This document shows positions 1 to 64,000 of a stretch of DNA of 64,000 nt, piece by piece. Under the pieces are notes generated by a model. It saw only the letters and a program-made list of their open reading frames with translations, was not told the origin of the DNA and did not search any database. The stretch is from Acidobacteria bacterium RIFCSPLOWO2_12_FULL_66_21 (GTDB lineage Bacteria; Acidobacteriota; Vicinamibacteria; Vicinamibacterales; 2-12-FULL-66-21). Position 1 is the first letter of the stretch. The number at the start of each line of letters is the position of its first letter. The stretch spans positions 1 to 64,000 of the forward strand of contig MELC01000077.1 in assembly GCA_001767455.1 (NCBI GenBank), in the 5' to 3' direction. A program made the translations under genes and the position numbers.

Positions 1-2
1 AG

Positions 3-125
3 ATCTTCACGCGCTTCGTCGCGACGACGTGGGAGAACCCGACGGTCAGTACCGAGGTCTTGATCTATCCGCCGCAGGCGGATTTAGTCCAACAGCGCGC
101 TGCACCCGACGGCCGCTGGTACTGA
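3..125 (+). CDS. 3' end of a cassette-borne hypothetical gene (5' end outside window)
   Basis: Forty sense codons are open from the left edge to a TGA at 123-125. The readable C-terminus contains TRFVATTWENPTVSTE and IYPPQADLV and is not a family I recognise. The frame runs into the attC site beginning at 87 and stops in its central loop, as cassette genes often do. The other two frames over the same stretch give less protein-like composition. No function can be assigned from 40 residues. Confidence 0.45.
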   Translation: MFTRFVATTWENPTVSTEVLIYPPQADLVQQRAAPDGRWY

Positions 126-162
126 CGATGAGCGGCCGCGGGTGAGCGCGAGGTCGTTAGGC
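87..162 (+). other. attC recombination site (integron cassette), 76 bp
   Basis: Outer core sites are GTCCAAC (87-93) and GTTAGGC (156-162), which match the RYYYAAC and GTTRRRY consensus exactly. Between them GCGCTGCACCCGACGGCCGC can fold back on GCGGCCGCGGGTGAGCGC with the bulged, imperfect pairing typical of attC. It lies directly between two + strand genes, in the same orientation as the five sites downstream. Confidence 0.85.
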
Positions 163-189
163 CGATCCCAAGATCACGAGGACAGGATC

Positions 190-660
190 ATGCGGAAGGG
201 CCGCCAGCCAGATGCACAACCGATCGCTGCTGCGCAGCGAGGCTACAACACGAACCTCGCGTCGGAGTTCTACGTGCTGTCGATGCTGTATCGACTGGGC
301 TTCGATGTGAATCTGACGCTCGGCAACAAGAAATCAGTGGACATTGCAGTTGTGCTGGGCCCGGGGCGTGCCATCACCGTTGACGTCAAGGCCGTCGCAG
401 GGAAGATGGATTGGCTTATGGGCAGCTCGCCTGACCAGCCGAAGCTGAATCACTACGTGGTCCTTGTTTCGTACGAAGGCCGATTCGGCGATGCTCAGCA
501 CGCACCGCGTTGTTGGGTGCTGCGCCACGGCGAAGTCCTGCCGCTGGTGAAAATGGCAAGAGGCAAGGGCGGCATGCGGTATCTCTCGCGCAAAGAAGTG
601 CTGAACGGTTTTGGTTCTCGCGAGGGCGCTTGGCAACTTCTGGCCGAGGCACTGGCCTGA
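190..660 (+). CDS. cassette protein with PD-(D/E)XK nuclease-like core
   Basis: 156 residues from the ATG at 190, which has GAGGAC a few bases upstream. A GTG at 142 in the same frame lies inside the attC and is unlikely to be used. The pattern GFDVNLTLGNKKSVDIAVV followed by ITVDVKAVAGK gives a D...D-x-K arrangement (SVDIAV then VDVKA) like the beta-hairpin of PD-(D/E)XK restriction-type nucleases, here with D-V-K as the second half-motif. No other domain is visible and there is no signal peptide. It is the first complete gene of the array, and the degenerate hairpin at 657-765 probably marks its former cassette boundary. The fold assignment is inference; the open frame and start are clear. 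Confidence 0.6.
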   Translation: MRKGRQPDAQPIAAAQRGYNTNLASEFYVLSMLYRLGFDVNLTLGNKKSVDIAVVLGPGRAITVDVKAVAGKMDWLMGSSPDQPKLNHYVVLVSYEGRFGDAQHAPRCWVLRHGEVLPLVKMARGKGGMRYLSRKEVLNGFGSREGAWQLLAEALA

Positions 661-765
661 TCAGCGGCTGCACCCGATCGTGGCAGTCCGTCGCCACGTC
701 GAATCTCCCGACGGCGGCAGGCGGCACTACGTCTTCATGCAGCCGTCGGCCAGAATTGTTGGATG
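657..765 (+). other. decayed attC-like hairpin
   Basis: CGGCTGCA (664-671) pairs exactly with TGCAGCCG (738-745). The flanks resemble the neighbouring attC sites, but the outer cores have drifted (GCCTGATC instead of GCCTAAC; right edge GTCGGCC, or GTTGGAT at 758-764). It sits exactly where a cassette boundary is expected between two unrelated cassette genes. Read as an inactivated attC. Confidence 0.4.
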
Positions 766-793
766 TCACGGGGCATTCTGGTAGGGTGGGTCT

Positions 794-1030
794 GTGAAGA
801 CCACGGCGTACTTCCAGGCGATGCGGGTGCGCCCCGATCGAGCCGTGATCCAAGACGAATGGATTGATCGGGCGATTCGGGAGCCCATTCACGAGCACAC
901 TCAGGCCGATGGCCGAATTCGGCGTTGGGTTCGAGTTCCCGAGGCCGGTGACCGAGTGCTGCGCGTGATTCTCCTGCCAGATGGTGAAACAGTTCACAAC
1001 GCGTTCTTTGACCGGGGGTTTGCGCCATGA
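794..1030 (+). CDS. DUF4258-like small protein, first gene of a two-gene cassette
   Basis: 78 residues from a GTG start preceded by GTAGGG. Features seen are a basic and aromatic N-terminus (MKTTAYFQAMRVRPDRA), WIDRAIREP, DGRIRRWV and a C-terminal LRVILLPDGETVHNAFFDR. This layout is what I associate with DUF4258-type proteins encoded immediately upstream of DUF2283 proteins. Its stop codon overlaps the start of the next gene (ATGA), so the two are translationally coupled. The pairing and cassette location are typical of small toxin-antitoxin modules, and the DUF4258-like protein would be the candidate toxin. That role is inference. Confidence 0.65.
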   Translation: MKTTAYFQAMRVRPDRAVIQDEWIDRAIREPIHEHTQADGRIRRWVRVPEAGDRVLRVILLPDGETVHNAFFDRGFAP

Positions 1031-1224
1031 AGATCCGGTACTTCGCTGAAACAGACACCCTCCATATCGAGTTCCGCAATGTCCCCGTTTCTGAAACGCG
1101 CGACTTGGACGAGAACACGCTGCTCGATATGGATGCGGAGGGGAATATCTCAGCCATCACCGTGGAGCACGCGTCCGAACGGACGGGCGTTCCGGAGTTC
1201 TCCTACGAACAAGTGACGGCCTAA
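1027..1224 (+). CDS. DUF2283 family protein
   Basis: 65 residues starting at an ATG that overlaps the preceding stop by four bases. MKIRYFAETDTLHIEFRN, the ETRDLDENTLLDMDAEGNI stretch and a closing ITVEHASERTG are the DUF2283 pattern, a small beta-rich fold. The TAA stop lies inside the left core (GCCTAAC) of the attC at 1219, the usual packing of a cassette gene against its recombination site. As partner of the DUF4258-like protein it is the likely antitoxin or neutraliser, by analogy only. Confidence 0.8.
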   Translation: MKIRYFAETDTLHIEFRNVPVSETRDLDENTLLDMDAEGNISAITVEHASERTGVPEFSYEQVTA

Positions 1225-1290
1225 CAGCGCATGCACCAGACGGCGCCGACGAAAACGTGAGGCGCCGCTGGTGATGCGCAGCCGTTAGGC
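1219..1290 (+). other. attC recombination site, 72 bp
   Basis: Cores GCCTAAC (1219-1225) and GTTAGGC (1284-1290) match consensus. The arms GCGCATGCACCAGACGGCGC and GCGCCGCTGGTGATGCGC are imperfect complements with single-base bulges. It shares arm sequence with the sites at 87 and 3334, as expected for one array. Confidence 0.9.
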
Positions 1291-1306
1291 CGTCGAAAGG
1301 GAAGCC

Positions 1307-1645
1307 ATGGAGACGTACAGAACTGGACGGGACGGGAAACGCATCAAAGTGCCAGCGGGGTACACGTCCAGGGAAGGACGTGACGGCCGGATCGTTCCCG
1401 TACCCTCTGGGGCAACCTCGCGCGAAGGCAGAGATGGTCGGGTTGTGGCGATCCCCGCCGGCTGGACGTCGCAGGAGGGACGTGATAAACGCGTCTGCGC
1501 TATTCCTCCAGGTGCAACTTCACGACAAGGTCGAGACGGTCGAGTCGTTGCCGTTCCACATGGCTACACGGCACGAGAGGGCGGCGACGGACGCGTGCTT
1601 GCGATACCGCCAGAATTGCAACCGAGGGCCCGACAGGTCGCTTGA
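1307..1645 (+). CDS. tandem 17-residue repeat protein (cassette gene, unknown function)
   Basis: 112 residues. The ATG at 1307 follows AAAGGGAAGCC, 16 bases after the attC. Five full units and one partial unit of 17 residues follow the pattern R-D-G-R-x-V-x-x-P-x-G-x-T-S-R-E-G (units begin near residues 8, 25, 42, 59, 76 and 93). The DNA repeat is 51 bp with diverged third positions, so the repetition is maintained at protein level. No signal peptide or membrane segment is present and it is strongly basic. The regular V-x-x-P-x-G spacing suggests short beta strands and turns, perhaps a small solenoid or a nucleic-acid-binding surface. The IS66 element begins 20 bases after its stop. I do not recognise the family. 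Confidence 0.7.
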   Translation: METYRTGRDGKRIKVPAGYTSREGRDGRIVPVPSGATSREGRDGRVVAIPAGWTSQEGRDKRVCAIPPGATSRQGRDGRVVAVPHGYTAREGGDGRVLAIPPELQPRARQVA

Positions 1646-1665
1646 AGCTGATCCCTCGCGGATAG

Positions 1666-3222
1666 GTAACAGTTCAGGGGGTGAGCCGCTTCGGCAGCAG
1701 TGACGCAACGACTGGCCGACGGCGGTGACAACGAATGGCGGCGGTCAGATACGCGAGCACGTGGATCTGGTGAACCTGGCAGGTGCGCGTCACCGTGAGC
1801 AACCGCGCGACGGCGAGTTCGCCCGTGGTGCTCCGATTGCCGAACATGATCTTGCGCCACTGAACGGCCGTGCGCAGTGCCCGTTCCGCGACATTGTTGG
1901 TTGGTTCGACGCCCTCCTCGTGGACGAACGTGAAAAAGTGGGGATGATGCACGAACAACGCGCGCGCGAGATTCGACACGTCATCGTCCGCGGCATTGAC
2001 GTACCGTTCCGCCAGCGCGAAAAACTGCTTCTCGATGGGCAGTACTTTCGCGATCAACTGGGCGCGGGTGAGCGGTGCCCCACGCGCATGCGGGTCGCCC
2101 CGAAAGCGATACCACAACCGAAACAGTTGCCGCTGCAGCGTGAGGGCCTCCCGACAGAAGCGTTGCGCCGAAGCCGTGGTGGCGAGGTCCTGCGCGCTCA
2201 ACAGATTGCGTCGGAAGTGCGACCAGCAGAATTGCCGGAGGCCCGCCGCATACGTGAGGTACGTCGGCAAGCGGTCGCTGCCCAGGATCCCGGCGAACGT
2301 TGCCCCGAGCAGGCCGCGCAACACGTCCGCGCCGCGCGACGTGGCAATCGTATAGAAGATGAACGTGGGCGCCACCAAGGTCCAGAGCCAGCGTTTGGCG
2401 CCGTTGGTCCGATGGCCCGTCTCGTCGCCGTTGAGCACGCGTTGCTGCGGCAGCGCGTGCTGCAGCTCCTGATAGGGCGCCGCGACCGCCGCACTCGCTT
2501 CTTCCCACGCATGTTGCGTGCTGCCCAGGCTCATCGGGATCTGCAGCGCGCCTTCGAGCAGGCGCTGGACCACCAGGCGCGGCAACCGGCACACCACCGT
2601 GAGATACGCAATCAAGGCCGTGAGTTGGGGGCCAAACTGGCCGGCGAGTTCGTGGGGCAGCGGCGCCTGCGTCGTGGTCCCACACGCGGGACACTGCCGC
2701 CGATGACACCGATATTCCGTGACGTACGCCTCGATCGGCGGCAACTCCGTGACTTGATGGCGCCGCGGGTCGCCGACGTCGTCACGCGCGTGCAACCGGT
2801 GCGCGCACTGACGACACGCGTCGGGCACGAGGTCGACGATCACATTCACGCGCTCGGCGGGCACGAGCGCTCGATGGTGCCCCGGATGCCCCGGCTGACC
2901 GCCGGGCCTGCGCCGACTCTTCGTGCGGCGACCGCGAAGCCGCTGTCGGCCCGCAAGGCCATCGGATGACGGGGGCTTCGACGTCGTCGTCGAGTTCTGC
3001 TGCCGCAGCGCGAGCTGGCGTTTCAAATCGTCGATCTGTTTGGCTTGCTCGTCCACCTGTTGGCGGAGGCGCTCATTCTCCTGTCGCAGACGCTCAAGCT
3101 CTCGTGCCTGCGCATTGTCCGAACGACCAGGGCCGGTCGATCGGCGCCGCCTCCGCTGCGGTTTCATCGACCGCAGGGTACCGAATTCCGTCAGAAAGTA
3201 CAAGAGGGACGTGAACTGTTAC
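1666..3222. mobile_element. IS66-family insertion sequence (tnpC only)
   Basis: The element is bounded by an 11-bp perfect terminal inverted repeat, GTAACAGTTCA at 1666-1676 and its complement TGAACTGTTAC at 3212-3222. It holds one large minus-strand transposase and no tnpA or tnpB, like the short IS66 subgroup. IS66 elements normally make 8-bp target duplications. The flanks here are GCGGATAG on the left and GTGGCTCG on the right, which do not match, so either a neighbouring deletion followed insertion or the true ends lie slightly outside the repeats. It sits inside a cassette. Confidence 0.85.
1674..3167 (-). CDS. tnpC: IS66-family transposase (TnpC type)
   Basis: 497 residues from the ATG at 3167; a TTG twelve codons upstream is possible but poorer. 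In order: a basic tail, a leucine-zipper-like coiled coil (ELERLRQENERLRQQVDE), the IS66 linker with SSDG and RRRPGGQPGH, a zinc-finger-like C-x2-C...C-x2-C stretch (CRQCAH and CPACGTT), then the DDE domain with NGDETGHR (first Asp), GSDRLPTY (second Asp) and EPTNNVAERALR (Glu). All catalytic residues are present and the frame is intact, so it could be active. It acts on the DNA ends at 1666 and 3222. Confidence 0.92.
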   Translation of the reverse strand: MKPQRRRRRSTGPGRSDNAQARELERLRQENERLRQQVDEQAKQIDDLKRQLALRQQNSTTTSKPPSSDGLAGRQRLRGRRTKSRRRPGGQPGHPGHHRALVPAERVNVIVDLVPDACRQCAHRLHARDDVGDPRRHQVTELPPIEAYVTEYRCHRRQCPACGTTTQAPLPHELAGQFGPQLTALIAYLTVVCRLPRLVVQRLLEGALQIPMSLGSTQHAWEEASAAVAAPYQELQHALPQQRVLNGDETGHRTNGAKRWLWTLVAPTFIFYTIATSRGADVLRGLLGATFAGILGSDRLPTYLTYAAGLRQFCWSHFRRNLLSAQDLATTASAQRFCREALTLQRQLFRLWYRFRGDPHARGAPLTRAQLIAKVLPIEKQFFALAERYVNAADDDVSNLARALFVHHPHFFTFVHEEGVEPTNNVAERALRTAVQWRKIMFGNRSTTGELAVARLLTVTRTCQVHQIHVLAYLTAAIRCHRRRPVVASLLPKRLTP

Positions 3223-3309
3223 GTGGCTCGACTACTCAAGAATGCCGGCGCGGAGTCAGATGCCGCGTTGTTAAAGCGTCTTGAAGATACGCTCTCGCGA
3301 TTGCGATGA
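3223..3309 (+). pseudogene. 3' remnant of a cassette gene cut by the IS66 insertion
   Basis: Directly right of the IS end an open frame reads VARLLKNAGAESDAALLKRLEDTLSRLR and stops at TGA 3307-3309, 24 bases before the next attC. It has no start of its own except a GTG at the IS boundary. The matching 5' part is not on the left side of the IS, where the repeat-protein gene already ends at 1645, so a deletion probably removed it. Family unknown; predicted helical. Confidence 0.4.
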
Positions 3310-3333
3310 CATCTGCATTGACTTGATCGAGCG

Positions 3334-3404
3334 GCCCAACACGGCATGCACCCGACGGCGCCGATGGCGTGTTTCGCGCCGCGGGTGATGCCGAGGCGTT
3401 GGAC
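3334..3404 (+). other. attC recombination site, 71 bp
   Basis: Cores GCCCAAC (3334-3340) and GTTGGAC (3398-3404) match RYYYAAC/GTTRRRY. The arms CGGCATGCACCCGACGGCGC and GCGCCGCGGGTGATGCCG pair imperfectly. Confidence 0.9.
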
Positions 3405-3442
3405 TGCGAGAACCATATTCACGATTGCTAGGAGGTTCAATC

Positions 3443-4765
3443 ATGAGCGCAGTTACTGTCTGCACCGTAAAGCAACTGCCACTGGAGCTGCAGGTTCCGG
3501 CGAGCGAGAGGGCACTTCAGCTGGACGAGCGCAACGGCCGGGTGATCCGCGCGCTCCAGCGCATGTCCGCTGAGGCGGAGATCCCCAAAGAACAGCTCGC
3601 AATACTCGTCGGCAAGTTTTGGGGCGGGAGCGTTCGCCTTACAGTGACCTTCTTAGACAATCCTCCTCAGGACCTGAGGTCGAGGATTCTCGCTCACATG
3701 AACGCCTGGCAGGTCTGTGCCGACGTTACCTTCGTGGAAACGGCTGGTACTGCCCAGGTGCGGGTCGCCCGGCAGGGTGGGCAAGACGGTGGATACTGGT
3801 CGTACCTAGGTACCGACATCCTTCAGATTGCGGCAGACCGCCCGACACTCAATCTCGATGGTTTTACTATGAACACTGCGGAAAGCGAATACATCCGTGT
3901 AGTTCGACACGAGACTGGTCACACTCTGGGATTCCCACATGAACATCTCCGGCAAGAGATCGTCGACCGGATAGACCGTGATAAAGCAATCGACTTCTAT
4001 CGGCAAATGTACGGTTGGCCAGCTGACAAGACGATTAGAAACGTCCTTACTGCTCTCGATGAATCCGCGCTGATCTCCACTGCGCATGCGGACCCTACGT
4101 CGATCATGTGCTACTGGTTGCCGGCCGAAATCATGAGAGACGGTATCGCCGTCCCCGGTGGTTCAGACATCGATACCGCCGATATGGAGTTCGCCAGGTC
4201 CGTCTATCCGGTGGGCCACGACAGATTCGCCGTCAGGCGTGGCAATCAGATTATCTTTCAACAGCGCATGAGTGATTTCGCGGGCCAAGTTGTTGGCTAC
4301 GGCAACGGCAGCTCCGAGGATCAGTACCTCGTGGGGGACTGGACCGGCGACGGGAAGGACAAGCTGGCCGTGCGGCGAGGCAACCAGATCATCTATCAGA
4401 GGAACATCACCGACGCAGCCGGCACTGCCGTTGGTTACGGCAACGGCAACTCCGAGGACCAGTACCTCGTGGGGGACTGGACCGGCGACGGGAAGGACAA
4501 ACTGGCCGTGCGGCGAGACAATCAGATCATCTATCAGAGGAACATCACCGACGCAGCCGGCACTGCCGTTGGTTACGGCAACGGTAACTCCGAAGACCAG
4601 TACCTGGTGGGCGACTGGACCGGCGATGGAAAGGATAAGCTCGCTGTTCGTCGTGGCAGCGTACTGATCTTCCAGCGCAGGCTGTCGGATTCAAAAGGAA
4701 TCGAGCATGGCTTCGGGAATGGCAACTCTGAAGATCAATACCTTGCCGGGGCCTTCCACATGTGA
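3443..4765 (+). CDS. astacin-like zinc metallopeptidase with C-terminal FG-GAP-like repeats (cassette gene)
   Basis: 440 residues from the ATG at 3443, behind AGGAGG at 3431-3436. Residues about 60-260 form a metzincin-type peptidase with the zinc motif H156-E157-x2-H160-x2-G-x2-H166-E167 (RHETGHTLGFPHEH) and a Met-turn-like SIMCYW near residue 222. From about residue 258 four 46-residue units follow with the pattern D-x-L-A-V-R-R-x-N-Q-I-I-x-Q and V-G-D-W-T-G-D-G-K-D; the D-W-T-G-D-G-K-D loops look like calcium-binding FG-GAP/VCBS blades. The 138-bp DNA units at about 4331, 4469 and 4607 are nearly identical. There is no signal peptide, which is odd for this architecture. Its base composition is visibly less GC-rich than the host genes, which fits transfer. 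Confidence 0.85.
   Translation: MSAVTVCTVKQLPLELQVPASERALQLDERNGRVIRALQRMSAEAEIPKEQLAILVGKFWGGSVRLTVTFLDNPPQDLRSRILAHMNAWQVCADVTFVETAGTAQVRVARQGGQDGGYWSYLGTDILQIAADRPTLNLDGFTMNTAESEYIRVVRHETGHTLGFPHEHLRQEIVDRIDRDKAIDFYRQMYGWPADKTIRNVLTALDESALISTAHADPTSIMCYWLPAEIMRDGIAVPGGSDIDTADMEFARSVYPVGHDRFAVRRGNQIIFQQRMSDFAGQVVGYGNGSSEDQYLVGDWTGDGKDKLAVRRGNQIIYQRNITDAAGTAVGYGNGNSEDQYLVGDWTGDGKDKLAVRRDNQIIYQRNITDAAGTAVGYGNGNSEDQYLVGDWTGDGKDKLAVRRGSVLIFQRRLSDSKGIEHGFGNGNSEDQYLAGAFHM
4331..4744 (+). repeat. three 138-bp tandem DNA repeats inside the metallopeptidase gene
   Basis: The unit starting GTGGGGGACTGGACCGGC recurs at 4331, 4469 and 4607 (GTGGGCGACTGGACCGGC in the last), exactly 138 bp apart, with the first two almost identical. 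A more diverged unit precedes them. Recent duplication or homogenisation inside the coding sequence is implied. Confidence 0.85.
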
Positions 4766-4789
4766 CGTGAGGTCAATTACGCAGGCTCC

Positions 4790-5108
4790 TAAGAAACTGT
4801 TGTCCCGTCGGCCACTTCACCGGTCGTGAGATCGAGGAGCGCAAAGCCTAGATTCTCAGCACGTTGGCGAAGGCGGCGGAGGACGTGCGTCCGGTGCTGC
4901 GCGTCGTACGCGTCGGCACCCGGGTCGCGATAAACGAGTCCGTCCTTCAGGGTGCGGTACACCAGAATCGCGAGTTGGCGCGCAGTGGCCGTGACGGCCT
5001 TGGCTTGGCCCGCGCGGAACGCGAGGCGGCGGCATGCGGATTGATGTGGTCGAGGACGGAAGGCGAGACGCGGGGCTTGGGTGCGTGACGACGGCGTTGG
5101 CGTTTCAT
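4790..5108 (-). pseudogene. internally deleted IS110-family transposase
   Basis: On the minus strand an ATG at 5108, preceded by GAGGAGCCTCCG, opens MKRQRRRHAPKPRVSPSVLD then HINPHAA. This is the N-terminus style of IS110 transposases just before their A-G-I-D-V-G motif. Instead of the DEDD domain the sequence jumps, after a frame change near 5033, to a typical IS110 C-terminus: RRLAFRAGQAKAVTATAR, QLAILVYRTLKDGLVYRDPG, then HVLRRLRQRAENLGFALLD, ending with TAG at 4790-4792. The whole catalytic core (some hundreds of residues) is missing, leaving a short non-autonomous remnant with both ends. It separates the metallopeptidase from the next attC. Confidence 0.7.
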
Positions 5109-5357
5109 CGGAGGCTCCTCTACACGTTGCGGGACGCCTCCAGGAGCAGGGATGCGGATGAGGGGCAATCTCCTAAACGGGATCACGCCGGTGAGGGCGT
5201 GTCACCAGTGACGATGCCGCGAATCCCCGGGCCACGCTAACACACGGGCTCACAGCACCAGTGGCGGCTCGGCCTCGGCTCCTGGAGGTCTCGTGATGAT
5301 ACGCGCGACTGAGCACCCAGTTTCTCGCGTGACGAATCGTGATCAGATCGCGTGGGC
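5109..5357. other. gene-free stretch: IS110 left flank and cassette spacer
   Basis: The part nearest 5108 is the upstream end of the IS110 remnant (GAGATTGCCCCTCATCCGC on the minus strand). No convincing gene was found up to the attC at 5358. A short frame beginning GTGATGATACGC at 5293 follows GGAGG but runs through the attC without stopping, so I do not call it. Confidence 0.4.
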
Positions 5358-5428
5358 CGCTAACAGGCGAATGGAGCCGCCGCGCCGGCAAACGGGGACG
5401 GCGCGCGGCTCATTCGCGAGCGTTATGC
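5358..5428 (+). other. attC recombination site, 71 bp
   Basis: Cores CGCTAAC (5358-5364) and GTTATGC (5422-5428), each with one off-consensus base. The arms AGGCGAATGGAGCCGCCGCG and CGCGCGGCTCATTCGCGAGC are imperfect complements. The arm sequence (AATGGAGCCG...CGGCTCATT) is a second sub-family shared with the sites at 6225 and 7365. Confidence 0.85.
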
Positions 5429-5666
5429 CGCTCTACTATGAGATTCCGGAACAAACGGGTGAAAGTCGGGGCGAACCTCTGGAATCTCCGTCTCTCGCCA
5501 CCAGGCCGGCCGCGGGCAGGGCGGTGGCTTCTTCTCGACTCGGCGCGAGTGGCTCGGGACCCACGACCTCGAGGTCCGAATTCGGCCGGATGGCGGAGTC
5601 CGGCGACAGTGGCCCCACCAGTGTCCAGCCGAGACGAATGGCGGTATTCTGGTTGGTGACGCCGGG
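5429..5666 (+). other. cassette leader with no confidently callable gene
   Basis: Two + strand frames are open here. One starts at the ATG at 5438 (MRFRNKRVKVGANLW, 73 codons, ending 5659). The other starts at the ATG at 5425, inside the attC right core (MPLYYEIPEQTGESR, ending 5670). A minus-strand frame also overlaps. None matches a family I know and none has a good ribosome-binding site. The first, being basic and immediately after the attC, is the best candidate for a small cassette gene. Confidence 0.3.
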
Positions 5667-5960
5667 ATGAAGACCATGCCGAAACCGATTGCCGTGAAGC
5701 CTTTGGCAGATTTCCGAATCTGGCTCCGGTACGACGATGGGGTCGAGGGCGAAGTCGATCTGTCAGATCTGGTAGGCCGAGGCGTCTTCCAGGCATGGGA
5801 CGACTCAGATGTTTTCGCCGCGGTCCGGCTGGGTTCGCACGGTGCCGTCGAGTGGGGATCCGAGATCGATCTCTGCCCTGACGCGCTGTACTTGCGTCTG
5901 ACAGGGAAGGCGCCGGAGGATCTGTTTCCGACGCTGAAGTCCATCCCCGCTGATGCCTGA
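5667..5960 (+). CDS. DUF2442 family protein
   Basis: 97 residues from the ATG at 5667; a second in-frame ATG is at 5676. PLADFRIWLRYDDGVEGEVD, LSDLVGRGVF, then VEWGSEIDLCPDALYLRL are the DUF2442 hallmarks, a small alpha/beta domain. The last codons overlap the start of the DUF4160 gene by eight bases, so the pair is co-translated. DUF2442/DUF4160 pairs are regarded as toxin-antitoxin-like and are frequent in cassette arrays. Which member is toxic cannot be read from the sequence. Confidence 0.85.
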   Translation: MKTMPKPIAVKPLADFRIWLRYDDGVEGEVDLSDLVGRGVFQAWDDSDVFAAVRLGSHGAVEWGSEIDLCPDALYLRLTGKAPEDLFPTLKSIPADA

Positions 5961-6213
5961 AATCTCCCGTTTCTACGGCATCGTGATCAAGATGTACTTC
6001 GCGGATCACGCGCCGCCACATTTTCACGCCGAATATGCCGAGTACGAGGCGCGCATCGCCATCGAAAGCCTCGCGCTGCTCTCCGGCGAATTGCCGCCGC
6101 GAGCGATGGGCCTTGTCGCTGAGTGGGCAACGCTGCATCGGGCGGAGCTTCGCTCGGTTTGGGGCCAGGCGAGACGATTCGAGCCGCTCGGCCGCATCGA
6201 GCCTCTGCCCTGA
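5953..6213 (+). CDS. DUF4160 family protein
   Basis: 86 residues. MPEISRFYGIVIKMYFADH followed by PPHFHAEYAEYEARIAIE is the diagnostic DUF4160 N-terminus (I-x-M-Y-x2-D-H-x-P-P-H-F-H). The rest is a helical region ending RRFEPLGRIEPLP. The start ATG lies within the end of the DUF2442 gene, and the stop is 11 bases before the attC at 6225. It is the second half of a two-gene cassette, likely a toxin-antitoxin-like module. Confidence 0.88.
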   Translation: MPEISRFYGIVIKMYFADHAPPHFHAEYAEYEARIAIESLALLSGELPPRAMGLVAEWATLHRAELRSVWGQARRFEPLGRIEPLP

Positions 6214-6224
6214 CAGCGGCAGCG

Positions 6225-6295
6225 GCATAACAGCGCGATGGGAGCCGACGGCGGAACCTGACGGTGTGCGCCGCGGCTCATCGCGAACGTTGGGC
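6225..6295 (+). other. attC recombination site, 71 bp
   Basis: Cores GCATAAC (6225-6231, one mismatch) and GTTGGGC (6289-6295, consensus). The arms AGCGCGATGGGAGCCGACGG and GCCGCGGCTCATCGCG pair imperfectly. Confidence 0.88.
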
Positions 6296-6323
6296 GGACA
6301 GCGGGCAATCACTGGAGGGCGAT

Positions 6324-7345
6324 ATGGGTTCAGGCGTGAGTTCAGCCATCCTTCTGCTGCTAGCCACGTTGGCTGCCAGCCAGACGCGCTGGTGGCAGCA
6401 GCCGGCCGTCCTTGCGCCCGATACGACCGCCGTCGATGTACAGGAGGCACTCGAGTACAAGAAGGTCCCAGGCACGGTTCTGCGAATGGATGTGTACAGG
6501 CCCAAGCATGCGCGGTCTGAACTCCTGCCGGCGGTCGTGCTTGTGCACGGGGGCCCGATCCCGGCCGACCTTCCAGTCGAACCTCGCCGAATCGCTCAGT
6601 ACACTTCCCTCGGGAGGTTGGTCTCGTCCCGCGGTATCGCGGCTGTGACGTTCTCTCACCGCCTGACGAGCGCGGACGCCATTGACATGGCAGCGCACGA
6701 CGTGCGAGACGCGGTCAGTTTTGTGGTCGACCACGCCGCGCAGCTAGTGTCCCGTCCCAGTGGATCGTGGCATAAGTCCCGGGCGCGGCGCCCGGATCGC
6801 AAGGCGCGACGAGCGAGCATACAGGCCGTATGTGAGCGAGGAGCAACGCCGCGAGGCGGGATGCCCCGCCCGGGAATTGTGTCGCGAACCACTGGGACGG
6901 GACACTAGGCATCGACGCGAAGTGCCTCTGCATATGGGCAATCTCGGCTGGCGGAGTGGTCATCGCGCCAGCATTCCGTGAATTTGGTCAACGCGTGCGG
7001 TGTCTGGTCCTGTACTACACCCTACTGGATCCGGCTGTATTTCACAGCCTCGTGTCGCCCAAGACACCCCCAGGAGTAACGGCACCAGGCCTCACGGATC
7101 TACTGATCGGTGGAAATCTGAGCCTGCCAGCGACACTAATTGTGCGCGCGGGGCGAGACGACGCGAAGCTCAACGAGGGCCTCGATCGCTTCACGCAAGC
7201 GGCCATGCAACGTGGGGCAGACCTCGAACTGCACGCCTACGCCAGTGGCCGACACGGCTTCGATGTCTTTGACGATACGCCGCGTTCGCGAGAGCTGCTT
7301 CTGCGCACGTTGGACTTCGTTCGTGAAAGCACTGTCAGTCGCTGA
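6324..7345 (+). pseudogene. secreted alpha/beta hydrolase (dienelactone-hydrolase-like), interrupted by a MITE
   Basis: The ATG at 6324 opens a hydrophobic signal-like N-terminus (SSAILLLLATLAASQ), then TVLRMDVYRP and VVLVHGGPI, the oxyanion-hole HGG of alpha/beta hydrolases. The frame is broken at 6746 by a 159-bp element. If that element and one TA are removed the reading resumes exactly (AAQL then GIDAKCLCIWAISAGGVV). This supplies the nucleophile elbow (I-S-A-G-G), then a domain with IVRAGRDDAKLN (acid) and ASGRHGFDVF (His), ending at 7345. All catalytic residues of the ancestral enzyme are readable, so inactivation looks recent. The gene lies between attC sites, so it is a cassette. Confidence 0.85.
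6747..6905. mobile_element. 159-bp MITE with 17-bp perfect inverted repeats and TA duplication
   Basis: The element starts GTGTCCCGTCCCAGTGG at 6747 and ends CCACTGGGACGGGACAC at 6905, and is flanked by TA at 6745-6746 and 6906-6907. A TA target duplication and short terminal repeats point to mobilisation by an IS630/Tc1-mariner type transposase. The interior is GC-rich with several internal palindromes (GGGCGCGGCGCCC) and has no gene. No second copy was noticed in this window. Confidence 0.9.
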
Positions 7346-7364
7346 GCTTGGTGTCGGACATGCC

Positions 7365-7448
7365 GCCCAACAACCAAATGGAGCCGTCGCGCCCAATGGT
7401 CTGTGCGATCATGTCACCGCGGCGCGCGGCTCATTTGGCGCGTTCGGC
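7365..7448 (+). other. attC recombination site, 84 bp (last of the array)
   Basis: Left core GCCCAAC (7365-7371) is consensus; right core GTTCGGC (7442-7448) has one mismatch. The arms CAAATGGAGCCGTCGCGCC and GGCGCGCGGCTCATTTG pair. It has a longer central loop than the others. No further attC is visible after the next gene, so this is the last recognisable site. Confidence 0.8.
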
Positions 7449-7508
7449 GTCGTCAAGCATTGTCGGACGTAGGATCGAAACCAGCGGCCGGAGGCCAGGT
7501 TGAGCCTA

Positions 7509-8358
7509 TGGTAAAGCGACATCCGGTAGCGGCGTATTACGTGTTAGCGTACGCGTGCTCCTGGAGCATCGCGGTTCCTCTCGCTTTGCAGGCGCAGGGT
7601 GTTCTGACCGTGCGCGTGCCATTCGCACTGCACTACCTTTCAGGTTTGGGGCCGGCGATTGCCGCGCTGGTGATTACTCGACTTCTTCGCCGAGCCCGGC
7701 CGGGCGACATCCACGCCGATCAACCGAGCCGCTTGTGGCATTTCTTCTGGTGGCCGCTCGTCGGCTTTCTATCGCCCCTCCTGTTCTTCGCATTGGCCCA
7801 GCTCGCTGCTCGCGCCGCCGGCCGGTCAGCACCGACATGGACGGAGCTCGGGCAGGTGAACTTCCTTCCCGATCTCGGACTCTGGGCGTGGGCGCTGTGG
7901 TTGATCGCCAACGGGTGGGGCGAGGAACTCGGCGGCGCGGCTTTGCGCTCCCGCGCCTGCAACGGAAGCACTCCGCGTTGACCAGTAGCTTCTTGTTGAG
8001 CATCGCGTGGGCCGGCTGGCATCTTCCCGCGTTCTTTTACGTCCCCAGCTACGTTGCACTCGGTCTGTGGGTCTTGCCCGGCTTCTTTCTCGGTATTCTC
8101 GCGGGCACAATCGTGTTGACGTGGTTGTACAACAGCAGTCACGGCAGCGTACTCGCCGTGGTCCTCTGGCATGCGTCGTTCAACTTCGTGTCCGCGTCTC
8201 CGAATGCTGGTGGTTTTGTGGCGGCCGTCACGAGCACCCTGGTCATGGTGTGGGCGGTCGTCATTGTCTGGCGATATCGCGCCGCCACGCTCGCTGCCGC
8301 GCCGAAGCATGTCACGCCGACCGGCGTGCTCGCGGCCGACGACGCGCAGTTCGCCTGA
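7509..8358 (+). pseudogene. CPBP-family intramembrane (CAAX-type) protease with a one-base frameshift
   Basis: From the ATG at 7509 (MVKRHPVAAYYVLAYACSWS) the protein shows the membrane segments of the CPBP family, up to the catalytic GWGEELG near 7925. The expected continuation (W-R-G-F-A-L-P-R-L-Q) appears in the +2 frame as RRGFALPRLQRKHSALTSSF. Adding one T in CTCGGCGGCGCGGC (about 7927-7940) restores a single protein ending at 8358 with AWAGWHLPAFFY and the HASFNF motif. So the gene is either a recent pseudogene or carries a sequencing error. It follows the last attC and may be a terminal cassette whose own site is lost. Confidence 0.8.
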
Positions 8359-8388
8359 TTGCGCCAGCCAGCGGAACGGTGACCGTCC

Positions 8389-9069
8389 ATGGTCTCAACC
8401 GAGTTATCTGAAGCCATCATCGCGTCGTTGATCATCGCGATGAGCGCGATCGCAGTCGCCTTTGCGGTCGTTCGCAGGCCGTCCGGCGATCGAACGGCCC
8501 TTTGGTTTGGCCTGTTCGGATGTCTTTACGGCGTGCGCCTTGCCGGACAATCGGAGTTCGTTCAGCCGCTCATTCCGGAAGTCTATTGGCGCTATCTCGA
8601 CGCGTTCATCAACTACGCGATTGTCATCCCGGCCGGTCTGTTCATCGAATCGGTGTTGGGCCCGGGCTGGCGGCTCACGCTGCGTAGAGCCTGGCAGGCG
8701 GTTGCGATCTTTGCCTCGCTGGCGATTCTGCACGATGTCTTCCGTCGCCAGCCTGGCGCAACGCTGTGGCTCACCCCGCCGGTGGTGCTGACCGCCGGAT
8801 TCATCGCCATGGCTCACGTGTTGGCGCAGTGGTGGCGAGGCAGCTGGCCCAGCGAGTTCCGCGTCGCAGCAACCGGCGGATTGATCTTTCTGGGCGTGGC
8901 GGCCTACGCAACGCTCTCTGAAGGAGCGCCTGCTCGGTCTTGGCAATTCTCGCGACCTGGGCCGCGTGGCGGCGCAGTGGAGTCGGAGTCGGTGCATCCG
9001 CACTTCTCTTCGCGGGGTTCACGTCATGCTCCGAATAGGCAAAGCTCATCCGTGTTTTTCCGTGGTTGA
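8389..9069 (+). CDS. multi-pass membrane protein, probably the truncated sensor half of a signalling protein
   Basis: 226 residues from the ATG at 8389. The first 190 or so carry about five or six hydrophobic segments (IIASLIIAMSAIAVAFAVV; LWFGLFGCLYGVRL; YAIVIPAGLFIESVLG; AVAIFASLAILHDVF; GGLIFLGVAAYATL). The LWFGLFGCLYGVRLAG region resembles the N-terminal membrane domains attached to SpoIIE/RsbU phosphatases or GGDEF proteins. After GVAAYATLSEGAP the sequence loses domain character (APARSWQFSRPGPRGG) and ends in TTCCGTG-type repeat DNA, so the effector domain appears to be lost. Function unknown. Confidence 0.5.
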   Translation: MVSTELSEAIIASLIIAMSAIAVAFAVVRRPSGDRTALWFGLFGCLYGVRLAGQSEFVQPLIPEVYWRYLDAFINYAIVIPAGLFIESVLGPGWRLTLRRAWQAVAIFASLAILHDVFRRQPGATLWLTPPVVLTAGFIAMAHVLAQWWRGSWPSEFRVAATGGLIFLGVAAYATLSEGAPARSWQFSRPGPRGGAVESESVHPHFSSRGSRHAPNRQSSSVFFRG

Positions 9070-9123
9070 CTATTCCGTGTCCGTCCGTGGGGTCGCGCTC
9101 CGCGGTGTAGAATGCGGTTCGAC

Positions 9124-9615
9124 ATGTCGCAATACACCCTTCTCGTGAACGGACAAGCCCATCAGCTCGACGGTGAGCCGGGTGACAGCCTGCTCTCCGT
9201 CCTTCGTTACGAGCTCGGCCTGACCGGCAGCAAGTACGGCTGCGGCGAGGGGCACTGCGGCGCGTGCACGGTCCTCATCGACGGCCAGGCGACCCGTTCG
9301 TGCGTGACGCGGCTCGGCGCCGTGGCCGGCAAAGCGATTACCACGATTGAAGCCATCGGCGACGCGAACCGTCTGCACCCGGTGCAGCAGGCGTTTCTCG
9401 AAACCGAGGCGTTCCAGTGCGGGTACTGCACGCCGGGCATGGTGATGGCGACGATCGGGCTGCTCAAGACGAACGCGAAACCCTCGGACGAAGACATCGC
9501 GCGGCTGATGGACCGCAACGTCTGCCGCTGCGGCACCTATCCCCGGATCGTGCGCGCGGTGCGCCTGGCGGCCGAGCGCATGAAGTCCATGCCGAGCGCG
9601 GGAGGACGGCGATGA
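9124..9615 (+). CDS. (2Fe-2S)-binding small subunit of a molybdenum hydroxylase
   Basis: 163 residues from the ATG at 9124; an in-frame ATG at 9112 adds four residues. It has the two cluster domains of the xanthine dehydrogenase/aldehyde oxidoreductase small subunit: a plant-type ferredoxin site (GSKYGCGEGHCGACTV plus a later RSC) and the helical site (FQCGYCTPGMVM and NVCRCGTYPRI). It relays electrons from the molybdenum site in the next gene to an acceptor. Its stop overlaps the start of the large subunit (ATGA). There is no FAD subunit nearby, as in isoquinoline-1-oxidoreductase (IorAB) type enzymes that pass electrons to a membrane cytochrome. Confidence 0.92.
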   Translation: MSQYTLLVNGQAHQLDGEPGDSLLSVLRYELGLTGSKYGCGEGHCGACTVLIDGQATRSCVTRLGAVAGKAITTIEAIGDANRLHPVQQAFLETEAFQCGYCTPGMVMATIGLLKTNAKPSDEDIARLMDRNVCRCGTYPRIVRAVRLAAERMKSMPSAGGRR

Positions 9616-11783
9616 GCGACCGCATGCCTCCCGTCATGGGAATTCACGAGCCACGAGCCACGAGCCACGAGCCACGACTCGACCTTCAACCTGATATCGA
9701 GGTCGAACACTACGAGCTGTCTGAGCCGAGGCACTACCTCTTCGAGCTCGAGCGCCGCGACTTCATGCGCGCGTTCGGCGCGGGCCTCGTCATCGTGGCC
9801 GCGCTGCCACGGCTTGCTGCGCAGGAATCCGGCCGCGGCGCGCAGGCGCGCGGCGAAGCGGCCGACCTCGCCGCGTGGCTGCACATCGACGAGCAGGGCA
9901 AGATCACCGTCTGCACCGGCAAGGTCGAGATCGGCCAGAACATCCGCACGTCGCTCGCGCAGGCGGTCGCCGACGAACTGCGCGTGCCGCTGGCGTCGGT
10001 GACGATGGTGATGGGCGACACGGACGTGGTCCCGTACGACGCGGGCACGTTTGGATCGCAGAGCACGCCGCGCATGGGAAGGCAGCTGTCGCGTGCCGCC
10101 GCGACCGCGCGGGACATGCTGATCGATCAGGCCGCCGCGCGGCTGCAGGTCGATCGCGCGACGCTCACCGCAAAAGCGGGGCGGATCGCGTCCGCCGACG
10201 GCCGGTCGATGTCGTACGGCGAGCTGACGAAGGGGCAGAAGCTGACCGGCGCCGTCGCGTCCGAGCCCGCGGTCACCCCGGCGGACAAGTGGACGGTCCG
10301 GGGCAGGCCGGAAAAGAAGGTCAACGGGCGGTCGTTCGTCACCGGAGCGAACCAGTACTCTCCGGACATCGTGCGTCCCGGTCTGCTGCACGGCCGCGTC
10401 ATTCGTCCTGACAGCTACGCTGCGACGCTGGTCTCGGTTGACGACAGCCGCGCCCGCGCGATGGCCGGCGTGACCGTCGTCCGCGACGGCGACTTCATCG
10501 GCGTTGTCGCGCCGACCGAGCGCGCGGCGCGCCGCGCCGCCGCGGCGATGCAGGCGCAGTGGACCGCCGCCGTGAATCAGTCCTCGTCCGAGACGGTCTA
10601 CGACCGGCTCAAGCAGCCGACGTCGGGCGGACGCGTGCAGCCGTTCGTCGCCGGCAACGCCGAGCAGGCATTCGCGGCCGGCGCACGAACGTTCGAGGCG
10701 AGCTACAAGATTCCCTACATCGCCCACGTCCCGCTGGAGCCGCGCGCAGCCGTCGCGGAGTGGAGCGACGGAAAGCTGACGGTCTGGACCGGCACCCAGC
10801 GTCCTTTCGGTGTGCGGACCGAGCTGGCGGAAGCCTTCCACGTCCCGGAAGATCGCGTGCGCGTCATCATGCCCGACATGGGCTCCGGCTATGGCGGCAA
10901 GCACACGGGTGAGTGCGCGATCGAGGCGGCGCGGCTCGCGAAGGCCGCGGGGAAACCCGTGAAACTCGTCTGGACGCGCGCCGAGGAGTTCATGTGGGCG
11001 TACTTCCGTCCCGCCGGCGTGATCGACATCAAGGCCGCGGTCGACGCGGCCGGCCGGATCACCGCATGGGAGTACCACAACTGGAATTCCGGCAACGCGG
11101 GCATCCGGTCGCCGTACGACATCGCGAATCAGCGCGTCGTCTTTCATCCGTCCGACTCGCCGCTGCGGCAGGGCTCCTATCGCGGCCTCGCCGCGACCGC
11201 GAACCACTACGTCCGCGAGATGCACATGGACGAGATCGCGCGCGCGCTCGGACGGGACGCGGTCACGTTCCGGATGGACCATCTCAAGGACGATCGCCTG
11301 CGTGCGGTGCTCCAGGAAGCGGCGAAGCGATCCGGATGGCCGACGCCGTCGGTCGCGGGCCGCGCGATCGGCATCGCGTGCGGCACGGAAAAAGGCGGCT
11401 ACGTCGCCACTGCCGCGGAGGTGTCGAAAGCACCGGGCGGTTTCAAGGTCGAGCGCATTGTCGTCGTCTTCGAGTGCGGCGCGATCGTCAATCCCGACGG
11501 CCTGCACAACCAGGTCGAAGGCTCGGTCGTCCAGGGTCTCGGCGGCGCGCTGTTCGAGGCGGTCGAGTTCCGCGACGGCCACCTGCTGAATGGGACGATG
11601 GAACAGTACCGCGTGCCGCGGTTCAAGGACGTGCCCCCGATTGAGGTCGTGCTGCTCGATCGCAAGGACCTGGCGTCCGCGGGCGCCGGCGAGACGCCGA
11701 TCGTCTGCGTCGCGCCGGCCATCGGCAGCGCCGTGCGCGCCTTCGGCAGGGTGCCACCCGCGCTGCCGGTCCGCCTCGGATGA
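9612..11783 (+). CDS. molybdopterin-binding large subunit, isoquinoline-1-oxidoreductase (IorB) type
   Basis: 723 residues from the ATG at 9612, overlapping the small subunit by four bases. After about 45 linker residues there is a twin-arginine-like ERRDFMRAFGAGLVIVAALP signal, so the complex is probably exported folded. Typical IorB motifs follow: GKVEIGQNIRTSLAQAVADEL, the Mo-pterin loop PDMGSGYGGKHTGECAIEAA, SYRGLAATANH, and near the C-terminus AGAGETPIVCVAPAI with the Glu expected at the molybdenum. The N-terminal linker contains a coding heptanucleotide repeat (9645-9679). Substrate unknown; family members hydroxylate N-heterocycles or aldehydes. Confidence 0.9.
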   Translation: MSDRMPPVMGIHEPRATSHEPRLDLQPDIEVEHYELSEPRHYLFELERRDFMRAFGAGLVIVAALPRLAAQESGRGAQARGEAADLAAWLHIDEQGKITVCTGKVEIGQNIRTSLAQAVADELRVPLASVTMVMGDTDVVPYDAGTFGSQSTPRMGRQLSRAAATARDMLIDQAAARLQVDRATLTAKAGRIASADGRSMSYGELTKGQKLTGAVASEPAVTPADKWTVRGRPEKKVNGRSFVTGANQYSPDIVRPGLLHGRVIRPDSYAATLVSVDDSRARAMAGVTVVRDGDFIGVVAPTERAARRAAAAMQAQWTAAVNQSSSETVYDRLKQPTSGGRVQPFVAGNAEQAFAAGARTFEASYKIPYIAHVPLEPRAAVAEWSDGKLTVWTGTQRPFGVRTELAEAFHVPEDRVRVIMPDMGSGYGGKHTGECAIEAARLAKAAGKPVKLVWTRAEEFMWAYFRPAGVIDIKAAVDAAGRITAWEYHNWNSGNAGIRSPYDIANQRVVFHPSDSPLRQGSYRGLAATANHYVREMHMDEIARALGRDAVTFRMDHLKDDRLRAVLQEAAKRSGWPTPSVAGRAIGIACGTEKGGYVATAAEVSKAPGGFKVERIVVVFECGAIVNPDGLHNQVEGSVVQGLGGALFEAVEFRDGHLLNGTMEQYRVPRFKDVPPIEVVLLDRKDLASAGAGETPIVCVAPAIGSAVRAFGRVPPALPVRLG
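9645..9679 (+). repeat. CACGAGC heptanucleotide repeat (5 units) inside the IorB-type gene
   Basis: Four CACGAGC units and one CACGACT lie head to tail in the linker before the Tat signal and encode HEPRATSHEPR. Three 7-bp units equal seven codons, so the array stays open in frame. It belongs to the same class of 7-bp-period arrays found between genes further on. Confidence 0.85.
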
Positions 11784-11906
11784 GCCGCCGGCTTCCCCGC
11801 CCGCCTCATTGAAATCTGCGTCGTTGCGGCGTTAGACTGCACCCGCTCCTTTCGGCACTCTCCATTCGCGCGCTGTTCGCCGCGCGGCAAGGAAAGCGAG
11901 GTCTGC

Positions 11907-12017
11907 ATGAGCCTGAACTGGCAGCTCGGTGTCATCTTCGCCCTCGTCTTCATGGTGATCGCACTCGTCGTCATGCGGAAGCGCTCCAGTCCGAAGCCCG
12001 GTCCGGGTAGCAAGTGA
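11907..12017 (+). CDS. 36-residue single-pass membrane protein
   Basis: ATG at 11907 after GGAAAGCGAGGT; TGA at 12015-12017. One hydrophobic helix (WQLGVIFALVFMVIALVVM) is followed by a basic tail (RKRSSPKPGPGSK), giving an inside-positive orientation. It stands alone between the hydroxylase operon and a truncated acetyltransferase. Codon use and the clean RBS-helix-tail layout support it as a real small gene. Function unknown. Confidence 0.55.
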   Translation: MSLNWQLGVIFALVFMVIALVVMRKRSSPKPGPGSK

Positions 12018-12076
12018 GGCAGGGCCCGACCTGTCGCGGTTCTATCCCGACGTGGCGATGGGACTGACGCGAAGGC

Positions 12077-12487
12077 ATGATCGAGCGATTGATTCTGCCA
12101 GCAAGCGACTCCGATCGCCGGGCGCTCGCCCAGCTCCTGGTGGACGCCGTGGACTCCGGGGCGGCCGTCAGCTTTCTCGCGCCCCTGACCATCGAGCGCG
12201 CGGACGAGTGGTGGCGCGGCGTGATGTCCGCAGCCGATTCCCGCGCCATCTTCCTCGTGGCTCGCGACGCCGGAAGGATCGCTGGCACGGTCCAGCTTCA
12301 TCCGGCGTGGGCGTCGAACCAGCCGCATCGGGCGGAGATTGTGAAGCTGCTGGTGCATCGCAGCCGGCGCCGCACCGGCCTTGCCACGCAGTTGATGCAG
12401 GCCATCGAGGATGCCGCGCGGCGCGCCGGGTTCAGTCTGTTCCGGCGGCGTCCCCTGTGCCACCGCGGCGCCGGTCTGGTCGAATGA
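12077..12487 (+). pseudogene. GNAT-family N-acetyltransferase lacking its C-terminal third
   Basis: Starts at ATG 12077 (MIERLILPASDSDRRALAQL). The conserved part includes FLVARDAGRIAGTVQLHPAW (strands 2-3), HRAEIVKLLVHRSRRRTGLA (strand 4 and the acetyl-CoA loop R-R-x-G-L-A) and LMQAIEDAARRAGFSL. The strand-5/motif-B segment that should follow (L-x-L-D-T...Y-x-x-x-G-W) is replaced from about 12440 by unrelated sequence (FRRRPLCHRGAGLVE). Family members are typically about 165-175 residues; this one is 136. The replacing DNA reads on the minus strand as the start of another gene. Confidence 0.65.
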
Positions 12488-12520
12488 TGCGAGGACGAAG
12501 AGCCATGGCAGGAATGTCAT
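12441..12520 (-). pseudogene. signal-peptide start of a secreted-protein gene, joined to the broken acetyltransferase
   Basis: Minus strand from ATG 12520 reads MTFLPWLFVLASFDQTGAAV then AQGTPPEQT, a classical signal peptide with an A-x-A-like cleavage region. Below about 12441 it turns into the complement of the acetyltransferase and has no further domain. Two gene fragments facing each other mark a rearrangement joint. Confidence 0.4.
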
Positions 12521-12615
12521 GGCGGCACGGTATCCCGCGCGGCCACGTCCTGTAATGAGGGAACTCTGACGAAGTTGTGAAACCTGCGCGACCGCCACGG
12601 CCGATCGCGTCCTGT

Positions 12616-12641
12616 AAGTGATATCTTTCCCGCTATCACTT
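12616..12641. promoter_or_regulatory. 8-bp palindrome upstream of the M16 operon (possible operator)
   Basis: AAGTGATA (12616-12623) and TATCACTT (12634-12641) form a perfect inverted repeat with a 10-base spacer, ending 13 bases before the GTG start at 12655. The spacing suits a dimeric repressor site overlapping the promoter. As RNA it could also form a hairpin just upstream of the ribosome-binding site. Confidence 0.45.
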
Positions 12642-12654
12642 GAAAGGACCAGCC

Positions 12655-14067
12655 GTGCCACGCATATTCCGCCTCACGCTGATTGTGATCTGCGTCCTGG
12701 CCGCCTCAATCGGGGCGGCGCCGCGCCAGGCGAAGCCGACGGCGGCCTCGTCGAGCGCCATCAACATTCCGTTTGAGAAGCACACGCTGCCGAACGGGCT
12801 GACCGTCATTCTGTCGGTTGACAAGTCCACGCCGACCGCGGCGGTCCTGATGTGGTACCACGTCGGCTCGAAGAACGAGCTCCCCGGGCGGACCGGGTTC
12901 GCGCATCTCTTCGAGCACGTGATGTTCACCGGATCGGGCCACGTGCCATACGGCCTTCACGACAAGCTGACGGAAGGCGTCGGCGGGTCGAACAACGGCA
13001 CGACCAACAACGATCGCACCAGCTACTTCGAGACCGTCCCCTCGAACTATCTCGAGTCGGCGCTGTGGCTCGAATCGGACCGCATGGGCTTCCTCCTCGA
13101 TTCGCTCGACATCGCCAAGCTCAACGCGCAGCGCGACATCGTCAAGAACGAGCGGCGCCAGGGGGTGGACAACCAGCCGTACGGGCGCGTCGGCGAGATC
13201 CTGGCATCCACGATGTACCCGAAGACGCATCCGTACTCGTGGCCGGTCATCGGCAGCATGACGGATCTGTCCGCGGCGTCCGAGGAGGACGTGAAGAACT
13301 TCTTCCGGCTGTATTACGCCCCGAACAACTCGTTCCTGGCGGTCGTCGGCGACATCGATCCGGCACACGTGAAGGGGTGGGTGGCGAAGTACTTCGGCGA
13401 CATCCCGCGCGGCCAGCCGATTACGAGGCCGGCGGTCGCGCCTGTTACGCTCGCCGCGGAAAAGCGGCTCGTGTACGAAGATCGCGTGCCGCTGCCGAGG
13501 TTGTATGTGGAGTGGCCGACCGTCGGGGTGACGTCGGACGACGCCTACGCGCTCGATGTCCTCGGGGCGATCCTGACCGGGCCGCGGACGGCGCGGCTGA
13601 CCAAGGCGCTCGTCTTCGAGCAGCAGGCTGCGGCCGGCGTGTCGGCCCGGCAGGGCTCCAATGAGGACGTCGGCGAGTTCGACCTCATGATCAACCCGCG
13701 GCCGGGACACACCTTGACCGAGCTCGAGGCCGCGGCCGATGCGATTATCGACCGGTTGAAACAGGAAGGTCCGACGGCAGATGAAATCGCCGGCGCGACC
13801 GCGGGCGAAGAGCTGGGGTTCGTGCGCGGGCTCGAATCGAACCTCGGCAAGGCGAACCGCCTGGCCGACGGCGCCGGATATCACGGCGATCCGGGGTATT
13901 TCAAGACGGAGTACGCGAAGTCCCGCGCGGTGACCGCCGCCGACGTGAAGCGCGTCGCGAACAAGTACCTGACGAAAGGGCGGATCGTGCTGAGCGTCGT
14001 GCCGCTCGGAAAGACGGATCAAGCCTCGAAACCGGGCGAGAGCCAGAAAGTCGGAGGGGTGCAGTGA
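12655..14067 (+). CDS. M16-family zinc peptidase, catalytic partner (secreted)
   Basis: 470 residues from a GTG at 12655 with GAAAGGA upstream; a TTG at 12640 is in frame but precedes the RBS. Signal peptide RIFRLTLIVICVLAASIGAA. The inverted zinc motif H84-x2-E87-H88 (FAHLFEHVMF) and the third ligand E166 (KNERRQ), about 79 residues on, are intact. PYSWPVIGSM and FFRLYYAPNN are family blocks. It overlaps the next gene, an M16 protein without the zinc motif. The two are expected to form a heterodimeric peptide-degrading chamber in the periplasm, by analogy with other split M16 pairs. Confidence 0.93.
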   Translation: MPRIFRLTLIVICVLAASIGAAPRQAKPTAASSSAINIPFEKHTLPNGLTVILSVDKSTPTAAVLMWYHVGSKNELPGRTGFAHLFEHVMFTGSGHVPYGLHDKLTEGVGGSNNGTTNNDRTSYFETVPSNYLESALWLESDRMGFLLDSLDIAKLNAQRDIVKNERRQGVDNQPYGRVGEILASTMYPKTHPYSWPVIGSMTDLSAASEEDVKNFFRLYYAPNNSFLAVVGDIDPAHVKGWVAKYFGDIPRGQPITRPAVAPVTLAAEKRLVYEDRVPLPRLYVEWPTVGVTSDDAYALDVLGAILTGPRTARLTKALVFEQQAAAGVSARQGSNEDVGEFDLMINPRPGHTLTELEAAADAIIDRLKQEGPTADEIAGATAGEELGFVRGLESNLGKANRLADGAGYHGDPGYFKTEYAKSRAVTAADVKRVANKYLTKGRIVLSVVPLGKTDQASKPGESQKVGGVQ

Positions 14068-15512
14068 TGCGCAACAACAAGACGATCGCCGCCGCCCTGG
14101 CCGCCTTCCTCGCGTGCTCATCAGCCGCCCTGGCGCAGACACTCGATCGAACGAAGGTGCCGCCCGCAGGCAAGCCGCCGGCGCTTCACGTGCCGACGTG
14201 GACGAAGACGACGCTGTCGAATGGCGCGCTGCTGGTCGTGTCCGAGCGGCACAACCTGCCGCTTGTGTCGTTCTCGATCACGCTCGTTGGCGGCGCGAAC
14301 CAGTTCGAGCGCGCCGACCGGCGCGGCGTCGCCGGCCTCACGGCCGCCATGCTGAGCGAAGGCACGACGACGCGCAACGGCGACCAGCTCGCGCAGGCGC
14401 TCCAGCTCCTCGGCACGAGCGTCAGCGTCGGGATCGGCGACGAGAGCGGATCGATCGGCTTCGTCTCGACGACGGCGACGTTGGCGCCCACGCTCGACAT
14501 CCTCGCGGACATGCTCGTCAACTCGACGTTTCCCGCCGAGTCGCTCGAGCGGCTGCGGGCCCAGCGGCTCGTCGCGCTGACGCAGGCGAATGCGCAACCG
14601 GGCGTGATCGGCCGCCGCGTGTTCGCCCGCGTGCTGTACGGCGCGTCCCATCCCATGGGGCAGGAGCCGGACGAGACCTCGGTCAAGGCGATCACGCGCG
14701 ACGACGTCGTCGCGTGGCACAAGGCGTACTTCCGGCCGGGCCGCGCGGTGATTACGGTCGTCGGTGACGTGACCCAGGCGGGCGTCCAGGCCGCGGTCGA
14801 GAAGGCGCTGGCCGCCTGGCCGGCGGGTGGAGACAAGCCCGCGTTCACGTATCCGGCGCTCCCGGCGACACATCCGCTGACGATCTACCTGGTCGACAAG
14901 CCGGGCGCGGCGCAGTCCACCTTCAACATCGGGAACCCCGGCCCGCCGCGCTCGACGCCGGACTACGCGGCGCTGCAGGTGATGAACACGATCCTGGGCG
15001 GTCAGTTCCAGTCGCGGCTGAACGCGAACATCCGCGAGGAGAAGGGCTACAGCTACGGCGTGAACTCCGGCTTCTCGTACGGCAAGGGTCCCGGGCCTTT
15101 CCGCGCGGGCGGCGACATCGTCACCGCAAAGAGCGACGCCGCACTGGACGAATTCATGAAGGAGCTGCGCGGGATCCAGGGGAGCCGTCCGGTCACCGAC
15201 GAGGAACTGAAGACGGCAAAGGACGCGCTCATTCAGCGCCTGCCGGGACAGTTCGCGTCAGTCGCGCAGGTGGGCGGCACCATCACGTCGCTCATCGTGC
15301 AGGGGCTGCCCGACACGTTCTACCAGGAGTACGTGAAGCAGGTCTCGGTGGTGACGAAAGGGGACGTCGTGCGCGTGGCGAAGCAGTACATCGACCTCGA
15401 CCACGCGTCGATCGTGATCGTGGGGGACCGCGCGACCATCGAGGGGCCGCTCAAGGCGACCGGCGTCGCGCCGATCGTCATCCTCGACAACGAGGGGAAG
15501 CCGAAGACGTAA
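14067..15512 (+). CDS. M16-family protein, non-catalytic partner (secreted)
   Basis: 481 residues; its ATG shares one base with the previous stop (TGATG). Signal peptide TIAAALAAFLACSSAALAQ. It aligns with M16 over its length, but the position of H-x2-E-H reads GVAGLTAAMLSEG, so no zinc site. It keeps the R/Y signature of the partner subunit (NIREEKGYSYGVNSGFSY), which contributes substrate-binding residues to the catalytic subunit. DITQ-like VVGDVTQAG and the closing VIVGDRATIEGPL are family blocks. Co-translated with the upstream zinc subunit. Confidence 0.93.
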   Translation: MRNNKTIAAALAAFLACSSAALAQTLDRTKVPPAGKPPALHVPTWTKTTLSNGALLVVSERHNLPLVSFSITLVGGANQFERADRRGVAGLTAAMLSEGTTTRNGDQLAQALQLLGTSVSVGIGDESGSIGFVSTTATLAPTLDILADMLVNSTFPAESLERLRAQRLVALTQANAQPGVIGRRVFARVLYGASHPMGQEPDETSVKAITRDDVVAWHKAYFRPGRAVITVVGDVTQAGVQAAVEKALAAWPAGGDKPAFTYPALPATHPLTIYLVDKPGAAQSTFNIGNPGPPRSTPDYAALQVMNTILGGQFQSRLNANIREEKGYSYGVNSGFSYGKGPGPFRAGGDIVTAKSDAALDEFMKELRGIQGSRPVTDEELKTAKDALIQRLPGQFASVAQVGGTITSLIVQGLPDTFYQEYVKQVSVVTKGDVVRVAKQYIDLDHASIVIVGDRATIEGPLKATGVAPIVILDNEGKPKT

Positions 15513-15555
15513 CGGCGGATGGCAGGGGACGGCGTCAGGAAAGGCAGAGGGCACA

Positions 15556-16101
15556 GTGAACGAGGACCGGGTTCCCGGAGTGTTCCGACCGAGGCTGCTG
15601 CCTGCTGCGCTGGCTGCGTGGTTGGGCTACCTGGCGCTGGATTTCCTGATGCATGCCGTGTTTCTGGCGGGCTGGTGGCGGGCCGCCGAGCCGTACTTGC
15701 TGCCACCTCGCGACATGCTGAGGTTGATCCCACTCGGCTACGCTTCGTTTGCGATCTACTGCGGCGCCTTGACCTGGCTACTGGCCCGGCTGTACGGCGA
15801 GCGTCTGTGCGTGTCTTCGGGTCTCCGGTTTGGGGTCGTCGCAGGGGTTGTTTCGGGGGTCGCCTCGGCGCTCGGGACCTACTCGGTTTTCCGCATGCCG
15901 CCGACCGCCTTGCTGGTCTGGCCAGCGTCTGTGGCGGTCGAGTCGGCCATCGCGGGCGGGGTTTCGGCATGGGTCCTGGCGGCCGGGCGGCCGTGGCGCC
16001 GTGTCGGGTTGGTTTTTTGCGCGGTGGTCGTCCTCTTCATCGCTGGCGTCGTGATTCAGAACCTGTGGTTTCCGACGCCTGCTGATCATATGTTTTCGTG
16101 A
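15556..16101 (+). CDS. small multi-pass membrane protein, function unknown
   Basis: 181 residues from a GTG at 15556 with AGGCAGAGGGC upstream. Five hydrophobic stretches: LPAALAAWLGYLALDFLMH; PLGYASFAIYCGALTWLLA; GVVAGVVSGVASALGTYSV; ALLVWPASVAVESAIAGGVS; VGLVFCAVVVLFIAGVV. The first with LDFLMH, plus FRMPPTALLVWP, is reminiscent of small DUF1761-like or hypothetical acidobacterial membrane proteins, but the match is weak. It follows the M16 operon by 43 bases and could be co-transcribed. Confidence 0.6.
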   Translation: MNEDRVPGVFRPRLLPAALAAWLGYLALDFLMHAVFLAGWWRAAEPYLLPPRDMLRLIPLGYASFAIYCGALTWLLARLYGERLCVSSGLRFGVVAGVVSGVASALGTYSVFRMPPTALLVWPASVAVESAIAGGVSAWVLAAGRPWRRVGLVFCAVVVLFIAGVVIQNLWFPTPADHMFS

Positions 16102-16371
16102 TGGGTGTCTGAACGGACGCCACGGCTGAAACGCGTTCGTCAGGCCTGCGGTGCAGAATGTCGTGAACGGCGCTCCAGACGAGCGGTGGGCCCGCTGGTT
16201 TACGCAGCCGATCGTTGCCGCCGAGGCAAAGAGCCGGTCGTACGAATGGGGCGTCCTCCAAGGATTGTGGCAGTTGCAGCCTCGTTGACGCTCTGAAAGG
16301 AATCTCCGCCCTCAGGCGCGTTTGTGGCGCTTCGGCCGGTGGCCAGAAGTAGGCTGTCTTTAGGAGGCACA
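16102..16371 (+). other. gene-poor stretch with one short open frame
   Basis: The only protein-like frame runs 16151-16288 (GTG start; 45 codons) and contains RWARWFTQPIVAAEAKSRSY followed by EWGVLQGLWQLQPR. It could be the tail of a lost gene. No RNA gene, terminator or strong promoter was recognised. Confidence 0.3.
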
Positions 16372-16413
16372 ATGCCGTACGTCGATGGGTTCGTTCTGGC
16401 CGTCCCTAATTAG
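16372..16413 (+). pseudogene. N-terminal remnant of a DUF1428 (YbaA-like) gene
   Basis: TAGGAGGCACA precedes an ATG that opens MPYVDGFVLAVPN and then stops (TAG). M-P-Y-V-D-G-F-V-x-x-V-P is the characteristic DUF1428 start; the normal protein is about 115 residues. Translation signals are perfect but everything after residue 13 is gone, which marks a deletion or insertion scar. Confidence 0.6.
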
Positions 16414-16604
16414 GTGTCTCATTCCATCATGAAACATTGTCGCTTCTCCAGAGCAGCGCCTTCGCCAGCGCAGGGCGTCCGACCACAGTCGATAACTAGG
16501 GCCCGGGCGAACGCCCTTGGCACCGCGCCTTACTTAAGTAATCCATTCTTTCTTGGGACTGCTTCTTCTCGACTGTCGTCTCCATCGGGCTAACTTCGTA
16601 CTTA

Positions 16605-17900
16605 GCGGCGTAAATAAATAAAGATAGCAACTTCACCGATACGTTGCTATGCTGCTCGCTGTGGGGAGCTTGGCTGAACTGACCGCGAAGTTCCGCGCGG
16701 TCTGGCCGCTGCTGGACGAACGCATGCGACGGGTGGTGGCCGCCAACGACGCGCTCGCGTTCGGCTACGGCGGCGTGAGTCTGGTCCATCGGGCCTGCGG
16801 CTTGTCGCGCAACGCGATCGCGCGCGGGATCGAGGAGATCGAGGCGGGGGAGGCGCCCGAGCCCGGGCGGGTTCGCCGCCCCGGGGCGGGCCGCATGCCG
16901 CTGACCGAGGCCGACCCGCGGCTGATGGCGGCCGTCGATCGACTCCTCGATGACCAGACGCGGGGCGATCCGATGTCGCCGCTCCGCTGGACGTGCAAGA
17001 GTACGCGGACGATCGCGCAGGAGCTGAGTCATCGGCGCCATCCGATCAGCCATACCAAGGTCGCGCAACTCCTGCACGCGCTCGACTATAGCCTCCAGAG
17101 CAACCGGAAGACCGAGGAGGGGCGGGATCATCCCGACCGCGACGCGCAGTTTCGGCACATCAATGCGGTGGTCAAACGGTGCTTGGTCCAGGGCTGGCCG
17201 GTCGTCTCGGTCGATACGAAGAAGAAGGAACTCATCGGGAACTTCGAGAATCGCGGGCAACAATGGCGGCGCGCCCAGCAGCCCGAGCGCGTGCGGACGC
17301 ATGACTTCCCGACGCCCGACGTGCCCCGCGCCTATCCCTATGGAGTGTACGACATCGGCCGCAACACCGGGTTTGTGACGATCGGCACCGACCACGATAC
17401 GGGCGAGTTTGCAGTGGCCTCGATTCGCGGGTGGTGGCGGGCTGAAGGGCGCCGACTCTATCCGGCCGCCGCGCGGATCGTGATCACGGCCGATGGCGGC
17501 GGGAGCAATGGGTGGCGCCTCCGCCTCTGGAAACTGGCGTTGCAGATCTTCGCCGATGAGATCGGGGTCCCGGTGTCGGTCTGTCACTTCCCGCCCGGGA
17601 CGAGCAAGTGGAACAAGATCGAACATCGGCTCTTTTCGTTCATCTCGTCCAATTGGCGCGGCGAACCGCTCCGAGACTATGAAACCATCGTCAAGCTCAT
17701 TGCCAGGACGACGACCGCGACCGGCCTCACGGTCACGTGCCGGCTGGATCGCCGCCGCTATCCCACCGGACGACGTGTGACCACGGAGGACATGCGCCGC
17801 ATCAATCTCCAGCCGGATCGCTTTCACGGCGAATGGAATTACAGCATCCGCCCCCGTGCCCCGCGGCCTTGATTTGCTATCGTTATTTTATTTACGCAGC
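16605..17900. mobile_element. ISAzo13-family insertion sequence
   Basis: Ends are imperfect inverted repeats: GCGGCGTAAATAAATAAAG at 16605 against the complement of the right end, GCTGCGTAAATAAAATAACG, extending into a shared GATAGCAA. The tetranucleotide CTTA flanks both ends (16601-16604 and 17901-17904) and may be the target duplication. The repeats are AT-rich in a GC-rich setting. One intact transposase gene lies inside. Confidence 0.8.
16649..17872 (+). CDS. ISAzo13-family (DDE) transposase
   Basis: 407 residues from the ATG at 16649; a GTG at 16661 is also possible. A helix-turn-helix region (LVHRACGLSRNAIARGIEEIE) leads into GRVRRPGAGR, then the DDE catalytic blocks VSVDTKKKELIGNF, VITADGGGSNGWR and SKWNKIEHRLFSFI, which carry the two Asp and the Glu. 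The segment GNFENRGQQW is diagnostic of the ISAzo13/Rhodopirellula-type transposase group. The frame is intact, so it may be functional. It lies inside mobile debris and appears to have cut a VanZ-like gene. Confidence 0.9.
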   Translation: MLLAVGSLAELTAKFRAVWPLLDERMRRVVAANDALAFGYGGVSLVHRACGLSRNAIARGIEEIEAGEAPEPGRVRRPGAGRMPLTEADPRLMAAVDRLLDDQTRGDPMSPLRWTCKSTRTIAQELSHRRHPISHTKVAQLLHALDYSLQSNRKTEEGRDHPDRDAQFRHINAVVKRCLVQGWPVVSVDTKKKELIGNFENRGQQWRRAQQPERVRTHDFPTPDVPRAYPYGVYDIGRNTGFVTIGTDHDTGEFAVASIRGWWRAEGRRLYPAAARIVITADGGGSNGWRLRLWKLALQIFADEIGVPVSVCHFPPGTSKWNKIEHRLFSFISSNWRGEPLRDYETIVKLIARTTTATGLTVTCRLDRRRYPTGRRVTTEDMRRINLQPDRFHGEWNYSIRPRAPRP

Positions 17901-17922
17901 CTTAGGGGCTGCAGTACTCAAC

Positions 17923-18267
17923 ATGACCGAAACCGCGGCCGGCTTCGCCACCAATCACCTGGCTGATTTGGTGGGCCCGGCCTGGCTGTACATCGTGTTT
18001 CGCGGCCTGGCTGAGCCCGGGAAGCGGAATCGGCTCGGGCGGTTTTTGGGCGCGACTCCCGAACGAGCCGCCACGATACTCTTCGTCGGAAGCTGTGCCA
18101 CGGAGATCGCGCAGATCTACTGGCCATCCGGCCTCTTTGCAGGCCGGTTCGATCGCCTCGATATTGCGGCCTTTGCGATCGGGCTCCTCCCGCTGTACTT
18201 GGTCGACAAGAAGCTCCAAGCCCCGTCGAAAGACACCGGCTCAGATTCGCGGGTCGGGGCCGCATGA
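17923..18267 (+). CDS. VanZ/DUF2809-like membrane protein, 5' end disturbed by the IS
   Basis: 114 residues from the ATG at 17923. HLADLVGPAWLYIVFRGLAE, ATILFVGSCATEIAQIYW and GRFDRLDIAAFAIGLLPLYL resemble DUF2809/VanZ-type proteins, including the E-x-x-Q motif. Only two or three membrane segments remain. If the IS and one CTTA are removed the frame continues upstream about 20 codons (SIGLTSY then LGAAVLNM) to a TAA at 16539, without a normal start codon. So the native N-terminus may have been longer. The stop codon lies in the attC-like hairpin at 18262. Confidence 0.55.
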   Translation: MTETAAGFATNHLADLVGPAWLYIVFRGLAEPGKRNRLGRFLGATPERAATILFVGSCATEIAQIYWPSGLFAGRFDRLDIAAFAIGLLPLYLVDKKLQAPSKDTGSDSRVGAA

Positions 18268-18320
18268 CACCGGCATGCAGCTGACGGCGCTTCGCGCCGC
18301 AGCTGATGTGGGCGGGAGCG
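18262..18320 (+). other. degenerate attC-like hairpin, 59 bp
   Basis: GCATGCAGCTGACGGCGC (from about 18273) folds on GCGCCGCAGCTGATGTGGGC, the same imperfect arm design as the array at 87-7448. The outer cores have decayed (GCATGAC on the left, GGGAGCG on the right). Its position, over the stop codon of the preceding gene and before an unrelated module, fits a former cassette junction. Confidence 0.45.
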
Positions 18321-18347
18321 GACCGATCGAGCGCCGCTGCGATATTC

Positions 18348-18363
18348 ATTACCATGGTAATAT
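18348..18363 (+). promoter_or_regulatory. palindromic operator overlapping the promoter of the AbrB/VapC module
   Basis: ATTACCATGGTAAT (18348-18361) is a 14-bp perfect palindrome. TAATAT at 18358-18363 looks like a -10 box, which would start transcription about at the ATG at 18370. With no ribosome-binding site between, the mRNA may be leaderless. Autorepression by the AbrB-fold antitoxin is the usual scheme for such modules. Confidence 0.55.
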
Positions 18364-18369
18364 AGCGCC

Positions 18370-18630
18370 ATGGCACTCGCGCATTCGAAGCTCACCGCCC
18401 AAGGGCAAGTCTCTGTACCCGCGAAGGTCCGGAGGAAGCTGGGGGTCGGTCCTGGCTCTGTCCTGGAGTGGGACGAAGAGGGTGAGCAGGTCGTGGTGCG
18501 GCGGGCCGGCCGCTTCTCGTCGGAAGACGTGCACCGGTCGCTCTTTGCGGCGCCCCCGAAGGCGAGGACGCTCGAGGATCTGAAAGAAGGTGTGCGCCGG
18601 CACGTGAAGAGGCGCCGTGCGGGCCGTTGA
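18370..18630 (+). CDS. AbrB/SpoVT-family antitoxin
   Basis: 86 residues. The swapped-hairpin DNA-binding domain is clear: SKLTAQGQVSVPAKVRRKLG then VGPGSVLEWDEEGEQVVVR. The C-terminal tail (FSSEDVHRSLF ... EDLKEGVRRHVKRR) would wrap the toxin. It binds DNA as a dimer and probably represses its own promoter through the palindrome at 18348. It overlaps the PIN toxin gene by 14 bases. No RBS is visible; translation is perhaps leaderless. Confidence 0.9.
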   Translation: MALAHSKLTAQGQVSVPAKVRRKLGVGPGSVLEWDEEGEQVVVRRAGRFSSEDVHRSLFAAPPKARTLEDLKEGVRRHVKRRRAGR

Positions 18631-18997
18631 CACGAATGTCCTGGTTCGTCTGCTTACGCGGGACGATCCGAAGCAGGTCGCGGCGGCGGAGGAGTTCGTC
18701 GAACGGGGAGCGTGGGTATCGCATCTCGTGCTCGCCGAAGCGACATGGGTGCTGATGGCGGTCTACGAACGCGGCCCGGCCGAAATTGCGACCGCCGTCG
18801 AGATGCTGCTCAACCACCAGCATCTGACGGTGCAGGACCCCGATGCCATCGCGGCTGCCGTGGAGCACTTCCGTGGGCGGCCAGCGTTAGGGTTCTCCGA
18901 CTGCCTCGTGCTCGCCATCGCCCGCAAGGCCGGTCATCTGCCGCTCGGCACATTCGACCGGAGTCTCGCGAAACTCGACGGCACGCACAGACTGTGA
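18617..18997 (+). CDS. vapC: VapC-type PIN-domain ribonuclease toxin
   Basis: 126 residues from a GTG at 18617, within the 3' end of the antitoxin gene. The acidic active-site residues are present: D5 in VDTNVLVRLL, a Glu in LAEATWVLMAVY, and the D of GFSDCLVLAIARKAG plus GTFDRSLAKL near the end. It is expected to cleave RNA in a magnesium-dependent way when not held by the AbrB-type partner. It lies in a mobile-element-rich zone next to an attC-like hairpin, so it may have arrived as cassette cargo. Confidence 0.92.
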   Translation: MRAVDTNVLVRLLTRDDPKQVAAAEEFVERGAWVSHLVLAEATWVLMAVYERGPAEIATAVEMLLNHQHLTVQDPDAIAAAVEHFRGRPALGFSDCLVLAIARKAGHLPLGTFDRSLAKLDGTHRL

Positions 18998-19072
18998 ACG
19001 CACGCGGTGGGCGCTGAGATTCGCGAAGCAGTGGTTCATTGCGGCCGCATTGCCCGAAAGCGAGGTGGAGAC

Positions 19073-20923
19073 GTGAGGGTCCGCGACTGGCATCTGCGCG
19101 CCGCGCTCGTGATCGCGCTGCTTGTCATCGGGTTTGCGCCGGCCTCCCTTCAGGACCAGGGAGCCTTCGCCGTCCGCGACGTGATGATCCCGATGCGCGA
19201 CGGCGTGCGCCTGCACGCGAAGATCTTCACGCCGAAGGACCAGGCGGCGCCGCTGCCTTTCGTCATCAAGCGCACGCCGTACGGCATCAACGGCGCGGCG
19301 TCCAACTTCGTCACCTACTTCCAGGCCCTGGCGGACGAGGGCTACATCTTCGTCTTCCAGGACATTCGCGGGAAGTACGGGTCCGAGGGCACGTTCGTCA
19401 TGCAGCGGCCGGCGCGAGCGCCCGGCGACACGGCCGCGCTCGATGAGGGAACGGACACGTACGACACGATCGAGTGGCTGCTGAAGAACGTTCCGCGCAA
19501 CAACGGCCGCGCCGGGATGCTCGGCATCTCCTACGACGGCTGGACGACGATCATGGGGGCGCTGGAGCCGCACCCGGCGCTCAAGGCCATTTCGCCCCAG
19601 GCGTCGCCCGCGGACATGTGGCTCGGCGACGACTTCCATCACAACGGCGCGTTCCGCCTCAGCTACGGGTTCGAGTACGCCGCCATGATGGAGAGCGGCA
19701 AGGACGTGCAGCAGTTCGCGTTCGATCACTACGACACCTTCGACTGGTATCTCGCGCTCGGCTCGCTCGCCAACGTCAACGCGCGGCACCTGCACGGGAA
19801 GATCCCCACGTGGAACGATTTCGTCGCGCATCCTGACTACGACGACTTCTGGAAACGCCAGACGATGATCCCGCATATACGCGACGTGAAGGTGCCGACG
19901 CTCAGCGTGGCCGGCTGGTGGGACCAGGAGGATTTCTACGGACCGATCCGCATCTACGACGCGCTCGAGCGGCACGACGCCTCGCGCCGCAATTTCCTGG
20001 TGGTCGGCCCCTGGAGGCACGGCGGATGGGGAGGGGACGCGGGCGATCGCCTCGGCCCCATTCCGTTCGACAGCTCCACAGGCAAGTACTTCCGCGATCG
20101 GATCCAGGCGCCGTGGTTCGCCCATTTCCTCAAGGACAAGGGGCCGCTCGACCTGCCGGAAGCGTTGACCTTCGAGGCCGGCACCAACCGATGGCAGCGC
20201 TGGGACGCGTGGCCGCCGCGATCGAACACGACGGAGCAGCGCGCGTACTTCTCAGCCGATCGCACGCTGTCCTTCACGCCTCCCGCGGACGCGGCGGCAT
20301 TCGACCAGTACGTGTCCGATCCGGCGTTCCCGGTGCCGTACCGTCACCGGCCCATCCAGCCGACCTATTTTCCGGGCGGGTCGAAATGGGCGACGTGGCT
20401 CGTGGAGGACCAGCGGTTCGTCGGCGGCCGCGCCGACGTCCTCACCTGGACCACGCCGCCTCTTGACACGAACGTCACTATCGCGGGGGAGGTGGTCGCG
20501 CACCTGTTCGCCGCCACGACCGGGACCGATGCCGACTGGGTTGTGAAGCTGATCGATGTCTATCCCGAACAGTACCCGCGGAACTGGGATCTGGCCGGCT
20601 ATCAGTTGATGGTGTCGAACGAGGTCTTCCGGGGACGCTACCGCCGGAGCTTCGAGAAACCCGAGCCCATCGCGCCGAACGAAGTGGTCGAGTACCCGTT
20701 CAGCCTGCACACGCAGAACTACACGTTTCTGAAGGGACACCGCGTGATGGTGCAGGTCCAGAGCACCTGGTTCCCGATCATCGACCGGAACCCGCAGACG
20801 TTCGTGCCGAACATCTTCGAGGCGAAGCCGGCCGATTTCCGACCGGCCACGCATCGTATCTACCGCTCCGCGCCGCACCCATCGCACGTCGTCCTGCCGG
20901 TCGTCGTGAGGCCGCCTTCCTGA
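19073..20923 (+). CDS. secreted CocE/NonD-family hydrolase (S15-like)
   Basis: 616 residues from the GTG at 19073 with GAGGTGGAG upstream. Signal peptide LRAALVIALLVIGFAPASLQ. VMIPMRDGVRLHAKIF and FQDIRGKYGSEG are the CocE N-terminal blocks. The triad is readable: Ser in LGISYDGWT, Asp in SVAGWWDQEDFYG, His in GPWRHGGWGG. The C-terminal jelly-roll domain (residues about 400-610) contains LDTNVTIAGEVVAHLFAATT. The family hydrolyses acyl esters or amides, including glutaryl-7-ACA, cocaine and X-Pro substrates. The exact substrate is unknown. Confidence 0.92.
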   Translation: MRVRDWHLRAALVIALLVIGFAPASLQDQGAFAVRDVMIPMRDGVRLHAKIFTPKDQAAPLPFVIKRTPYGINGAASNFVTYFQALADEGYIFVFQDIRGKYGSEGTFVMQRPARAPGDTAALDEGTDTYDTIEWLLKNVPRNNGRAGMLGISYDGWTTIMGALEPHPALKAISPQASPADMWLGDDFHHNGAFRLSYGFEYAAMMESGKDVQQFAFDHYDTFDWYLALGSLANVNARHLHGKIPTWNDFVAHPDYDDFWKRQTMIPHIRDVKVPTLSVAGWWDQEDFYGPIRIYDALERHDASRRNFLVVGPWRHGGWGGDAGDRLGPIPFDSSTGKYFRDRIQAPWFAHFLKDKGPLDLPEALTFEAGTNRWQRWDAWPPRSNTTEQRAYFSADRTLSFTPPADAAAFDQYVSDPAFPVPYRHRPIQPTYFPGGSKWATWLVEDQRFVGGRADVLTWTTPPLDTNVTIAGEVVAHLFAATTGTDADWVVKLIDVYPEQYPRNWDLAGYQLMVSNEVFRGRYRRSFEKPEPIAPNEVVEYPFSLHTQNYTFLKGHRVMVQVQSTWFPIIDRNPQTFVPNIFEAKPADFRPATHRIYRSAPHPSHVVLPVVVRPPS

Positions 20924-20930
20924 GGCTGTG

Positions 20931-22253
20931 ATGAAACCCAGAGGGCCGTCGCTTGCCGCTGTCGTCGCGGCGGTACTGGCAATCGCCGGGGCGGCGGCCC
21001 GGCCGATGGCGGGCTCGCCCCCGCGCCGCGCGGCGCCCGACGTCGTGATCGTTCCGACACTCGGCACCGATCATCAGTTCGATCTGGATTACACCGTCGC
21101 GCACCTCGCGGCCGTGCTCGACGCCGTGGCGCCCGACGCGGTCATCGTGGAGGACTACACCGACTGGCTTCGGGCGGATTGCGTCTATCAAACGGCCGCT
21201 CCGGAGAACCACGTCGCGATCCAGTACGCGAGATCTCATCACATTCCGATCTGGGGCGCGCGCGATCGGCCGTCGCCGGGCGACTACGAGGCGTCGCTCG
21301 CCGCGGCCCGGCGGCTCAGTGAGCAATATGCGACGCGCGAGGCTGTTGAACGCGATTATCGACGCGTGCTGGAGCGAACGACCGCACGCATCGCCCGCGA
21401 GTTCTCCTTCAGCCCCGAGCCGCAGACGCTGCGATACCTGCTGCGGTCCGGTTTCGCGCACCGCGCCGCGGCCCGGACCTCCGCTCAGCAGGATGCGATC
21501 ACATCCGCGGGACGATCGCTCAACGAGTCCGTCAGGTCGCTCGTCGGCGCACACCCGCAACTCCGGCGCTGGGCGGTCGTGGCGTGGTGGGGCCGCGCCA
21601 TGGCGCTCGATGACGTGCTGCGTACCGACGCAGCCATCCGCCGCCGTCCCGTCACCGAGTTCCTCACCGCGGCCGATCGGGCTCTTCCAGCGAGGATGGA
21701 CTCGCTTCACATCTCGTGGATCCTCTCGGGAATGCTCGACGAGTGGTATGGCATGTGGGCGCCGCAGGTATTCCCCACGAACCGGATCGCGGGCCTGCTG
21801 CGCCGGCTCGAAGCCCTCGCTCCGGCGGATCCGACGACGCGCTTTCTGAACGCACGAAGGCTGATGCAGAACCGGGATTACAGCGCGGCGGAGTCGATCC
21901 TGGCCGGGGTCGTCGCCGACGCAGGCGATGCGCGGTTTCCATTTCCGGTCAATGGCAAGTGGATTCGCCCGCCGTGGAGCTCGGTCAGGCGCAAGGCCAT
22001 GCTGAACCTGGCATTCGTCTACGACCTCCGGGGCGACAGAGACGGTGCACAGCGGCTCTACCGCCAGATCCTCACTGCGGGCGACGAACTGGACAGCGAA
22101 GCGCGTGCGGGTGGCTATCTGTACGACGAGATCCGCTCCGTGATCGAGAGCTACACACAGACACCGTATACCGGACTGCCGGTGGAGGCATTCCGCCATT
22201 ACCGCCTGGTGGCGGCGGTCCCTGCCTGCGATCCGGGACGGGGACCACGATGA
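20931..22253 (+). CDS. secreted hypothetical protein with TraB/EreA-like N-terminal pattern
   Basis: 440 residues from the ATG at 20931; a GTG is three bases upstream. Signal-like AAVVAAVLAIAGAAARPMAG. The first part (VVIVPTLGTDHQF ... VLDAVAPDAVIVEDYTDWL) recalls the strand-loop-acid pattern of TraB/EreA/DUF5694-type folds (G-x-x-H then a V-x-V-E motif), but only loosely. From about residue 250 helical repeats (RLEALAPADPTTRFLNARRL; LNLAFVYDLRGDRDGAQRLY) look TPR-like. It follows the CocE gene by a few bases and may be co-transcribed. No activity is claimed. Confidence 0.6.
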   Translation: MKPRGPSLAAVVAAVLAIAGAAARPMAGSPPRRAAPDVVIVPTLGTDHQFDLDYTVAHLAAVLDAVAPDAVIVEDYTDWLRADCVYQTAAPENHVAIQYARSHHIPIWGARDRPSPGDYEASLAAARRLSEQYATREAVERDYRRVLERTTARIAREFSFSPEPQTLRYLLRSGFAHRAAARTSAQQDAITSAGRSLNESVRSLVGAHPQLRRWAVVAWWGRAMALDDVLRTDAAIRRRPVTEFLTAADRALPARMDSLHISWILSGMLDEWYGMWAPQVFPTNRIAGLLRRLEALAPADPTTRFLNARRLMQNRDYSAAESILAGVVADAGDARFPFPVNGKWIRPPWSSVRRKAMLNLAFVYDLRGDRDGAQRLYRQILTAGDELDSEARAGGYLYDEIRSVIESYTQTPYTGLPVEAFRHYRLVAAVPACDPGRGPR

Positions 22254-22366
22254 ACCGTCCCGAAGCCGCGCCGGCGGTCACGCCCGACGCGCGAGTTGCC
22301 CAGTCGCCGCACGCGTCTGAGCGGCATTGCTGGCGGTCTGACAAGGGCGCTGCAGTCTTCTTCATT

Positions 22367-22640
22367 TCAGTCCCTGCCGCGAACCCGTAACGTGATCAGC
22401 ACCGAGACCGCCTTGACCGCGTCGCACCAGCCGATCTTCCTCCCCGCGGCGCGCCTGATCTTGTAGCAGGTCTCCATGTCGGTCAGCGACGACCGTCGGT
22501 CGAGCCGTCGTCGACCGGCGATGATCTCGCGCGGGGCGGGCAGATCGATCTCGAGCCGCCGCTCGATCACCGACGTCACCGTCGTCCGTTCGTTGAACAC
22601 CGGGACGACGATCGAGATGAGCGGCGCGGGCGAGGTGCCG
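22367..22640 (-). pseudogene. collapsed family-2 glycosyltransferase remnant
   Basis: Minus strand reads PLISIVVPVFNERTTVTSVI and DLPAPREIIA, the N-terminal GT-A strand of dolichol-phosphate-mannose-synthase-like GT2 enzymes. It then skips to TDMETCYKIRRAAGRKIGW and CDAVKAVSVLITLRVRG, which belong to the middle and end of the same family (D-M-E-T-C-Y-K; K-I-G-W-x-D-x-x-x-A). Most of the 230-residue enzyme, including the D-x-D region, is deleted. No start codon is present. Confidence 0.6.
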
Positions 22641-22641
22641 G

Positions 22642-23667
22642 TCACGGGGTGTAGAGAAAACGCGAGAGGCGGCCGCCTTCCCCCGCTCCCCAGCCAATCG
22701 CCCTGCGCGGCGCGAAGCTGAAGGCGTGGAACCCCGCGCACTCGATGGCGGTCCACGTGCGCCCGCCGTCCTGCGACAGGTCGGCGCCGGACGGCCCGAC
22801 GGCCACGAGCGTGGACTTCATGCCGGGGACGTACGCGACCGCGGATCGAAAGCCGGAGAGCCCGTGCTCCCGGACGAGCGTCCAGGTCGCGCCGCCGTCC
22901 GCCGTGAACGCGACGTTGTCCACCGCCTCGGCTTCCTTGCTGTAATTGCCGCCGACCACGACGCCGTGCGTGGCATCCCGGAACGCGACGGAGAAGATGC
23001 CGGTGGAAGCGTTGTGCGCGAGCGGCGTCTGGACCGCCGTCCACGTCCGGCCGCCGTCGAGCGACCGGAGCACGCGCGACGCCGTCGTGCCAATCCAGAT
23101 CCGATCGCCGCCGTCGGTCGCGATGTTCGTCCCGCTTCCCGCGAACGCCCCTTCGCCGTCGAGGGCCGGCGGCAGCCGCTCGGCCGGAATGCGGTTCCAC
23201 GAGCGCCCGCCGTTCGCGGTCGACAGGACGACGAACCTGCCATCCACCGAGTCGCTGAACGCGTAGCCGTGCCGAGGGTCGGCAAACGTCATCGCGTCCA
23301 GGAACACCTTCGGATCGGTGTTCGCGAACTGCAGCGTCCACGAAGCGCCGCCGTCGTCCGTCTTGTAGATGCGCGAGGTTTCGCCGGAACCGATGGAGAG
23401 CACGTACGCGACCGCGTCGCTCATCGCGTCCACGTCGCGGAAGTCGAGCTTCTCGGCGCCGGCAACCGGGCGGACCTGCCACGTCGCGCCGCCGTCGGTG
23501 GTGCGGACGACGGTGCCACGGCTCCCGCTCGCCCAGGCAATCCGATCGGAGACGGCGCTCACGCCGCGGAACCGGGCGGTGACTCCGCTCGACTGCGGCT
23601 CCCACTTCACCGCGGGAGCGCCGACCGCGAACGCCGCCGCCAGCAGGACCAGGAGGGCGCGACCCAT
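22642..23667 (-). CDS. secreted YCF48/BNR-repeat beta-propeller protein
   Basis: 341 residues. Signal peptide RALLVLLAAAFAVGAPAV. Six or seven blades carry the Asp-box/BNR-type motif T-x-D-G-G-x-T/S-W: TTDGGATWQVRP, TDDGGASWTLQF, STANGGRSWNRI, RSLDGGRTWTAV, FTADGGATWTLV, LSQDGGRTWTAI. This is the YCF48/sortilin-like propeller often called photosystem II stability factor-like, a binding scaffold rather than an enzyme. Its stop abuts the glycosyltransferase remnant, and the permease gene lies 13 bases upstream, so they may form one transcript. Confidence 0.85.
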   Translation of the reverse strand: MGRALLVLLAAAFAVGAPAVKWEPQSSGVTARFRGVSAVSDRIAWASGSRGTVVRTTDGGATWQVRPVAGAEKLDFRDVDAMSDAVAYVLSIGSGETSRIYKTDDGGASWTLQFANTDPKVFLDAMTFADPRHGYAFSDSVDGRFVVLSTANGGRSWNRIPAERLPPALDGEGAFAGSGTNIATDGGDRIWIGTTASRVLRSLDGGRTWTAVQTPLAHNASTGIFSVAFRDATHGVVVGGNYSKEAEAVDNVAFTADGGATWTLVREHGLSGFRSAVAYVPGMKSTLVAVGPSGADLSQDGGRTWTAIECAGFHAFSFAPRRAIGWGAGEGGRLSRFLYTP

Positions 23668-23680
23668 GTGTCGTGCGTGC

Positions 23681-24814
23681 CTAGATTTCCGTTTCCGCCG
23701 GCCCCGGGTCGCTCTCGTGGGAGAACGCGGACCGGAGCATCATCACGGCCGTGTAGATGACGACGACAATGACGAGCCACCTCACCGTGTCCAGCTCGAG
23801 AGACTTCACGATCGTGCCGGCCACATAGGACCCTACGATGCCACCGAGCGCCAAGCCAATCGCCGGGCGCAAGCTGTACGCCTTCTCCTTGATGAACTTC
23901 AGGCTGCCGACGGGCATCAGGAATGCGCACGATCCCATCATGATCGGGAACGCGGTCTTCTCGCTCATCCCGAGCAGGCCGACAAGGATCATGCACGGCG
24001 CATAGAGGCCTATTCCGAGCGACATCAGCGCGCCGAGGAGGAAGTTGCCCGCCACAGCGGTCGCGAGCCTGAGACCTCGGACGCCGACGGGCGCGCACTC
24101 GATCGCCAGTTCGCGTGCGACGCCTGAGGCCGGGAGCGTAATCCGGCCCCCGCTCCACGACCACCCGCTGCCTGCAACTTCCACGAAATCGCCGCTCGAT
24201 CCGGCAGGACGCTCGGTGACCTTGGTTGGCGTGAACATGCGCGAGGCCAGGTCGCCGGGGAGATCGACCGCCGTCGTATTCGCGGGGACGGTCTGGGACG
24301 TCGTGATCTCAGGGGTCGGAAACAAACTGAGATTGCGCATCGTGAAGAAGGCCGCCGCGGCGAGCAGCGCCGCGCCCATCCCGATCTGCACCTTGCGCTT
24401 CGGCCACCGCGCGATGACGCCCGCGCCCAGCCACGCGCCGAGCACCGCCGCGGCGATCATCGAGAAGAGTGTCGTGACGTCGGCCGGAATGACGGCGATG
24501 AAGATGAACGCCTGCGTGACCGTCGGCAGCGTGTGCCCCGCGTTCAACGTCCCGGGGATGATCCGATCCGGCACCATTTTCAGGAACTTGAACGCCGCGG
24601 TCGTCGTCGCGAACGAGCCGATGCCCAGTGCATCGAAGAAATTCGTCACGGTGCCCAACACGATTTGAATCGGCGTCGGGAAGCGCGCGTCGGTGGCGGG
24701 CGTGTGCTGCCCCCCCATGACGCGGCGCGCCGCCGCGACTGCCCGGGCCCAGAGCGCGACAAACACCACCGTCAGGGCGCCGAGGGCGGTGAGCAGGCCG
24801 GTGATCGGATTCAT
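23681..24814 (-). CDS. TauE/SafE-family (TSUP) anion permease
   Basis: 377 residues from ATG 24814, preceded on the minus strand by GGAGAG; longer upstream readings run into repeat DNA. Two TSUP halves are visible. The first is PIQIVLGTVTNFFDALGIGS through GAWLGAGVIARWPKRKVQIG. The second is VAGNFLLGALMSLGIGLYAP through GGIVGSYVAGTIVKSL, with G-x-x-x-G-x-L/Y pore-like motifs. Between them is a non-membrane insert of about 80 residues (TVPANTTAVDLPGD to ELAIECAPVG), unusual for the family and probably extracytoplasmic. Transported substrate (sulfite, sulfonate or similar) is not determinable. Confidence 0.85.
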   Translation of the reverse strand: MNPITGLLTALGALTVVFVALWARAVAAARRVMGGQHTPATDARFPTPIQIVLGTVTNFFDALGIGSFATTTAAFKFLKMVPDRIIPGTLNAGHTLPTVTQAFIFIAVIPADVTTLFSMIAAAVLGAWLGAGVIARWPKRKVQIGMGAALLAAAAFFTMRNLSLFPTPEITTSQTVPANTTAVDLPGDLASRMFTPTKVTERPAGSSGDFVEVAGSGWSWSGGRITLPASGVARELAIECAPVGVRGLRLATAVAGNFLLGALMSLGIGLYAPCMILVGLLGMSEKTAFPIMMGSCAFLMPVGSLKFIKEKAYSLRPAIGLALGGIVGSYVAGTIVKSLELDTVRWLVIVVVIYTAVMMLRSAFSHESDPGPAETEI

Positions 24815-24892
24815 GAGAAAGGCTCTCCTCCGTGTCCACGCGGCGCGCAAGGCACGCAACCGCCGCCGGGAAGGGGGGATGATAGCAGATAG

Positions 24893-25035
24893 TAGGCCCA
24901 GGAGCGGGCAGCGGGCAGCTGGCAGGGTAGCAGGCAGCGGGCAGCTGGCAGCTGGCAGTGAATCGAGCTGTCGAGCTGACACAGCGTGTCAGCGGGATCC
25001 GCTGCCCGCTGCCCGCTGCCTGCTTCCGTACTGCA
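24893..25035. repeat. heptanucleotide-word array in inverted arrangement (GGCAGCG/GGCAGCT)
   Basis: On the + strand GGCAGCGGGCAGCTGGCAG words (24906-24957) are followed, after TGACACAGCGTGTCA, by their complement CTGCCCGCTGCCCGCTGCC (25000-25021). Units are about 7 bp. The two arms can form a long hairpin between the divergent permease and methyltransferase genes. Confidence 0.75.
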
Positions 25036-25045
25036 TACTATTTGA

Positions 25046-25810
25046 ATGAACCCCGAAGATCCCTGGTCCCGGGTCGATTACCGCCGGTTGATTGCCTGGC
25101 CGCAGCGGATCGAGCGCGAGTGGCCGTTTCTGTCGGCCCGGCTGGAATCGGCGCCGTCCAGGCGCGTGCTCGACCTGGGCTGCGGGACCGGCGAGCACAG
25201 CCGGCACCTGGCCTCGCACGGCTACGACGTGGTCGGCATCGACGCGTCACCCGCGATGCTCGCGCGGGCCGGCGACGAGCCGCTGCCGCCCAACCTCCAT
25301 TTCATCGAGGGAGACATCGCCGATGTCGCGTCGCTCGTGGACGTCCCGGCGGGGGCGGCGATCTGCCTCGGGAATACGCTGCCGCATCTCGACGACGCGG
25401 CGCTGGCGCGACTGGCGCGCGGGCTGGCGGCCGCGCTCATCCCCGGCGCGCCGTTCGTGTTCCAGGTGCTGAACTACGAGCGCATCCGCGCGCACGGGAT
25501 CCGGTCCCTGCCGCTGAACTTCCGTAAGGACGATTCGGGAGGCGAGACGGTGTTCCTGCGCCTCATCGAGCCGCAGGAAGGCAACACCGTGATCTTCACT
25601 CCGACGACGCTGCGCTATGCGCCGGTGGAGGATCCGCCCGTGAGGGTGGTGACGGCGCGAAGCACGCGGCTGCGCGCGTGGACCTGGCCGGAGCTGCACG
25701 ACGCGTTCATCAGCGCCGGGTTCCAGCGCGTCGAGGTCGTGGGCGGCTTCGACGGATCCGCGTACGTGCCGTTCGAGTCGCCGGACGTGCTGGGGATAGC
25801 GGTGCGGTGA
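25046..25810 (+). CDS. class I SAM-dependent methyltransferase
   Basis: 254 residues from the ATG at 25046. Motif I is VLDLGCGTGEHSRHLASHG (AdoMet glycine loop), the motif II acid is in DVVGIDASPAML, and a motif III/IV region is GDIADVASLV and ICLGNTLPHL. The C-terminal beta-rich half (EGNTVIFTPTTLRYAP; LHDAFISAGFQRVEVVGGFD) is the lid found in small-molecule methyltransferases. Substrate unknown. It is flanked on both sides by heptanucleotide-word repeats and has no obvious operon partner. Confidence 0.9.
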   Translation: MNPEDPWSRVDYRRLIAWPQRIEREWPFLSARLESAPSRRVLDLGCGTGEHSRHLASHGYDVVGIDASPAMLARAGDEPLPPNLHFIEGDIADVASLVDVPAGAAICLGNTLPHLDDAALARLARGLAAALIPGAPFVFQVLNYERIRAHGIRSLPLNFRKDDSGGETVFLRLIEPQEGNTVIFTPTTLRYAPVEDPPVRVVTARSTRLRAWTWPELHDAFISAGFQRVEVVGGFDGSAYVPFESPDVLGIAVR

Positions 25811-25816
25811 TTTGAT

Positions 25817-25922
25817 TGCCAGCTTCCAGGTGCCAGCTTCCAGGTGCCAGCTTCCAGGTGCCAGCTTCCAGGTGCCAGCTTCCAGGTGCCAGCTTCCAGC
25901 TTCCAGCTTCCAGCGTCCAGTT
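25817..25922 (+). repeat. CCAGCTT/CCAGGTG heptanucleotide array
   Basis: About fourteen head-to-tail 7-bp words, CCAGCTT alternating with CCAGGTG and ending in a run of CCAGCTT. The array lies between the methyltransferase stop and the peroxiredoxin promoter region. Confidence 0.9.
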
Positions 25923-25984
25923 GCGGCCGGTCAGGCGGGGAATTGGATGCTGCCGGATTTCCGGCACCATGCTAGGATCAGCTC

Positions 25985-26575
25985 ATGCTGAAGCTTTTGT
26001 CCGCGTGCGCGGGCGCTGGACTGGGCGCAATCGCCCTGTCCGCCGTCCTGTCAGCGGGCGCCTCCTCCCAGGATCCGATCGAGTTGAAGGCCGGCGACCA
26101 GGCGCCGGACTTCGCCCTGCCGGGATCCGATGGCAAGGGTCACAAGCTGTCGGATTACAAGGGGAAGGTCGTCGTGCTGGCATGGTTCCCGAAAGCCTTC
26201 ACCGGTGGGTGAACGCTGCAGTGCAACTCGCTCCGTGAGAGCGGGTCGGCCCTGAAGGAATACGACATCGCCTACTTCATGGCGAGCGTCGACGATCCAA
26301 AGACGAACAAGGAGTTCGCCGAGAAAGAGCAGGCCGACTTCCCGATCCTGAGCGATCCGGAGAAGAAGGTCGCCGCGGCCTACGGCGTCGTGAACCCTGC
26401 CGACCCTGCCAGTCAGTATGCGAAGCGGTTCACGTTTTACATCGGCCCGGACGGGAAGATCCTCGACATCGACAAGGGGACGACCGGGAGAGGCGTGGCG
26501 GTCCGCACCGCGGGCGAGGACACCATCAAGAAGCTCGACGCGCTCGGGGTGAAGAAGAAGAAGCGCGTCGACTGA
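25985..26575 (+). CDS. selenocysteine-containing peroxiredoxin (AhpC/TSA, PrxQ/BCP-like), exported
   Basis: 196 residues with an in-frame TGA at 26210-26212 read as Sec76. Signal peptide LGAIALSAVLSAGASSQ. IELKAGDQAPDFALPGSDG and DYKGKVVVLAWFPKAFTGG are the AhpC/TSA N-terminal half. The peroxidatic site expected next (G-G-C-T-x-Q-C) reads GG-U-TLQC, so the TGA falls exactly on the peroxidatic cysteine and C80 is a plausible resolving cysteine. The protein continues in the same frame with MASVDDPKTNKEFAEKEQAD, FPILSDPEKKVAAAYGV and FYIGPDGKILDID, to 26575. A hairpin of bacterial SECIS type follows the TGA. An ordinary nonsense mutation is the alternative, but the position and hairpin argue against it. 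Confidence 0.9.
26226..26246 (+). promoter_or_regulatory. bSECIS element (selenocysteine insertion hairpin)
   Basis: ACTCGCTC (26226-26233) pairs with GAGCGGGT (26239-26246) over eight pairs, one of them U-G, around the five-base loop CGTGA. The loop begins 22 bases after the TGA, inside the 16-37 base range known for bacterial SECIS elements. It has a G among its first two bases, as the consensus requires. Confidence 0.85.
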
Positions 26576-26576
26576 T

Positions 26577-26726
26577 AATTCCAAACTCCAAATTCCAAAC
26601 TCCAAAGGCACTCCAAACTCCAAAGGCACTCCCAAACTCCAAACTTGTTTGAGATTTGGAATTTACACGTTGGAATTTGGATTTTGGAGTGCCTTTGGAA
26701 TTTGGAATTTGGAATTTGGAGTTAGA
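26577..26726. repeat. inverted CCAAACT/AGTTTGG-type heptad arrays between convergent genes
   Basis: Left arm (26578-26643): CCAAACT, CCAAATT and CCAAAGGCACT words. Right arm (26650-26723): TTTGGAATTTGGA-type words, their complement. They are separated only by GTTTGAG. The arms can form a long AT-rich hairpin between the 3' ends of the peroxiredoxin (+) and truA (-), well placed to end transcription from both sides. Confidence 0.85.
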
Positions 26727-26728
26727 TT

Positions 26729-27505
26729 TCAATCTCGAAAGACCGGCCTGAGAGGTCCAGGGCCGGTTTCTCCTGTGTACATCACCGCCTCGAGGAAGAG
26801 TCCGGCGGCCGGCGCGGCGAGCGCGGCCGGGCGCCGCGACGCCTCGCGCAGGAAGGCGGCGGCGTCGGCGGCCGTAAGATCGCCGCGGCCGATGGCGGCG
26901 AGGACGCCGACCATCCGGCGCACCATCTTCCAGAGGAAGTGCGAGCCCTGGATGCGCACGAGCACCAGCGCGCCCGCTTCGGCGACGTCCACGCCGGAGA
27001 CGAGCACCAGCGTGGACTTCTCCTCCGAATCGTCCGCGGTGTACCCTTCGAAGTCCTTCATCCCGACGAAGCCGGCCGCTGCTTCGCGCATCGCATCCAC
27101 GTCGAGCGCCTCGCGGATCCACCAGACGAACGGCTTCGCGAACGCCGTCCGCCGCCGTGAGATCTGATACAGGTAGCTGCGCGCGAGGGCGTCGTGCCGC
27201 GCGTGGAACCGATGCGGCGCCGTGTCGATCCTTCGGATGTGGATGTCGGCCGGCAGCTCGTCGTTGATCTTGCGGCGGAGCGACTCGGGCGGCAGGTCCG
27301 TGTAGAGTTCCAGGTGCGCCACCTGGCCGAGCGCGTGGACCCCGGCGTCGGTGCGGCTCGACCCGTACAGCTCGAACTCGCGACGCTTCGAGACCGTACG
27401 GACCGCGCGGTCGATCTCTCCCTGCACCGTCCGGGCGTTCTTCTGGATCTGCCACCCGCTGTAGCGCCCGCCGTTGTATTCGATCAGCAGTCTGAATCGC
27501 GGCAT
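26729..27505 (-). CDS. truA: tRNA pseudouridine synthase A (positions 38-40)
   Basis: 258 residues from ATG 27505 (MPRFRLLIEYNGGRYSGWQ). The catalytic Asp sits in GSSRTDAGVHALGQVAHLE. Other TruA blocks are INDELPADIHIRRI, FHARHDALARSYLYQI, FEGYTADDSEEKSTLV and GSHFLWKMVRRMVGVL, and the length is normal. It isomerises uridines in the anticodon stem of several tRNAs. It stands alone, with the inverted heptad array right after its stop. Confidence 0.96.
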   Translation of the reverse strand: MPRFRLLIEYNGGRYSGWQIQKNARTVQGEIDRAVRTVSKRREFELYGSSRTDAGVHALGQVAHLELYTDLPPESLRRKINDELPADIHIRRIDTAPHRFHARHDALARSYLYQISRRRTAFAKPFVWWIREALDVDAMREAAAGFVGMKDFEGYTADDSEEKSTLVLVSGVDVAEAGALVLVRIQGSHFLWKMVRRMVGVLAAIGRGDLTAADAAAFLREASRRPAALAAPAAGLFLEAVMYTGETGPGPLRPVFRD

Positions 27506-27840
27506 TGGCGTATGGAACGGAAAACGCAGAAGGTAGAACGTCGGTCTCTGCTTGCCGAGGTTCTCCCGGAACCACGCTGAGACGGGCCACGGCCTTTCAG
27601 GAAGATCACGAAGGACACCAAGGACACGAAGACAGTAGCACAGCGGGCTGAACCGTCGAGCCGTGCGCAACGCGCCCTGCCCCGCCGGTCCAGCCGTGTC
27701 TTCGTGCGTTGAAAGCCGTCGGCGCGTGCAGCGGGACACGACCGCTGGACCTCTCGACACGCTGAACAAGGACGAACGTCGAACGTCGAATGCGGTCGCA
27801 GTGTCACGCGCCCGCGTCGGATGATCTGTAGCGCAGCCCG
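27506..27840. other. 335-bp intergenic region ending in a REP-like half
   Basis: No gene seen. It contains degraded word repeats (AGAAGGTAGAACGTCGG near 27530; GGACACCAAGGACACGAAG near 27613; GAACGTCGAACGTCGAATG near 27775). At 27830-27853 there is TAGCGCAGCCCGTCAGGGCTGC, one arm of the REP-like palindrome seen again at 42073 and 60612, which overlaps the stop of the next gene. Confidence 0.6.
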
Positions 27841-29316
27841 TCAGGGCTGCCCGCGCACGCACGCGGCGTAAGCTTCGCTGGCTATCGCGGTGTCTTGAAA
27901 TCCGACGCCGGTCAGATCGGCGATCGTGATCTCGTCGTCGCGCGTCCGGCCCGGCTCGCGATGCGCGACGATCGAACCGAGTTCCCGGACATTCTCCCTG
28001 GTCAGCAGCGCGCCCTCGAGCGCGTGGCGGAGCTCGCCGAAGGCGGCGCACTGCGCGAGACGATCGACGGCGACGAGGTCCGCCCGGGCGAGGCACGCCG
28101 CGTCCAGTTCCTGCTTGCCCGGCGTGTCGGAGCCGACCGCGGTCACGTGCAGGCCCTCGTGCAGCCATTCGGCGCGCACGATTGGCGCGCGCGCCGGCGT
28201 GGCGGTGATCAGCACGTCGGCGGCGCGGCAGACCGCCTCGGGCCCGCTGGCGGGCTGGGCGTCGTAGCCGTCCGCTCGCATCTCGCGGCAATACCGCTCG
28301 AGGTGCTGGCGCGTCGGGCTCCAGCAGACGAGGCGGGTGAACGCGCGGACCACGCGCAGGCACTGCACCTGGACGCGCGCCTGGACGCCGGATCCGATCA
28401 CGCCAACCGTGCCGATCGCGCGGCAGGCCAGCACGCCGGCGGCGACCGCGCCGGCGGCGCCGGTCCGCAGATCCGTCAGGAACCCGTTGTCGAGAAGCAA
28501 CGCGGCGGGCAATCCCGTGGAGGCATCGAGCACGACCATCAGCCCCGATCCGCTCGGCAGGCCGCGCGCCGGATTGTCATAAAACCCTGAGGCGATCTTG
28601 ACGGCGATGTGCGGCACGCCCGTGATGTGCGCCGTTTTGACGTGAAACTCCCCGTGGGCGCCGGGTATCTCGAGGTTGATGACCGTGGGCACGAGTGTCC
28701 GGCCCTCCCCATCGGCGCGGAACGCGTCCCGGATCACGTCAACCGCCCGCGCCGTCGTCATCGCCTCTCGCAGCGCCGCTTCCTCGATAATCGGGATCAT
28801 CGCTCGCCGGCGACCCTCTTTTCCGTGTACTTCCGTGCCTTCCGTGCTGCCGTGTTCTTCCGTGCCTTCCGTGTCCTTCCGTGTTTCCGTGTGGCCGTGT
28901 TCTTCCGTGCCTTCCGTGTCCTTCCGTGTTTCCGTGTGGCCGTGTTGCGCGACGGCGTCGATTTCCACTCGCAGGCCAGGGCCCGGAAGGCCGGCCACCT
29001 GCACCGTCGTCCGCGCCGGGCGATGGCCGCCGAACATCCGCGCGTACACGGCGTTCATCTTCGGGAACTCCGCCATGTCGATCAGGAAAACGCCGCAGCG
29101 GATCACGTGGGCGAGATCGGAGCCGGCCGCTTCGAGAATCGCCTGGACGTTGCGCAGGGCCTGTTCGGTCTGGGTCTCGACGTCAGGCGCCACGTGGCCG
29201 GTGCCCGGCTCGCGGCCGGACTGGCCCGATACGAAAACGAGTTCTCCGAATGCGATGCCGGGCGAGTAGGGCCCGACCGGCGAAGGAAGGTTGGATGCGG
29301 TCACGGACTTCAGCAT
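27841..29316 (-). CDS. RidA-like domain fused in frame to an ornithine-cyclodeaminase/mu-crystallin domain
   Basis: 491 residues from ATG 29316. Residues 1-124 are a YjgF/RidA-like domain (LPSPVGPYSPGIAFGELVFV; GQSGREPGTG; closing GLRVEIDAVAQ). The position of the imine-binding Arg of RidA (V-E-V-A-R-L-P) reads VQVAGLP, so it is not canonical RidA. Residues 125-172 are a linker translated from TTCCGTG-type repeat DNA (HTETRKDTEGTEEH repeated). Residues 173-491 are a complete OCD domain: VKIASGFYDNPARGLPSGSG, the NAD loop IGTVGVIGSGVQARVQVQCL, and AVGSDTPGKQELDAACLARA. The OCD part has its own Met at 28800 and could also be made separately. The TGA stop comes from the REP-like element. Confidence 0.8.
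   Translation of the reverse strand: MLKSVTASNLPSPVGPYSPGIAFGELVFVSGQSGREPGTGHVAPDVETQTEQALRNVQAILEAAGSDLAHVIRCGVFLIDMAEFPKMNAVYARMFGGHRPARTTVQVAGLPGPGLRVEIDAVAQHGHTETRKDTEGTEEHGHTETRKDTEGTEEHGSTEGTEVHGKEGRRRAMIPIIEEAALREAMTTARAVDVIRDAFRADGEGRTLVPTVINLEIPGAHGEFHVKTAHITGVPHIAVKIASGFYDNPARGLPSGSGLMVVLDASTGLPAALLLDNGFLTDLRTGAAGAVAAGVLACRAIGTVGVIGSGVQARVQVQCLRVVRAFTRLVCWSPTRQHLERYCREMRADGYDAQPASGPEAVCRAADVLITATPARAPIVRAEWLHEGLHVTAVGSDTPGKQELDAACLARADLVAVDRLAQCAAFGELRHALEGALLTRENVRELGSIVAHREPGRTRDDEITIADLTGVGFQDTAIASEAYAACVRGQP
28806..28944. repeat. TTCCGTG-word array forming a coding linker
   Basis: Words TTCCGTGT, CTTCCGTGCC and GTGGCCGTG repeat across 28828-28944. A 42-bp super-unit (TTCCGTGTCCTTCCGTGTTT and following) occurs twice. 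On the minus strand it is open and encodes the Thr/Glu/His-rich linker between the two enzyme domains. Confidence 0.85.
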
Positions 29317-29333
29317 GCCGCATGCTAGCAGAT

Positions 29334-31076
29334 CTACTTTCCCGTCACCCTGAGCAGCTCCGACACGGTGGTGATGCCGCCGAGCACCTTTTCGATCGCG
29401 GCATCCCGCAGCGTCCGCATGCCCTCGCGGCGCGCAGCCTCCAGCACGTCCGGCGACGGCGCCTGCCGCGCGACGAGCGCGCGGATCTTCTCCGAGATCG
29501 GCATCAACTGGAAGATGCCGTCGCGCCCCGAGTACCCGGTCTGGCGGCAGTGCAGGCAGCCGGCGCCGCGTCGCAGCGGATGGCTCGCCAGCACGTCCAT
29601 CCCCATGCCGAGCGCCGCGGCCTCCTCCCCGGTCGCCGTGTATGCCTCGCTGCAGTGCGGGCAGTTCACGCGCACGAGCCGCTGCGCCACGATGCCGATC
29701 ACCGTCGACAGGACGAGGAAGTGCGGGACACCGAGGTCGAGCAGCCGCGTGATCGCCGACGGCGCGTCGTTCGTGTGAAGCGTCGAGAGCACGAGATGGC
29801 CGGTGAGGGCCGCCTGCACGGCGTTCTCGGCCGTCTCGGTGTCGCGGATCTCGCCGACCATGATGATGTCGGGATCCTGCCGCAGCACCGTGCGCAGCGC
29901 GTTGGCGAACGTCAGGTCGATGGCGGGCCGAACGGCCACCTGGTTCAGGTCTTCGTGCACCATCTCGATCGGATCCTCGATCGTGACGATGTTCACTTCG
30001 GGCCTGGACAGGTGCTTCAGCACCGAATAGAGCGTCGTGGTCTTGCCGCTGCCGGTCGGGCCGGTGACGAGGATGATCCCGTGCGTATGGCCGAGGAACC
30101 GCTCGAACACCTCGAGGTCCGCCGGGGAGAAACCGAGCCGATCGATGCGCGTCAGCAGGATGTCGGGATCGAAGATGCGCAGCACCGCCTTCTCCCCGAA
30201 CGCCGTCGGCATCGTGGACACGCGCAGCTCGATTTCCCGTCCTCCCTGCTCGCGCTTGATCCGGCCGTCCTGGGGGCGGCGTTTCTCGGCGAGGTTGCAC
30301 CCCGACAGGAGCTTGATGCGCGAGATGATCGCCTGGTAGACGATGCGAGGGATCACGTGGACGTCGTGCAGCATGCCGTCGATGCGGAGGCGCACGAGCG
30401 TCGCGGTGCGCTTGGGCTCGAAGTGGATGTCGGAGGCGCGCTGCTCGAACGCGTAGTTCAGCAGGTGATCGAGCGCCTTGACCACCGGCGCCGCCGCCGG
30501 GTCCATCTCGTCGGCTTGTGCGGAGAGGTACTCCTGGTTGCCCAGGTCGAACGACGGCAGCCGGCGCGCGGCGAGCTGCTTCTCCGCCGTCTTGAGGCTG
30601 GTGCGGAGGTCGTAGAAGTTCTTCGTGACGGCGTCGACGTCCGTCCGCGTCGCGACCACGCGCTCGATCTCCAGGCCGCTCACGTTCTTGAGGTCGTCGG
30701 CGGGAAAGGGACCCAGGGGATCGTGCACGGCCACCGTCAGCGTCGTGGACGTCTTGGCAATCGCGACCAGGCCGTGTCGCCGCGCGAACGCGGCGGAGAG
30801 CGCGCCGGTGACGACGTCGAGGTCGAGCTCCAGCGGATTGATCTTCACGAAGCGCAAGCCCGTGAACGCGGCCAGCGCTTCGGCCACCTGGACCTCGGAG
30901 GCGAGCTTCATCTCGACCATGGCCGGGACCACCGCCACCGAGTTCGCGCGGGCGAATCGGCGCACGCGCTCGGCCTGCTCGCGCGTGAGCACCTTGCGGA
31001 ACATGAGGATCTGCAGCAGGTCGGCGCTGGCGGCCGGGCTCTGGACTGAGGGGCCCGGCTTCCGGGGGATGGCCAT
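29334..31076 (-). CDS. type IV pilus / type II secretion assembly ATPase (PilB/GspE/PulE family)
   Basis: 580 residues. N-terminal MshEN-like domain (LTREQAERVRRFARANSV ... VAEALAAFTGLRFVKI). The GspE core has Walker A at residues 339-347 (VTGPTGSGKTTTL), Asp box IVTIEDPIEMVHEDLNQV, Walker B DPDIIMVGEIRDTETAEN and His box TGHLVLSTLHTNDA. A tetracysteine zinc motif follows (NCPHCSEAY ... GCLHCRQTGYSG). It hydrolyses ATP in a hexamer at the cytoplasmic face to drive pilin or pseudopilin assembly. No other pilus gene is in the window. It lies 17 bases upstream of the RidA/OCD frame and may share its transcript. Confidence 0.93.
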   Translation of the reverse strand: MAIPRKPGPSVQSPAASADLLQILMFRKVLTREQAERVRRFARANSVAVVPAMVEMKLASEVQVAEALAAFTGLRFVKINPLELDLDVVTGALSAAFARRHGLVAIAKTSTTLTVAVHDPLGPFPADDLKNVSGLEIERVVATRTDVDAVTKNFYDLRTSLKTAEKQLAARRLPSFDLGNQEYLSAQADEMDPAAAPVVKALDHLLNYAFEQRASDIHFEPKRTATLVRLRIDGMLHDVHVIPRIVYQAIISRIKLLSGCNLAEKRRPQDGRIKREQGGREIELRVSTMPTAFGEKAVLRIFDPDILLTRIDRLGFSPADLEVFERFLGHTHGIILVTGPTGSGKTTTLYSVLKHLSRPEVNIVTIEDPIEMVHEDLNQVAVRPAIDLTFANALRTVLRQDPDIIMVGEIRDTETAENAVQAALTGHLVLSTLHTNDAPSAITRLLDLGVPHFLVLSTVIGIVAQRLVRVNCPHCSEAYTATGEEAAALGMGMDVLASHPLRRGAGCLHCRQTGYSGRDGIFQLMPISEKIRALVARQAPSPDVLEAARREGMRTLRDAAIEKVLGGITTVSELLRVTGK

Positions 31077-31225
31077 GGATTGCGGCGATTATACGCTTGG
31101 TGTTCGTTGGGTGCTGGGTCGACGAGATCGTGAAGGGCCGCCGGACGGACGAACAGCGGCGCGGTGTCCGCCGCCGCAGAGGACACCGGAAAGTAGGTGA
31201 TGCCGGCCGGATTCGCTGAACCCCT

Positions 31226-31924
31226 TCAGACGTGATCCACCTTGTCCTCGGCGGGCGGCGGCTCGCGCACCTGGCGTTCGAGCGCCCGGGCGACCGCGTC
31301 CTTTGCTCCGAGCCCGAGCGCGAGCGCGGCAGCCAGTACGACGCCGCCGAACAGGATGCCGAAGGCCAGGAACAGGATGGTGCGGCCGATGCCCAGATGA
31401 TCCAGGACCATGGCGATCGTCACGAGCAGCACCAGCCACTTCACGGCAAGGCTGAGCAGCCGCGCCGACTGCATCCGCATGTTGACCGCGCCGATCAGCA
31501 CGGAGCGGGCCAGAAACTGCGCCGCGATCGCGCCGCCGGTGAGGATCAGCAGCGCGGCGAGCAGGTGCGGCACGTACCCGAATACCGAGAGCGCGAGCCG
31601 CGACGGCATCGTCGCGTTCAACGCCGTCAGGCTGACGAGCAGGCCGAGAATGAGGAGGGTCCAATACACCGCGCGCGCCATCATCTGCGACGCGCTGGTG
31701 GATGAAGGCCAGGCGGGGGGGCCCATGAGCCCGAGCTGGCCCGCTCGCCGGTCGAACTCGACGGCGCGAAGCGCACGCGCGACCGCCAGGCGCGCGAGGG
31801 CCGCCACGACAAATGTCAGGAACACCAGGATCAGCGCCACGACCACGCCCGGCAGAAACTCCGCGACGCGTTCGGCGATATGTCCCGTCGCCTGCCGCAG
31901 GATCCGGTCAACTCGTTCCCACAT
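31226..31924 (-). CDS. CmpX/MscS-like membrane protein (TM-helix repeat)
   Basis: 232 residues. Four or five membrane helices: LPGVVVALILVFLTFVVAA; AVYWTLLILGLLVSLTAL; VPHLLAALLILTGGAIAAQF; LLSLAVKWLVLLVTIAMVL; ILFLAFGILFGGVVLAAALA. The closing AFGILFGGVVLAAALALGLG then AKDAVARALER is the conserved end of the TM-helix (CmpX) proteins related to small mechanosensitive channels. The cytosolic MscS beta domain is absent. Likely an inner-membrane tension- or stress-related protein. It precedes the sugar cluster with a 45-base gap. Confidence 0.75.
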   Translation of the reverse strand: MWERVDRILRQATGHIAERVAEFLPGVVVALILVFLTFVVAALARLAVARALRAVEFDRRAGQLGLMGPPAWPSSTSASQMMARAVYWTLLILGLLVSLTALNATMPSRLALSVFGYVPHLLAALLILTGGAIAAQFLARSVLIGAVNMRMQSARLLSLAVKWLVLLVTIAMVLDHLGIGRTILFLAFGILFGGVVLAAALALGLGAKDAVARALERQVREPPPAEDKVDHV

Positions 31925-31969
31925 AGCTGCTCCTCTTCGTCCCTTCGCCGGCGGCCGCGCGGCCGCGGC

Positions 31970-33223
31970 TCATCGCAGTCGCTCCGGCCATCGCCAGCGC
32001 GCGATCAGGTACCGCTTCTCCGCCTCGAATCCCAGGCACAGCTCCTCGACGCGCTGCTCGATCTCCCCCAGGCCCGCGCCGTCCACCTGTCCGACGAACG
32101 AGGCGAGCCAGCCGCTGTAGAGCGGCGTCAGGGAGCGCAGCAGGTGTTCCTGCGGCAGCACGCGGAGACTGTAGCCGAGCGCGAAGTCATAGATGATGTT
32201 CGCCCACAAGCGATCGTCGAAGCGCAGCCGGTCGGGCGGCATCTCGACGAGCCGGCCGAGCTCGATGATCGTGCGCGGCGGCAGGACCCACGTCCAGATA
32301 TCGCGGAGCTCGCGGTACCCGAGCCGGAACGCCTCGATCAATCCCTCCACGTTCACCGGCGCCGGGGCGATCTCGGGAACAGCGCCAGCGACCGGGACCG
32401 GAATCGACTTCCGCGTCCGCTGCCAGATCTCGACACGGTGCTCGACGTCCGCGAACAGGGCGCCCACGACCTGCGCCAGCGTCGTGCTGAGATCGGACGG
32501 CGTGTCGCGTGACGTCGCCCGTGCGCCGAGCGACGCCTCGCAGATGCGGAACTCTCCGCAGGCGGCGGCCACGGCCAGCCAGAGATCGATCCCGGTCTCG
32601 GCCTGCTCGAGGTCCCAGAAGTCCTGGTCGAGATGATGCGCGACCAGCCGCGCGGAACATCCGAACTCCGCCGCCGCGGGCTGCCGCAGCCGTGCGCCGT
32701 ACAGCGCCCGGAACATCGGGTACACGATGCCTTTCGTGATCGCCCCCTCGTTGACGCGACGGGCGAAGTAGGGCGAGACGTAGTCGAATCCGCCGGTCAG
32801 CACCGGTCCGATCAGGCGTTCGATCCACTCCGGTGTCACACTCACGAGGGCGGTGTCGAGGACCGCGCATCCTCTCGCGCCGAGGCGCTGCGCGGCCTCG
32901 AGAATCGCCCGCAGCGCCGCGGGGCGGCCGGGATACCCGTGATAGGAGACCGCGGCAAATGCCTTGGGAGACGGGTAGTCCACCTCGATGAGCGCGCCGG
33001 ATGAGGCGGCGCGCGCCGCTTCGCGAGTGCCATCGGCTGATCGCGCGTCCGCGAGGACGATCCGCGCGGCGCTCGATTCGAAGTATCGCGACAGCCCGCC
33101 CTCGACGGCGCGCACCACCGCGCCGATCGTCCGCGCGTCGTTGTAGCTGGTCAGCCCGACGACGATATCCGCGCGCGCGGCGCGGGCCGGCTCAGCGCTG
33201 GAGTTCGAACCAGTAGAATCCAT
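31970..33223 (-). CDS. GT-A-fold glycosyltransferase (glucosylglycerate/mannosylglycerate synthase-like)
   Basis: 417 residues. DIVVGLTSYNDARTIGAVVR and RIVLADARSADGTREAARAA are the nucleotide-sugar-binding start of GT-A enzymes (D-x-x-S-x-D-G-T). The middle (PYFARRVNEGAITKGIVYPM; EFGCSARLVAHHLDQDFW; ETGIDLWLAVAAACGEFRIC) is the acceptor-domain layout seen in glucosyl-3-phosphoglycerate and mannosylglycerate synthase relatives. Its start overlaps the end of the upstream trehalose-synthase-like gene by 32 bases. The pair suggests compatible-solute or storage-sugar metabolism. Exact donor and acceptor unknown. Confidence 0.75.
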   Translation of the reverse strand: MDSTGSNSSAEPARAARADIVVGLTSYNDARTIGAVVRAVEGGLSRYFESSAARIVLADARSADGTREAARAASSGALIEVDYPSPKAFAAVSYHGYPGRPAALRAILEAAQRLGARGCAVLDTALVSVTPEWIERLIGPVLTGGFDYVSPYFARRVNEGAITKGIVYPMFRALYGARLRQPAAAEFGCSARLVAHHLDQDFWDLEQAETGIDLWLAVAAACGEFRICEASLGARATSRDTPSDLSTTLAQVVGALFADVEHRVEIWQRTRKSIPVPVAGAVPEIAPAPVNVEGLIEAFRLGYRELRDIWTWVLPPRTIIELGRLVEMPPDRLRFDDRLWANIIYDFALGYSLRVLPQEHLLRSLTPLYSGWLASFVGQVDGAGLGEIEQRVEELCLGFEAEKRYLIARWRWPERLR

Positions 33224-34841
33224 ACGGCCCGAGTGTCAGAAAGTAGGGCGCCGCGGTGATCGGCGGAAATTCGGTGTAGCCGAGCATCTCGACGGGCGTC
33301 GCGCCGGCAAACGACGTCAGATCGAGCTCGGCCGGCTGCGCCGTCCGCGACAGGTTCGCGACGCACAGCACGACGTCGTCCTCCAGGCTGCGGACGTACG
33401 CGAGCACCTTGCGGTTGGCCGGCCGCAGGAACTCGACCGAGCCGCGCCCGAACACCCTGAACAGTCCGCGCAGCCGGATCATGTTGCGCATCCAGTGCAG
33501 CAGCGAGGCGCCGTCGCTCTCCTGGGCTTCGACGTTCACCGCCTGGTATCCATAGACGGCGTCCATGATGACGGGGCTGTACAGGCGCGGAGGATCGGCC
33601 CGGGAAAACCCCCCGTTGCGGTCGCCGTTCCAGTGCATCGGCGTCCGCACCCCGTTGCGATCGCCGAGATACACGTTGTCGCCCATGCCGATCTCGTCGC
33701 CGTAATAGATGACGGGGGTGCCCGGCAGGGAAAACAGGATCGCGTTCAGCAGCTCGATCCGCCGCCGGTTGTTCCGGACGAGCGGCGCGAGGCGCCGCCG
33801 GATGCCGGCGTTGAGCCGCCCCTGCTGGTCCGCGCTATACGCCAGGTACATGTAGTCGCGTTCGTCGGCGGTCACCGTTTCGAGCGTCAGCTCGTCGTGG
33901 TTCCGCAGGAAGAGCGCCCACTGGCACGTCTCGGGAATCGACGGTGTGCGCTCCATGACCTCGACGACCGGATCGCGGTCCTCGAGGTGCAGGGCCATGA
34001 ACATCCGCGGCATGACGGGGAAGTGATACGCCATGTGGCACTCGTCGCCCTCGCCGAAGTACGCGCGGACGTCGGCCGGCAATTGGTTGGCGTCGGCCAG
34101 CAGCATACGGCCCGGTCCCGCTGCATCCACGTGCGCCCGGATGGTGCCGATCACCGCGTGGGTCTCGGACAGGTTCTCGCAGCTCGTGCCCTCGCGCTCG
34201 ACGAGGTACGGCACCGCGTCCAGGCGGAAGCCGTCGACGCCGAGGTCGAGCCAGAAGTCCAGAACCCGCAGCATCTCCCGCACGACCGCCGGGTTGTCGT
34301 AGTTGAGATCCGGCTGGTGGTGAAAGAACCGGTGCCAGTAATGCGCTCCGGCGACGGGGTCCCACGTCCAGTTCGACTCTTCGCCGTCCGGGAAGATGAC
34401 GCGCGCGTCCTTGTATTTCTGATCCGTGTCGCTCCAGACGTAATAGTCTCGCTCCGGCGACCCTGGAGCCGCGGACCGTGCCCGCTGGAACCACGGATGC
34501 TGGTCGGAGGTGTGATTGAGGACCAGCTCGACGGCGACGCGCAGCCCGCGCTCGTGCGCGGCATGCAGGAACTTCGTGAAATCCTCGAGCGTGCCATAGC
34601 TCGGATGCACGTTCGTGTAGTCGGCGATATCGTATCCGTCGTCCTTCAGCGGCGAGGGGAAGAACGGCAGCAGCCACAGACACGTGACGCCGAGGTTCTC
34701 CAGGTAGTCCAGCTTCTCGATCAGGCCCCGGAAGTCTCCGATGCCGTCACCGTTGCCGTCGCAGAACGACTTGACCGGCAGCTCGTAGATGACGGCGTCC
34801 TTGTACCAGAGCGGATCGTTCGCGTTCGCGTGTCGTCGCAT
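33192..34841 (-). CDS. trehalose-synthase-like GH13 enzyme with Asp at the acid/base position
   Basis: 549 residues, starting MRRHANANDPLWYKDAVIYE, typical of maltose alpha-D-glucosyltransferase (TreS, GH13 subfamily 16). It has SFCDGNGDGIGDFRGLIEKL, the nucleophile D208 in DGFRLDAVPYLVEREGT, and the stabiliser D316 in FLRNHDELTLE. The acid/base segment, L-A-E-A-N-Q-x-P in TreS, reads LLADANQLPADV, i.e. D250 (codon GAC) instead of Glu. The rest (GDECHMAYHFPVMPRMFMAL; YYGDEIGMGDNVYLGDRNGV) is well conserved. So either activity is changed or the family tolerates the shorter side chain. It is first in the operon with the glycosyltransferase. Confidence 0.88.
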   Translation of the reverse strand: MRRHANANDPLWYKDAVIYELPVKSFCDGNGDGIGDFRGLIEKLDYLENLGVTCLWLLPFFPSPLKDDGYDIADYTNVHPSYGTLEDFTKFLHAAHERGLRVAVELVLNHTSDQHPWFQRARSAAPGSPERDYYVWSDTDQKYKDARVIFPDGEESNWTWDPVAGAHYWHRFFHHQPDLNYDNPAVVREMLRVLDFWLDLGVDGFRLDAVPYLVEREGTSCENLSETHAVIGTIRAHVDAAGPGRMLLADANQLPADVRAYFGEGDECHMAYHFPVMPRMFMALHLEDRDPVVEVMERTPSIPETCQWALFLRNHDELTLETVTADERDYMYLAYSADQQGRLNAGIRRRLAPLVRNNRRRIELLNAILFSLPGTPVIYYGDEIGMGDNVYLGDRNGVRTPMHWNGDRNGGFSRADPPRLYSPVIMDAVYGYQAVNVEAQESDGASLLHWMRNMIRLRGLFRVFGRGSVEFLRPANRKVLAYVRSLEDDVVLCVANLSRTAQPAELDLTSFAGATPVEMLGYTEFPPITAAPYFLTLGPYGFYWFELQR

Positions 34842-34906
34842 GCCGGGGGCGCCACCCTATTGACGCCCCGTCGTCGATGGTAGCCCAATGAGCGGAGCCT
34901 GTGCGG

Positions 34907-35099
34907 ATGAATCCGTTTGACGCCGCCGCGATCCTGATTGCGGTCGCCGCGATCGCCGGGTACCTGAGTCACCGGTTCCTGAGGCTGCCCGTGACGAGCG
35001 GGACGCTGCTCGTAGCGCCCCTCAGCTCAGTGCTGCTCGCCGCCGAAGCCGTCATTCCCCGTCTCGGCTGGCGGACGATATGGTTGTCAGGGGTTGATG
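34907..35099 (+). pseudogene. N-terminal fragment of a cation:proton antiporter
   Basis: From ATG 34907: MNPFDAAAILIAVAAIAGYL, SHRFLRLPVTSGTLLVAPLS and VLLAAEAVIPRLGW. This is the first one and a half membrane helices of the CPA1 (NhaP-like) Na+/H+ exchanger family, in which a 400+ residue protein is expected. It then collides with the 3' end of the convergent protease-like gene and loses all similarity. Truncated by a rearrangement. Confidence 0.6.
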
Positions 35100-36529
35100 C
35101 GAAGAAACCCCCGCCAATACGTATTCGCGCCAATGAGAACGTCGATGCGGTATCTGCCCGCACCGGCGGGCGCGGGCACCTGCCAGGTCGAGCGCACGTA
35201 GTCGCCCTTGCGGAAGTCCACCTTGCGCGGCGCACTCGCAGCGAGGAGCTTGTTGTCCGCGTCGAAGACAAGCAGAACAGCCTGGCCGCGCAAGCGTTCC
35301 GCGGGGGCCCAGTTGAGGAGGATGCCGATCAGCTTGTCGCGGACGGAGAAATCCTCCACGAACTCGGTGGGCCCGGTATCCCCTCGTTTGACGGCGGCCC
35401 TGGTAAATCCTCCGGATGCGACCTGGCCACCGCCGACGACCGACGGCATCAGACTGCCCGTCGCTCGGAGTGCGGCCAGGCTGACCGGAGCGGCGGTTGG
35501 CTGCGTGCTGACCAGGCTGAAGGGAATGACCGGGGCTCCTTTCAGATCGCCCCGCGCCGCGACGATGTGCTCGACAGGCCGGGAATCGCCAGGCATCCCG
35601 GCGCCAAGCATTCCAAAGAGCTCTCCATATTCGTCGAGGACCGGCGCGCCCGGCATGCCGAACGCGCTCGGGAACGTCGCCACGACGACCGGCTGGCCCG
35701 CGACGGTCGCTGCCTGCCCGGTGATGGTGCCGCCGACGAGCACTCGCACGCCATCGGCGGTACCCTCCATGCTGAAGCAGCGGCTGCCGATCTTGACGGC
35801 CTCCGACCGGACCGGCAGCGCCTGTCCGGGAGCTGGCGGCGCTTCGAGGATCGCCCACTGCTGAGGTCGATTGAACGCGACGAGGCGCGTCAGCTCGTGA
35901 ATGGTACGGTCGGCCATCACCGCGCGCACCGTGTCGGCCGAGTCCAGTGCGGGTATCACGGTGTAGATCTGCCCGGTCCCGGGCGTCACCATGAAGGCCG
36001 CGGCTGGATCGAGCTCGCGGCCGTCAGCGGAGCTCCGGCGCAAGACGACGAACGTGCCGTTCAGCCGCTCATAGACTTCGGCTTCCGTCAACGGACGCTT
36101 CGCCAGTGGCGTGACGACAGGCGCGCCGGTGATCTCGAATGTGAATCGCCCCGCGGGCCGTCCGTCCATCGTGACTTCGATTGACCACGTGCCGAGTGCG
36201 ATCGCCGGCGTCACCGGTAACTTCCAATACGCGCCGAAGCGCTTCTCCCTGGCGGAGTAGTCGATCGCGGAGGTGACGCTCGCGCCGCCGTCCGGGCTGC
36301 GCCACTGCGCCACGAGCTTGTGCGGCCCGGGCAGGTCTTCCCACTGGAAGAACACGATGACTTCCCGATCGGTCGAGCGGCTGAACACCGACCGCTCTTC
36401 GGACAAGACGAATGCGCCGTTCGAATCCGAGCCGGCGGGCCCGGCCGCGATTCGCAGCACCTGCACGGGCGCCGATTGCTGTCCGGTGGGCAGGAGAGCG
36501 AGAAATAATCCGAACAGCGCGGAATGCAT
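35087..36529 (-). CDS. secreted protein with degenerate trypsin-like domain
   Basis: 480 residues from ATG 36529. Signal peptide HSALFGLFLALLPTGQQSAP. Residues about 30-150 are beta-rich (VIVFFQWEDLPGPHKLVAQW; GTWSIEVTMDGRPAGRFTFE), an Ig-like surface domain. Residues about 170-330 resemble a trypsin-like fold with the P-V-x-D-x-x-G-x-x-x-G-M block (MPGAPVLDEYGELFGMLGAG), but the expected G-x-S-G-G-P serine is missing, so catalysis is doubtful. A C-terminal domain (FVEDFSVRDKLIGILLNW ... IDVLIGANTYWRGFLRINP) follows. Its start lies four bases after the PfkB-kinase stop, indicating one transcript. Confidence 0.6.
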   Translation of the reverse strand: MHSALFGLFLALLPTGQQSAPVQVLRIAAGPAGSDSNGAFVLSEERSVFSRSTDREVIVFFQWEDLPGPHKLVAQWRSPDGGASVTSAIDYSAREKRFGAYWKLPVTPAIALGTWSIEVTMDGRPAGRFTFEITGAPVVTPLAKRPLTEAEVYERLNGTFVVLRRSSADGRELDPAAAFMVTPGTGQIYTVIPALDSADTVRAVMADRTIHELTRLVAFNRPQQWAILEAPPAPGQALPVRSEAVKIGSRCFSMEGTADGVRVLVGGTITGQAATVAGQPVVVATFPSAFGMPGAPVLDEYGELFGMLGAGMPGDSRPVEHIVAARGDLKGAPVIPFSLVSTQPTAAPVSLAALRATGSLMPSVVGGGQVASGGFTRAAVKRGDTGPTEFVEDFSVRDKLIGILLNWAPAERLRGQAVLLVFDADNKLLAASAPRKVDFRKGDYVRSTWQVPAPAGAGRYRIDVLIGANTYWRGFLRINP

Positions 36530-36533
36530 GACT

Positions 36534-37439
36534 CTACCCCTGACTTTCACCGAGCACATCCATGACATCGGCGAGCTCCGGCACGCTCGCGATGGCGCCG
36601 AGCCGGGTGCAGCTCGCGGCCGCCGCGGCGTTGGCGAACCGAAGCATCCGCTCCACGGGAAAGCCCACAAGGATGCCGTAGATCAGTCCGGCGCGGAAGA
36701 CATCGCCGGCGCCGGTCGTGTCGACGGCATCGACCGCGAACGCAGGCGCGTGAACGACGCGGTCTCCATCGAGCGCCATCGCGCCTCCGGCCCCGAGCGT
36801 CACGCACAGCAATCCCGGATGATGGCGCCGCAAGGCGCGCAGCGCCCCCTCCGGATCCGCGATCCCGGTCATCGCGCGCGGCACCTCTTCGGCCAGGATC
36901 GGAATCGTCACGTTCCTGATCAGGTCCAGCGTCCGGTCGGTTGCGCCGTCGATGTCGCTCGTGACGATCGCGCCGCGCTCCCGCGCGAAGGTCGCCAGCG
37001 CGATCGACGCCACCACATCGACGTCGTCCACGTGCACGACGCGCGCCGAGGCGAGCATCGAGTCGTTCACCACGAGCTCGCGCATCGCCATCCGCGGATC
37101 CCGATCCCAGAGCACCATCCGCTCGCCGGTGCGATCGTCGACGAGGATGACGGCGAATTGATTGTCGGCCTGGCGGACGATGACGTGCGAGACGTCGACG
37201 CCGCGCCGGGCGAGCTCGTCGCGGACGCGCGATCCGTTGGCGTCGCTGCCGATCGGCCCGAGGAAACGCGTTCGCAGCCCGAGCGCGCTGCACGCCGCGA
37301 GCGCGGTGGCGACCTGCCCGCCGCACGAGACGAAGTGCGACGAGATGCGCACCTTCGATCGCGGCCCGCGCACTTCCGGCGCCGCGGGCAGCACGTGCAC
37401 GTAATCGACGGAGCTTCCACCGAACCCGACGACGTCCAT
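36534..37439 (-). CDS. PfkB-family carbohydrate/nucleoside kinase
   Basis: 301 residues. MDVVGFGGSSVDYVHVLPAA opens the ribokinase fold; HFVSCGGQVATALAACSALG is the PfkB signature 1 region. The catalytic base and anion hole are in VDAVDTTGAGDVFRAGLIYG (signature 2, D-T-x-G-A-G-D). It transfers phosphate from ATP to a sugar or nucleoside alcohol; the substrate cannot be told from these motifs. It is translationally close to the protease-like gene downstream. Confidence 0.92.
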   Translation of the reverse strand: MDVVGFGGSSVDYVHVLPAAPEVRGPRSKVRISSHFVSCGGQVATALAACSALGLRTRFLGPIGSDANGSRVRDELARRGVDVSHVIVRQADNQFAVILVDDRTGERMVLWDRDPRMAMRELVVNDSMLASARVVHVDDVDVVASIALATFARERGAIVTSDIDGATDRTLDLIRNVTIPILAEEVPRAMTGIADPEGALRALRRHHPGLLCVTLGAGGAMALDGDRVVHAPAFAVDAVDTTGAGDVFRAGLIYGILVGFPVERMLRFANAAAAASCTRLGAIASVPELADVMDVLGESQG

Positions 37440-37628
37440 TACTCAAACCGGGGCTTCGGCCCGGACCCCGCCTCGGTCGCTCGCGGGGACCCCAGAGTCC
37501 CGCGCCGCTCCGTCCCAGCCCAACGCGCAAAGAACGCGCGTCGGGGGCCCCGGCTCGCGGGCGCGCCGCGCGCGCCGCCGTCATGCGACGGTGAGAACAC
37601 GCGTCTCTCAGGACTCCGCATGACGGGT

Positions 37629-40418
37629 CTAGCTGCCCTTCGCGGACTTGGCGCGCTTCAGCTCCCGCTCGCGATCGAGGACGCTGACGCCGTTGACGAT
37701 CCACGGGTGCGCGGGCTCGTTCTTCAGATAGTGACCGAACCACTGAAGGATGCGCCGCTGGTAATCGATCTGGTTCGCCTTCTTGCGCAGCCCGTGATCC
37801 TCCCCGCCGTAGGCGAGCAGGACGACATCCTTCTTCGCGCGCCGAGCGATGTTGTACAGCTCGATGCCCTGGTGCCAGAACACCGTGCCGTCGGCGTCGC
37901 CGACCTCGATGAGCAGCGGCGTCCTCATGTTCTGCACGTTGAACACCGCGGAGTTCCGGATGTACGCCTGCAGATCGTCGTACAGCGGCACCTCCATCCG
38001 CTGCTGCCCGGTCTCGATGTGATCGGTCTCGGCGATCCCCGAGCTCCAGTGGTGGTTGCCGTAATTGCTGACGAGATCGGTGATCGGCGCGCCGGCAACC
38101 GCGGCGGCAAACACGTCGGCGTGCGTCGCCAGAAACGTGGTGTCGAAGCCCCCCCAGGAATGCCCGACCACGCCGACGCGGGCGGGATCGGCGACGCCCA
38201 GTGCGACGACGCGCCTGACCGCCGGTACGACGCATTCCATGACCGAGAGGCCGGGCTCGCGCGGACGGAACGCGATGTCGGGCTGGAAGAAGAGATAGCC
38301 GTTGCTCGTGAACACCGACGCGTTGTAGTACTCGCGCTCCGATGGCGCGCTGTAGCGGTGCAGGCCGTCGGACAGCCGCTCGTACAGGTAGACGACCATC
38401 GGGTATTTCTTCCCGGCCTCGTAGTTGGCGGGATAGTAGAGCGATCCCTGCAGGCGATCGCCGCGATCCGACTTGAACTCCACCAGCTCTTCGTGCCCCC
38501 ACGCAAACGTCCGCTGGAAAGGATTGGTGGAGGTCGCCTGTTTCTGATGCTCGAGCGCGCCATCCGCGACGAAGATGTCGGGCGAGTCGTCGAACGACTG
38601 CGCGACGTAGCCGTAGACCTCCGCGTCCTTCGCCCTCGCGAGCCGATCGACGTGCTTGTCGAGCCACACCAGCCGTTCGGCGCTTTTCGCGCCCGGATTC
38701 ACGCGGCCGTATCCGGACTTCTTCGACCAGGTGCCGAACAGACTGACGTAGATGGGCTTCCCGGCATCAATCCACTCCTCATCCGGATTGAGGCGCGCAT
38801 AGCGATGGCGCACCTGCTCGGCCGCGCCATCGGTCAGGCGCGTCCCCCCCGATCCGTCGGCCGCGACCTGCCACAGGTCGAAGCGGTCGTACAGGATGAC
38901 CGCCGCATCGTTCTTCGTCCATCCGGCGACGCCGTACCACGGCTTCTGCCGGATGGTGGCGTCCGACTCGCGGTCCACGAACGACGTGGGCACCCCTTTT
39001 GTGATGTTCGTGATCGCGCGCGTGCACGTGTCGATCGTCCACAGATGATCGGACTGGTAGTAGAGCAGGTAGCGGCCGCCGGGGCTCGCCTGGAGGTACC
39101 GATCCTCGATCCGATCGACGAGCCGCGTCCGCGCACCGGTCGCGAGATCGACGAGCGCGACATCCGCCGCCGGTCGCCCGATGGTGCGATCCATCGCGTA
39201 GGCGGACCAGTTCGCGACATACGCGAGGCTCTGACGCTTCAGCGGCGTGACCTGCTCGAGCGGCTCCTTCCCGAGCTGCACGAGCGTGCCCCCGGCGACG
39301 TGCCATGCGGCGAGCATGTTCTTCTGGCGATCCGAGCGCGCGTTGATCTTCTGCCGCGGGATGACGTCGAGATCGCGCGTGTGCCACACGTCAACCGACG
39401 CCGCCTCCTCCTCCTCGGCCTTCTTCTCGTCCTGCTTCGCCGCCGGCGGCTTCTCGTCCCACTTCCCGACGCCGACAAACACGATGCGTCCATCATGGGA
39501 CCATGTCGGGCGACGGAAGGCGACGGCGCGCGAGCCGCCGGCGAAGCGCGCGTCCGAGGCCGGATCGTGCCGGTGCAGGACGGCGGCGGCGGTGGCCGCT
39601 CCGGTCCAGGCCATCAGGACATAGGCCGGTCCCTCGCGCGCGGGGTCGGTCTTCGCGCGCAGGACCACGAGGTCGTCCGCCTCCTTGCGCCAGGTCAGCC
39701 CCGCGTACGCCGCGGGCGCCGAATCGAGCACGCGCAGCGTGGCGGGAGCGGGGTCGTACAGTTGGACCCCGTTGCCGGTCTGGTCCTCGGCGCTGATCGC
39801 GAACGCGAGCAGCGTGCCTTTGTCCTGCCAGGCGTACTCGGACACGCTGCCGAAAGTCGTATCGGTGCCCTTCGCAAGATCGCGGACGATGAGCGTGGCA
39901 CCCGGGGCGGGGTCCTCGGGTCCCGGCGCCGCCGGTGGGGTCTTCTCCGGCGGATACCGCCGCATCGCGAGGTGCGTGCCGCTCGCGTCGAAGGCGAACG
40001 ATTCGATCGCGTCAATCGTCGAGGTTTCGCCGGTCCCCAGTTGCAGCAGACCGAGCTTTCGCTGGATCGGCTTCTTCTGCTGGCGGAGTTTCTCTTCCTC
40101 AGCCTCCGAGTAGCCGATGGCGTAGGCGATCCAGCGCGAATCGGCGGAGAAGACCGGCTGCGTGCCGAAGGCCGCCACTTTGGCCGTGTCGTCCTCGACC
40201 CTCGCGATCCGCAGCTCGTTGTTGCGGTTCGACCGGTTGATCGCGTAAACGAGCCATCGTCCATCCGGGGAGAAGCCGCCGCGAGGCTGGGTCGCGAGCG
40301 TTTCCCACTGGCCGTAATCGGCGGCGGCGGGTGGCCGGTTCGGCTGGGCCGCCACGCCCGTGGCGGCCGCGAGGGTGATTATCAGCGGCAATAAGAACGT
40401 TTTGACGGTCCGTGGCAT
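37629..40418 (-). CDS. secreted S9-family prolyl-oligopeptidase-like peptidase
   Basis: 929 residues from ATG 40418 with AGAGGTG upstream; a GTG two codons earlier is less likely. Signal peptide TFLLPLIITLAAATGVAAQ. The long N-terminal propeller shows PD40-like strands (GGFSPDGRWLVYAINR; QPVFSADSRWIAYAIGY; WSHDGRIVFVGVGKWDE). The C-terminal alpha/beta hydrolase has the nucleophile in VGVVGHSWGGFDTTFLATHA, the acid in LLIEVGDADGTVFWHQG and the His in LAYGGEDHGLRKKANQIDYQ. At about 930 residues it is larger than classic S9C members because of extra propeller sequence, including an acidic insert (KQDEKKAEEEEAAS). Likely periplasmic peptide degradation. Confidence 0.93.
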   Translation of the reverse strand: MPRTVKTFLLPLIITLAAATGVAAQPNRPPAAADYGQWETLATQPRGGFSPDGRWLVYAINRSNRNNELRIARVEDDTAKVAAFGTQPVFSADSRWIAYAIGYSEAEEEKLRQQKKPIQRKLGLLQLGTGETSTIDAIESFAFDASGTHLAMRRYPPEKTPPAAPGPEDPAPGATLIVRDLAKGTDTTFGSVSEYAWQDKGTLLAFAISAEDQTGNGVQLYDPAPATLRVLDSAPAAYAGLTWRKEADDLVVLRAKTDPAREGPAYVLMAWTGAATAAAVLHRHDPASDARFAGGSRAVAFRRPTWSHDGRIVFVGVGKWDEKPPAAKQDEKKAEEEEAASVDVWHTRDLDVIPRQKINARSDRQKNMLAAWHVAGGTLVQLGKEPLEQVTPLKRQSLAYVANWSAYAMDRTIGRPAADVALVDLATGARTRLVDRIEDRYLQASPGGRYLLYYQSDHLWTIDTCTRAITNITKGVPTSFVDRESDATIRQKPWYGVAGWTKNDAAVILYDRFDLWQVAADGSGGTRLTDGAAEQVRHRYARLNPDEEWIDAGKPIYVSLFGTWSKKSGYGRVNPGAKSAERLVWLDKHVDRLARAKDAEVYGYVAQSFDDSPDIFVADGALEHQKQATSTNPFQRTFAWGHEELVEFKSDRGDRLQGSLYYPANYEAGKKYPMVVYLYERLSDGLHRYSAPSEREYYNASVFTSNGYLFFQPDIAFRPREPGLSVMECVVPAVRRVVALGVADPARVGVVGHSWGGFDTTFLATHADVFAAAVAGAPITDLVSNYGNHHWSSGIAETDHIETGQQRMEVPLYDDLQAYIRNSAVFNVQNMRTPLLIEVGDADGTVFWHQGIELYNIARRAKKDVVLLAYGGEDHGLRKKANQIDYQRRILQWFGHYLKNEPAHPWIVNGVSVLDRERELKRAKSAKGS

Positions 40419-40557
40419 AGGCACCTCTCGTCTGGCCTCGGGCGAATCGTGCCCCCAAACGGTCCGGTCGGCAAGGGCGGACTGACAATGGGGCTGGTCT
40501 TTTGGGGGTGGCGCGACGTATTGTAATCAAACATCAGCCTCGAAGGAGACTCCCAAC

Positions 40558-42063
40558 GTGCGTGTGCACCTCATCAATCCCAGTCATTTGTCGTTTGGCG
40601 TGGGCGTCATTACGCCGCGGTGGCTGTATGTCCTGGCGGCGGCGACGCCCGACAAGTACGGCGATCCGCTCATCACCGACGAGACCCTGGAAGCGCTCGA
40701 CCCCTCCACGATCGAGCGTGGAGACATCGTCGGCATCGGCATCCACACGGGCAACGCCCTGCGCGGGTACGAAGTCGGCCGGCTCCTGCGCGAGCGCGGC
40801 GCCTGGGTGGTGTTCGGGGGCATTCACGCGACGCTCTATCCGGAGGAGCCGCGCACGCTCGGCGGCGCGCACGCCGTCGTCAAAGGGGACGGCGACCTTG
40901 CGTGGGCCGTCGCGGTCAACGACTGCGCGGCGGGATCGCCCAAGCCCGTCTACGAGGGCGGGAAGGTGGACGCGGATTCGTTCCTGCCGGCGCGATGGGA
41001 TCTGATTCCGCGCGACAAGTACATGTGGGCGTCGGTGCAGACCGTGCGCGGCTGCCCGAAGCACTGCTCGTTCTGCTCGGTCTGGAAGACGGACGGACAG
41101 AAGCCGCGGCAGCGCGGCGCGGACGCGGTCATCAGCGAGATTGTCGAGCTGCGGCGGCGCGGCTTCCGGTTCATCGCGCTCGCCGACGACAACTTCTACA
41201 CGGTGACGCTCACCGACATCAAGGTGGCGGCACGCCGCGCCGATCAGCGCCAGCGGCAGGCGCTCGAGGAGCAGCGCGCGGAACGGTTCGAGCTGATGGA
41301 CAAGCTCGCGAAGCTCCCGCACGACATGATCTTCTTCACGCAGATCACGATGGAAGCGGCTGAGGATCCGGTATTCCTCGACGCGATGCGGCGCGCGCGC
41401 ATCAAGGGCGCGCTCGTCGGCGTCGAGGCGGTGACGCCCGAGGGACTGAAGGACGTGTACAAGGACTTCAACTACGCCGGCGAGACGCTCGTCGAGCGGC
41501 TGCGCGCGTTCAAGGATGCCGGTGTCCACGTGCTCGGGTCCTTCATCTTCGGACTGCCGAGCGATCGGCCGGAGACGTTCGAGGCGACCTCCGCCGTCGC
41601 GAGCCGCGCCGGGATCACCTTCGCGCAGTTCGTCATGCTGACGCCGTTTCCGGGCACGGTGGATTTCGCCGCGTGGGAAAAGTCGATGGAGAACGACCCG
41701 ACGCGGATCGCCGGCGTCCCCCTCACGCGGCACTGGCTGATTCCGCAGGAGCTGCGGCCGAAAGTGTACACCCCGCATCCGGTGATGACCGCCGACGAGA
41801 TCCGCCAGCGGACCCAGGCCGTGTGGGACGACTTCTACAGCACGCGCAAGGTCTGGGCGCGATCGAGCTGCGTGAAGTCGGTCAAGGGACGGCTGGCGTT
41901 CGTGCTGATCTCCAAGCTGTACCGGCAGATGTACGCCAACACGGGGATCGCGACCGACAGTGCGCGCGTCAATCGCTCGGCGCGGTGGGCGCGGATGATC
42001 GCGGCGCCGTGCCGCCGCCTGTTCGCGGCGCCGCCCATGCCCGAACTGCAGATGCCCTCATAA
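40558..42063 (+). CDS. B12-binding radical SAM protein
   Basis: 501 residues from a GTG at 40558 with GAAGGAG upstream. N-terminal cobalamin-binding-like Rossmann domain (RGDIVGIGIHTGNALRGYEV; GAWVVFGGIHATLYPEEP). The radical SAM cluster motif is C166-x3-C170-x2-C173 (TVRGCPKHCSFCSVWKTDG). Downstream are FIALADDNFYTVTLTDI, GALVGVEAVTPEGLKDVYKD and FIFGLPSDRPETFEATSAV, as in the BchE/HpnP/HpnJ-like class. A C-terminal DUF4070-like region (TGIATDSARVNRSARWA) is possible. Members of this class act on lipids, hopanoids or porphyrins; the substrate here is unknown. It diverges from the S9 peptidase. Confidence 0.9.
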   Translation: MRVHLINPSHLSFGVGVITPRWLYVLAAATPDKYGDPLITDETLEALDPSTIERGDIVGIGIHTGNALRGYEVGRLLRERGAWVVFGGIHATLYPEEPRTLGGAHAVVKGDGDLAWAVAVNDCAAGSPKPVYEGGKVDADSFLPARWDLIPRDKYMWASVQTVRGCPKHCSFCSVWKTDGQKPRQRGADAVISEIVELRRRGFRFIALADDNFYTVTLTDIKVAARRADQRQRQALEEQRAERFELMDKLAKLPHDMIFFTQITMEAAEDPVFLDAMRRARIKGALVGVEAVTPEGLKDVYKDFNYAGETLVERLRAFKDAGVHVLGSFIFGLPSDRPETFEATSAVASRAGITFAQFVMLTPFPGTVDFAAWEKSMENDPTRIAGVPLTRHWLIPQELRPKVYTPHPVMTADEIRQRTQAVWDDFYSTRKVWARSSCVKSVKGRLAFVLISKLYRQMYANTGIATDSARVNRSARWARMIAAPCRRLFAAPPMPELQMPS

Positions 42064-42072
42064 CAACGACGT

Positions 42073-42131
42073 GTAGCGCAGCCCGGGCTGCCGGCGCGCC
42101 GAACGGCGGGCCTGAAGGCCTGCGCTACAAG
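42073..42131. repeat. REP-like palindrome pair
   Basis: GTAGCGCAGCCCGGGCTGCC (42073) and GGCCTGAAGGCCTGCGCTAC (42109) are facing copies of the same element, separated by GCGCGCCGAACGGCG. The right arm supplies the TAG stop codon of the universal stress protein on the minus strand. Sister copies lie at 27830 and 60612. Confidence 0.85.
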
Positions 42132-43045
42132 CGCGCGCCGATCGAGGATGCGCCGGCCACAACCGGCTCGATCGGCAACGCGATCACCGGCACCGTCGAC
42201 AGACAGAGCACGCGGTACGCCGTCGAGCCGGGGCGGTGCAGCACGCCGCTTCCACCAAGACCCATCGCCACCAGCGTGTGCGGGTGCTCGAGCGCCGCGT
42301 CCGCGATCGTCTCGGCGGCCGCGCCGTTGCGCACGATCGTCCGCGGCGGCTTCGCCGGTTCGACGGACTCCGCGATGCGTTCCAGCTCGACCCGGGCGTG
42401 CTCCATCCGCCGCGGCAGCTCCTCCCCGAATGACGACGTCCACGCACCGGCGGCCTGGATGGGCCGCACGACGTGGAGGAGCGTGAGCGGTGCGTCGAAG
42501 GCTCTCGCGACCCCGACCGCCGCGGCCGCCATGCCCATCGCCGAGCGGTCGAGCTCGATGGCGGCGAGCACGGCGCCGAATCGCGCAGCTTCCGGGCTGG
42601 CGCGGTGCCGCTCGTCAATGGGTACCGCAAGCAACGGCACGCGCGTGGCGCGCAGCACGCGCTCGGTCACCGATCCGAAGAACAGCTTCCTGAATCCGCC
42701 CAGGCCGTGCGTGCCCATCACCACCAGGTCGGCGCCATGCCCGGCCGCCGCCTCCAGGATCTCGTGGTGGGGATGCCCGATGCGCACTTCGACGATTGGA
42801 TCCACCCACCGGGCGACGGCTGGACGCTCGGCCTCCACGAACCTGCGCAGCTCGGCTGCCGCGTCCGATTGGAGGCGCGCGACGTCGTAGGTGATGGCGG
42901 CGGCCTGCGCGAGCAGTACATCGACGACGTGTACGACCCGGAGCGAGCCGTCACCGCGGCCGGCCAGGGCCATCGCAAGATGCAGCGCGTGGCGCGAATG
43001 ACTGGAAAAATCGATGGAGCAGAGGATGGAACTGAACGAAGCCAT
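42125..43045 (-). CDS. tandem universal stress protein (two Usp domains)
   Basis: 306 residues from ATG 43045 (MASFSSILCSIDFSSHSRHA). The first Usp domain ends with the ATP-binding G-x2-G-x9-G-S/T loop in DLVVMGTHGLGGFRKLFFGS. The second domain (RFGAVLAAIELDRSAMGMAA onwards) has VAMGLGGSGVLHRPGSTAYR, a partly degenerate loop. Two-domain Usp proteins act in stress resistance in the cytoplasm. The last codons and stop lie in the REP-like element. Confidence 0.92.
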   Translation of the reverse strand: MASFSSILCSIDFSSHSRHALHLAMALAGRGDGSLRVVHVVDVLLAQAAAITYDVARLQSDAAAELRRFVEAERPAVARWVDPIVEVRIGHPHHEILEAAAGHGADLVVMGTHGLGGFRKLFFGSVTERVLRATRVPLLAVPIDERHRASPEAARFGAVLAAIELDRSAMGMAAAAVGVARAFDAPLTLLHVVRPIQAAGAWTSSFGEELPRRMEHARVELERIAESVEPAKPPRTIVRNGAAAETIADAALEHPHTLVAMGLGGSGVLHRPGSTAYRVLCLSTVPVIALPIEPVVAGASSIGARL

Positions 43046-43106
43046 GGCGGTTCCTCTCCAATGGCGTGCGCGATGACGCGGGTGTGGGTCCATCTTCCCA
43101 CGAACC

Positions 43107-43435
43107 CTGGTCCTCAGCCACGGACGTTCGCGCCGGGCGACACCCTGCCGCTCGATCCCGCCGTCACCAAGGGGACGCTGTCGAACGGCCTGCGCTTCTA
43201 CATCCGCCGTAACGGACGTCCCGCGAAGCGCGTGGAGATGCAGCTCGCGGCCAAGGCCGGCTCCGTCGACGAGGAGGACAACCAGCAAGGGCTGGCGCAC
43301 GTCGTCGAGCACATGGCCTTCAACGGCAGCCGTCATTTCAAGCCCGGCGAGCTCGTCGCCGCCTTCGAGTCCACCGGCGCGCGGCTGGGCCCTCACGTGA
43401 ACGCGTACACCAGTTTCGACGAGACGGTGTACATG
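43107..43435 (+). pseudogene. N-terminal fragment of an M16 zinc peptidase
   Basis: The + strand reads TFAPGDTLPLDPAVTKGTLS, NGLRFYIRRNGRPAKRVEMQ, and GLAHVVEHMAFNGSRHFKPG with the zinc motif H-x2-E-H, up to VNAYTSFDETVYM. After that it becomes unrelated (ARSRYERGAPNPPAWLPAEL). Only about 110 of an expected 450-950 residues remain, and no proper start is present because the universal stress protein start lies right beside it on the other strand. Truncated at both ends. Confidence 0.65.
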
Positions 43436-43704
43436 GCGCGATCTCGATACGAACGGGGCGCACCCAATCCGCCTGCCTGGCTTCCAGCCGAGCTGCGGCA
43501 CTTGTCTTGCCTCCCCTCCCTTGGATCGGGCCCAAAAGTCAGTTTCACGTATTGAAACGCGACAAAGGGGGGGACTGCTGTCCGCTGGCGTAACACGGAA
43601 GGACACGGAAACACGGAAGGACACGGAAAACACCGAAGGACACGGAAAACACGGAAGAACACGGAAACACGGAAGAAGACGGGATACATGGAACCGACAC
43701 ACGA
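43436..43704. repeat. unidentified insert followed by ACACGGAA-word array
   Basis: 43436-43560 holds no recognisable domain and cuts the M16 fragment. From about 43590 to 43680 ACACGGAA, GGACACGGA and AACACGGAAG words run head to tail up to the response-regulator gene. Confidence 0.65.
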
Positions 43705-44136
43705 TTGGTCAGCCTCGTGAAGCGAGACACCGGCGTTCAAGTGCTGCTCGTCGAAGACGATCGCGACACACGCGAGGTGCTGCGGCTGATTCTCGAGTCG
43801 GACGGGATGATCGTGACGCCAGCCTCAGACGGGTTCGATGCCCTGGCACGTCTCGAAGAGATCCGCCGCCATGATTCGCACGCGCCGGCCGCGATCGTGC
43901 TGGACTACATGATGCCGCGGTGCAGCGGTGCGCAGTTCCGTGAACGTCAGCTCGCGAATCCGGCAGTGGCGGATGTGCCGGTGATCCTCGTCTCGGCCAT
44001 CTCGGATCTGCGCCGTCGGGTCGCGCAGCTCCGGCCGTTCGCCGTACTCCAGAAGCCGGTTGAACCCGAGCACCTGATCGCGACCGTCCGCGATGCCGCC
44101 GGTTCCTACCTCGCAACACAGACTCACACGGAGTAA
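43705..44136 (+). CDS. single-domain response regulator (REC)
   Basis: 143 residues from a TTG at 43705; a GTG at 43717 is equally possible. VQVLLVEDDRDTREVLRLIL carries the acidic pair, AIVLDYMMPRCSGAQ the phosphoacceptor Asp, VILVSAIS the Ser/Thr switch region, and FAVLQKPVEPEHLIATVR the conserved Lys. There is no output domain. The C-terminal LATQTHTE is read into ACACGGA-word repeat DNA, so the repeat supplies the stop. A PAS histidine kinase lies nearby on the other strand, but a partnership is only possible, not shown. Confidence 0.85.
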   Translation: MVSLVKRDTGVQVLLVEDDRDTREVLRLILESDGMIVTPASDGFDALARLEEIRRHDSHAPAAIVLDYMMPRCSGAQFRERQLANPAVADVPVILVSAISDLRRRVAQLRPFAVLQKPVEPEHLIATVRDAAGSYLATQTHTE

Positions 44137-44216
44137 CACGGAAACACACGGAGTAACACGGCTCTCGCTTGCGTCTTTCCGTGTGTTTCTGTGCCCTTCC
44201 GTGTCCTTCCGTGTTG
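44117..44216. repeat. inverted ACACGGA / TCCGTGT arrays
   Basis: CACACGGAGTAACACGGAAACA words (44124-44160) face TTCCGTGTGTTTCTG, CCTTCCGTGTCCTTCCGTG (44177-44216). They form a hairpin between the convergent ends of the response regulator (+) and the small membrane protein gene (-). Confidence 0.8.
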
Positions 44217-44221
44217 CCGCG

Positions 44222-44329
44222 TTACCGGAACCACCGGATGGTGATTTCGACCGCGACGACGGCGAACGCCACGCACAGGATCAGGGCGATAAAGACCCAC
44301 TTGAACATGCGCTTTAGCTCTGGGTCCAT
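44222..44329 (-). CDS. 35-residue single-pass membrane protein
   Basis: Minus strand ATG 44329 to TAA 44222: a charged start (MDPELKRMFKW), one hydrophobic helix (VFIALILCVAFAVVAVEITI) and RWFR. The layout is that of a genuine small inner-membrane protein. It follows the phosphofructokinase stop by 21 bases in the same direction and may ride on its transcript. No ribosome-binding site stands out. Confidence 0.5.
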   Translation of the reverse strand: MDPELKRMFKWVFIALILCVAFAVVAVEITIRWFR

Positions 44330-44350
44330 ATCAGTCGACTATCGACCAGT

Positions 44351-45658
44351 TCAAACATCACTTCTCGATCCCGCCTCCACGATCTCGCCGTGGTCGACCG
44401 TCAGAGGCGGCGGCTCGAGCTGGATCAGGTACTCGAATTCCTTCCGGAAATCCTGCAGCGAAATCCCCGCCGTGGCCGCGAACTTTGCCAGCTCGTGCGG
44501 ATCCTCGAAATCATCGCGGCGCAGGCGGATCATATACCGCCGCGCGATGGCGTACCGGGTCGAATGGATGTCCACGAGGCGCACGCGCGCCCGGCCCGTG
44601 TCGCGATCGAGCATGTCGGGGAAGGGGATCGGCACGAAGTGACCGGCCTGCATCGAGATCATGGCCGCGTCGCCGCCCGCCAGCAGGTACTTGGCCGCGC
44701 AGTAGCCCAGGTCGCGCGTGTACTCCATGTCGAGCGGGATCGGATCGGCGCAGCGCAGCTCGTAGCCGATGTTCTTCGCCGCGATCGTCGTCTTCAGCCC
44801 GAATTGCGCGAGACGGCGCTGCACCTCCACTTTCAGGATCTCGCCGATATTCACCTCGGCAATCCGGACGTGCCCGTGCTCGTCGCGCTCGACGTCCTGG
44901 AACTGCGAGAGATCTTCCGGCTCGATGTCCAGCACGAGCCCCTCGGCGATGACCGCGACGCCGTCGCGCCGGCCGTAACTGAGGCGCTTGATGATCGCGC
45001 CGACCAGCGTGTCGACGATCGCCGCCAGGCGGATGCGGCGGCCGGCGAACTCCTCCGGGATGAGCGTCAGCGTCGCGCCGGCCGCCTTGCCGATGCCGAG
45101 CGCCAGATGCCCGGCCTTGCGTCCCATGGCGATGACGAAGTACCACCGCGAGGTGGTCTTGGCGTCGACCATCAGGTTCTTGACGATCTCGACGCCGTGG
45201 TGTCGCGCCGTCTGGAACCCGAACGTATCGACGTGCGGCGGCAGATCGAGGTCGTTGTCGATGGTCTTCGGCACGTGCACGACGCGGATCCGGCCGCCCG
45301 CCTTTTCATGGAGCTTCAGCGCCGAGAACGCGGTGTCGTCGCCGCCGACCGTGATCAGCATCGACACGTTGAGCCGCAACAGCGAGATGACGGCGTTCTC
45401 GAGGTGCGCGGGATCGCGGGTGGGATTGGCGCGCGAAATGCCGATGTGGGACCCGCCGCGGAAGTGGATGCGGCTCACTTGGTCGATCTCGAGCGGGGTC
45501 ACGCGGTCGACGTTGCCCTTCATGATCCACTCGAACCCGTCGCGGATGCCGACGACCTCGACGTCCTCGAGCCGGCCGCGGATCGTCGCGGCGCTGATCA
45601 CGCTGTTGATGCCGGGCGCGGGTCCGCCCCCCACCAGAATGGCCAGGCGCTTGCTCAT
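44351..45658 (-). CDS. phosphofructokinase, probably diphosphate-dependent
   Basis: 435 residues, MSKRLAILVGGGPAPGINSV (nucleotide/diphosphate loop). Two positions separate ATP- from PPi-dependent enzymes. Here they read GGDDT (D108 where ATP enzymes have Gly) and PKTIDND (K131 where ATP enzymes have Gly), both the PPi-type choice. HIGISRANPTRDPAHLENAV and AMGRKAGHLALGIGKAAGAT are group-typical. The predicted reaction is reversible phosphorylation of fructose 6-phosphate by diphosphate in glycolysis/gluconeogenesis. This is motif-based inference; the family assignment itself is firm. Confidence 0.9.
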   Translation of the reverse strand: MSKRLAILVGGGPAPGINSVISAATIRGRLEDVEVVGIRDGFEWIMKGNVDRVTPLEIDQVSRIHFRGGSHIGISRANPTRDPAHLENAVISLLRLNVSMLITVGGDDTAFSALKLHEKAGGRIRVVHVPKTIDNDLDLPPHVDTFGFQTARHHGVEIVKNLMVDAKTTSRWYFVIAMGRKAGHLALGIGKAAGATLTLIPEEFAGRRIRLAAIVDTLVGAIIKRLSYGRRDGVAVIAEGLVLDIEPEDLSQFQDVERDEHGHVRIAEVNIGEILKVEVQRRLAQFGLKTTIAAKNIGYELRCADPIPLDMEYTRDLGYCAAKYLLAGGDAAMISMQAGHFVPIPFPDMLDRDTGRARVRLVDIHSTRYAIARRYMIRLRRDDFEDPHELAKFAATAGISLQDFRKEFEYLIQLEPPPLTVDHGEIVEAGSRSDV

Positions 45659-45675
45659 GATGCAATCCTACGCCT

Positions 45676-45707
45676 ATTGGGAGTTGGGAGTTGGGAGTTG
45701 GGAGTTG
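45676..45707. repeat. GGGAGTT heptanucleotide array (four units)
   Basis: TTGGGAGTTGGGAGTTGGGA continues with a fourth unit, GGGAGTTG, before the stop of the histidine kinase. It lies between that stop and the phosphofructokinase start. Confidence 0.9.
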
Positions 45708-46844
45708 TCAGGCGAGCGCCTCCGATTGTTCGGCCGCGGCGCGGATCAGGGCCGGGAGCTCCACGGTGAACTCCGCCCCCTTGCCGAGCCCCTCGCTGCG
45801 CGCCGAGATGCGGCCGCCGTGCAGCTCGACGAAGTGCCGGCTCAACGCGAGGCCAAGACCGAGCCCGCCGAACGCCCGCATCTTCCCCGTCTCGGCCTGC
45901 CAGAAGCGCTGGAACAGATAGGGCAGGGACTCGGGCGCCAGCCCGACGCCCGTGTCCCGCACGACGACTCGCACCAGGCGGCCAGCGCGCTCGAGCCCCA
46001 CATACACGTGGCCGCCCGGCGGCGTGAACTTGACCGCGTTGGTCAGCAGGTTCCACAACACCTGCCGCAGCCGGTCGTGATCGCCGCTGACGGGATCGTT
46101 CGAGCCGAGGTTCGGCGCGATCGCCACGCCCTTGGCCTCCGCCGCGGGCATGATCACCTCGATCGCCTCTTCGACCACGGTCCGCAGCTCGCACGGCTGA
46201 AGGCGCAGACGCACCTTGCCAGAGACGATCGTCGAGACGTCGAGCAGGTCGTTGACGAGCTGCGTCAGGCTGTCGATGTTGCGCTGGATCACGTCCAGCG
46301 CTTTGTCCCGCTGGCTCTCGGGAATGACGCCGGACCGGAGCATGTTCGTGTAGCCGACGACGGCGTTGAGCGGCGTGCGGAGCTCGTGCGACAGCGTGGC
46401 GAGGAACTCGTCCTTCAGCCGGTCGGCCTCCTCGGCCTCCTGCCGCAGCCGCCGCGCCTCCGTGATGTCGCGGGCGATCTTCGACGCGCCAATAATCCGC
46501 CCCTCGTCGTCGCGAATGGGCGACACGGTCAACGAGATGTCGACGGAGTGTCCGTCTTTGGCGCGCCGCACGGTCTCGAAGTGATCGACCATCTGGCCGG
46601 CGCGAATCCGGCGCAGCACCTCTTTCTCTTCGTCGAGGCGCTCCTCTGGAATGATGATCGTGATGGATTTGCCGACGGCCTCGTCAGCCGTGTAGCCGAA
46701 GATGCGCTCCGCGCCGCGGTTCCAGGATTGGATGACTCCGTTGAGGTCCTTGCTGATGATGGCGTCGTCGGACGAAGACACAATCGCGGCGAGCCGCTCA
46801 GCGGCATCGGGAGCCTGGCCCATTGCCGTCATTGTAGACGGCAT
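45708..46844 (-). CDS. PAS-domain sensor histidine kinase
   Basis: 378 residues. One PAS domain (ERLAAIVSSSDDAIISKDLN ... GIIQ-like VIQSWNRGAERIFGYTADEA) with a PAC tail (SKIARDITEARRLRQEAEEA). HisKA follows with H153 in LATLSHELRTPLNAVVGYTN, then HATPase_c with N box RQVLWNLLTNAVKFTPPGG, G1 VVVRDTGVGLAPESLPYLFQ, F box and G2 FGGLGLGLALSRHFVELHGG. It has no membrane segment and so is cytoplasmic. Its partner regulator is not adjacent in an operon; the REC protein at 43705 is the nearest candidate. Confidence 0.95.
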   Translation of the reverse strand: MPSTMTAMGQAPDAAERLAAIVSSSDDAIISKDLNGVIQSWNRGAERIFGYTADEAVGKSITIIIPEERLDEEKEVLRRIRAGQMVDHFETVRRAKDGHSVDISLTVSPIRDDEGRIIGASKIARDITEARRLRQEAEEADRLKDEFLATLSHELRTPLNAVVGYTNMLRSGVIPESQRDKALDVIQRNIDSLTQLVNDLLDVSTIVSGKVRLRLQPCELRTVVEEAIEVIMPAAEAKGVAIAPNLGSNDPVSGDHDRLRQVLWNLLTNAVKFTPPGGHVYVGLERAGRLVRVVVRDTGVGLAPESLPYLFQRFWQAETGKMRAFGGLGLGLALSRHFVELHGGRISARSEGLGKGAEFTVELPALIRAAAEQSEALA

Positions 46845-46879
46845 GAACCCGGAAGTGGTAGCTACGGTTGGGCTTAGGC

Positions 46880-47060
46880 TCAGTTTCCAGTCGCCAGCTT
46901 CCAGCTTCCAGCGCGCGCCGCAGCCTTCGACGGAGTTCGACCGCTTGCTCGATCGATTGAGAGTGCGCTCAACTGTAGTAGCTGACAGCTGAGAGCTGAG
47001 AGCTGAGAGCTGAAAGCTGAAAGCTGGAAGCTGGGAACTGGGAACTGGATACTGGGAACT
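46880..47060. repeat. mixed 7-bp word array (CCAGCTT; CTGAGAG/CTGAAAG; GGAACTG)
   Basis: CCAGTCGCCAGCTTCCAGCTT at 46887 is followed, after 60 bases, by GCTGAGAGCTGAGAGCTGA, then GAAAGCTGAAAGCTGGAAGC and GGGAACTGGGAACTGG up to the TTG start at 47061. The sequence drifts from one word to the next while keeping the 7-bp step. The last units (CTGGGAAC) lie where the ribosome-binding site of the next gene should be. Confidence 0.85.
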
Positions 47061-49223
47061 TTGCCTAAGAGACCGAGCCCGCGCTCAACACCTGTCGTAC
47101 GTTCCGCCGCGATCTCACCTGTGGGTTGGTGGGCGATCGTGGCGATGGTTCTTGTCGCAGCCGCGATCCTCGTCTGGAACCTGAATCGCGATCGGGGCGC
47201 GGTCCCGGATTTCCTTCGGACGCCGGATCAAAATATCCTCCTAATCACCATCGATACGCTCCGCGGCGATGTACTGGGGAGCTACGGCGGCCGCGCGGCG
47301 ACGCCGAATCTCGACCGGCTGGCCGCCGGCGGCCTGCGCTTCACGTTCGCGCACGCGCACGCGGTCGTCACGCTCCCGTCGCACGCGAGCATTCTCACGG
47401 GCCGCTATCCGTTCGACCACGGCGTACGCGACAACTCCGGGTTCCGCCTCGGCGCCGCGCCGCGCACGCTCGCGGAGGCCGCGCGCGAGAAGGGGATGGC
47501 CACCGGCGCCTTCGTCGGCGCGTTTCCGCTCGACCGCCGCTTCGGCCTCTCGCGCGGGTTCGATGTGTACGACGACGTCGGAGGAGAGGCGGCGCAGGCG
47601 GATTTCGCCTTCACGGAACGGCGTGCGGGGGAGGTCGTCGCTGTCGCGCGCGCGTGGATCGATCGTCAACAGAAACCGTGGCTGGCTTGGGTGCACGTGT
47701 TCGATCCTCACGCGAGCTATTCGCCGCCGCCGCCGTTCGACCGGAAGTACGCGAGCGATCCGTACGCGGGCGAGGTCGCGTATGTCGACCAGGCGCTCGG
47801 ACCGTTGCTGGAGGTCGCGCGGGCCGGCCCGCGCCCGACGACCGTCATCGTCACCGCCGATCACGGCGAAGGCCTCGGCGACCACGGCGAGGCGACGCAC
47901 GGCACGTTCGCGTATGAGTCCACGCTGCGCGTGCCGCTGATCCTGGCGCAAGTGGGCGCCGGGCGATCGATCGCCGCGGCACCTGGCGGCGCGACGATCG
48001 AGACGCCGGTGCGGCACGTCGACATCCTGCCGACGATCGGCGATCTCGCCGGTCTGAGCCTGCCGCGCGATCTTCCGGGGCGGTCGCTCCTCTCGGCCAC
48101 CGCGTCCGCGGTCCCTTCCTACTTCGAGGCGATGACGCCGATGCACACGCGCGGCTGGGCGCCGCTCAGCGGCGTTGTCGTGGGACGCGACAAGTACATC
48201 GATCTGCCGATCGAAGAGCTGTACGACCTGGGGAAGGACCCGCACGAGGCGAGCAACCTCGCGTTGACGTCGCGGGACGTCCTGCAGACGCTCGCGCGCG
48301 AGCTCGGTTCGCTCGGTCCGGCACTGCCCGGCGCGCGGCAGGCGGAAGACCGCGAGGCGCGGCAACGGCTCGAATCGCTCGGCTACGTGTCGGGGTCGGC
48401 GCCGCGGAAAGCGAAGTTCACTGAAGCAGACGATCCGAAGCGCCTCATCGAGCTCGATCGGCTGATGCTCCAGGGGATCGACCTGTTCGAGCGGGGGCGG
48501 CACGCGGAGGCGATCGACACCTTCCGGCAGGTGATTTCGCGCAGGCCCGACATGGCGCTCGCCTATCGGCGGCTGGCGTACATCCAGCGGGAGACCGGCG
48601 CTGTCGCGGCGGCCATCGCCACGCTTCGCGAGGGACTCCAGCGCACCGGGCCGAACGTCGACCTAGAGGTGCGTCTCGGAACCTGCCTCGTCGAGACCGG
48701 CGCCCTCTCGGAAGCGACGCCGATGCTCGAGCGCGCCATTCACGCGGATCCGGAGAATACCGAGGCGTTGAACGCCCTCGGGATCGCCCATGCGCGCGCG
48801 GGCCGGCCGGACGATGCGCTCCTCGTGTTCGAGCGGATCCTCGGCATCGATTCGCGCAACGCGCAGGCGCTCGAGAACATCGGGACCGTCCAGTTGCAGC
48901 GAGGGAACATGGAGGCCGCGGCGGCGGCATTCGGACGCGCGGCCGCGGCAAACCCGCGCTCGTCGCGCGCCCACGCCGGTTCTGGTGTCGTCGCGTTCAA
49001 GCAGGGACGCCTCGAGGAAGCGTTGTCGGAGTGGCGGCGGGCCGTCGATCTCGATCCTCGCAACTTCGACGCCCTGTACAACCTCGCGACCGAGCTGGCT
49101 CGAGCGGGACGCGTGCAGGAGGCGCGCCCTTACCTGGAACGTTTCGCGCGCACCGCACCGCCGGCGCTCTACGCCCGCGATATCGCGCAGGTCAACCGCC
49201 TGTTGAGTAGGTACAATCGGTAA
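47061..49223 (+). CDS. membrane-anchored sulfatase-fold protein with C-terminal TPRs (paralogue 1)
   Basis: 720 residues from a TTG at 47061. N-terminal anchor GWWAIVAMVLVAAAILVW. The alkaline-phosphatase/sulfatase domain spans residues about 55-440: NILLITIDTLRGDVLGSYGG (metal-binding Asp), then the nucleophile region TLPSHASILTGRYP, and VIVTADHGEGLGDHGEATHG (metal ligands). The formylglycine motif C/S-x-P-x-R of true sulfatases is replaced by T-x-P-x-H. About six TPRs fill residues 460-715 (GLFERGRHAEAIDTFRQVIS; LGIAHARAGRPDDALLVFER). A periplasmic phospho- or sulfo-hydrolase or transferase with a protein-binding tail. First of three paralogues at this locus. Confidence 0.85.
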   Translation: MPKRPSPRSTPVVRSAAISPVGWWAIVAMVLVAAAILVWNLNRDRGAVPDFLRTPDQNILLITIDTLRGDVLGSYGGRAATPNLDRLAAGGLRFTFAHAHAVVTLPSHASILTGRYPFDHGVRDNSGFRLGAAPRTLAEAAREKGMATGAFVGAFPLDRRFGLSRGFDVYDDVGGEAAQADFAFTERRAGEVVAVARAWIDRQQKPWLAWVHVFDPHASYSPPPPFDRKYASDPYAGEVAYVDQALGPLLEVARAGPRPTTVIVTADHGEGLGDHGEATHGTFAYESTLRVPLILAQVGAGRSIAAAPGGATIETPVRHVDILPTIGDLAGLSLPRDLPGRSLLSATASAVPSYFEAMTPMHTRGWAPLSGVVVGRDKYIDLPIEELYDLGKDPHEASNLALTSRDVLQTLARELGSLGPALPGARQAEDREARQRLESLGYVSGSAPRKAKFTEADDPKRLIELDRLMLQGIDLFERGRHAEAIDTFRQVISRRPDMALAYRRLAYIQRETGAVAAAIATLREGLQRTGPNVDLEVRLGTCLVETGALSEATPMLERAIHADPENTEALNALGIAHARAGRPDDALLVFERILGIDSRNAQALENIGTVQLQRGNMEAAAAAFGRAAAANPRSSRAHAGSGVVAFKQGRLEEALSEWRRAVDLDPRNFDALYNLATELARAGRVQEARPYLERFARTAPPALYARDIAQVNRLLSRYNR

Positions 49224-49699
49224 CACGGAAGGACACGGGTTGTGAACCACGGAAGGACACGGAAGGACACGGCTTGAACCACGGAAGCATACGGGTTGTG
49301 AACCACGGAAGAACACGGAAGTACACCGAGTGGCGCACCACGGAAGAACACGGAAGTACACGGACACGAGGACAGGGAGGACACGAAGGATGCAGAGACC
49401 AGTTCTGGAGCGTGCGGGTCACCGGTGTGGCGCTGGCCGTTGGGGATCTCAGACCGCCTCTCGCGCGAAGCGCGGCCAGACCGTCCAGTGCCACCGCTCG
49501 CCCGTCGCGTGCTTCATGAAGTCGCGTTCTTCATGAATCAGTGTTGTTCCGTGTTTGTCCGTGGTTCTAATTTCCGTGTCCTCTGTGTTTTTCCGTGGTT
49601 CTGATCCCGTGTGGTTCCGTGTGTGTCCGTGGTCCTGATTCCGTGTCCTTCTGTGTTTCTCCGTGGTCGTGAAACCGTGTTTGTCCGTGGAGTGAGATC
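49224..49699. repeat. intergenic region with inverted ACACGGAA / TTCCGTGT arrays
   Basis: 49223-49385 carries AACCACGGAAGGACACGG and ACACGGAAGTACACGG words. 49391-49530 is non-repetitive and gene-free. 49546-49692 carries TTCCGTGTTTGTCCGTGG and TTCCGTGTCCTCTGTG words, the complement. The two arms bracket the middle and could fold into one large hairpin between two co-oriented paralogues. Confidence 0.8.
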
Positions 49700-51880
49700 G
49701 TGAGCCGGAATCGCCTTGTGCGTCTCGCCGTGGTGCTCCTCGCCACCGCGGCGGTCGCCGTGGGATGGTGGATGTGGCGCGGCCGTCAGGGCGGTTCGAC
49801 GGCAGCGGGTCCCATTGTCCTCATCTCGATCGATACGCTGCGCGCGGACCATCTGCCGGCGTACGGCTACACGGCGATCCGCACGCCGGCCATCGATCGC
49901 CTCGCCGCTGGCGGCGTGCTGTTCGAGCACGCGTACTCGCACGCGCCGCAGACGCTTCCGGCGCATGCGTCGATCCTCTCCGGCGAGCTGCCGTACGAGC
50001 ACGGCATCCGCGACAACATCGGGTTCACCGTCAAGACAGGCCAGCGGTTCGTCCAGTCGTTGTTCCATGCCGCCGGCTTCGCGACCGGCGGGTTTGTCTC
50101 GGCGTACGTGCTGCGCGAGCAGACCGGCATCAACCAGGGCTTCGACATCTACGACGACCGGCTGCCCCCCGCGTCACCCGACGTGCCGCTGGGCGACATG
50201 CAACGGCCCGGCGCGCGGACGATCGAGGCGGCCGAGGCATGGGTCGATCGGCAGACCGGGCCGAAGTTCTTTCTGTTCGTCCACCTCTACGAGCCGCACA
50301 CGCCCTATTCGCCGCCCGCGCGGTTCAGCGCGGCGCGCCCGTATGACGGCGAGATCGAGTACGCCGACGAGCTGGTGGGGCAACTGCTCGATCACCTGCG
50401 CGGCAGGGGGCTGTACGAAACGGCCACGATTGTGCTGCTGTCGGATCACGGCGAGGGACTCGGCGATCACGGCGAGGACGAGCACGGCATCTTCCTCTAC
50501 CAGGAGACCACGCGCGTGCCGCTCGTCGTGAAGATGCCGGGCGGGAGCGGCGCGGGACGCCGTGTCGCCGCGCCCGTGCAGCACATCGACGTGGCGCCGA
50601 CGCTGCTCGATCTCGCGGGTGTGGCGGTGCCGCCGGATCTCCACGGCCGGTCGTTGAGGCCCGCGCTCACGGGCGCCGGCGCGCTCGTCGACGCGAGCAT
50701 CTACGCGGAGTCGTTGTCGCCGCGCTATCACTTCGGCTGGAGCGAGCTGTACTCGCTGACCGACGATCGGTATCGCCTGATTCGCGCGCCGCGCGACGAG
50801 CTGTACGATCTCGCGCAGGATCCGGGCGAACGGACGTCGATTGCCGCGGATCGGCCGCAGGTCCGCGCCGCGATGCGCACGGCGCTCGATCGCCTGGTCG
50901 CCAATCGTGGTGTTGCGGCTCCCTCCGCCGTTTCCGATGAAGAGCGGCGCAAGCTCGCGGCGCTCGGCTACGTGGGCACGCAGAGCGGCACGCCGCTCCA
51001 GCTCCCCGGCGACCGCCTTCCCGATCCGAAAGACAAGGTGCCGGTCCTTCAGAAATACCGCCGCGCGGCTGCGCTCTCGAGTGAGGGCAAGTACGCCGAA
51101 GCGGAGGTCCTGTACCGCGAGCTGCTCGCGACCGACGCGCAGATGACCGACGTCTGGCTCCGGCTCGCCGAATCCTATACGCGGCGCGGCATGATGGCGG
51201 CCGCGCTGGCCGCCTATCAGGAGGTCATCACGCGTCATCCGAAGGACCCCGCGGCGCTCACGGGCGCGGCGGCGGCGCTCGTGCACCTGGGCCGGTTCGA
51301 CGAGGCGCGCACGCACGCCGAGCTGGCGGTCGCCGTCGCGCCGGCGACGGCGCACGAACTGCTCGCGAGGCTCGCCGCCCAGCGCGGCGACGCGGCGGGA
51401 GCCCGGCGCGAGGCCCAGCTCGCGAAGGACGCGGATCCCACGCTGCCGATGCCATCGTTCGTCGAAGGCCTGATGCTGTACATGCACGGGCAGTACTCCG
51501 CGGCCATTCCGCACCTGCTCGAAACGCACCAGGCGCTGGCCGGACGGACCGAACAGATGCCCGACGTGGATTACCTGCTCGGTGATTCGTACGCGCGGCT
51601 CGAACAGAACGCGGAGGCGGAGAAATATCTCTGTGCCGAGCTCAGCGTGTTCCCGGCCCACATCCGCGCGCGCGCCGCCCTGGCGATGCTGTATCGCGCG
51701 GGGGGGCGCGACGCCGACTCCGATCGGGCGATCGCCGACCTCATCCGCGCGTCGCCCACGCCCGAGGCGTACGAGACGGCCGCCCAGCTCTGGACCATGT
51801 TCGGGGAGCGAGCGAAGGCCGAGGCGATCCGTCGAGCGGCACCGGCGGGACGGGGCGCCGCGGCGCGCGTCCCGAAGTAA
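49700..51880 (+). CDS. membrane-anchored sulfatase-fold protein with C-terminal TPRs (paralogue 2)
   Basis: 726 residues from a GTG at 49700. Anchor LVRLAVVLLATAAVAVGWWM. Catalytic domain: IVLISIDTLRADHLPAYGYT, nucleophile region TLPAHASILSGELP (again T-x-P-x-H), VLLSDHGEGLGDHGEDEHGI. TPR-like helices run from about residue 455 (YRRAAALSSEGKYAEAEVLY; LAESYTRRGMMAAALAAYQE; LLGDSYARLEQNAEAEKYLC). Same architecture as the gene before, with the conserved link RKLAALGYVG between the domains. Substrate unknown. Confidence 0.85.
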   Translation: MSRNRLVRLAVVLLATAAVAVGWWMWRGRQGGSTAAGPIVLISIDTLRADHLPAYGYTAIRTPAIDRLAAGGVLFEHAYSHAPQTLPAHASILSGELPYEHGIRDNIGFTVKTGQRFVQSLFHAAGFATGGFVSAYVLREQTGINQGFDIYDDRLPPASPDVPLGDMQRPGARTIEAAEAWVDRQTGPKFFLFVHLYEPHTPYSPPARFSAARPYDGEIEYADELVGQLLDHLRGRGLYETATIVLLSDHGEGLGDHGEDEHGIFLYQETTRVPLVVKMPGGSGAGRRVAAPVQHIDVAPTLLDLAGVAVPPDLHGRSLRPALTGAGALVDASIYAESLSPRYHFGWSELYSLTDDRYRLIRAPRDELYDLAQDPGERTSIAADRPQVRAAMRTALDRLVANRGVAAPSAVSDEERRKLAALGYVGTQSGTPLQLPGDRLPDPKDKVPVLQKYRRAAALSSEGKYAEAEVLYRELLATDAQMTDVWLRLAESYTRRGMMAAALAAYQEVITRHPKDPAALTGAAAALVHLGRFDEARTHAELAVAVAPATAHELLARLAAQRGDAAGARREAQLAKDADPTLPMPSFVEGLMLYMHGQYSAAIPHLLETHQALAGRTEQMPDVDYLLGDSYARLEQNAEAEKYLCAELSVFPAHIRARAALAMLYRAGGRDADSDRAIADLIRASPTPEAYETAAQLWTMFGERAKAEAIRRAAPAGRGAAARVPK

Positions 51881-51885
51881 GATCA

Positions 51886-51968
51886 GTGTCAGCTTCCAGC
51901 TCCCCGCTTCCAGCTTCCAGCATCGGACCTCGAGCTGGAAACCGGCAACTGGCAACTGGGAACTTCAT
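51886..51968. repeat. inverted CAGCTTC / GCAACTGG word array
   Basis: CAGCTTCCAGCTCCCCGC and TTCCAGCTTCCAGC (51889-51922) face GAGCTGGAAACCGGC and AACTGGCAACTGGGAAC (51932-51965). It lies between the second sulfatase-fold gene and the VWFA-related gene. Confidence 0.8.
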
Positions 51969-51980
51969 GAAGGGGGCATC

Positions 51981-54548
51981 GTGCTCGCTCGTTTGACTCT
52001 TCTGACGTCTCTTGTGGCCGCGGCGGCAGCCGCGCAGACTCCCACGTTCAAGACCGGCGTCGATCTCGTCCGCTTCGACATCCGCGTGGTGGACGGGGCC
52101 GGCCACCCGATCACTGATTTGCGCCAGGATGAAATCCGGATCACGGAATCGGGCGAAGGTCTGCCGGTGATCCTGTTCCAGCGCGTGTCGGAACCCTCCG
52201 AGTCGTACACGAACATGGCGGTGCGCGCCGTCACGGCGGAAGTCTCGTCGAACGAGGCGTTTCCCCGCGGCCACCTGTACATCCTGATCTTCGACCAGGA
52301 GCACATCACCGCAGGCAACGAGCAGCGCGCGCGTGTGGCCGCCGAAGAGTTCATCAGGCGTCGTGTGCGGGCGACGGACCGCGTGGCACTCTTCGCGATT
52401 CCCGGCCCGGGCCCGCAGATCGGGTTCACCGCCGAGAAGCTGCGCATCATCAACGAGCTGCCGAAGATCCACGGCACGTACCGGCGGACCGCGTCCACTC
52501 CGGTCGGCACGCTCGGTATCTACGAAGCGCACCGCATCGCCCAGGGAGACGAGACGCTCATCGTGAACGCGATCGAGCGCACGAACTCCGAGACGGGTGC
52601 CGACTTCATCGCCGTGCGCAGCAACGGCCGCCAGGTGGCGAACGCCTCCGACGACAGGACGGAAGCGCGGCGCGTCCTCGTAGAGAATGCGCGCACCGTG
52701 GTGGCGCAGTCCGACGCCGCCTCGCGCCAGTTCCTGCAGCGCCTGGCGGACGTGATTGCCGGGTTCCGCGACATCGAAGGCCGCAAGACCGTGGTCTTCT
52801 TCTCCGAAGGGTTCGTACAGGACAACCTCTCGCGCGAGCTGGAGACGGTCGCCGCGGCCGCCGCGGAGAGCTATTGCGTGTTCTATACGTTCGATCTCAA
52901 CCGGCGCGGCCCGCAGATGGACGAAACCGCCGCGCCGACGACCGTGCAGTCGAGCGAGATCCAGGCCCGCATCGCGCCGCTCGCCACGCTCGCCGTCGAG
53001 ACCGACGGCACGATGATCGTCGATGCGGCATCGCACACCCAACAGGCGCTCGATGTGCTCGCCGAGCAGGCGCAACACTACTATCTCGTGGGGTTCACTC
53101 CCTCGATTGCCGCGCGGCAGAATCGCGGCTCGTACCACCGCGTGACCGTAAAGGTGACACGTCCCGGCGCCCGCGTGATCGCGCGGACGGGCTACGCGGT
53201 GTCGCCTTCCACCGTGCTCGCCGATCGCCGCGGCTCCATCAACAACGTGCTCGGCGCCCCGTTCGCGCAGCAGGGGCTGAAGATCGACTACACCACGTAT
53301 GTGATGAAGGCCCCCGAGGCGGGCCAGCAGCGCGTCGTCCTCAGCCTGACGGCCGATCTTCCCGTCCGCTCGGCGCCTGACGAGAAGGCGGACGTCGTCT
53401 TTGTCGTGCGCGACGTGCGCGACGGCCGCGTGGTCGCCAGCGGGACCGACACGATGGCGTTGCCCGCCAGCGCGCGGCCAGGAGCGGCGCTCGGCAACGG
53501 CTCGTGGCGCGTGCAGTTCAACGTGCCCGCGGGCGCCTACCTGATGCGGACCGTCGTACGCGAGCCGGGCGGATTGACCGGCAGCGCGGATCGCCGCCTC
53601 GACGTGCGGCCGCTCAACGGGCCCGACCTTGCCGTCAGCGATCTGATCCTCGGGTCCGCCGTGTCGGCGTTGCCGGTCAGGCCGCGCGCGTACGCCGGCG
53701 ACGGCTTGTCCGGCGTGATCGAGACGTACGGCCGCAGCTCTCTGCAACTCCAGGGACTTGACGTGAAGATCGACTTGCGGCGCGCCGGCACCGCGGAGAC
53801 CATCGCGATGATTGCCGCGGACCTCGAGGACGGTCAGGAGGATCCGCTTGGCGTCAGCCGCCGGGCGCGCTTCCTGCTGCCGCTGGCGGGTGTTCCGCCG
53901 GGAGACTACGTCGCGCACGCGGTCGTGAAGGCGCGCGGCGAAACCATCGGCGAGCGCACGCGACAGGTCGAGGTGCTGGCGGGCAGCGCGCCGCCTCTGA
54001 TGGCGGAGGAGGCCGCGGCCAGGGTGGAATCCGTCCGGCCGGTCGAAGTGGTCAGGGGCGATCTCGCCCGCAAGTACATCGCCGCGCTCCGGCAGCGCGC
54101 GGAAGGCACGCCTGCCGGCCCCGCGGCACGCGACGCGAGCGACGGGCGATGGGAACAGGTCGAGGCCGGGCTGCGGCGTGTCCCGGCGGATGATGACGCG
54201 GTGGCCAGCGCGTTGCGCGGCCTCGCGCTGTTCGTCCGCGAGGATTATGCGGGCGCCGCCGCAGCGTTGAACCGGTCGTTCGAGGCGGATCCCGCCAACG
54301 CCCTCACGGCGTTCTTCCTCGGGTGGGCGGCCGACGGCGCGGGGGACGCGCGCGCGGCCATCGGCGCCTGGCGCAATGCCGCGCACCTCGATCCGACCCT
54401 CGTATCGGCCCATCTGGCGCTCGCCGACGGATACGTGAAGCTCTCGCAGCCCGCGCTTGCCGTCCAGGCGCTGCGGGCCGGGCTGGCGGCGCTGCCGTCG
54501 TCGCCCGAACTGCAGACGCGGCTCAGGCAGCTCGAACGGAACCGGTAG
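51981..54548 (+). CDS. secreted VWFA-related (acidobacterial type) protein with C-terminal TPR region
   Basis: 855 residues from the GTG at 51981, behind AAGGGGGC. Signal peptide ARLTLLTSLVAAAAAAQTP. The VWFA-related acidobacterial domain covers residues about 20-400: TFKTGVDLVRFDIRVVDGAG, LYILIFDQEHITAGNEQRAR, KTVVFFSEGFVQDNLSREL, AVETDGTMIVDAASHTQQAL and HYYLVGFTPS. The metal-site motif D-x-S-x-S of classic VWA domains is not present (FDQEH instead). Beta-rich middle part, then helical TPR-like repeats from about residue 730 (ALFVREDYAGAAAALNRSFE; ALADGYVKLSQPALAVQALR). Probably a periplasmic or surface adhesion/scaffold protein. Confidence 0.85.
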   Translation: MLARLTLLTSLVAAAAAAQTPTFKTGVDLVRFDIRVVDGAGHPITDLRQDEIRITESGEGLPVILFQRVSEPSESYTNMAVRAVTAEVSSNEAFPRGHLYILIFDQEHITAGNEQRARVAAEEFIRRRVRATDRVALFAIPGPGPQIGFTAEKLRIINELPKIHGTYRRTASTPVGTLGIYEAHRIAQGDETLIVNAIERTNSETGADFIAVRSNGRQVANASDDRTEARRVLVENARTVVAQSDAASRQFLQRLADVIAGFRDIEGRKTVVFFSEGFVQDNLSRELETVAAAAAESYCVFYTFDLNRRGPQMDETAAPTTVQSSEIQARIAPLATLAVETDGTMIVDAASHTQQALDVLAEQAQHYYLVGFTPSIAARQNRGSYHRVTVKVTRPGARVIARTGYAVSPSTVLADRRGSINNVLGAPFAQQGLKIDYTTYVMKAPEAGQQRVVLSLTADLPVRSAPDEKADVVFVVRDVRDGRVVASGTDTMALPASARPGAALGNGSWRVQFNVPAGAYLMRTVVREPGGLTGSADRRLDVRPLNGPDLAVSDLILGSAVSALPVRPRAYAGDGLSGVIETYGRSSLQLQGLDVKIDLRRAGTAETIAMIAADLEDGQEDPLGVSRRARFLLPLAGVPPGDYVAHAVVKARGETIGERTRQVEVLAGSAPPLMAEEAAARVESVRPVEVVRGDLARKYIAALRQRAEGTPAGPAARDASDGRWEQVEAGLRRVPADDDAVASALRGLALFVREDYAGAAAALNRSFEADPANALTAFFLGWAADGAGDARAAIGAWRNAAHLDPTLVSAHLALADGYVKLSQPALAVQALRAGLAALPSSPELQTRLRQLERNR

Positions 54549-54606
54549 GCTCGCTCGGCCCGCCGAAGCGTGAAACGCAAAGGCGGCCGCTCGCACAGGA
54601 GAACGA

Positions 54607-55407
54607 ATGATGCGCACATACCTCGGTGCTGTCTTGCTCGCCATTCCGGCCGTTCTCGTCGCGCAGACGCCGCTTCCCGTGGGCAAGCTGACGATCACGC
54701 CTCCCAGATCGATCGCGACGATCGACATGAACAAGCTGAAAGGGGAGCCCGCCCGGCTCGCCTGGTCTCCGGATGGCTCGCAGCTGTACCTCCAGACCGT
54801 CGAAAGGTCCGGCAAGCCGGATGCGACGTCGCGGCATTACGTCTTTTCCGTCGACAGCGGCGAGAAGAAGGACCTTCAGTCGCAGCCTGAGTGGGTGCCT
54901 GCCTATTGGAACGTGAAGAGCGCCCAGGCGTCGCCGGATGATCCGGCGCTGAAAATCGCGGTCTCGACCGACCAGCGCGTGCAGCGCGCGACGGGCGCGC
55001 CGATGGGGGGCGACCTTGCGCGCGGCGCCACGAGTACGGGTGGAGACCCGGGCGGCGCCGCCGGCGGCGCCTCGACCGGCGAGGCGATCAGCGCGGCGGC
55101 TACAGCGCAGAATGTCACCGTGCACTCCATGCGCCTGAGCGGCCAGACGATCGGCGAGTTCGTCAACTCCGTCATCGTGCCGGGTCTCACGTTCGGATGG
55201 GCGCCGAAGGGGAGGCAGGCGATTGCGTTCACGTCGCAGGGCTCGGGTCGGGTGGTGATCATGGATCCCAGAGGCACGAAGCAGGAGGTCGGCGGAACGA
55301 AGGACGCCATCCTGCCTGCGTGGTCCCAGGACGCCTCGCATCTCGCATGGCTGCAGAAAGACGGCAAGAAGAAATTCGTGCTGCAGGTGGTGCAGGTTAC
55401 CCCGTGA
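54607..55407 (+). CDS. secreted PD40/TolB-like propeller protein (short)
   Basis: 266 residues; ATG at 54607, with a second ATG at 54610, after AGGAGAACG. Signal peptide LGAVLLAIPAVLVAQTP. Two or three PD40-like strands: RLAWSPDGSQLYLQTVER, TFGWAPKGRQAIAFTSQG, PAWSQDASHLAWLQKDGKKK. Between them is a low-complexity Gly/Ala/Thr stretch (GGDLARGATSTGGDPGGAAG). The stop overlaps the next VWFA-related gene by four bases (GTGA), so it is an accessory of that protein, perhaps a periplasmic partner. Confidence 0.7.
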   Translation: MMRTYLGAVLLAIPAVLVAQTPLPVGKLTITPPRSIATIDMNKLKGEPARLAWSPDGSQLYLQTVERSGKPDATSRHYVFSVDSGEKKDLQSQPEWVPAYWNVKSAQASPDDPALKIAVSTDQRVQRATGAPMGGDLARGATSTGGDPGGAAGGASTGEAISAAATAQNVTVHSMRLSGQTIGEFVNSVIVPGLTFGWAPKGRQAIAFTSQGSGRVVIMDPRGTKQEVGGTKDAILPAWSQDASHLAWLQKDGKKKFVLQVVQVTP

Positions 55408-57455
55408 CCACACTCCGGCCCCGCTTCTGGCTGGCGCTCGCGGCCGCCGGTCTTCTCACCGGGGGCGGGACGATCATCGCCGGTCAGACGCCCGCCACGC
55501 AGGCCGGCCAGCCGACCTTTCGTTCGGGCGCGCAGGTCGTCGAAGTCGACGTTCGTGTCTTCGATCGCGACGGGCGCTTCATCGAAGATCTGACGCGCGA
55601 TGACTTCGAGGTCCTCGAGGACGGCGTTCCTCAGAGGATCCAGACCCTGTACCTGGTGCAGGACAACGGGGTCGTGTCCGAGCCGAGCAGGGATACCGCC
55701 GTTCCGCCTCCGGGAGCGGCAGCGGTGTCAACGACCCCCGCCAGCGCGCGGCAGACATGGATCTTCTTTTTCGATCTCAATCACCTGACGCCCGGGGGCG
55801 GTTTCGAACGCGCGCGCAAGGCCGTCGAGGACTTCATACGCGATCGCTTCAAGGACGGCGACCTGGGCGGCGTCATCGCCGGCGGACGCATGGTCAACAA
55901 CCGGCTCACGAGCGTGCACGACGAGCTCGTCGAGGCGGTGAAGAGCGTGAAGCCGCTCGGCGACGCGCGCAGCCGCTTCATCGATCTCACGCGCGACTGG
56001 CCGCGGTTCCGCGACGAGGCGGAGGCGATTCGTATCTCCAACGAGGACCGGGATGCGATCCGGGCGGCCATCACCAGAGCCTGCTCGGACGACGCGGACA
56101 TGTGCCGGACCATACCTCCCGACCAGGCCGTGCGCCAGAAGGCGAAGCGGCTGCTCCAGGATCTCCGGCGCGCATCGGTGGAGACGCTGAGCGCGCTCAA
56201 CGGCCTGGCGTCCGGCCTCGCGCGCATCCAGGGGCCCAAGACGGTCGTGTTTCTCAGCGACGGATTCTTCACCAACGAAATGGAATCGGTGCTGCGCGGT
56301 GTCGTCGGACAGACTACGCGCGCCGGAGGCCGCGTCTACGCGATTGACGTGCGGGGGCTGAACCGCGGACCGACCGCGAGTACCGTCGATCAGATGACCG
56401 CCGACGATCCCGCCGGCGGCCCTGCCCGCCAGGATCTCACCGAGGATGGTCCGAACAGCCTGGCCGTGGACACCGGCGGACTGATGATTCGCAACGAGAA
56501 CAACCTGAGCCGCGCGCTCGAGACCATCGCGCGCGACGCCAATCGCTACTACGTCCTCGGCTATCAGCCGGTCAACGCCACCTTCGACGGCAAGTACCAT
56601 CCGATTGTCGTCCGCGTGAAGCGCGCCGGCCTGCGCGCGCGCGCCAGGCGCGGCTATCTCGCGCTCGAGCCGGCGAAGATGCTGGTGCCGCAGAAGATCG
56701 AGTCGACCGAGCGGCCGGCGGAAGAGAACGCGCCGGCGCCCGGCAGTGCTGCACCGGCGCCTGCTTCGGCGCCGAGTGCCGTGCGCCTGCGGCCGGATGC
56801 TGCCGACCGCGTGCAAGAGCTGTCGGCGGGGGAGACGGCTCGGGCAGGCACAGCCGCTGCCGAGGGCTGGGCCGCGTTCCAGCGCGGCGATGTGAGCGCG
56901 GCGATCGGTCCGTTGACCGAGGCCGCGAAAGATCCCGGCGCCCGTCCGTGGCTCCTCTACACGCTGGGACTGACGCAGGCTGCTCTCGCGCGGCCGCTCG
57001 ATGCCGCTGCCTCCTGGGAGCGCGTCCGGCAGGCCGCCCCTGAATTCGAGCCCGTATACGAGGATCTTGCCGCAATGTACGTGCAGGCGTCCGACCTGAC
57101 CAGGGCGCTGGCCGTGCTGCGCGACGCCGAGCGGCGCTGGCCGAAGGAGCCGCAGATTCTGAATGCGATCGGGGTTGTCGACGTTCGGCGCGGCGCGCTC
57201 GACGAGGCCATCTCCTCGTTCGGCAAGGCCATCGAGGCGGCGCCGAAGGAAGCGACTGCCTATCTGAATCTCGGGCGCGCCTACGAGCTGCGCTACGCGG
57301 CCGCGCGCCATTACGTGAGCAGTGAGCGCAAGTGGGTCGCGCCGGAAGGAGACCGGCAGAAGGCCATCGAGAACTACAAGCGCTACATCGATCTTGGCGG
57401 TCCTTACGCGAGCCAGGCGTCCGAGGCGCTCATCCGTCTCGGGTGGTCCAAATAG
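55404..57455 (+). CDS. secreted VWFA-related protein with C-terminal TPRs
   Basis: 683 residues from a GTG at 55404 inside the previous stop. Signal peptide FWLALAAAGLLTGGGTIIAG. VWFA-related acidobacterial domain: TFRSGAQVVEVDVRVFDRDG, DDFEVLEDGVPQRIQTLY, TWIFFFDLNHLTPGGGFERA, KTVVFLSDGFFTNEMESVLR, AVDTGGLMIRNENNLSRALE, RYYVLGYQP. The Ala/Pro-rich linker (residues about 440-470, PAEENAPAPGSAAPAPASAP) leads to TPRs (AEGWAAFQRGDVSAAIGPLT; AIGVVDVRRGALDEAISSFG; LNLGRAYELRYAAARHYVSS). As in its paralogue, no D-x-S-x-S metal motif. Confidence 0.88.
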   Translation: MTTLRPRFWLALAAAGLLTGGGTIIAGQTPATQAGQPTFRSGAQVVEVDVRVFDRDGRFIEDLTRDDFEVLEDGVPQRIQTLYLVQDNGVVSEPSRDTAVPPPGAAAVSTTPASARQTWIFFFDLNHLTPGGGFERARKAVEDFIRDRFKDGDLGGVIAGGRMVNNRLTSVHDELVEAVKSVKPLGDARSRFIDLTRDWPRFRDEAEAIRISNEDRDAIRAAITRACSDDADMCRTIPPDQAVRQKAKRLLQDLRRASVETLSALNGLASGLARIQGPKTVVFLSDGFFTNEMESVLRGVVGQTTRAGGRVYAIDVRGLNRGPTASTVDQMTADDPAGGPARQDLTEDGPNSLAVDTGGLMIRNENNLSRALETIARDANRYYVLGYQPVNATFDGKYHPIVVRVKRAGLRARARRGYLALEPAKMLVPQKIESTERPAEENAPAPGSAAPAPASAPSAVRLRPDAADRVQELSAGETARAGTAAAEGWAAFQRGDVSAAIGPLTEAAKDPGARPWLLYTLGLTQAALARPLDAAASWERVRQAAPEFEPVYEDLAAMYVQASDLTRALAVLRDAERRWPKEPQILNAIGVVDVRRGALDEAISSFGKAIEAAPKEATAYLNLGRAYELRYAAARHYVSSERKWVAPEGDRQKAIENYKRYIDLGGPYASQASEALIRLGWSK

Positions 57456-57518
57456 AAGGCAGAAGGCAGAAGGCAGAAGGCAGAAGGCAGAACGTAGAAC
57501 GTAGAATGTCGAATTCTT
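57455..57518. repeat. GAAGGCA heptanucleotide array passing into GTAGAAC/GTAGAAT words
   Basis: GAAGGCAGAAGGCAGAAGGC (five units from 57455) turns into GCAGAACGTAGAACGTAGAA, then TGTCGAAT. The first unit overlaps the stop codon (TAG) of the VWFA gene. Confidence 0.9.
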
Positions 57519-57538
57519 GCCGCTCCGCTTGGTTCTGA

Positions 57539-59527
57539 ATGGCCACAAAACGTCGGGCTGAACGACACCCGGCCAAGCGTCCGGTTCCTCCGTCCCCGTC
57601 GCGCAAGTGGCCGCTGGCAGGCGCCGCCCTCGTCGTGTTGGCTGCCGGGGCGGCTGGCGTGCTGTACTCGCGTGGCTTCTTCAAACCCGCTGTCAAGTCC
57701 CCGGTCAGCGTCCTGCTGATCACGCTCGACACGGCCCGCGCGGATCATCTCGGCGCGTATGGCCACCTGGCTGCGCGGACGCCCAATCTCGACGCGCTCG
57801 CGCGCGACGGCGTCCGCTTCGCCGACGCGGTCACGGCCGCGCCCATCACGGGGCCCGCCCATGCCGCGATCCTCACGGGCCGGTACCCCGGCCGTCTCGG
57901 CGTCCGCGACAATGCCACGACGCCGCTGCCGGAGTCGGCGTTGACGTTGGCGGAGGTGCTGGCCAAGCAGGATTACGCGACGGGCGCGTTCGTCGGGGCG
58001 TTCGTCCTCGATCGCCCGTACGGGTTCGCGCAGGGGTTCGGTGCGTTCGAGAGCGGCTTCACGCGCGTAGACTCAGGCGCCGAAGCCAACGCGGAGCGGC
58101 GCGGCGACGCGGTCGTGGACGATGCGCTCAGATGGCTGTCGTCGCTGCCAGCGGATCGGCGCTTCTTTGCCTGGGTGCATCTCTACGACCCGCATGCGCC
58201 CTATGCGGCGCCGGAGCCGTTCCGCAGCGAGTTCACGGCCCGACCGTACGACGGCGAGCTGGCGTTCGTGGACCAGCAGGTCGGGCGGTTGATGGACGCG
58301 CTCGGCGGGCGGAAGGTGCTCGATCGCACGCTCGTCGTCGCCATCGGCGATCACGGCGAAGGGCTCGGGGAGCACGGCGAGGACGAGCACGGCGTGTTCC
58401 TGTACGAATCGGTGCTCCGTATCCCATGGATGATGGCGGGACCCGGCGTCGCACGCGGCAAGGCCGTGACCGAGCAGGTGCGGTCGATCGATCTCTTCCC
58501 GACCGTGCTCGAGGCGCTCAACATCGAGCGGCCGCAGCCGCTCGACGGCGAGAGTCTGGTGGCGCTGCTGAAAGGGGGCACCCGGTCGAGCGTGCCGGCG
58601 GCCTACGCGGAGACCGAGTACCCAAGGCTGCATTTCGGCTGGAGCGAGCTGCGATCGGTGCGCGCCGACGGGTGGAAGGCGATCGACGCGCCGCGCGCCG
58701 AGCTGTACAAGCTCGGCACCGATCCCGCCGAAGCGCACAACCTGTACGAGACGGAACGCGCGCTCGGGGATCGCATGGTTTCGGAGGCGGCACGGATGGG
58801 GAAGGACATCGGCGGCGCCAATCCCGCCGCCGTCAAGCAGCCCGATCGCGAGACGCTGGAGCGGCTGCGAAGCCTCGGCTACGTCGGCGTATCGGCGGCA
58901 CTGCCGTCGGGAACGCGGGGTCCCGATCCCAAGGACACCGTGCAGCAGCGGCGCGAGTACAAGGCCCTGATCTCGCAAGCCATAGACGACCTGCGCGAGG
59001 GCCGCGCGGCCGTGGCGATCGACAAGCTGCAGCGGCTCGTGAAGATCAACGACCGCGCGTACGACCTGCACGCGCTGCTGGGAGAGGCGTACCAGAAAAC
59101 AGGGAAGCTGGATGCGGCGCTCGGCGAGTACGAGTTCGCGGCGCTGCTGAACAAGGACGCCGCGATGCCGCGGCTCTCGGCCGCCGAGGTGCAGCTCGCG
59201 CGCGGCGACGTCGCCGGCGCGCGCAGGCAGGTGGACGAAGCGGCGCGGATCGACCCGGGATCGTTCGACGTCGCGCTCGTCATGGGACGGGTGCTCGAGC
59301 GGGAGGAGAAGGCGGCCGAGGCGCTCGCCGCCTACGACAAGGCGGCCGCGCTCAACCCCGCCAACCCGCGGCCGCACACCCTCGCCGTGAACCTCGCGAT
59401 GCGCCTTCGAAGCTACGACATTGCTGAGCGGCACCTCCGGGTGCTCTTGGAGATGGGATATGAGCGAGCGCGGACCGAGGAGGCGCTCGCTCGGATCGCG
59501 GCGAGACGAGGGGGCGCGAGGCGGTGA
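57539..59527 (+). CDS. membrane-anchored sulfatase-fold protein with C-terminal TPRs (paralogue 3)
   Basis: 662 residues from the ATG at 57539. A basic start then anchor WPLAGAALVVLAAGAAGVLY. VSVLLITLDTARADHLGAYG, nucleophile region ITGPAHAAILTGRYP (T-x-P-x-H), VVAIGDHGEGLGEHGEDEHG. It shares with paralogue 2 the block YPRLHFGWSELRSVRADGWK and the inter-domain RLRSLGYVGVS. TPRs at about 480-655 (LHALLGEAYQKTGKLDAALG; VLEREEKAAEALAAYDKAAA). Last + strand gene of the locus. Confidence 0.86.
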   Translation: MATKRRAERHPAKRPVPPSPSRKWPLAGAALVVLAAGAAGVLYSRGFFKPAVKSPVSVLLITLDTARADHLGAYGHLAARTPNLDALARDGVRFADAVTAAPITGPAHAAILTGRYPGRLGVRDNATTPLPESALTLAEVLAKQDYATGAFVGAFVLDRPYGFAQGFGAFESGFTRVDSGAEANAERRGDAVVDDALRWLSSLPADRRFFAWVHLYDPHAPYAAPEPFRSEFTARPYDGELAFVDQQVGRLMDALGGRKVLDRTLVVAIGDHGEGLGEHGEDEHGVFLYESVLRIPWMMAGPGVARGKAVTEQVRSIDLFPTVLEALNIERPQPLDGESLVALLKGGTRSSVPAAYAETEYPRLHFGWSELRSVRADGWKAIDAPRAELYKLGTDPAEAHNLYETERALGDRMVSEAARMGKDIGGANPAAVKQPDRETLERLRSLGYVGVSAALPSGTRGPDPKDTVQQRREYKALISQAIDDLREGRAAVAIDKLQRLVKINDRAYDLHALLGEAYQKTGKLDAALGEYEFAALLNKDAAMPRLSAAEVQLARGDVAGARRQVDEAARIDPGSFDVALVMGRVLEREEKAAEALAAYDKAAALNPANPRPHTLAVNLAMRLRSYDIAERHLRVLLEMGYERARTEEALARIAARRGGARR

Positions 59528-59528
59528 C

Positions 59529-59624
59529 ATGTAGAACGTAGAATGTAGAACGTAGAATGCCCAGTCACGGGCACCAGCAAGGACTCTCAATTCTACATTC
59601 TACATTCTGCGTTCTACATTTCTA
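59529..59624. repeat. inverted GTAGAAC/GTAGAAT and TTCTACA arrays between convergent genes
   Basis: GTAGAACGTAGAATGTAGAA and CGTAGAATG (59531-59560) face ATTCTACATTCTACATTCTG and CGTTCTACATTTCTAC (59590-59625). The right arm overlaps the stop of the minus-strand TPR gene. A strong hairpin exactly between two convergent 3' ends. Confidence 0.9.
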
Positions 59625-60557
59625 CTTCAGTGTCTCCAGTATCTTCCTGGCCGTCGCGAGCTCCGGCGCGTCGGGCGGAGCGAGCGAGATGAACTTCTGG
59701 AGGTCCGCCTTGGCTTCGGCGTTCTTGCCGAGGGCGACGTTCGAGATGCCGCGGTAATAGTAGGCGTCGGGCTGGTTCGGGAAGCGCGCGATGGCCTTGT
59801 CGAACCATCCGATGGCGTCGGCCTGCTTGTTCTCGTTGATCATGCCGATGCCGACGTTGATATAGACGACCGGGTCGGTGACTTTCGACTCGTCGACCGA
59901 CTCGAGAACCTTGCGGCCCTCTTCGGCCTTGCCCGTTTCCATCAGCACGTTGCCGAGCAGGAGCTTCACTTCGACGTTCTCCGGGTCGGCCGCGTTCGCC
60001 GCACGCAGCTCCTCGAGCGCCTTCTCCTTGTTCCCCTCGCCGTAGTACGCGCGGGCGATGAGCGGCCGGAACTGCTTGACCTCGGGGTATTTCGTCGAGA
60101 GCTCCTCGTAGATCGCGCGAGCCTCGGCGAACTTCTTCGCGTTCATCAGGTCCGCCGCGTGCGTCAGGTGCGCCTTGATCTCGACGTTCGGATCGACGAT
60201 CGGCGCCGCCTTCTTCAGCACGATCTCCATCGGCGGAATCCGCGACACCTCGCTGATCGAGACGGTGATGCTCCTCGTCTCGTAGCCGTCCTTGACGAAA
60301 TCGAGCGCCCAGCTCCCGCGCGCGATGCCGCCGATCGCCCATTCCCCCTTGGGGTTGGACCTGGTGGCATCGGGCCCGCGATTGCCCGAACCGGGCAGCA
60401 CCGCCTTGACGGCGACCCCCTCGATCGGCTTGCCGCTTTCATCGAGCACTTTGCCGCCGACGCGGCCCATGCCGCGCCATTCCTGAGCCGCCGCCGCACC
60501 CGCCAGCGCCAGCACCAGCGCGCAGGCCGCTATGAGTATCGAGAGTTTTGAATGCAT
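59622..60557 (-). CDS. secreted CarboxypepD_reg-like / TPR protein
   Basis: 311 residues. Signal peptide KLSILIAACALVLALAGAAA. Residues about 30-110 are a carboxypeptidase-regulatory-like beta sandwich (RVGGKVLDESGKPIEGVAVK; NPKGEWAIGGIARGSWALDF; GYETRSITVSISE). From about residue 130 there are five TPRs (HAADLMNAKKFAEARAIYEE; ARAYYGEGNKEKALEELRAA; NVLMETGKAEEGRKVLESVD; VGIGMINENKQADAIGWFDK; YRGISNVALGKNAEAKADLQ). It is co-oriented with the TonB receptor 285 bases upstream but has a terminator between, so is probably separately transcribed. Confidence 0.88.
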   Translation of the reverse strand: MHSKLSILIAACALVLALAGAAAAQEWRGMGRVGGKVLDESGKPIEGVAVKAVLPGSGNRGPDATRSNPKGEWAIGGIARGSWALDFVKDGYETRSITVSISEVSRIPPMEIVLKKAAPIVDPNVEIKAHLTHAADLMNAKKFAEARAIYEELSTKYPEVKQFRPLIARAYYGEGNKEKALEELRAANAADPENVEVKLLLGNVLMETGKAEEGRKVLESVDESKVTDPVVYINVGIGMINENKQADAIGWFDKAIARFPNQPDAYYYRGISNVALGKNAEAKADLQKFISLAPPDAPELATARKILETLK

Positions 60558-60611
60558 GCCAGCTCTTCCGTGTTTTCGCCGCTGTGCACTTGCCTTGACG
60601 CCGCGCGCCGC

Positions 60612-60675
60612 CGGTAGCGCAGGCCTTCAGGCCTGCTGTCACGGCGCGCGGGCAGCCCTGAAGGGCTGCGCTACC
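60612..60675. repeat. REP-like palindrome pair
   Basis: GGTAGCGCAGGCCTTCAGGC (60612) and GCAGCCCTGAAGGGCTGCGC followed by TACC (to 60675) face each other around TGTCACGGCGCGCGG. Same element as at 42073 and the half-copy at 27830. Confidence 0.9.
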
Positions 60676-60727
60676 GTCAACGCAAGTGGTTATCCCGCTC
60701 GATCCATGTTACCAAGTTCGCCGATCC

Positions 60728-60763
60728 AAAGAAAAAGGCCGGGCCTGAAATGCAGGCCCGGCC
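60728..60763 (-). terminator. intrinsic terminator for the TonB receptor gene
   Basis: GGCCGGGCCT (60737-60746) and AGGCCCGGCC (60754-60763) form a perfect 10-bp stem with a 7-base loop. Read on the minus strand the stem is followed by TTTTT (60736-60732). It lies about 80 bases past the receptor stop at 60843. Confidence 0.85.
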
Positions 60764-60795
60764 GTGAAACGCCCGCCTTCGCGCTGCGCGCTTCG

Positions 60796-60841
60796 GCGAG
60801 GCAAGCTGGAAACTGACAGCTGATAGCTGAAAGCTGACAGC
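60796..60841. repeat. AGCTGAAAGCTGACAG-type 7-bp word array
   Basis: GGCAAGCTGGAAACTGACAG then CTGATAGCTGAAAGCTGACA. Degenerate 7-bp words end two bases before the receptor stop codon. Confidence 0.8.
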
Positions 60842-60842
60842 T

Positions 60843-63695
60843 TTAGAAGTTGAACCGCACGCCCAGACGGAGGATGCGCGGGTTCATGATCTCCTGCACC
60901 GTGTTCGCCGTGCCGAGGCGCAGGTTGTACTGCCGTCCCAGGACGGTGGCGCTGTTCGTGAGGTTGAAGATGTCCAGGTCCACGTTGAAGCGGTACCGGT
61001 TGAACGCAAACTCTTTCTCCAACCTGACGTCGAGCGACGTCACCGACGGCAGGCGGAAGTCCGGCACATCCTTGACCAGCAGCACGGTCTTCAGATTGCC
61101 GAGCGGGTCTCCCGTGGCCACGCGATCCCGGAAGTACGGCATCGCATACCCCTGCCGGTTAAGCATGTTCGCGCCGAAGTTGATGCCCCAGGGTCCCTGG
61201 TAGAGGCCCGTGAGGATGAACTGGTACTTCGGCAGCAACATGTAGATGCCGCTCTTGCCGCTGCCGCCCGTCGCCCGGAGCACCTGGCCGCCGTCGATGT
61301 TCGGGTTGGCGGTCGAAGACGTCGGATCGGTCCTCGAGTTCACACCGTCGAAGTACTCGCGGTGATCGTTGGTCGAGAACCCGAACCTGGCCATCCAGCG
61401 GTTCGCGAGCCGTTTGGTCGCGCTCAGCTCTAACCCGAGGTACCGCTGCGAGTAGCCCTCGCGGTCGATGTACTCGGTCGCCGTGCGGTTGGCCGGCATC
61501 GTCGCCGCGGTGACGCCGTAGTACGGCTTGCTGTAGCTGCCGACCGGCGCGTCGCTGCCGGCGAACGTGCCGAGCTGCACGTAGTCGTCGGACCGCAGCC
61601 CCTGCACCGGGCGCCAGTTGAAGTGCGTGAACTTGCGCCAGGTCACGTTCCCAGACACGCCGAAGTTCGGCATCAGCTCGTGGTCGGCGCCAAACACCAG
61701 CTCGTCGGTCATCGGCGTCTGGTAGTCGCCGACCTTGTGGTTCGGCGTGCCGACGTTGGCCGGGTTGTCGATGTCGAACCCGTACCAGTTGCCCACTTCC
61801 ATGCCCGCGATTTCGGCCGCGTCCACCGTCTTGTTCCCGTTCGTGTCCGTGACGCCGTAGAAGTACACGCCGCGGAAGGAGCCAACCGTCGAAAAGAAGC
61901 TGCCCTGGCCGGCGTTCAACTGCGACGCGAATCTCGAGTAACTCGCACGCAGGATGCTCTTTCGATCCTCGCCGAGCGCGTAACTCAGCCCCAGACGCGG
62001 CGCAATCGAATTCCACACGACCACGTCTTCGGCCGCCTTCCCAGTCAGGTCCGGCAGCAGGGTCGGCAGGATTGAATTGCCCTTCTGCGAATACGGCAGC
62101 ACCGACGACGCCTGGTGATCCCAGCGCACGCCGATGTTCGCCGTCAAGCGATCCTTCGAGATCGTGTCGGCGATGAAGCCGCTCGTGTACTTGGCGCTGG
62201 TGCCGGTGAAATGGTTCCACGCGGTCACCTCGGCGATCATGTTCGGGTACCCGTCGTAGTACGTGATGATCGCGTTGCCCGGGACGGTGTAGCTCGAGTC
62301 CACGTCGGCCGCGCGGTATCCGAACCCGAACTTCAGCTCGTGGCTGCCCTTGAAGATGTTTGCGTCAAGGGACACGTTGTCCTGGGGCCGGTTCGTCTTG
62401 TACTCATACCAGCTGAACCGTCCGATGCCGTCGTCGTCGGAGTACACCATGTTCTTGTCGAGTCCGCCCTCCGGCGTCAGGAAGAAGCCTCCCACGACGT
62501 GGGCAAAGCGCCCGGTCAGGAACAGGTTGTTGCCGACGACGTAGTTCACCTCGCCCTTGTACAGCTTCGTCGGGCCACCCTGATCCCACGTCGTCTCGGG
62601 CGGACGCTGCGGACCGGCGCTGCGACCGAACTTGTTCTTGATGCCTTCGAAGAACGTGAACGATCCGCGCAGGTCCCTGGTCACCTGCCCTACGCCCTTG
62701 AACGCGTAGTTCTTCAGGAAGGTGGCGTCGGGCGTGCTGGTCAGCGTCAGGACCGTCACGTCGGTTCTTCCGACCGAGCCCCACGCCCAGAGGTGATCCT
62801 TGAGAATCGGCCCGCCCAGCTCGAACCCGTAGTCCTTGTACTCGTCCATGCGGTTGCCCTTGCCGGACTTGCCGCCAATGCTGGCCTTCAGGTCCGCGGG
62901 CATGTTGTTCGACTGCAGGGACTGGTTCTCGAAGTAGAAGCGCGTCGAGCCGTGCGGCGTGTTGCTGCCGCCTTTCAGCACGAAGTTCAGCGCGACGCCC
63001 GGCGTGGCGCTGTTGACGTCGGCGCCGCCCGTCGTGACCTGCATCTCCTGGAACATGTCGAAGTCGTAGTAGGTCGGCGAGGAGCCGAGGGCCGACATGT
63101 CGGTGATCGCGACGCCGTCGATGTTCCACGTGTTGTCGCCGCCCGACGCGCCCTTGGCCTGGTAGTTCGACTGCTGGCCGGATTCGGCGCCGCCGACGTT
63201 CACGCGATCGACGATGACGCCGGGAACGGTCTGGAGGACGACCCACGGGTCGCGCGACGACGGCACCTTCTGGAGCTCGTCGTACGTGACGTTGGTCGAG
63301 GTCGCCGTCTTCTTCGGATCGATCGTCGGCGACGCGGCCGAGACGTCGACCTGCGTGGCGACGCCGCCGACGCCGAGCGCAATCTTCAGCGGGACGCTGG
63401 TGCCGGCCGTGACGGGCACGTTCTTGTTGGTGTAGTCGCCGAACCCGGACAGCTTGGCCGCGACGGTGTACGTGCCGGGCGGCAGGTTGAGGAAGTGCGC
63501 CTCACCCTTGTTGTCGGTCGCGGCGGTCTTGTTCTGCGGGCCGGCTATGTCGACGGTGACGCCGGGCAGCACCGCCCCCGTGGTGTCCGCGACCGTGACG
63601 TCGATGCGGCCGGTGTACACCTGGGCCGAGGATGGAACCGCGAGCGCCAGGGCGGCGCACACGAGCCCCATCAATCGAACCATTCTCAATCTCAT
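60843..63695 (-). CDS. Oar-like TonB-dependent receptor with N-terminal carboxypeptidase-regulatory domain
   Basis: 950 residues from ATG 63695, with GGGAGGG eight bases upstream; an earlier in-frame start precedes the RBS. Signal peptide VRLMGLVCAALALAVPSSAQ. CarboxypepD_reg domain (GRIDVTVADTTGAVLPGVTV; LPPGTYTVAAKLSGFGDYTN), then a plug (YDELQKVPSSRDPWVVLQTV; DNTWNIDGVAITDMSALGSS), then a 22-strand-type barrel ending with aromatic ILRLGVRFNF, the C-terminal Phe signal for outer-membrane insertion. Oar-like receptors in acidobacteria import glycans or peptides, or act in adhesion; the substrate is unknown. Its 3' side has a strong terminator. Confidence 0.93.
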   Translation of the reverse strand: MRLRMVRLMGLVCAALALAVPSSAQVYTGRIDVTVADTTGAVLPGVTVDIAGPQNKTAATDNKGEAHFLNLPPGTYTVAAKLSGFGDYTNKNVPVTAGTSVPLKIALGVGGVATQVDVSAASPTIDPKKTATSTNVTYDELQKVPSSRDPWVVLQTVPGVIVDRVNVGGAESGQQSNYQAKGASGGDNTWNIDGVAITDMSALGSSPTYYDFDMFQEMQVTTGGADVNSATPGVALNFVLKGGSNTPHGSTRFYFENQSLQSNNMPADLKASIGGKSGKGNRMDEYKDYGFELGGPILKDHLWAWGSVGRTDVTVLTLTSTPDATFLKNYAFKGVGQVTRDLRGSFTFFEGIKNKFGRSAGPQRPPETTWDQGGPTKLYKGEVNYVVGNNLFLTGRFAHVVGGFFLTPEGGLDKNMVYSDDDGIGRFSWYEYKTNRPQDNVSLDANIFKGSHELKFGFGYRAADVDSSYTVPGNAIITYYDGYPNMIAEVTAWNHFTGTSAKYTSGFIADTISKDRLTANIGVRWDHQASSVLPYSQKGNSILPTLLPDLTGKAAEDVVVWNSIAPRLGLSYALGEDRKSILRASYSRFASQLNAGQGSFFSTVGSFRGVYFYGVTDTNGNKTVDAAEIAGMEVGNWYGFDIDNPANVGTPNHKVGDYQTPMTDELVFGADHELMPNFGVSGNVTWRKFTHFNWRPVQGLRSDDYVQLGTFAGSDAPVGSYSKPYYGVTAATMPANRTATEYIDREGYSQRYLGLELSATKRLANRWMARFGFSTNDHREYFDGVNSRTDPTSSTANPNIDGGQVLRATGGSGKSGIYMLLPKYQFILTGLYQGPWGINFGANMLNRQGYAMPYFRDRVATGDPLGNLKTVLLVKDVPDFRLPSVTSLDVRLEKEFAFNRYRFNVDLDIFNLTNSATVLGRQYNLRLGTANTVQEIMNPRILRLGVRFNF

Positions 63696-64000
63696 CTTCA
63701 ACCCTCCCTCGGAGACAACAGCTAACAAACGGTCGAACGAGCGATCGTGACGACGAACGAGTGAACCTTGGGAATCGCGCCGCGAGACTGCAGCACCTGG
63801 GAACGACGGTTTCGCCGAATCTCAGACCGCCCGGCGAAGGCGCCCATTCTACTCCGGGTTGGACAGAACCGTAAGGTTCTTCCCAAGACCGAACGGCGTC
63901 CCCAACCGCAACGCGCGCCTGTGCAAGCTGCGGCCCAGCCTAATTGTGCTTTATTTTCTTATAATTACAGCGAGTTTAGCGGTGGAGTATACGTCCGCTC
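63696..64000. other. upstream region of the TonB receptor; AT-rich island near the right edge
   Basis: No gene recognised. An AT-rich run at 63940-63968 (TTTATTTTCTTATAATTAC) stands out in GC-rich DNA and may hold a promoter: TATAAT at 63960-63965 on the + strand, or TAATTATAAG on the minus strand reading toward the receptor. The -35 spacing is not convincing in either direction. Confidence 0.3.

Follow-up and report, generated by a model that had tools for sequence, protein, structure and literature searches.

Two questions are raised by the first 7.4 kb of this acidobacterial contig: do its repeats belong to a genuine integron cassette array, and if so, where is the integrase? The window analyzed here comprises bases 1-64000 of contig C77, from a genome of 6,475,179 bases in 91 contigs whose completeness is rated 100%. 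Its host is an acidobacterium related to Luteitalea and shares an order, but not a family, with Luteitalea sp. TBR-22, a member of the class Vicinamibacteria (PMC8852301); the TBR-22 genome is a single contig of 6,468,984 bases. Since base 1 of the window is also base 1 of C77, the array is cut there and the sequence to its left is unreadable on this contig. C77 and contig C82 open with the same ~93 bp, and other array contigs likewise begin within cassettes, indicating that the assembly was broken at these places by repeats.

The six repeats are genuine attC sites and form a real integron cassette array. A scan of positions 1-7600 for paired cores and arms returned these six sites and no others, while the same scan on 200 dinucleotide-preserving shuffles gave a mean of 0.05 sites and a maximum of one. 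The cores are of the RYYYAAC/GTTRRRY type with imperfectly paired arms; they are perfect in three of the six sites and carry one to three deviations in the rest. A covariance model built for this purpose, R1, drew six of its ten training sites from the window. It is therefore partly circular and was not accepted as sole proof, and a second model, R2, was built from 22 sites, all from other genomes, with compensatory changes at 13 of 18 stem pairs in the training alignment. R2 recovered all six sites at 51-70 bits (E 8e-16 to 6e-11), always scoring the + strand far better. The initial annotation, which had placed six attC-type sites in one orientation at these positions, is thus borne out by both approaches.

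From left to right, the sites are attC1 (87-162, +; R'' GTCCAAC, R' GTTAGGC; R2 69.1 bits, E 1.2e-15; fold z -4.9), attC2 (1219-1290, +; 69.8 bits, E 7.9e-16; z -8.0), attC3 (3334-3404, +; 66.4 bits, E 5.8e-15; z -4.5), attC4 (5358-5428, +; 51 bits, E 5.8e-11; z -4.1), attC5 (6225-6295, +; 61 bits, E 1.5e-13; z -4.4) and attC6, which ends the array (7365-7448, +; 55.7 bits, E 3.5e-12; z -3.0). Folding of the bottom strands, a check that the annotation had proposed, gives for each a single long hairpin in which bases are extrahelical at two places, at z-scores of -3.0 to -8.0. The sites lie in tandem, 0.9-2.1 kb apart, with at least one ORF between neighbors. Elsewhere in the window R2 found little besides a truncated attC-like stem lacking proper core boxes (18262-18313, +; 33.1 bits, E 2.4e-6), some 11 kb past the array, and Rfam gave no match within the window at gathering scores.

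Crossover at attC sites takes place at G^TT, and crossover points placed on this basis would delimit five complete cassettes in the window. They are preceded by the 3' end of an ORF from a cut first cassette (3-125, +), whose reading frame runs into attC1 and whose first ~93 bp are those shared with C82. Cassette 1 (157-1284, +), between the presumed crossovers of attC1 and attC2, holds an ORF without Pfam, NCBIfam or PADLOC match (190-660, +) and a small ORF without family match (794-1030, +) that overlaps a gene for a DUF2283 protein (1027-1224, +; Pfam PF10049, 1.2e-15). Cassette 2 (1285-3398, +) contains an ORF of internal repeats (1307-1645, +) and an IS66-type insertion. Cassette 3 (3399-5422, +) encodes an astacin-like metallopeptidase with C-terminal repeats (3443-4765, +; Pfam PF01400, 1e-5), followed by a repeat common to contigs C90, C66 and C12 (4786-5357; blastn 75-100% over parts) that is probably a mobile-element remnant. 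In cassette 4 (5423-6289, +), a DUF2442 gene for a DhiA-like antitoxin (5667-5960, +; Pfam PF10387, 1.1e-12) is followed by a DUF4160 gene for a DhiT-like toxin (5953-6213, +; Pfam PF13711, 4.1e-20). The corresponding NCBIfam models match at 3.9e-7 for DhiA, under the curated cut-off, and at 1.7e-23 for DhiT, with 83 bits against a cut-off of 100. The pair resembles the DhiA/DhiT toxin-antitoxin system, and a stabilizing role for it is conceivable. Cassette 5 (6290-7442, +) carries an interrupted gene for a BD-FAE-like alpha/beta-hydrolase (Pfam PF20434, 6.6e-9). PADLOC found no defense-system match among the cassette proteins.

Mobile elements have entered two of these cassettes. The IS66-family transposase gene in cassette 2 (1674-3203, -; Pfam PF03050, 8.4e-30) belongs to an element whose ends lie at about 1666 and 3222 (GTAACAGTTCA/TGAACTGTTAC), and the hydrolase gene of cassette 5 is split by a 165-bp MITE (6744-6908) with 20-bp perfect terminal inverted repeats. 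This MITE has seven full-length copies in the genome at 99-100% identity, seven more at 86-87%, and one further partial copy at a contig end; one copy sits in the integron platform of contig C5. Outside the array, a long inverted repeat of short CCAAACT/TTTGGA units occupies window positions 26580-26727, and a similar inverted repeat is found on contig C23 of the same genome (L021, 6563-6667).

The array of the window is one of many in its host. With R1, at least 61 attC matches were found genome-wide at E up to 1 among the best 150 candidates that the model searches scored, and about 65 distinct attC places in the regions retrieved; 24 contigs bear attCs. Rather than being dispersed singly, the repeats occur mostly in clusters between cassette-like genes, with some singles. 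About half of the array contigs start or end inside an array on its integrase-near side and then continue into the chromosome, which implies more than 10 separate array loci. The identity between C77 and C82, and that between C66 and the window, ends at R''. We make no claim of recombination at R'' from this, because the C66/window pair sits in a repeat that ends beside an attC.

No integrase is encoded on the given part of C77, as the initial annotation had noted, and no intact intI stands beside the array within the window. The same holds more widely: no intact intI was found in the 6.48 Mb of the host genome, where TIGR02249 had no match at its cut-off and only pieces were recovered, their translations showing them to be frameshifted, internally deleted or interrupted. 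Array contigs often break off toward the integrase, so an intact intI could sit in an unassembled repeat. As it stands, the window presents the pattern by which a CALIN is recognized, at least two attCs within 4 kb of each other and no intI nearby, on a contig that ends at base 1.

Remnants elsewhere in the genome show how integrase and array were arranged there. Contigs C90, with an array, and C41, with the C-terminal end of an intI, share an exact overlap of 66 bp, and across this junction integrase remnant and array are codirectional. Such a reverse layout, with intI on the cassette strand and a putative attI 3' of intI, is seen both at C90/C41 and at C5. The polarity argument of the initial annotation, by which integrase and attI would lie to the left of base 1, thus has to be corrected as to orientation: in this order the integrase is usually codirectional with the cassettes, and attI lies on its 3' side. 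On the 3' side of intI, C5 matches C90/C41 at 88-89%, aside from the MITE in C5, until the likeness stops at CGGTCTACTCCAAGACCAGTT (ending ACCAGTT), after which GGGC or AGTA and different first cassettes follow. We propose CGGTCTACTCCAAGACCAGTT as a putative attI. It lies ~255-259 bp from the intI stop in the host genome, with the C5 MITE excluded, and 272 bp beyond the intact integrases of two relatives, G013 and G026. The first cassette past it on C5 (L023, 6123-7100) holds, judged by eye, an apparent PIN-type toxin and a small partner gene.

Across the 162 genomes of the order, 10 contain the pattern CGGTCTANTNCANGANNAGTT, at 11 places in all, and the reversed pattern is absent from all 162; the host assembly has only two copies of the motif, those at C5 and C90, and the window has none. 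Codirectional attCs follow 0.4-1.2 kb downstream at nine of the 11 places; in the other two the sequence runs out at a contig end. An intI or its remnant lies upstream at five, and the remaining six have no recognizable intI within ~1.5 kb. At L205, L197, L198, L201, L203 and L204, the attI-like motif heads an array with no recognizable intI within that distance.

Integrons are widespread in the order. Integrase matches at E up to 1e-60 were obtained in 58 of 162 genomes (43 of the 100 good ones), and attC matches in 29 of the 40 genomes searched, the window's own among them. Codirectional intI and attCs were found in TBR-22, in G026 (two loci), in G012 and in others, and relatives throughout the order have intact integrases arranged in this way. 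A second integrase clade in the same order (L088, L089, L094) is of the divergent, canonical type where an array is visible; divergent-type loci lie at G016:C55 and G012:C34. In a tree of 80 integrases from many phyla, downstream attCs on the same strand were found mainly in Acidobacteriota, Planctomycetota, Omnitrophota, Chlorobiota, Fibrobacterota and Myxococcota, and the broken C52 integrase of the host falls among the reverse-type integrases. The two orientations require four to five changes on this tree against 13-15 with shuffled labels, part of the four to five arising because the proteobacterial L108 and L148 were kept in the count on single downstream attC-like matches that may be chance.

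Several integrase genes of the order are broken at nearly the same point. In at least four of them, in G012, G116, G117 and on the host's C41, the interruption directly follows the H-x-x-R-H codons, and a further tyrosine recombinase of the host, on C67, is broken at the same point. The interrupting elements carry inverted ends of the TATGCCGAGTCC type, as seen at L092 (G012:C35), L185 (G116:C89) and L186 (G117:C156) and, in the host, at L018 1-2100 (C41) and L020 9300-12930 (C67). At C67 and in G012, G116 and G117, more tyrosine recombinases follow past the break, an arrangement like that of recombinase-in-trio elements. The break falls one codon earlier in G003 and on the host's C52; the G003 insert (G003:C16; L093, 394-2862) encodes a large serine recombinase, and its end sequence also follows the break on C52 (end of L016). 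Element types were assigned by reading translations. We found no paper in the open literature that describes H-x-x-R-H as an insertion target.

Taken as a whole, these observations make it highly probable that the window holds a decaying, stranded array left by reverse-type chromosomal integrons. It would be the distal portion of a chromosomal cassette array, the contig lacking the end nearest the integrase. An ancestral IntI, encoded on the cassette strand, would have bound the folded bottom-strand hairpins of attCs and inserted circular cassettes with a GTT-type crossover at an attI ~255-272 bp past the 3' end of intI, and attC x attC exchange would then have shuffled or excised them. Every intI copy found in the host is broken, through internal deletion, frameshift or elements inserted at active-site codons. 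The window array is therefore probably stranded as a CALIN; to move, it would need an integrase provided in trans, and IS66 and MITE insertions are probably wearing it down. We advance more tentatively, at somewhat short of even confidence, a wider picture for the order: a scattered system in which each genome has several reverse platforms and numerous short arrays, and mobile elements (recombinase-in-trio-like or with a large serine recombinase) may repeatedly have silenced integrases by landing at the tyrosine-recombinase H-x-x-R-H codons, so that attI-headed arrays are left to rely on an integrase in trans.

Several other readings were weighed against this one. Hairpin copies are numerous in each genome and other MITEs are present, as one would expect if the repeats were a REP- or MITE-like family unrelated to integrons; the core boxes, the extrahelical bases, the single orientation per array, the intervening ORFs and the integrases near attCs in relatives all speak against it, and the independent model R2 together with the association with IntI refutes it, leaving it virtually no probability. 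It is also unlikely that the array belongs to a complete and active integron, with an intact integrase and attI just left of base 1 that were lost in assembly. C77 does begin inside a cassette, shares its first bases with C82 and resembles other array contigs in this, which fits a repeat-broken assembly, and relatives do have intact integrases; yet the genome is rated complete with every intI copy found broken, and the cassettes of the window bear transposon insertions.

A more serious alternative concerns the arrays that are distant from platforms, which could have been seeded by integrase-catalyzed insertion of cassettes at chromosomal attG sites rather than being decayed platforms. Numerous attC loci have no intI remnant close by, including those at 977, 2077, 2211, 2453 and 6262 kb in G014, a one-contig genome of 7,480,314 bases in the genus of TBR-22 that we take to be L. 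pratensis. According to PMC12444791 and PMC12772301, Loot et al. 2024 reported insertion into attG. At the six attI-motif places without recognizable intI, however, the motif heads an array, a sign that platforms have decayed there, and we regard seeding at attG as a credible but rather doubtful account.

The decaying, reverse-type array that we favor has precedents. Reverse integrons were described in Treponema denticola and other Treponema, whose members are also reported to have gained and lost the system (PMC3607928, PMC4909258). The present case differs in host phylum and in that the window's genome has several broken platforms and over 60 attCs spread across many contigs, while no intact integrase was found in it. 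The initial annotation treated cassette arrays as well known in Proteobacteria and much less described in such a host; the array itself stands, but its novelty has to be qualified, as an attC covariance model specific to Acidobacteria was made by Ghaly et al. 2021 (PMC8352920). Those sites, like ours, are attCs of acidobacterial chromosomes, and the available part of that paper does not appear to describe intI orientation, attI or integrase decay. CALINs at several loci per genome are known from Xanthomonas (PMC12444791), and CALINs also occur in Archaea (PMC9668308). Our arrays resemble these in lacking a nearby intI and in occupying multiple loci of one genome, but here intI remnants share one codon as the point of interruption, and an attI-like head is retained by some of the order's arrays. 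Acidobacterial attCs, reverse integrons and multi-locus CALINs are thus already published, while the putative attI, the dispersed platforms and the intI-interrupting elements look like new details; we found no description in the open literature of the putative attI, of an order-wide reverse layout or of the shared insertion point.

What experiments have taught about integrons comes mostly from Proteobacteria. In the acidobacterial order described here, at least a third of the genomes encode an integron integrase, in many cases of the reverse type, and a candidate attI is directly testable. Luteitalea sp. TBR-22, a cultivated isolate with a complete genome, has an intact integrase and an array. 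The window's genome appears to represent the other end of the process, where arrays outlive their integrases and transposons erode them, and it offers a test of how cassette arrays disperse in a chromosome.
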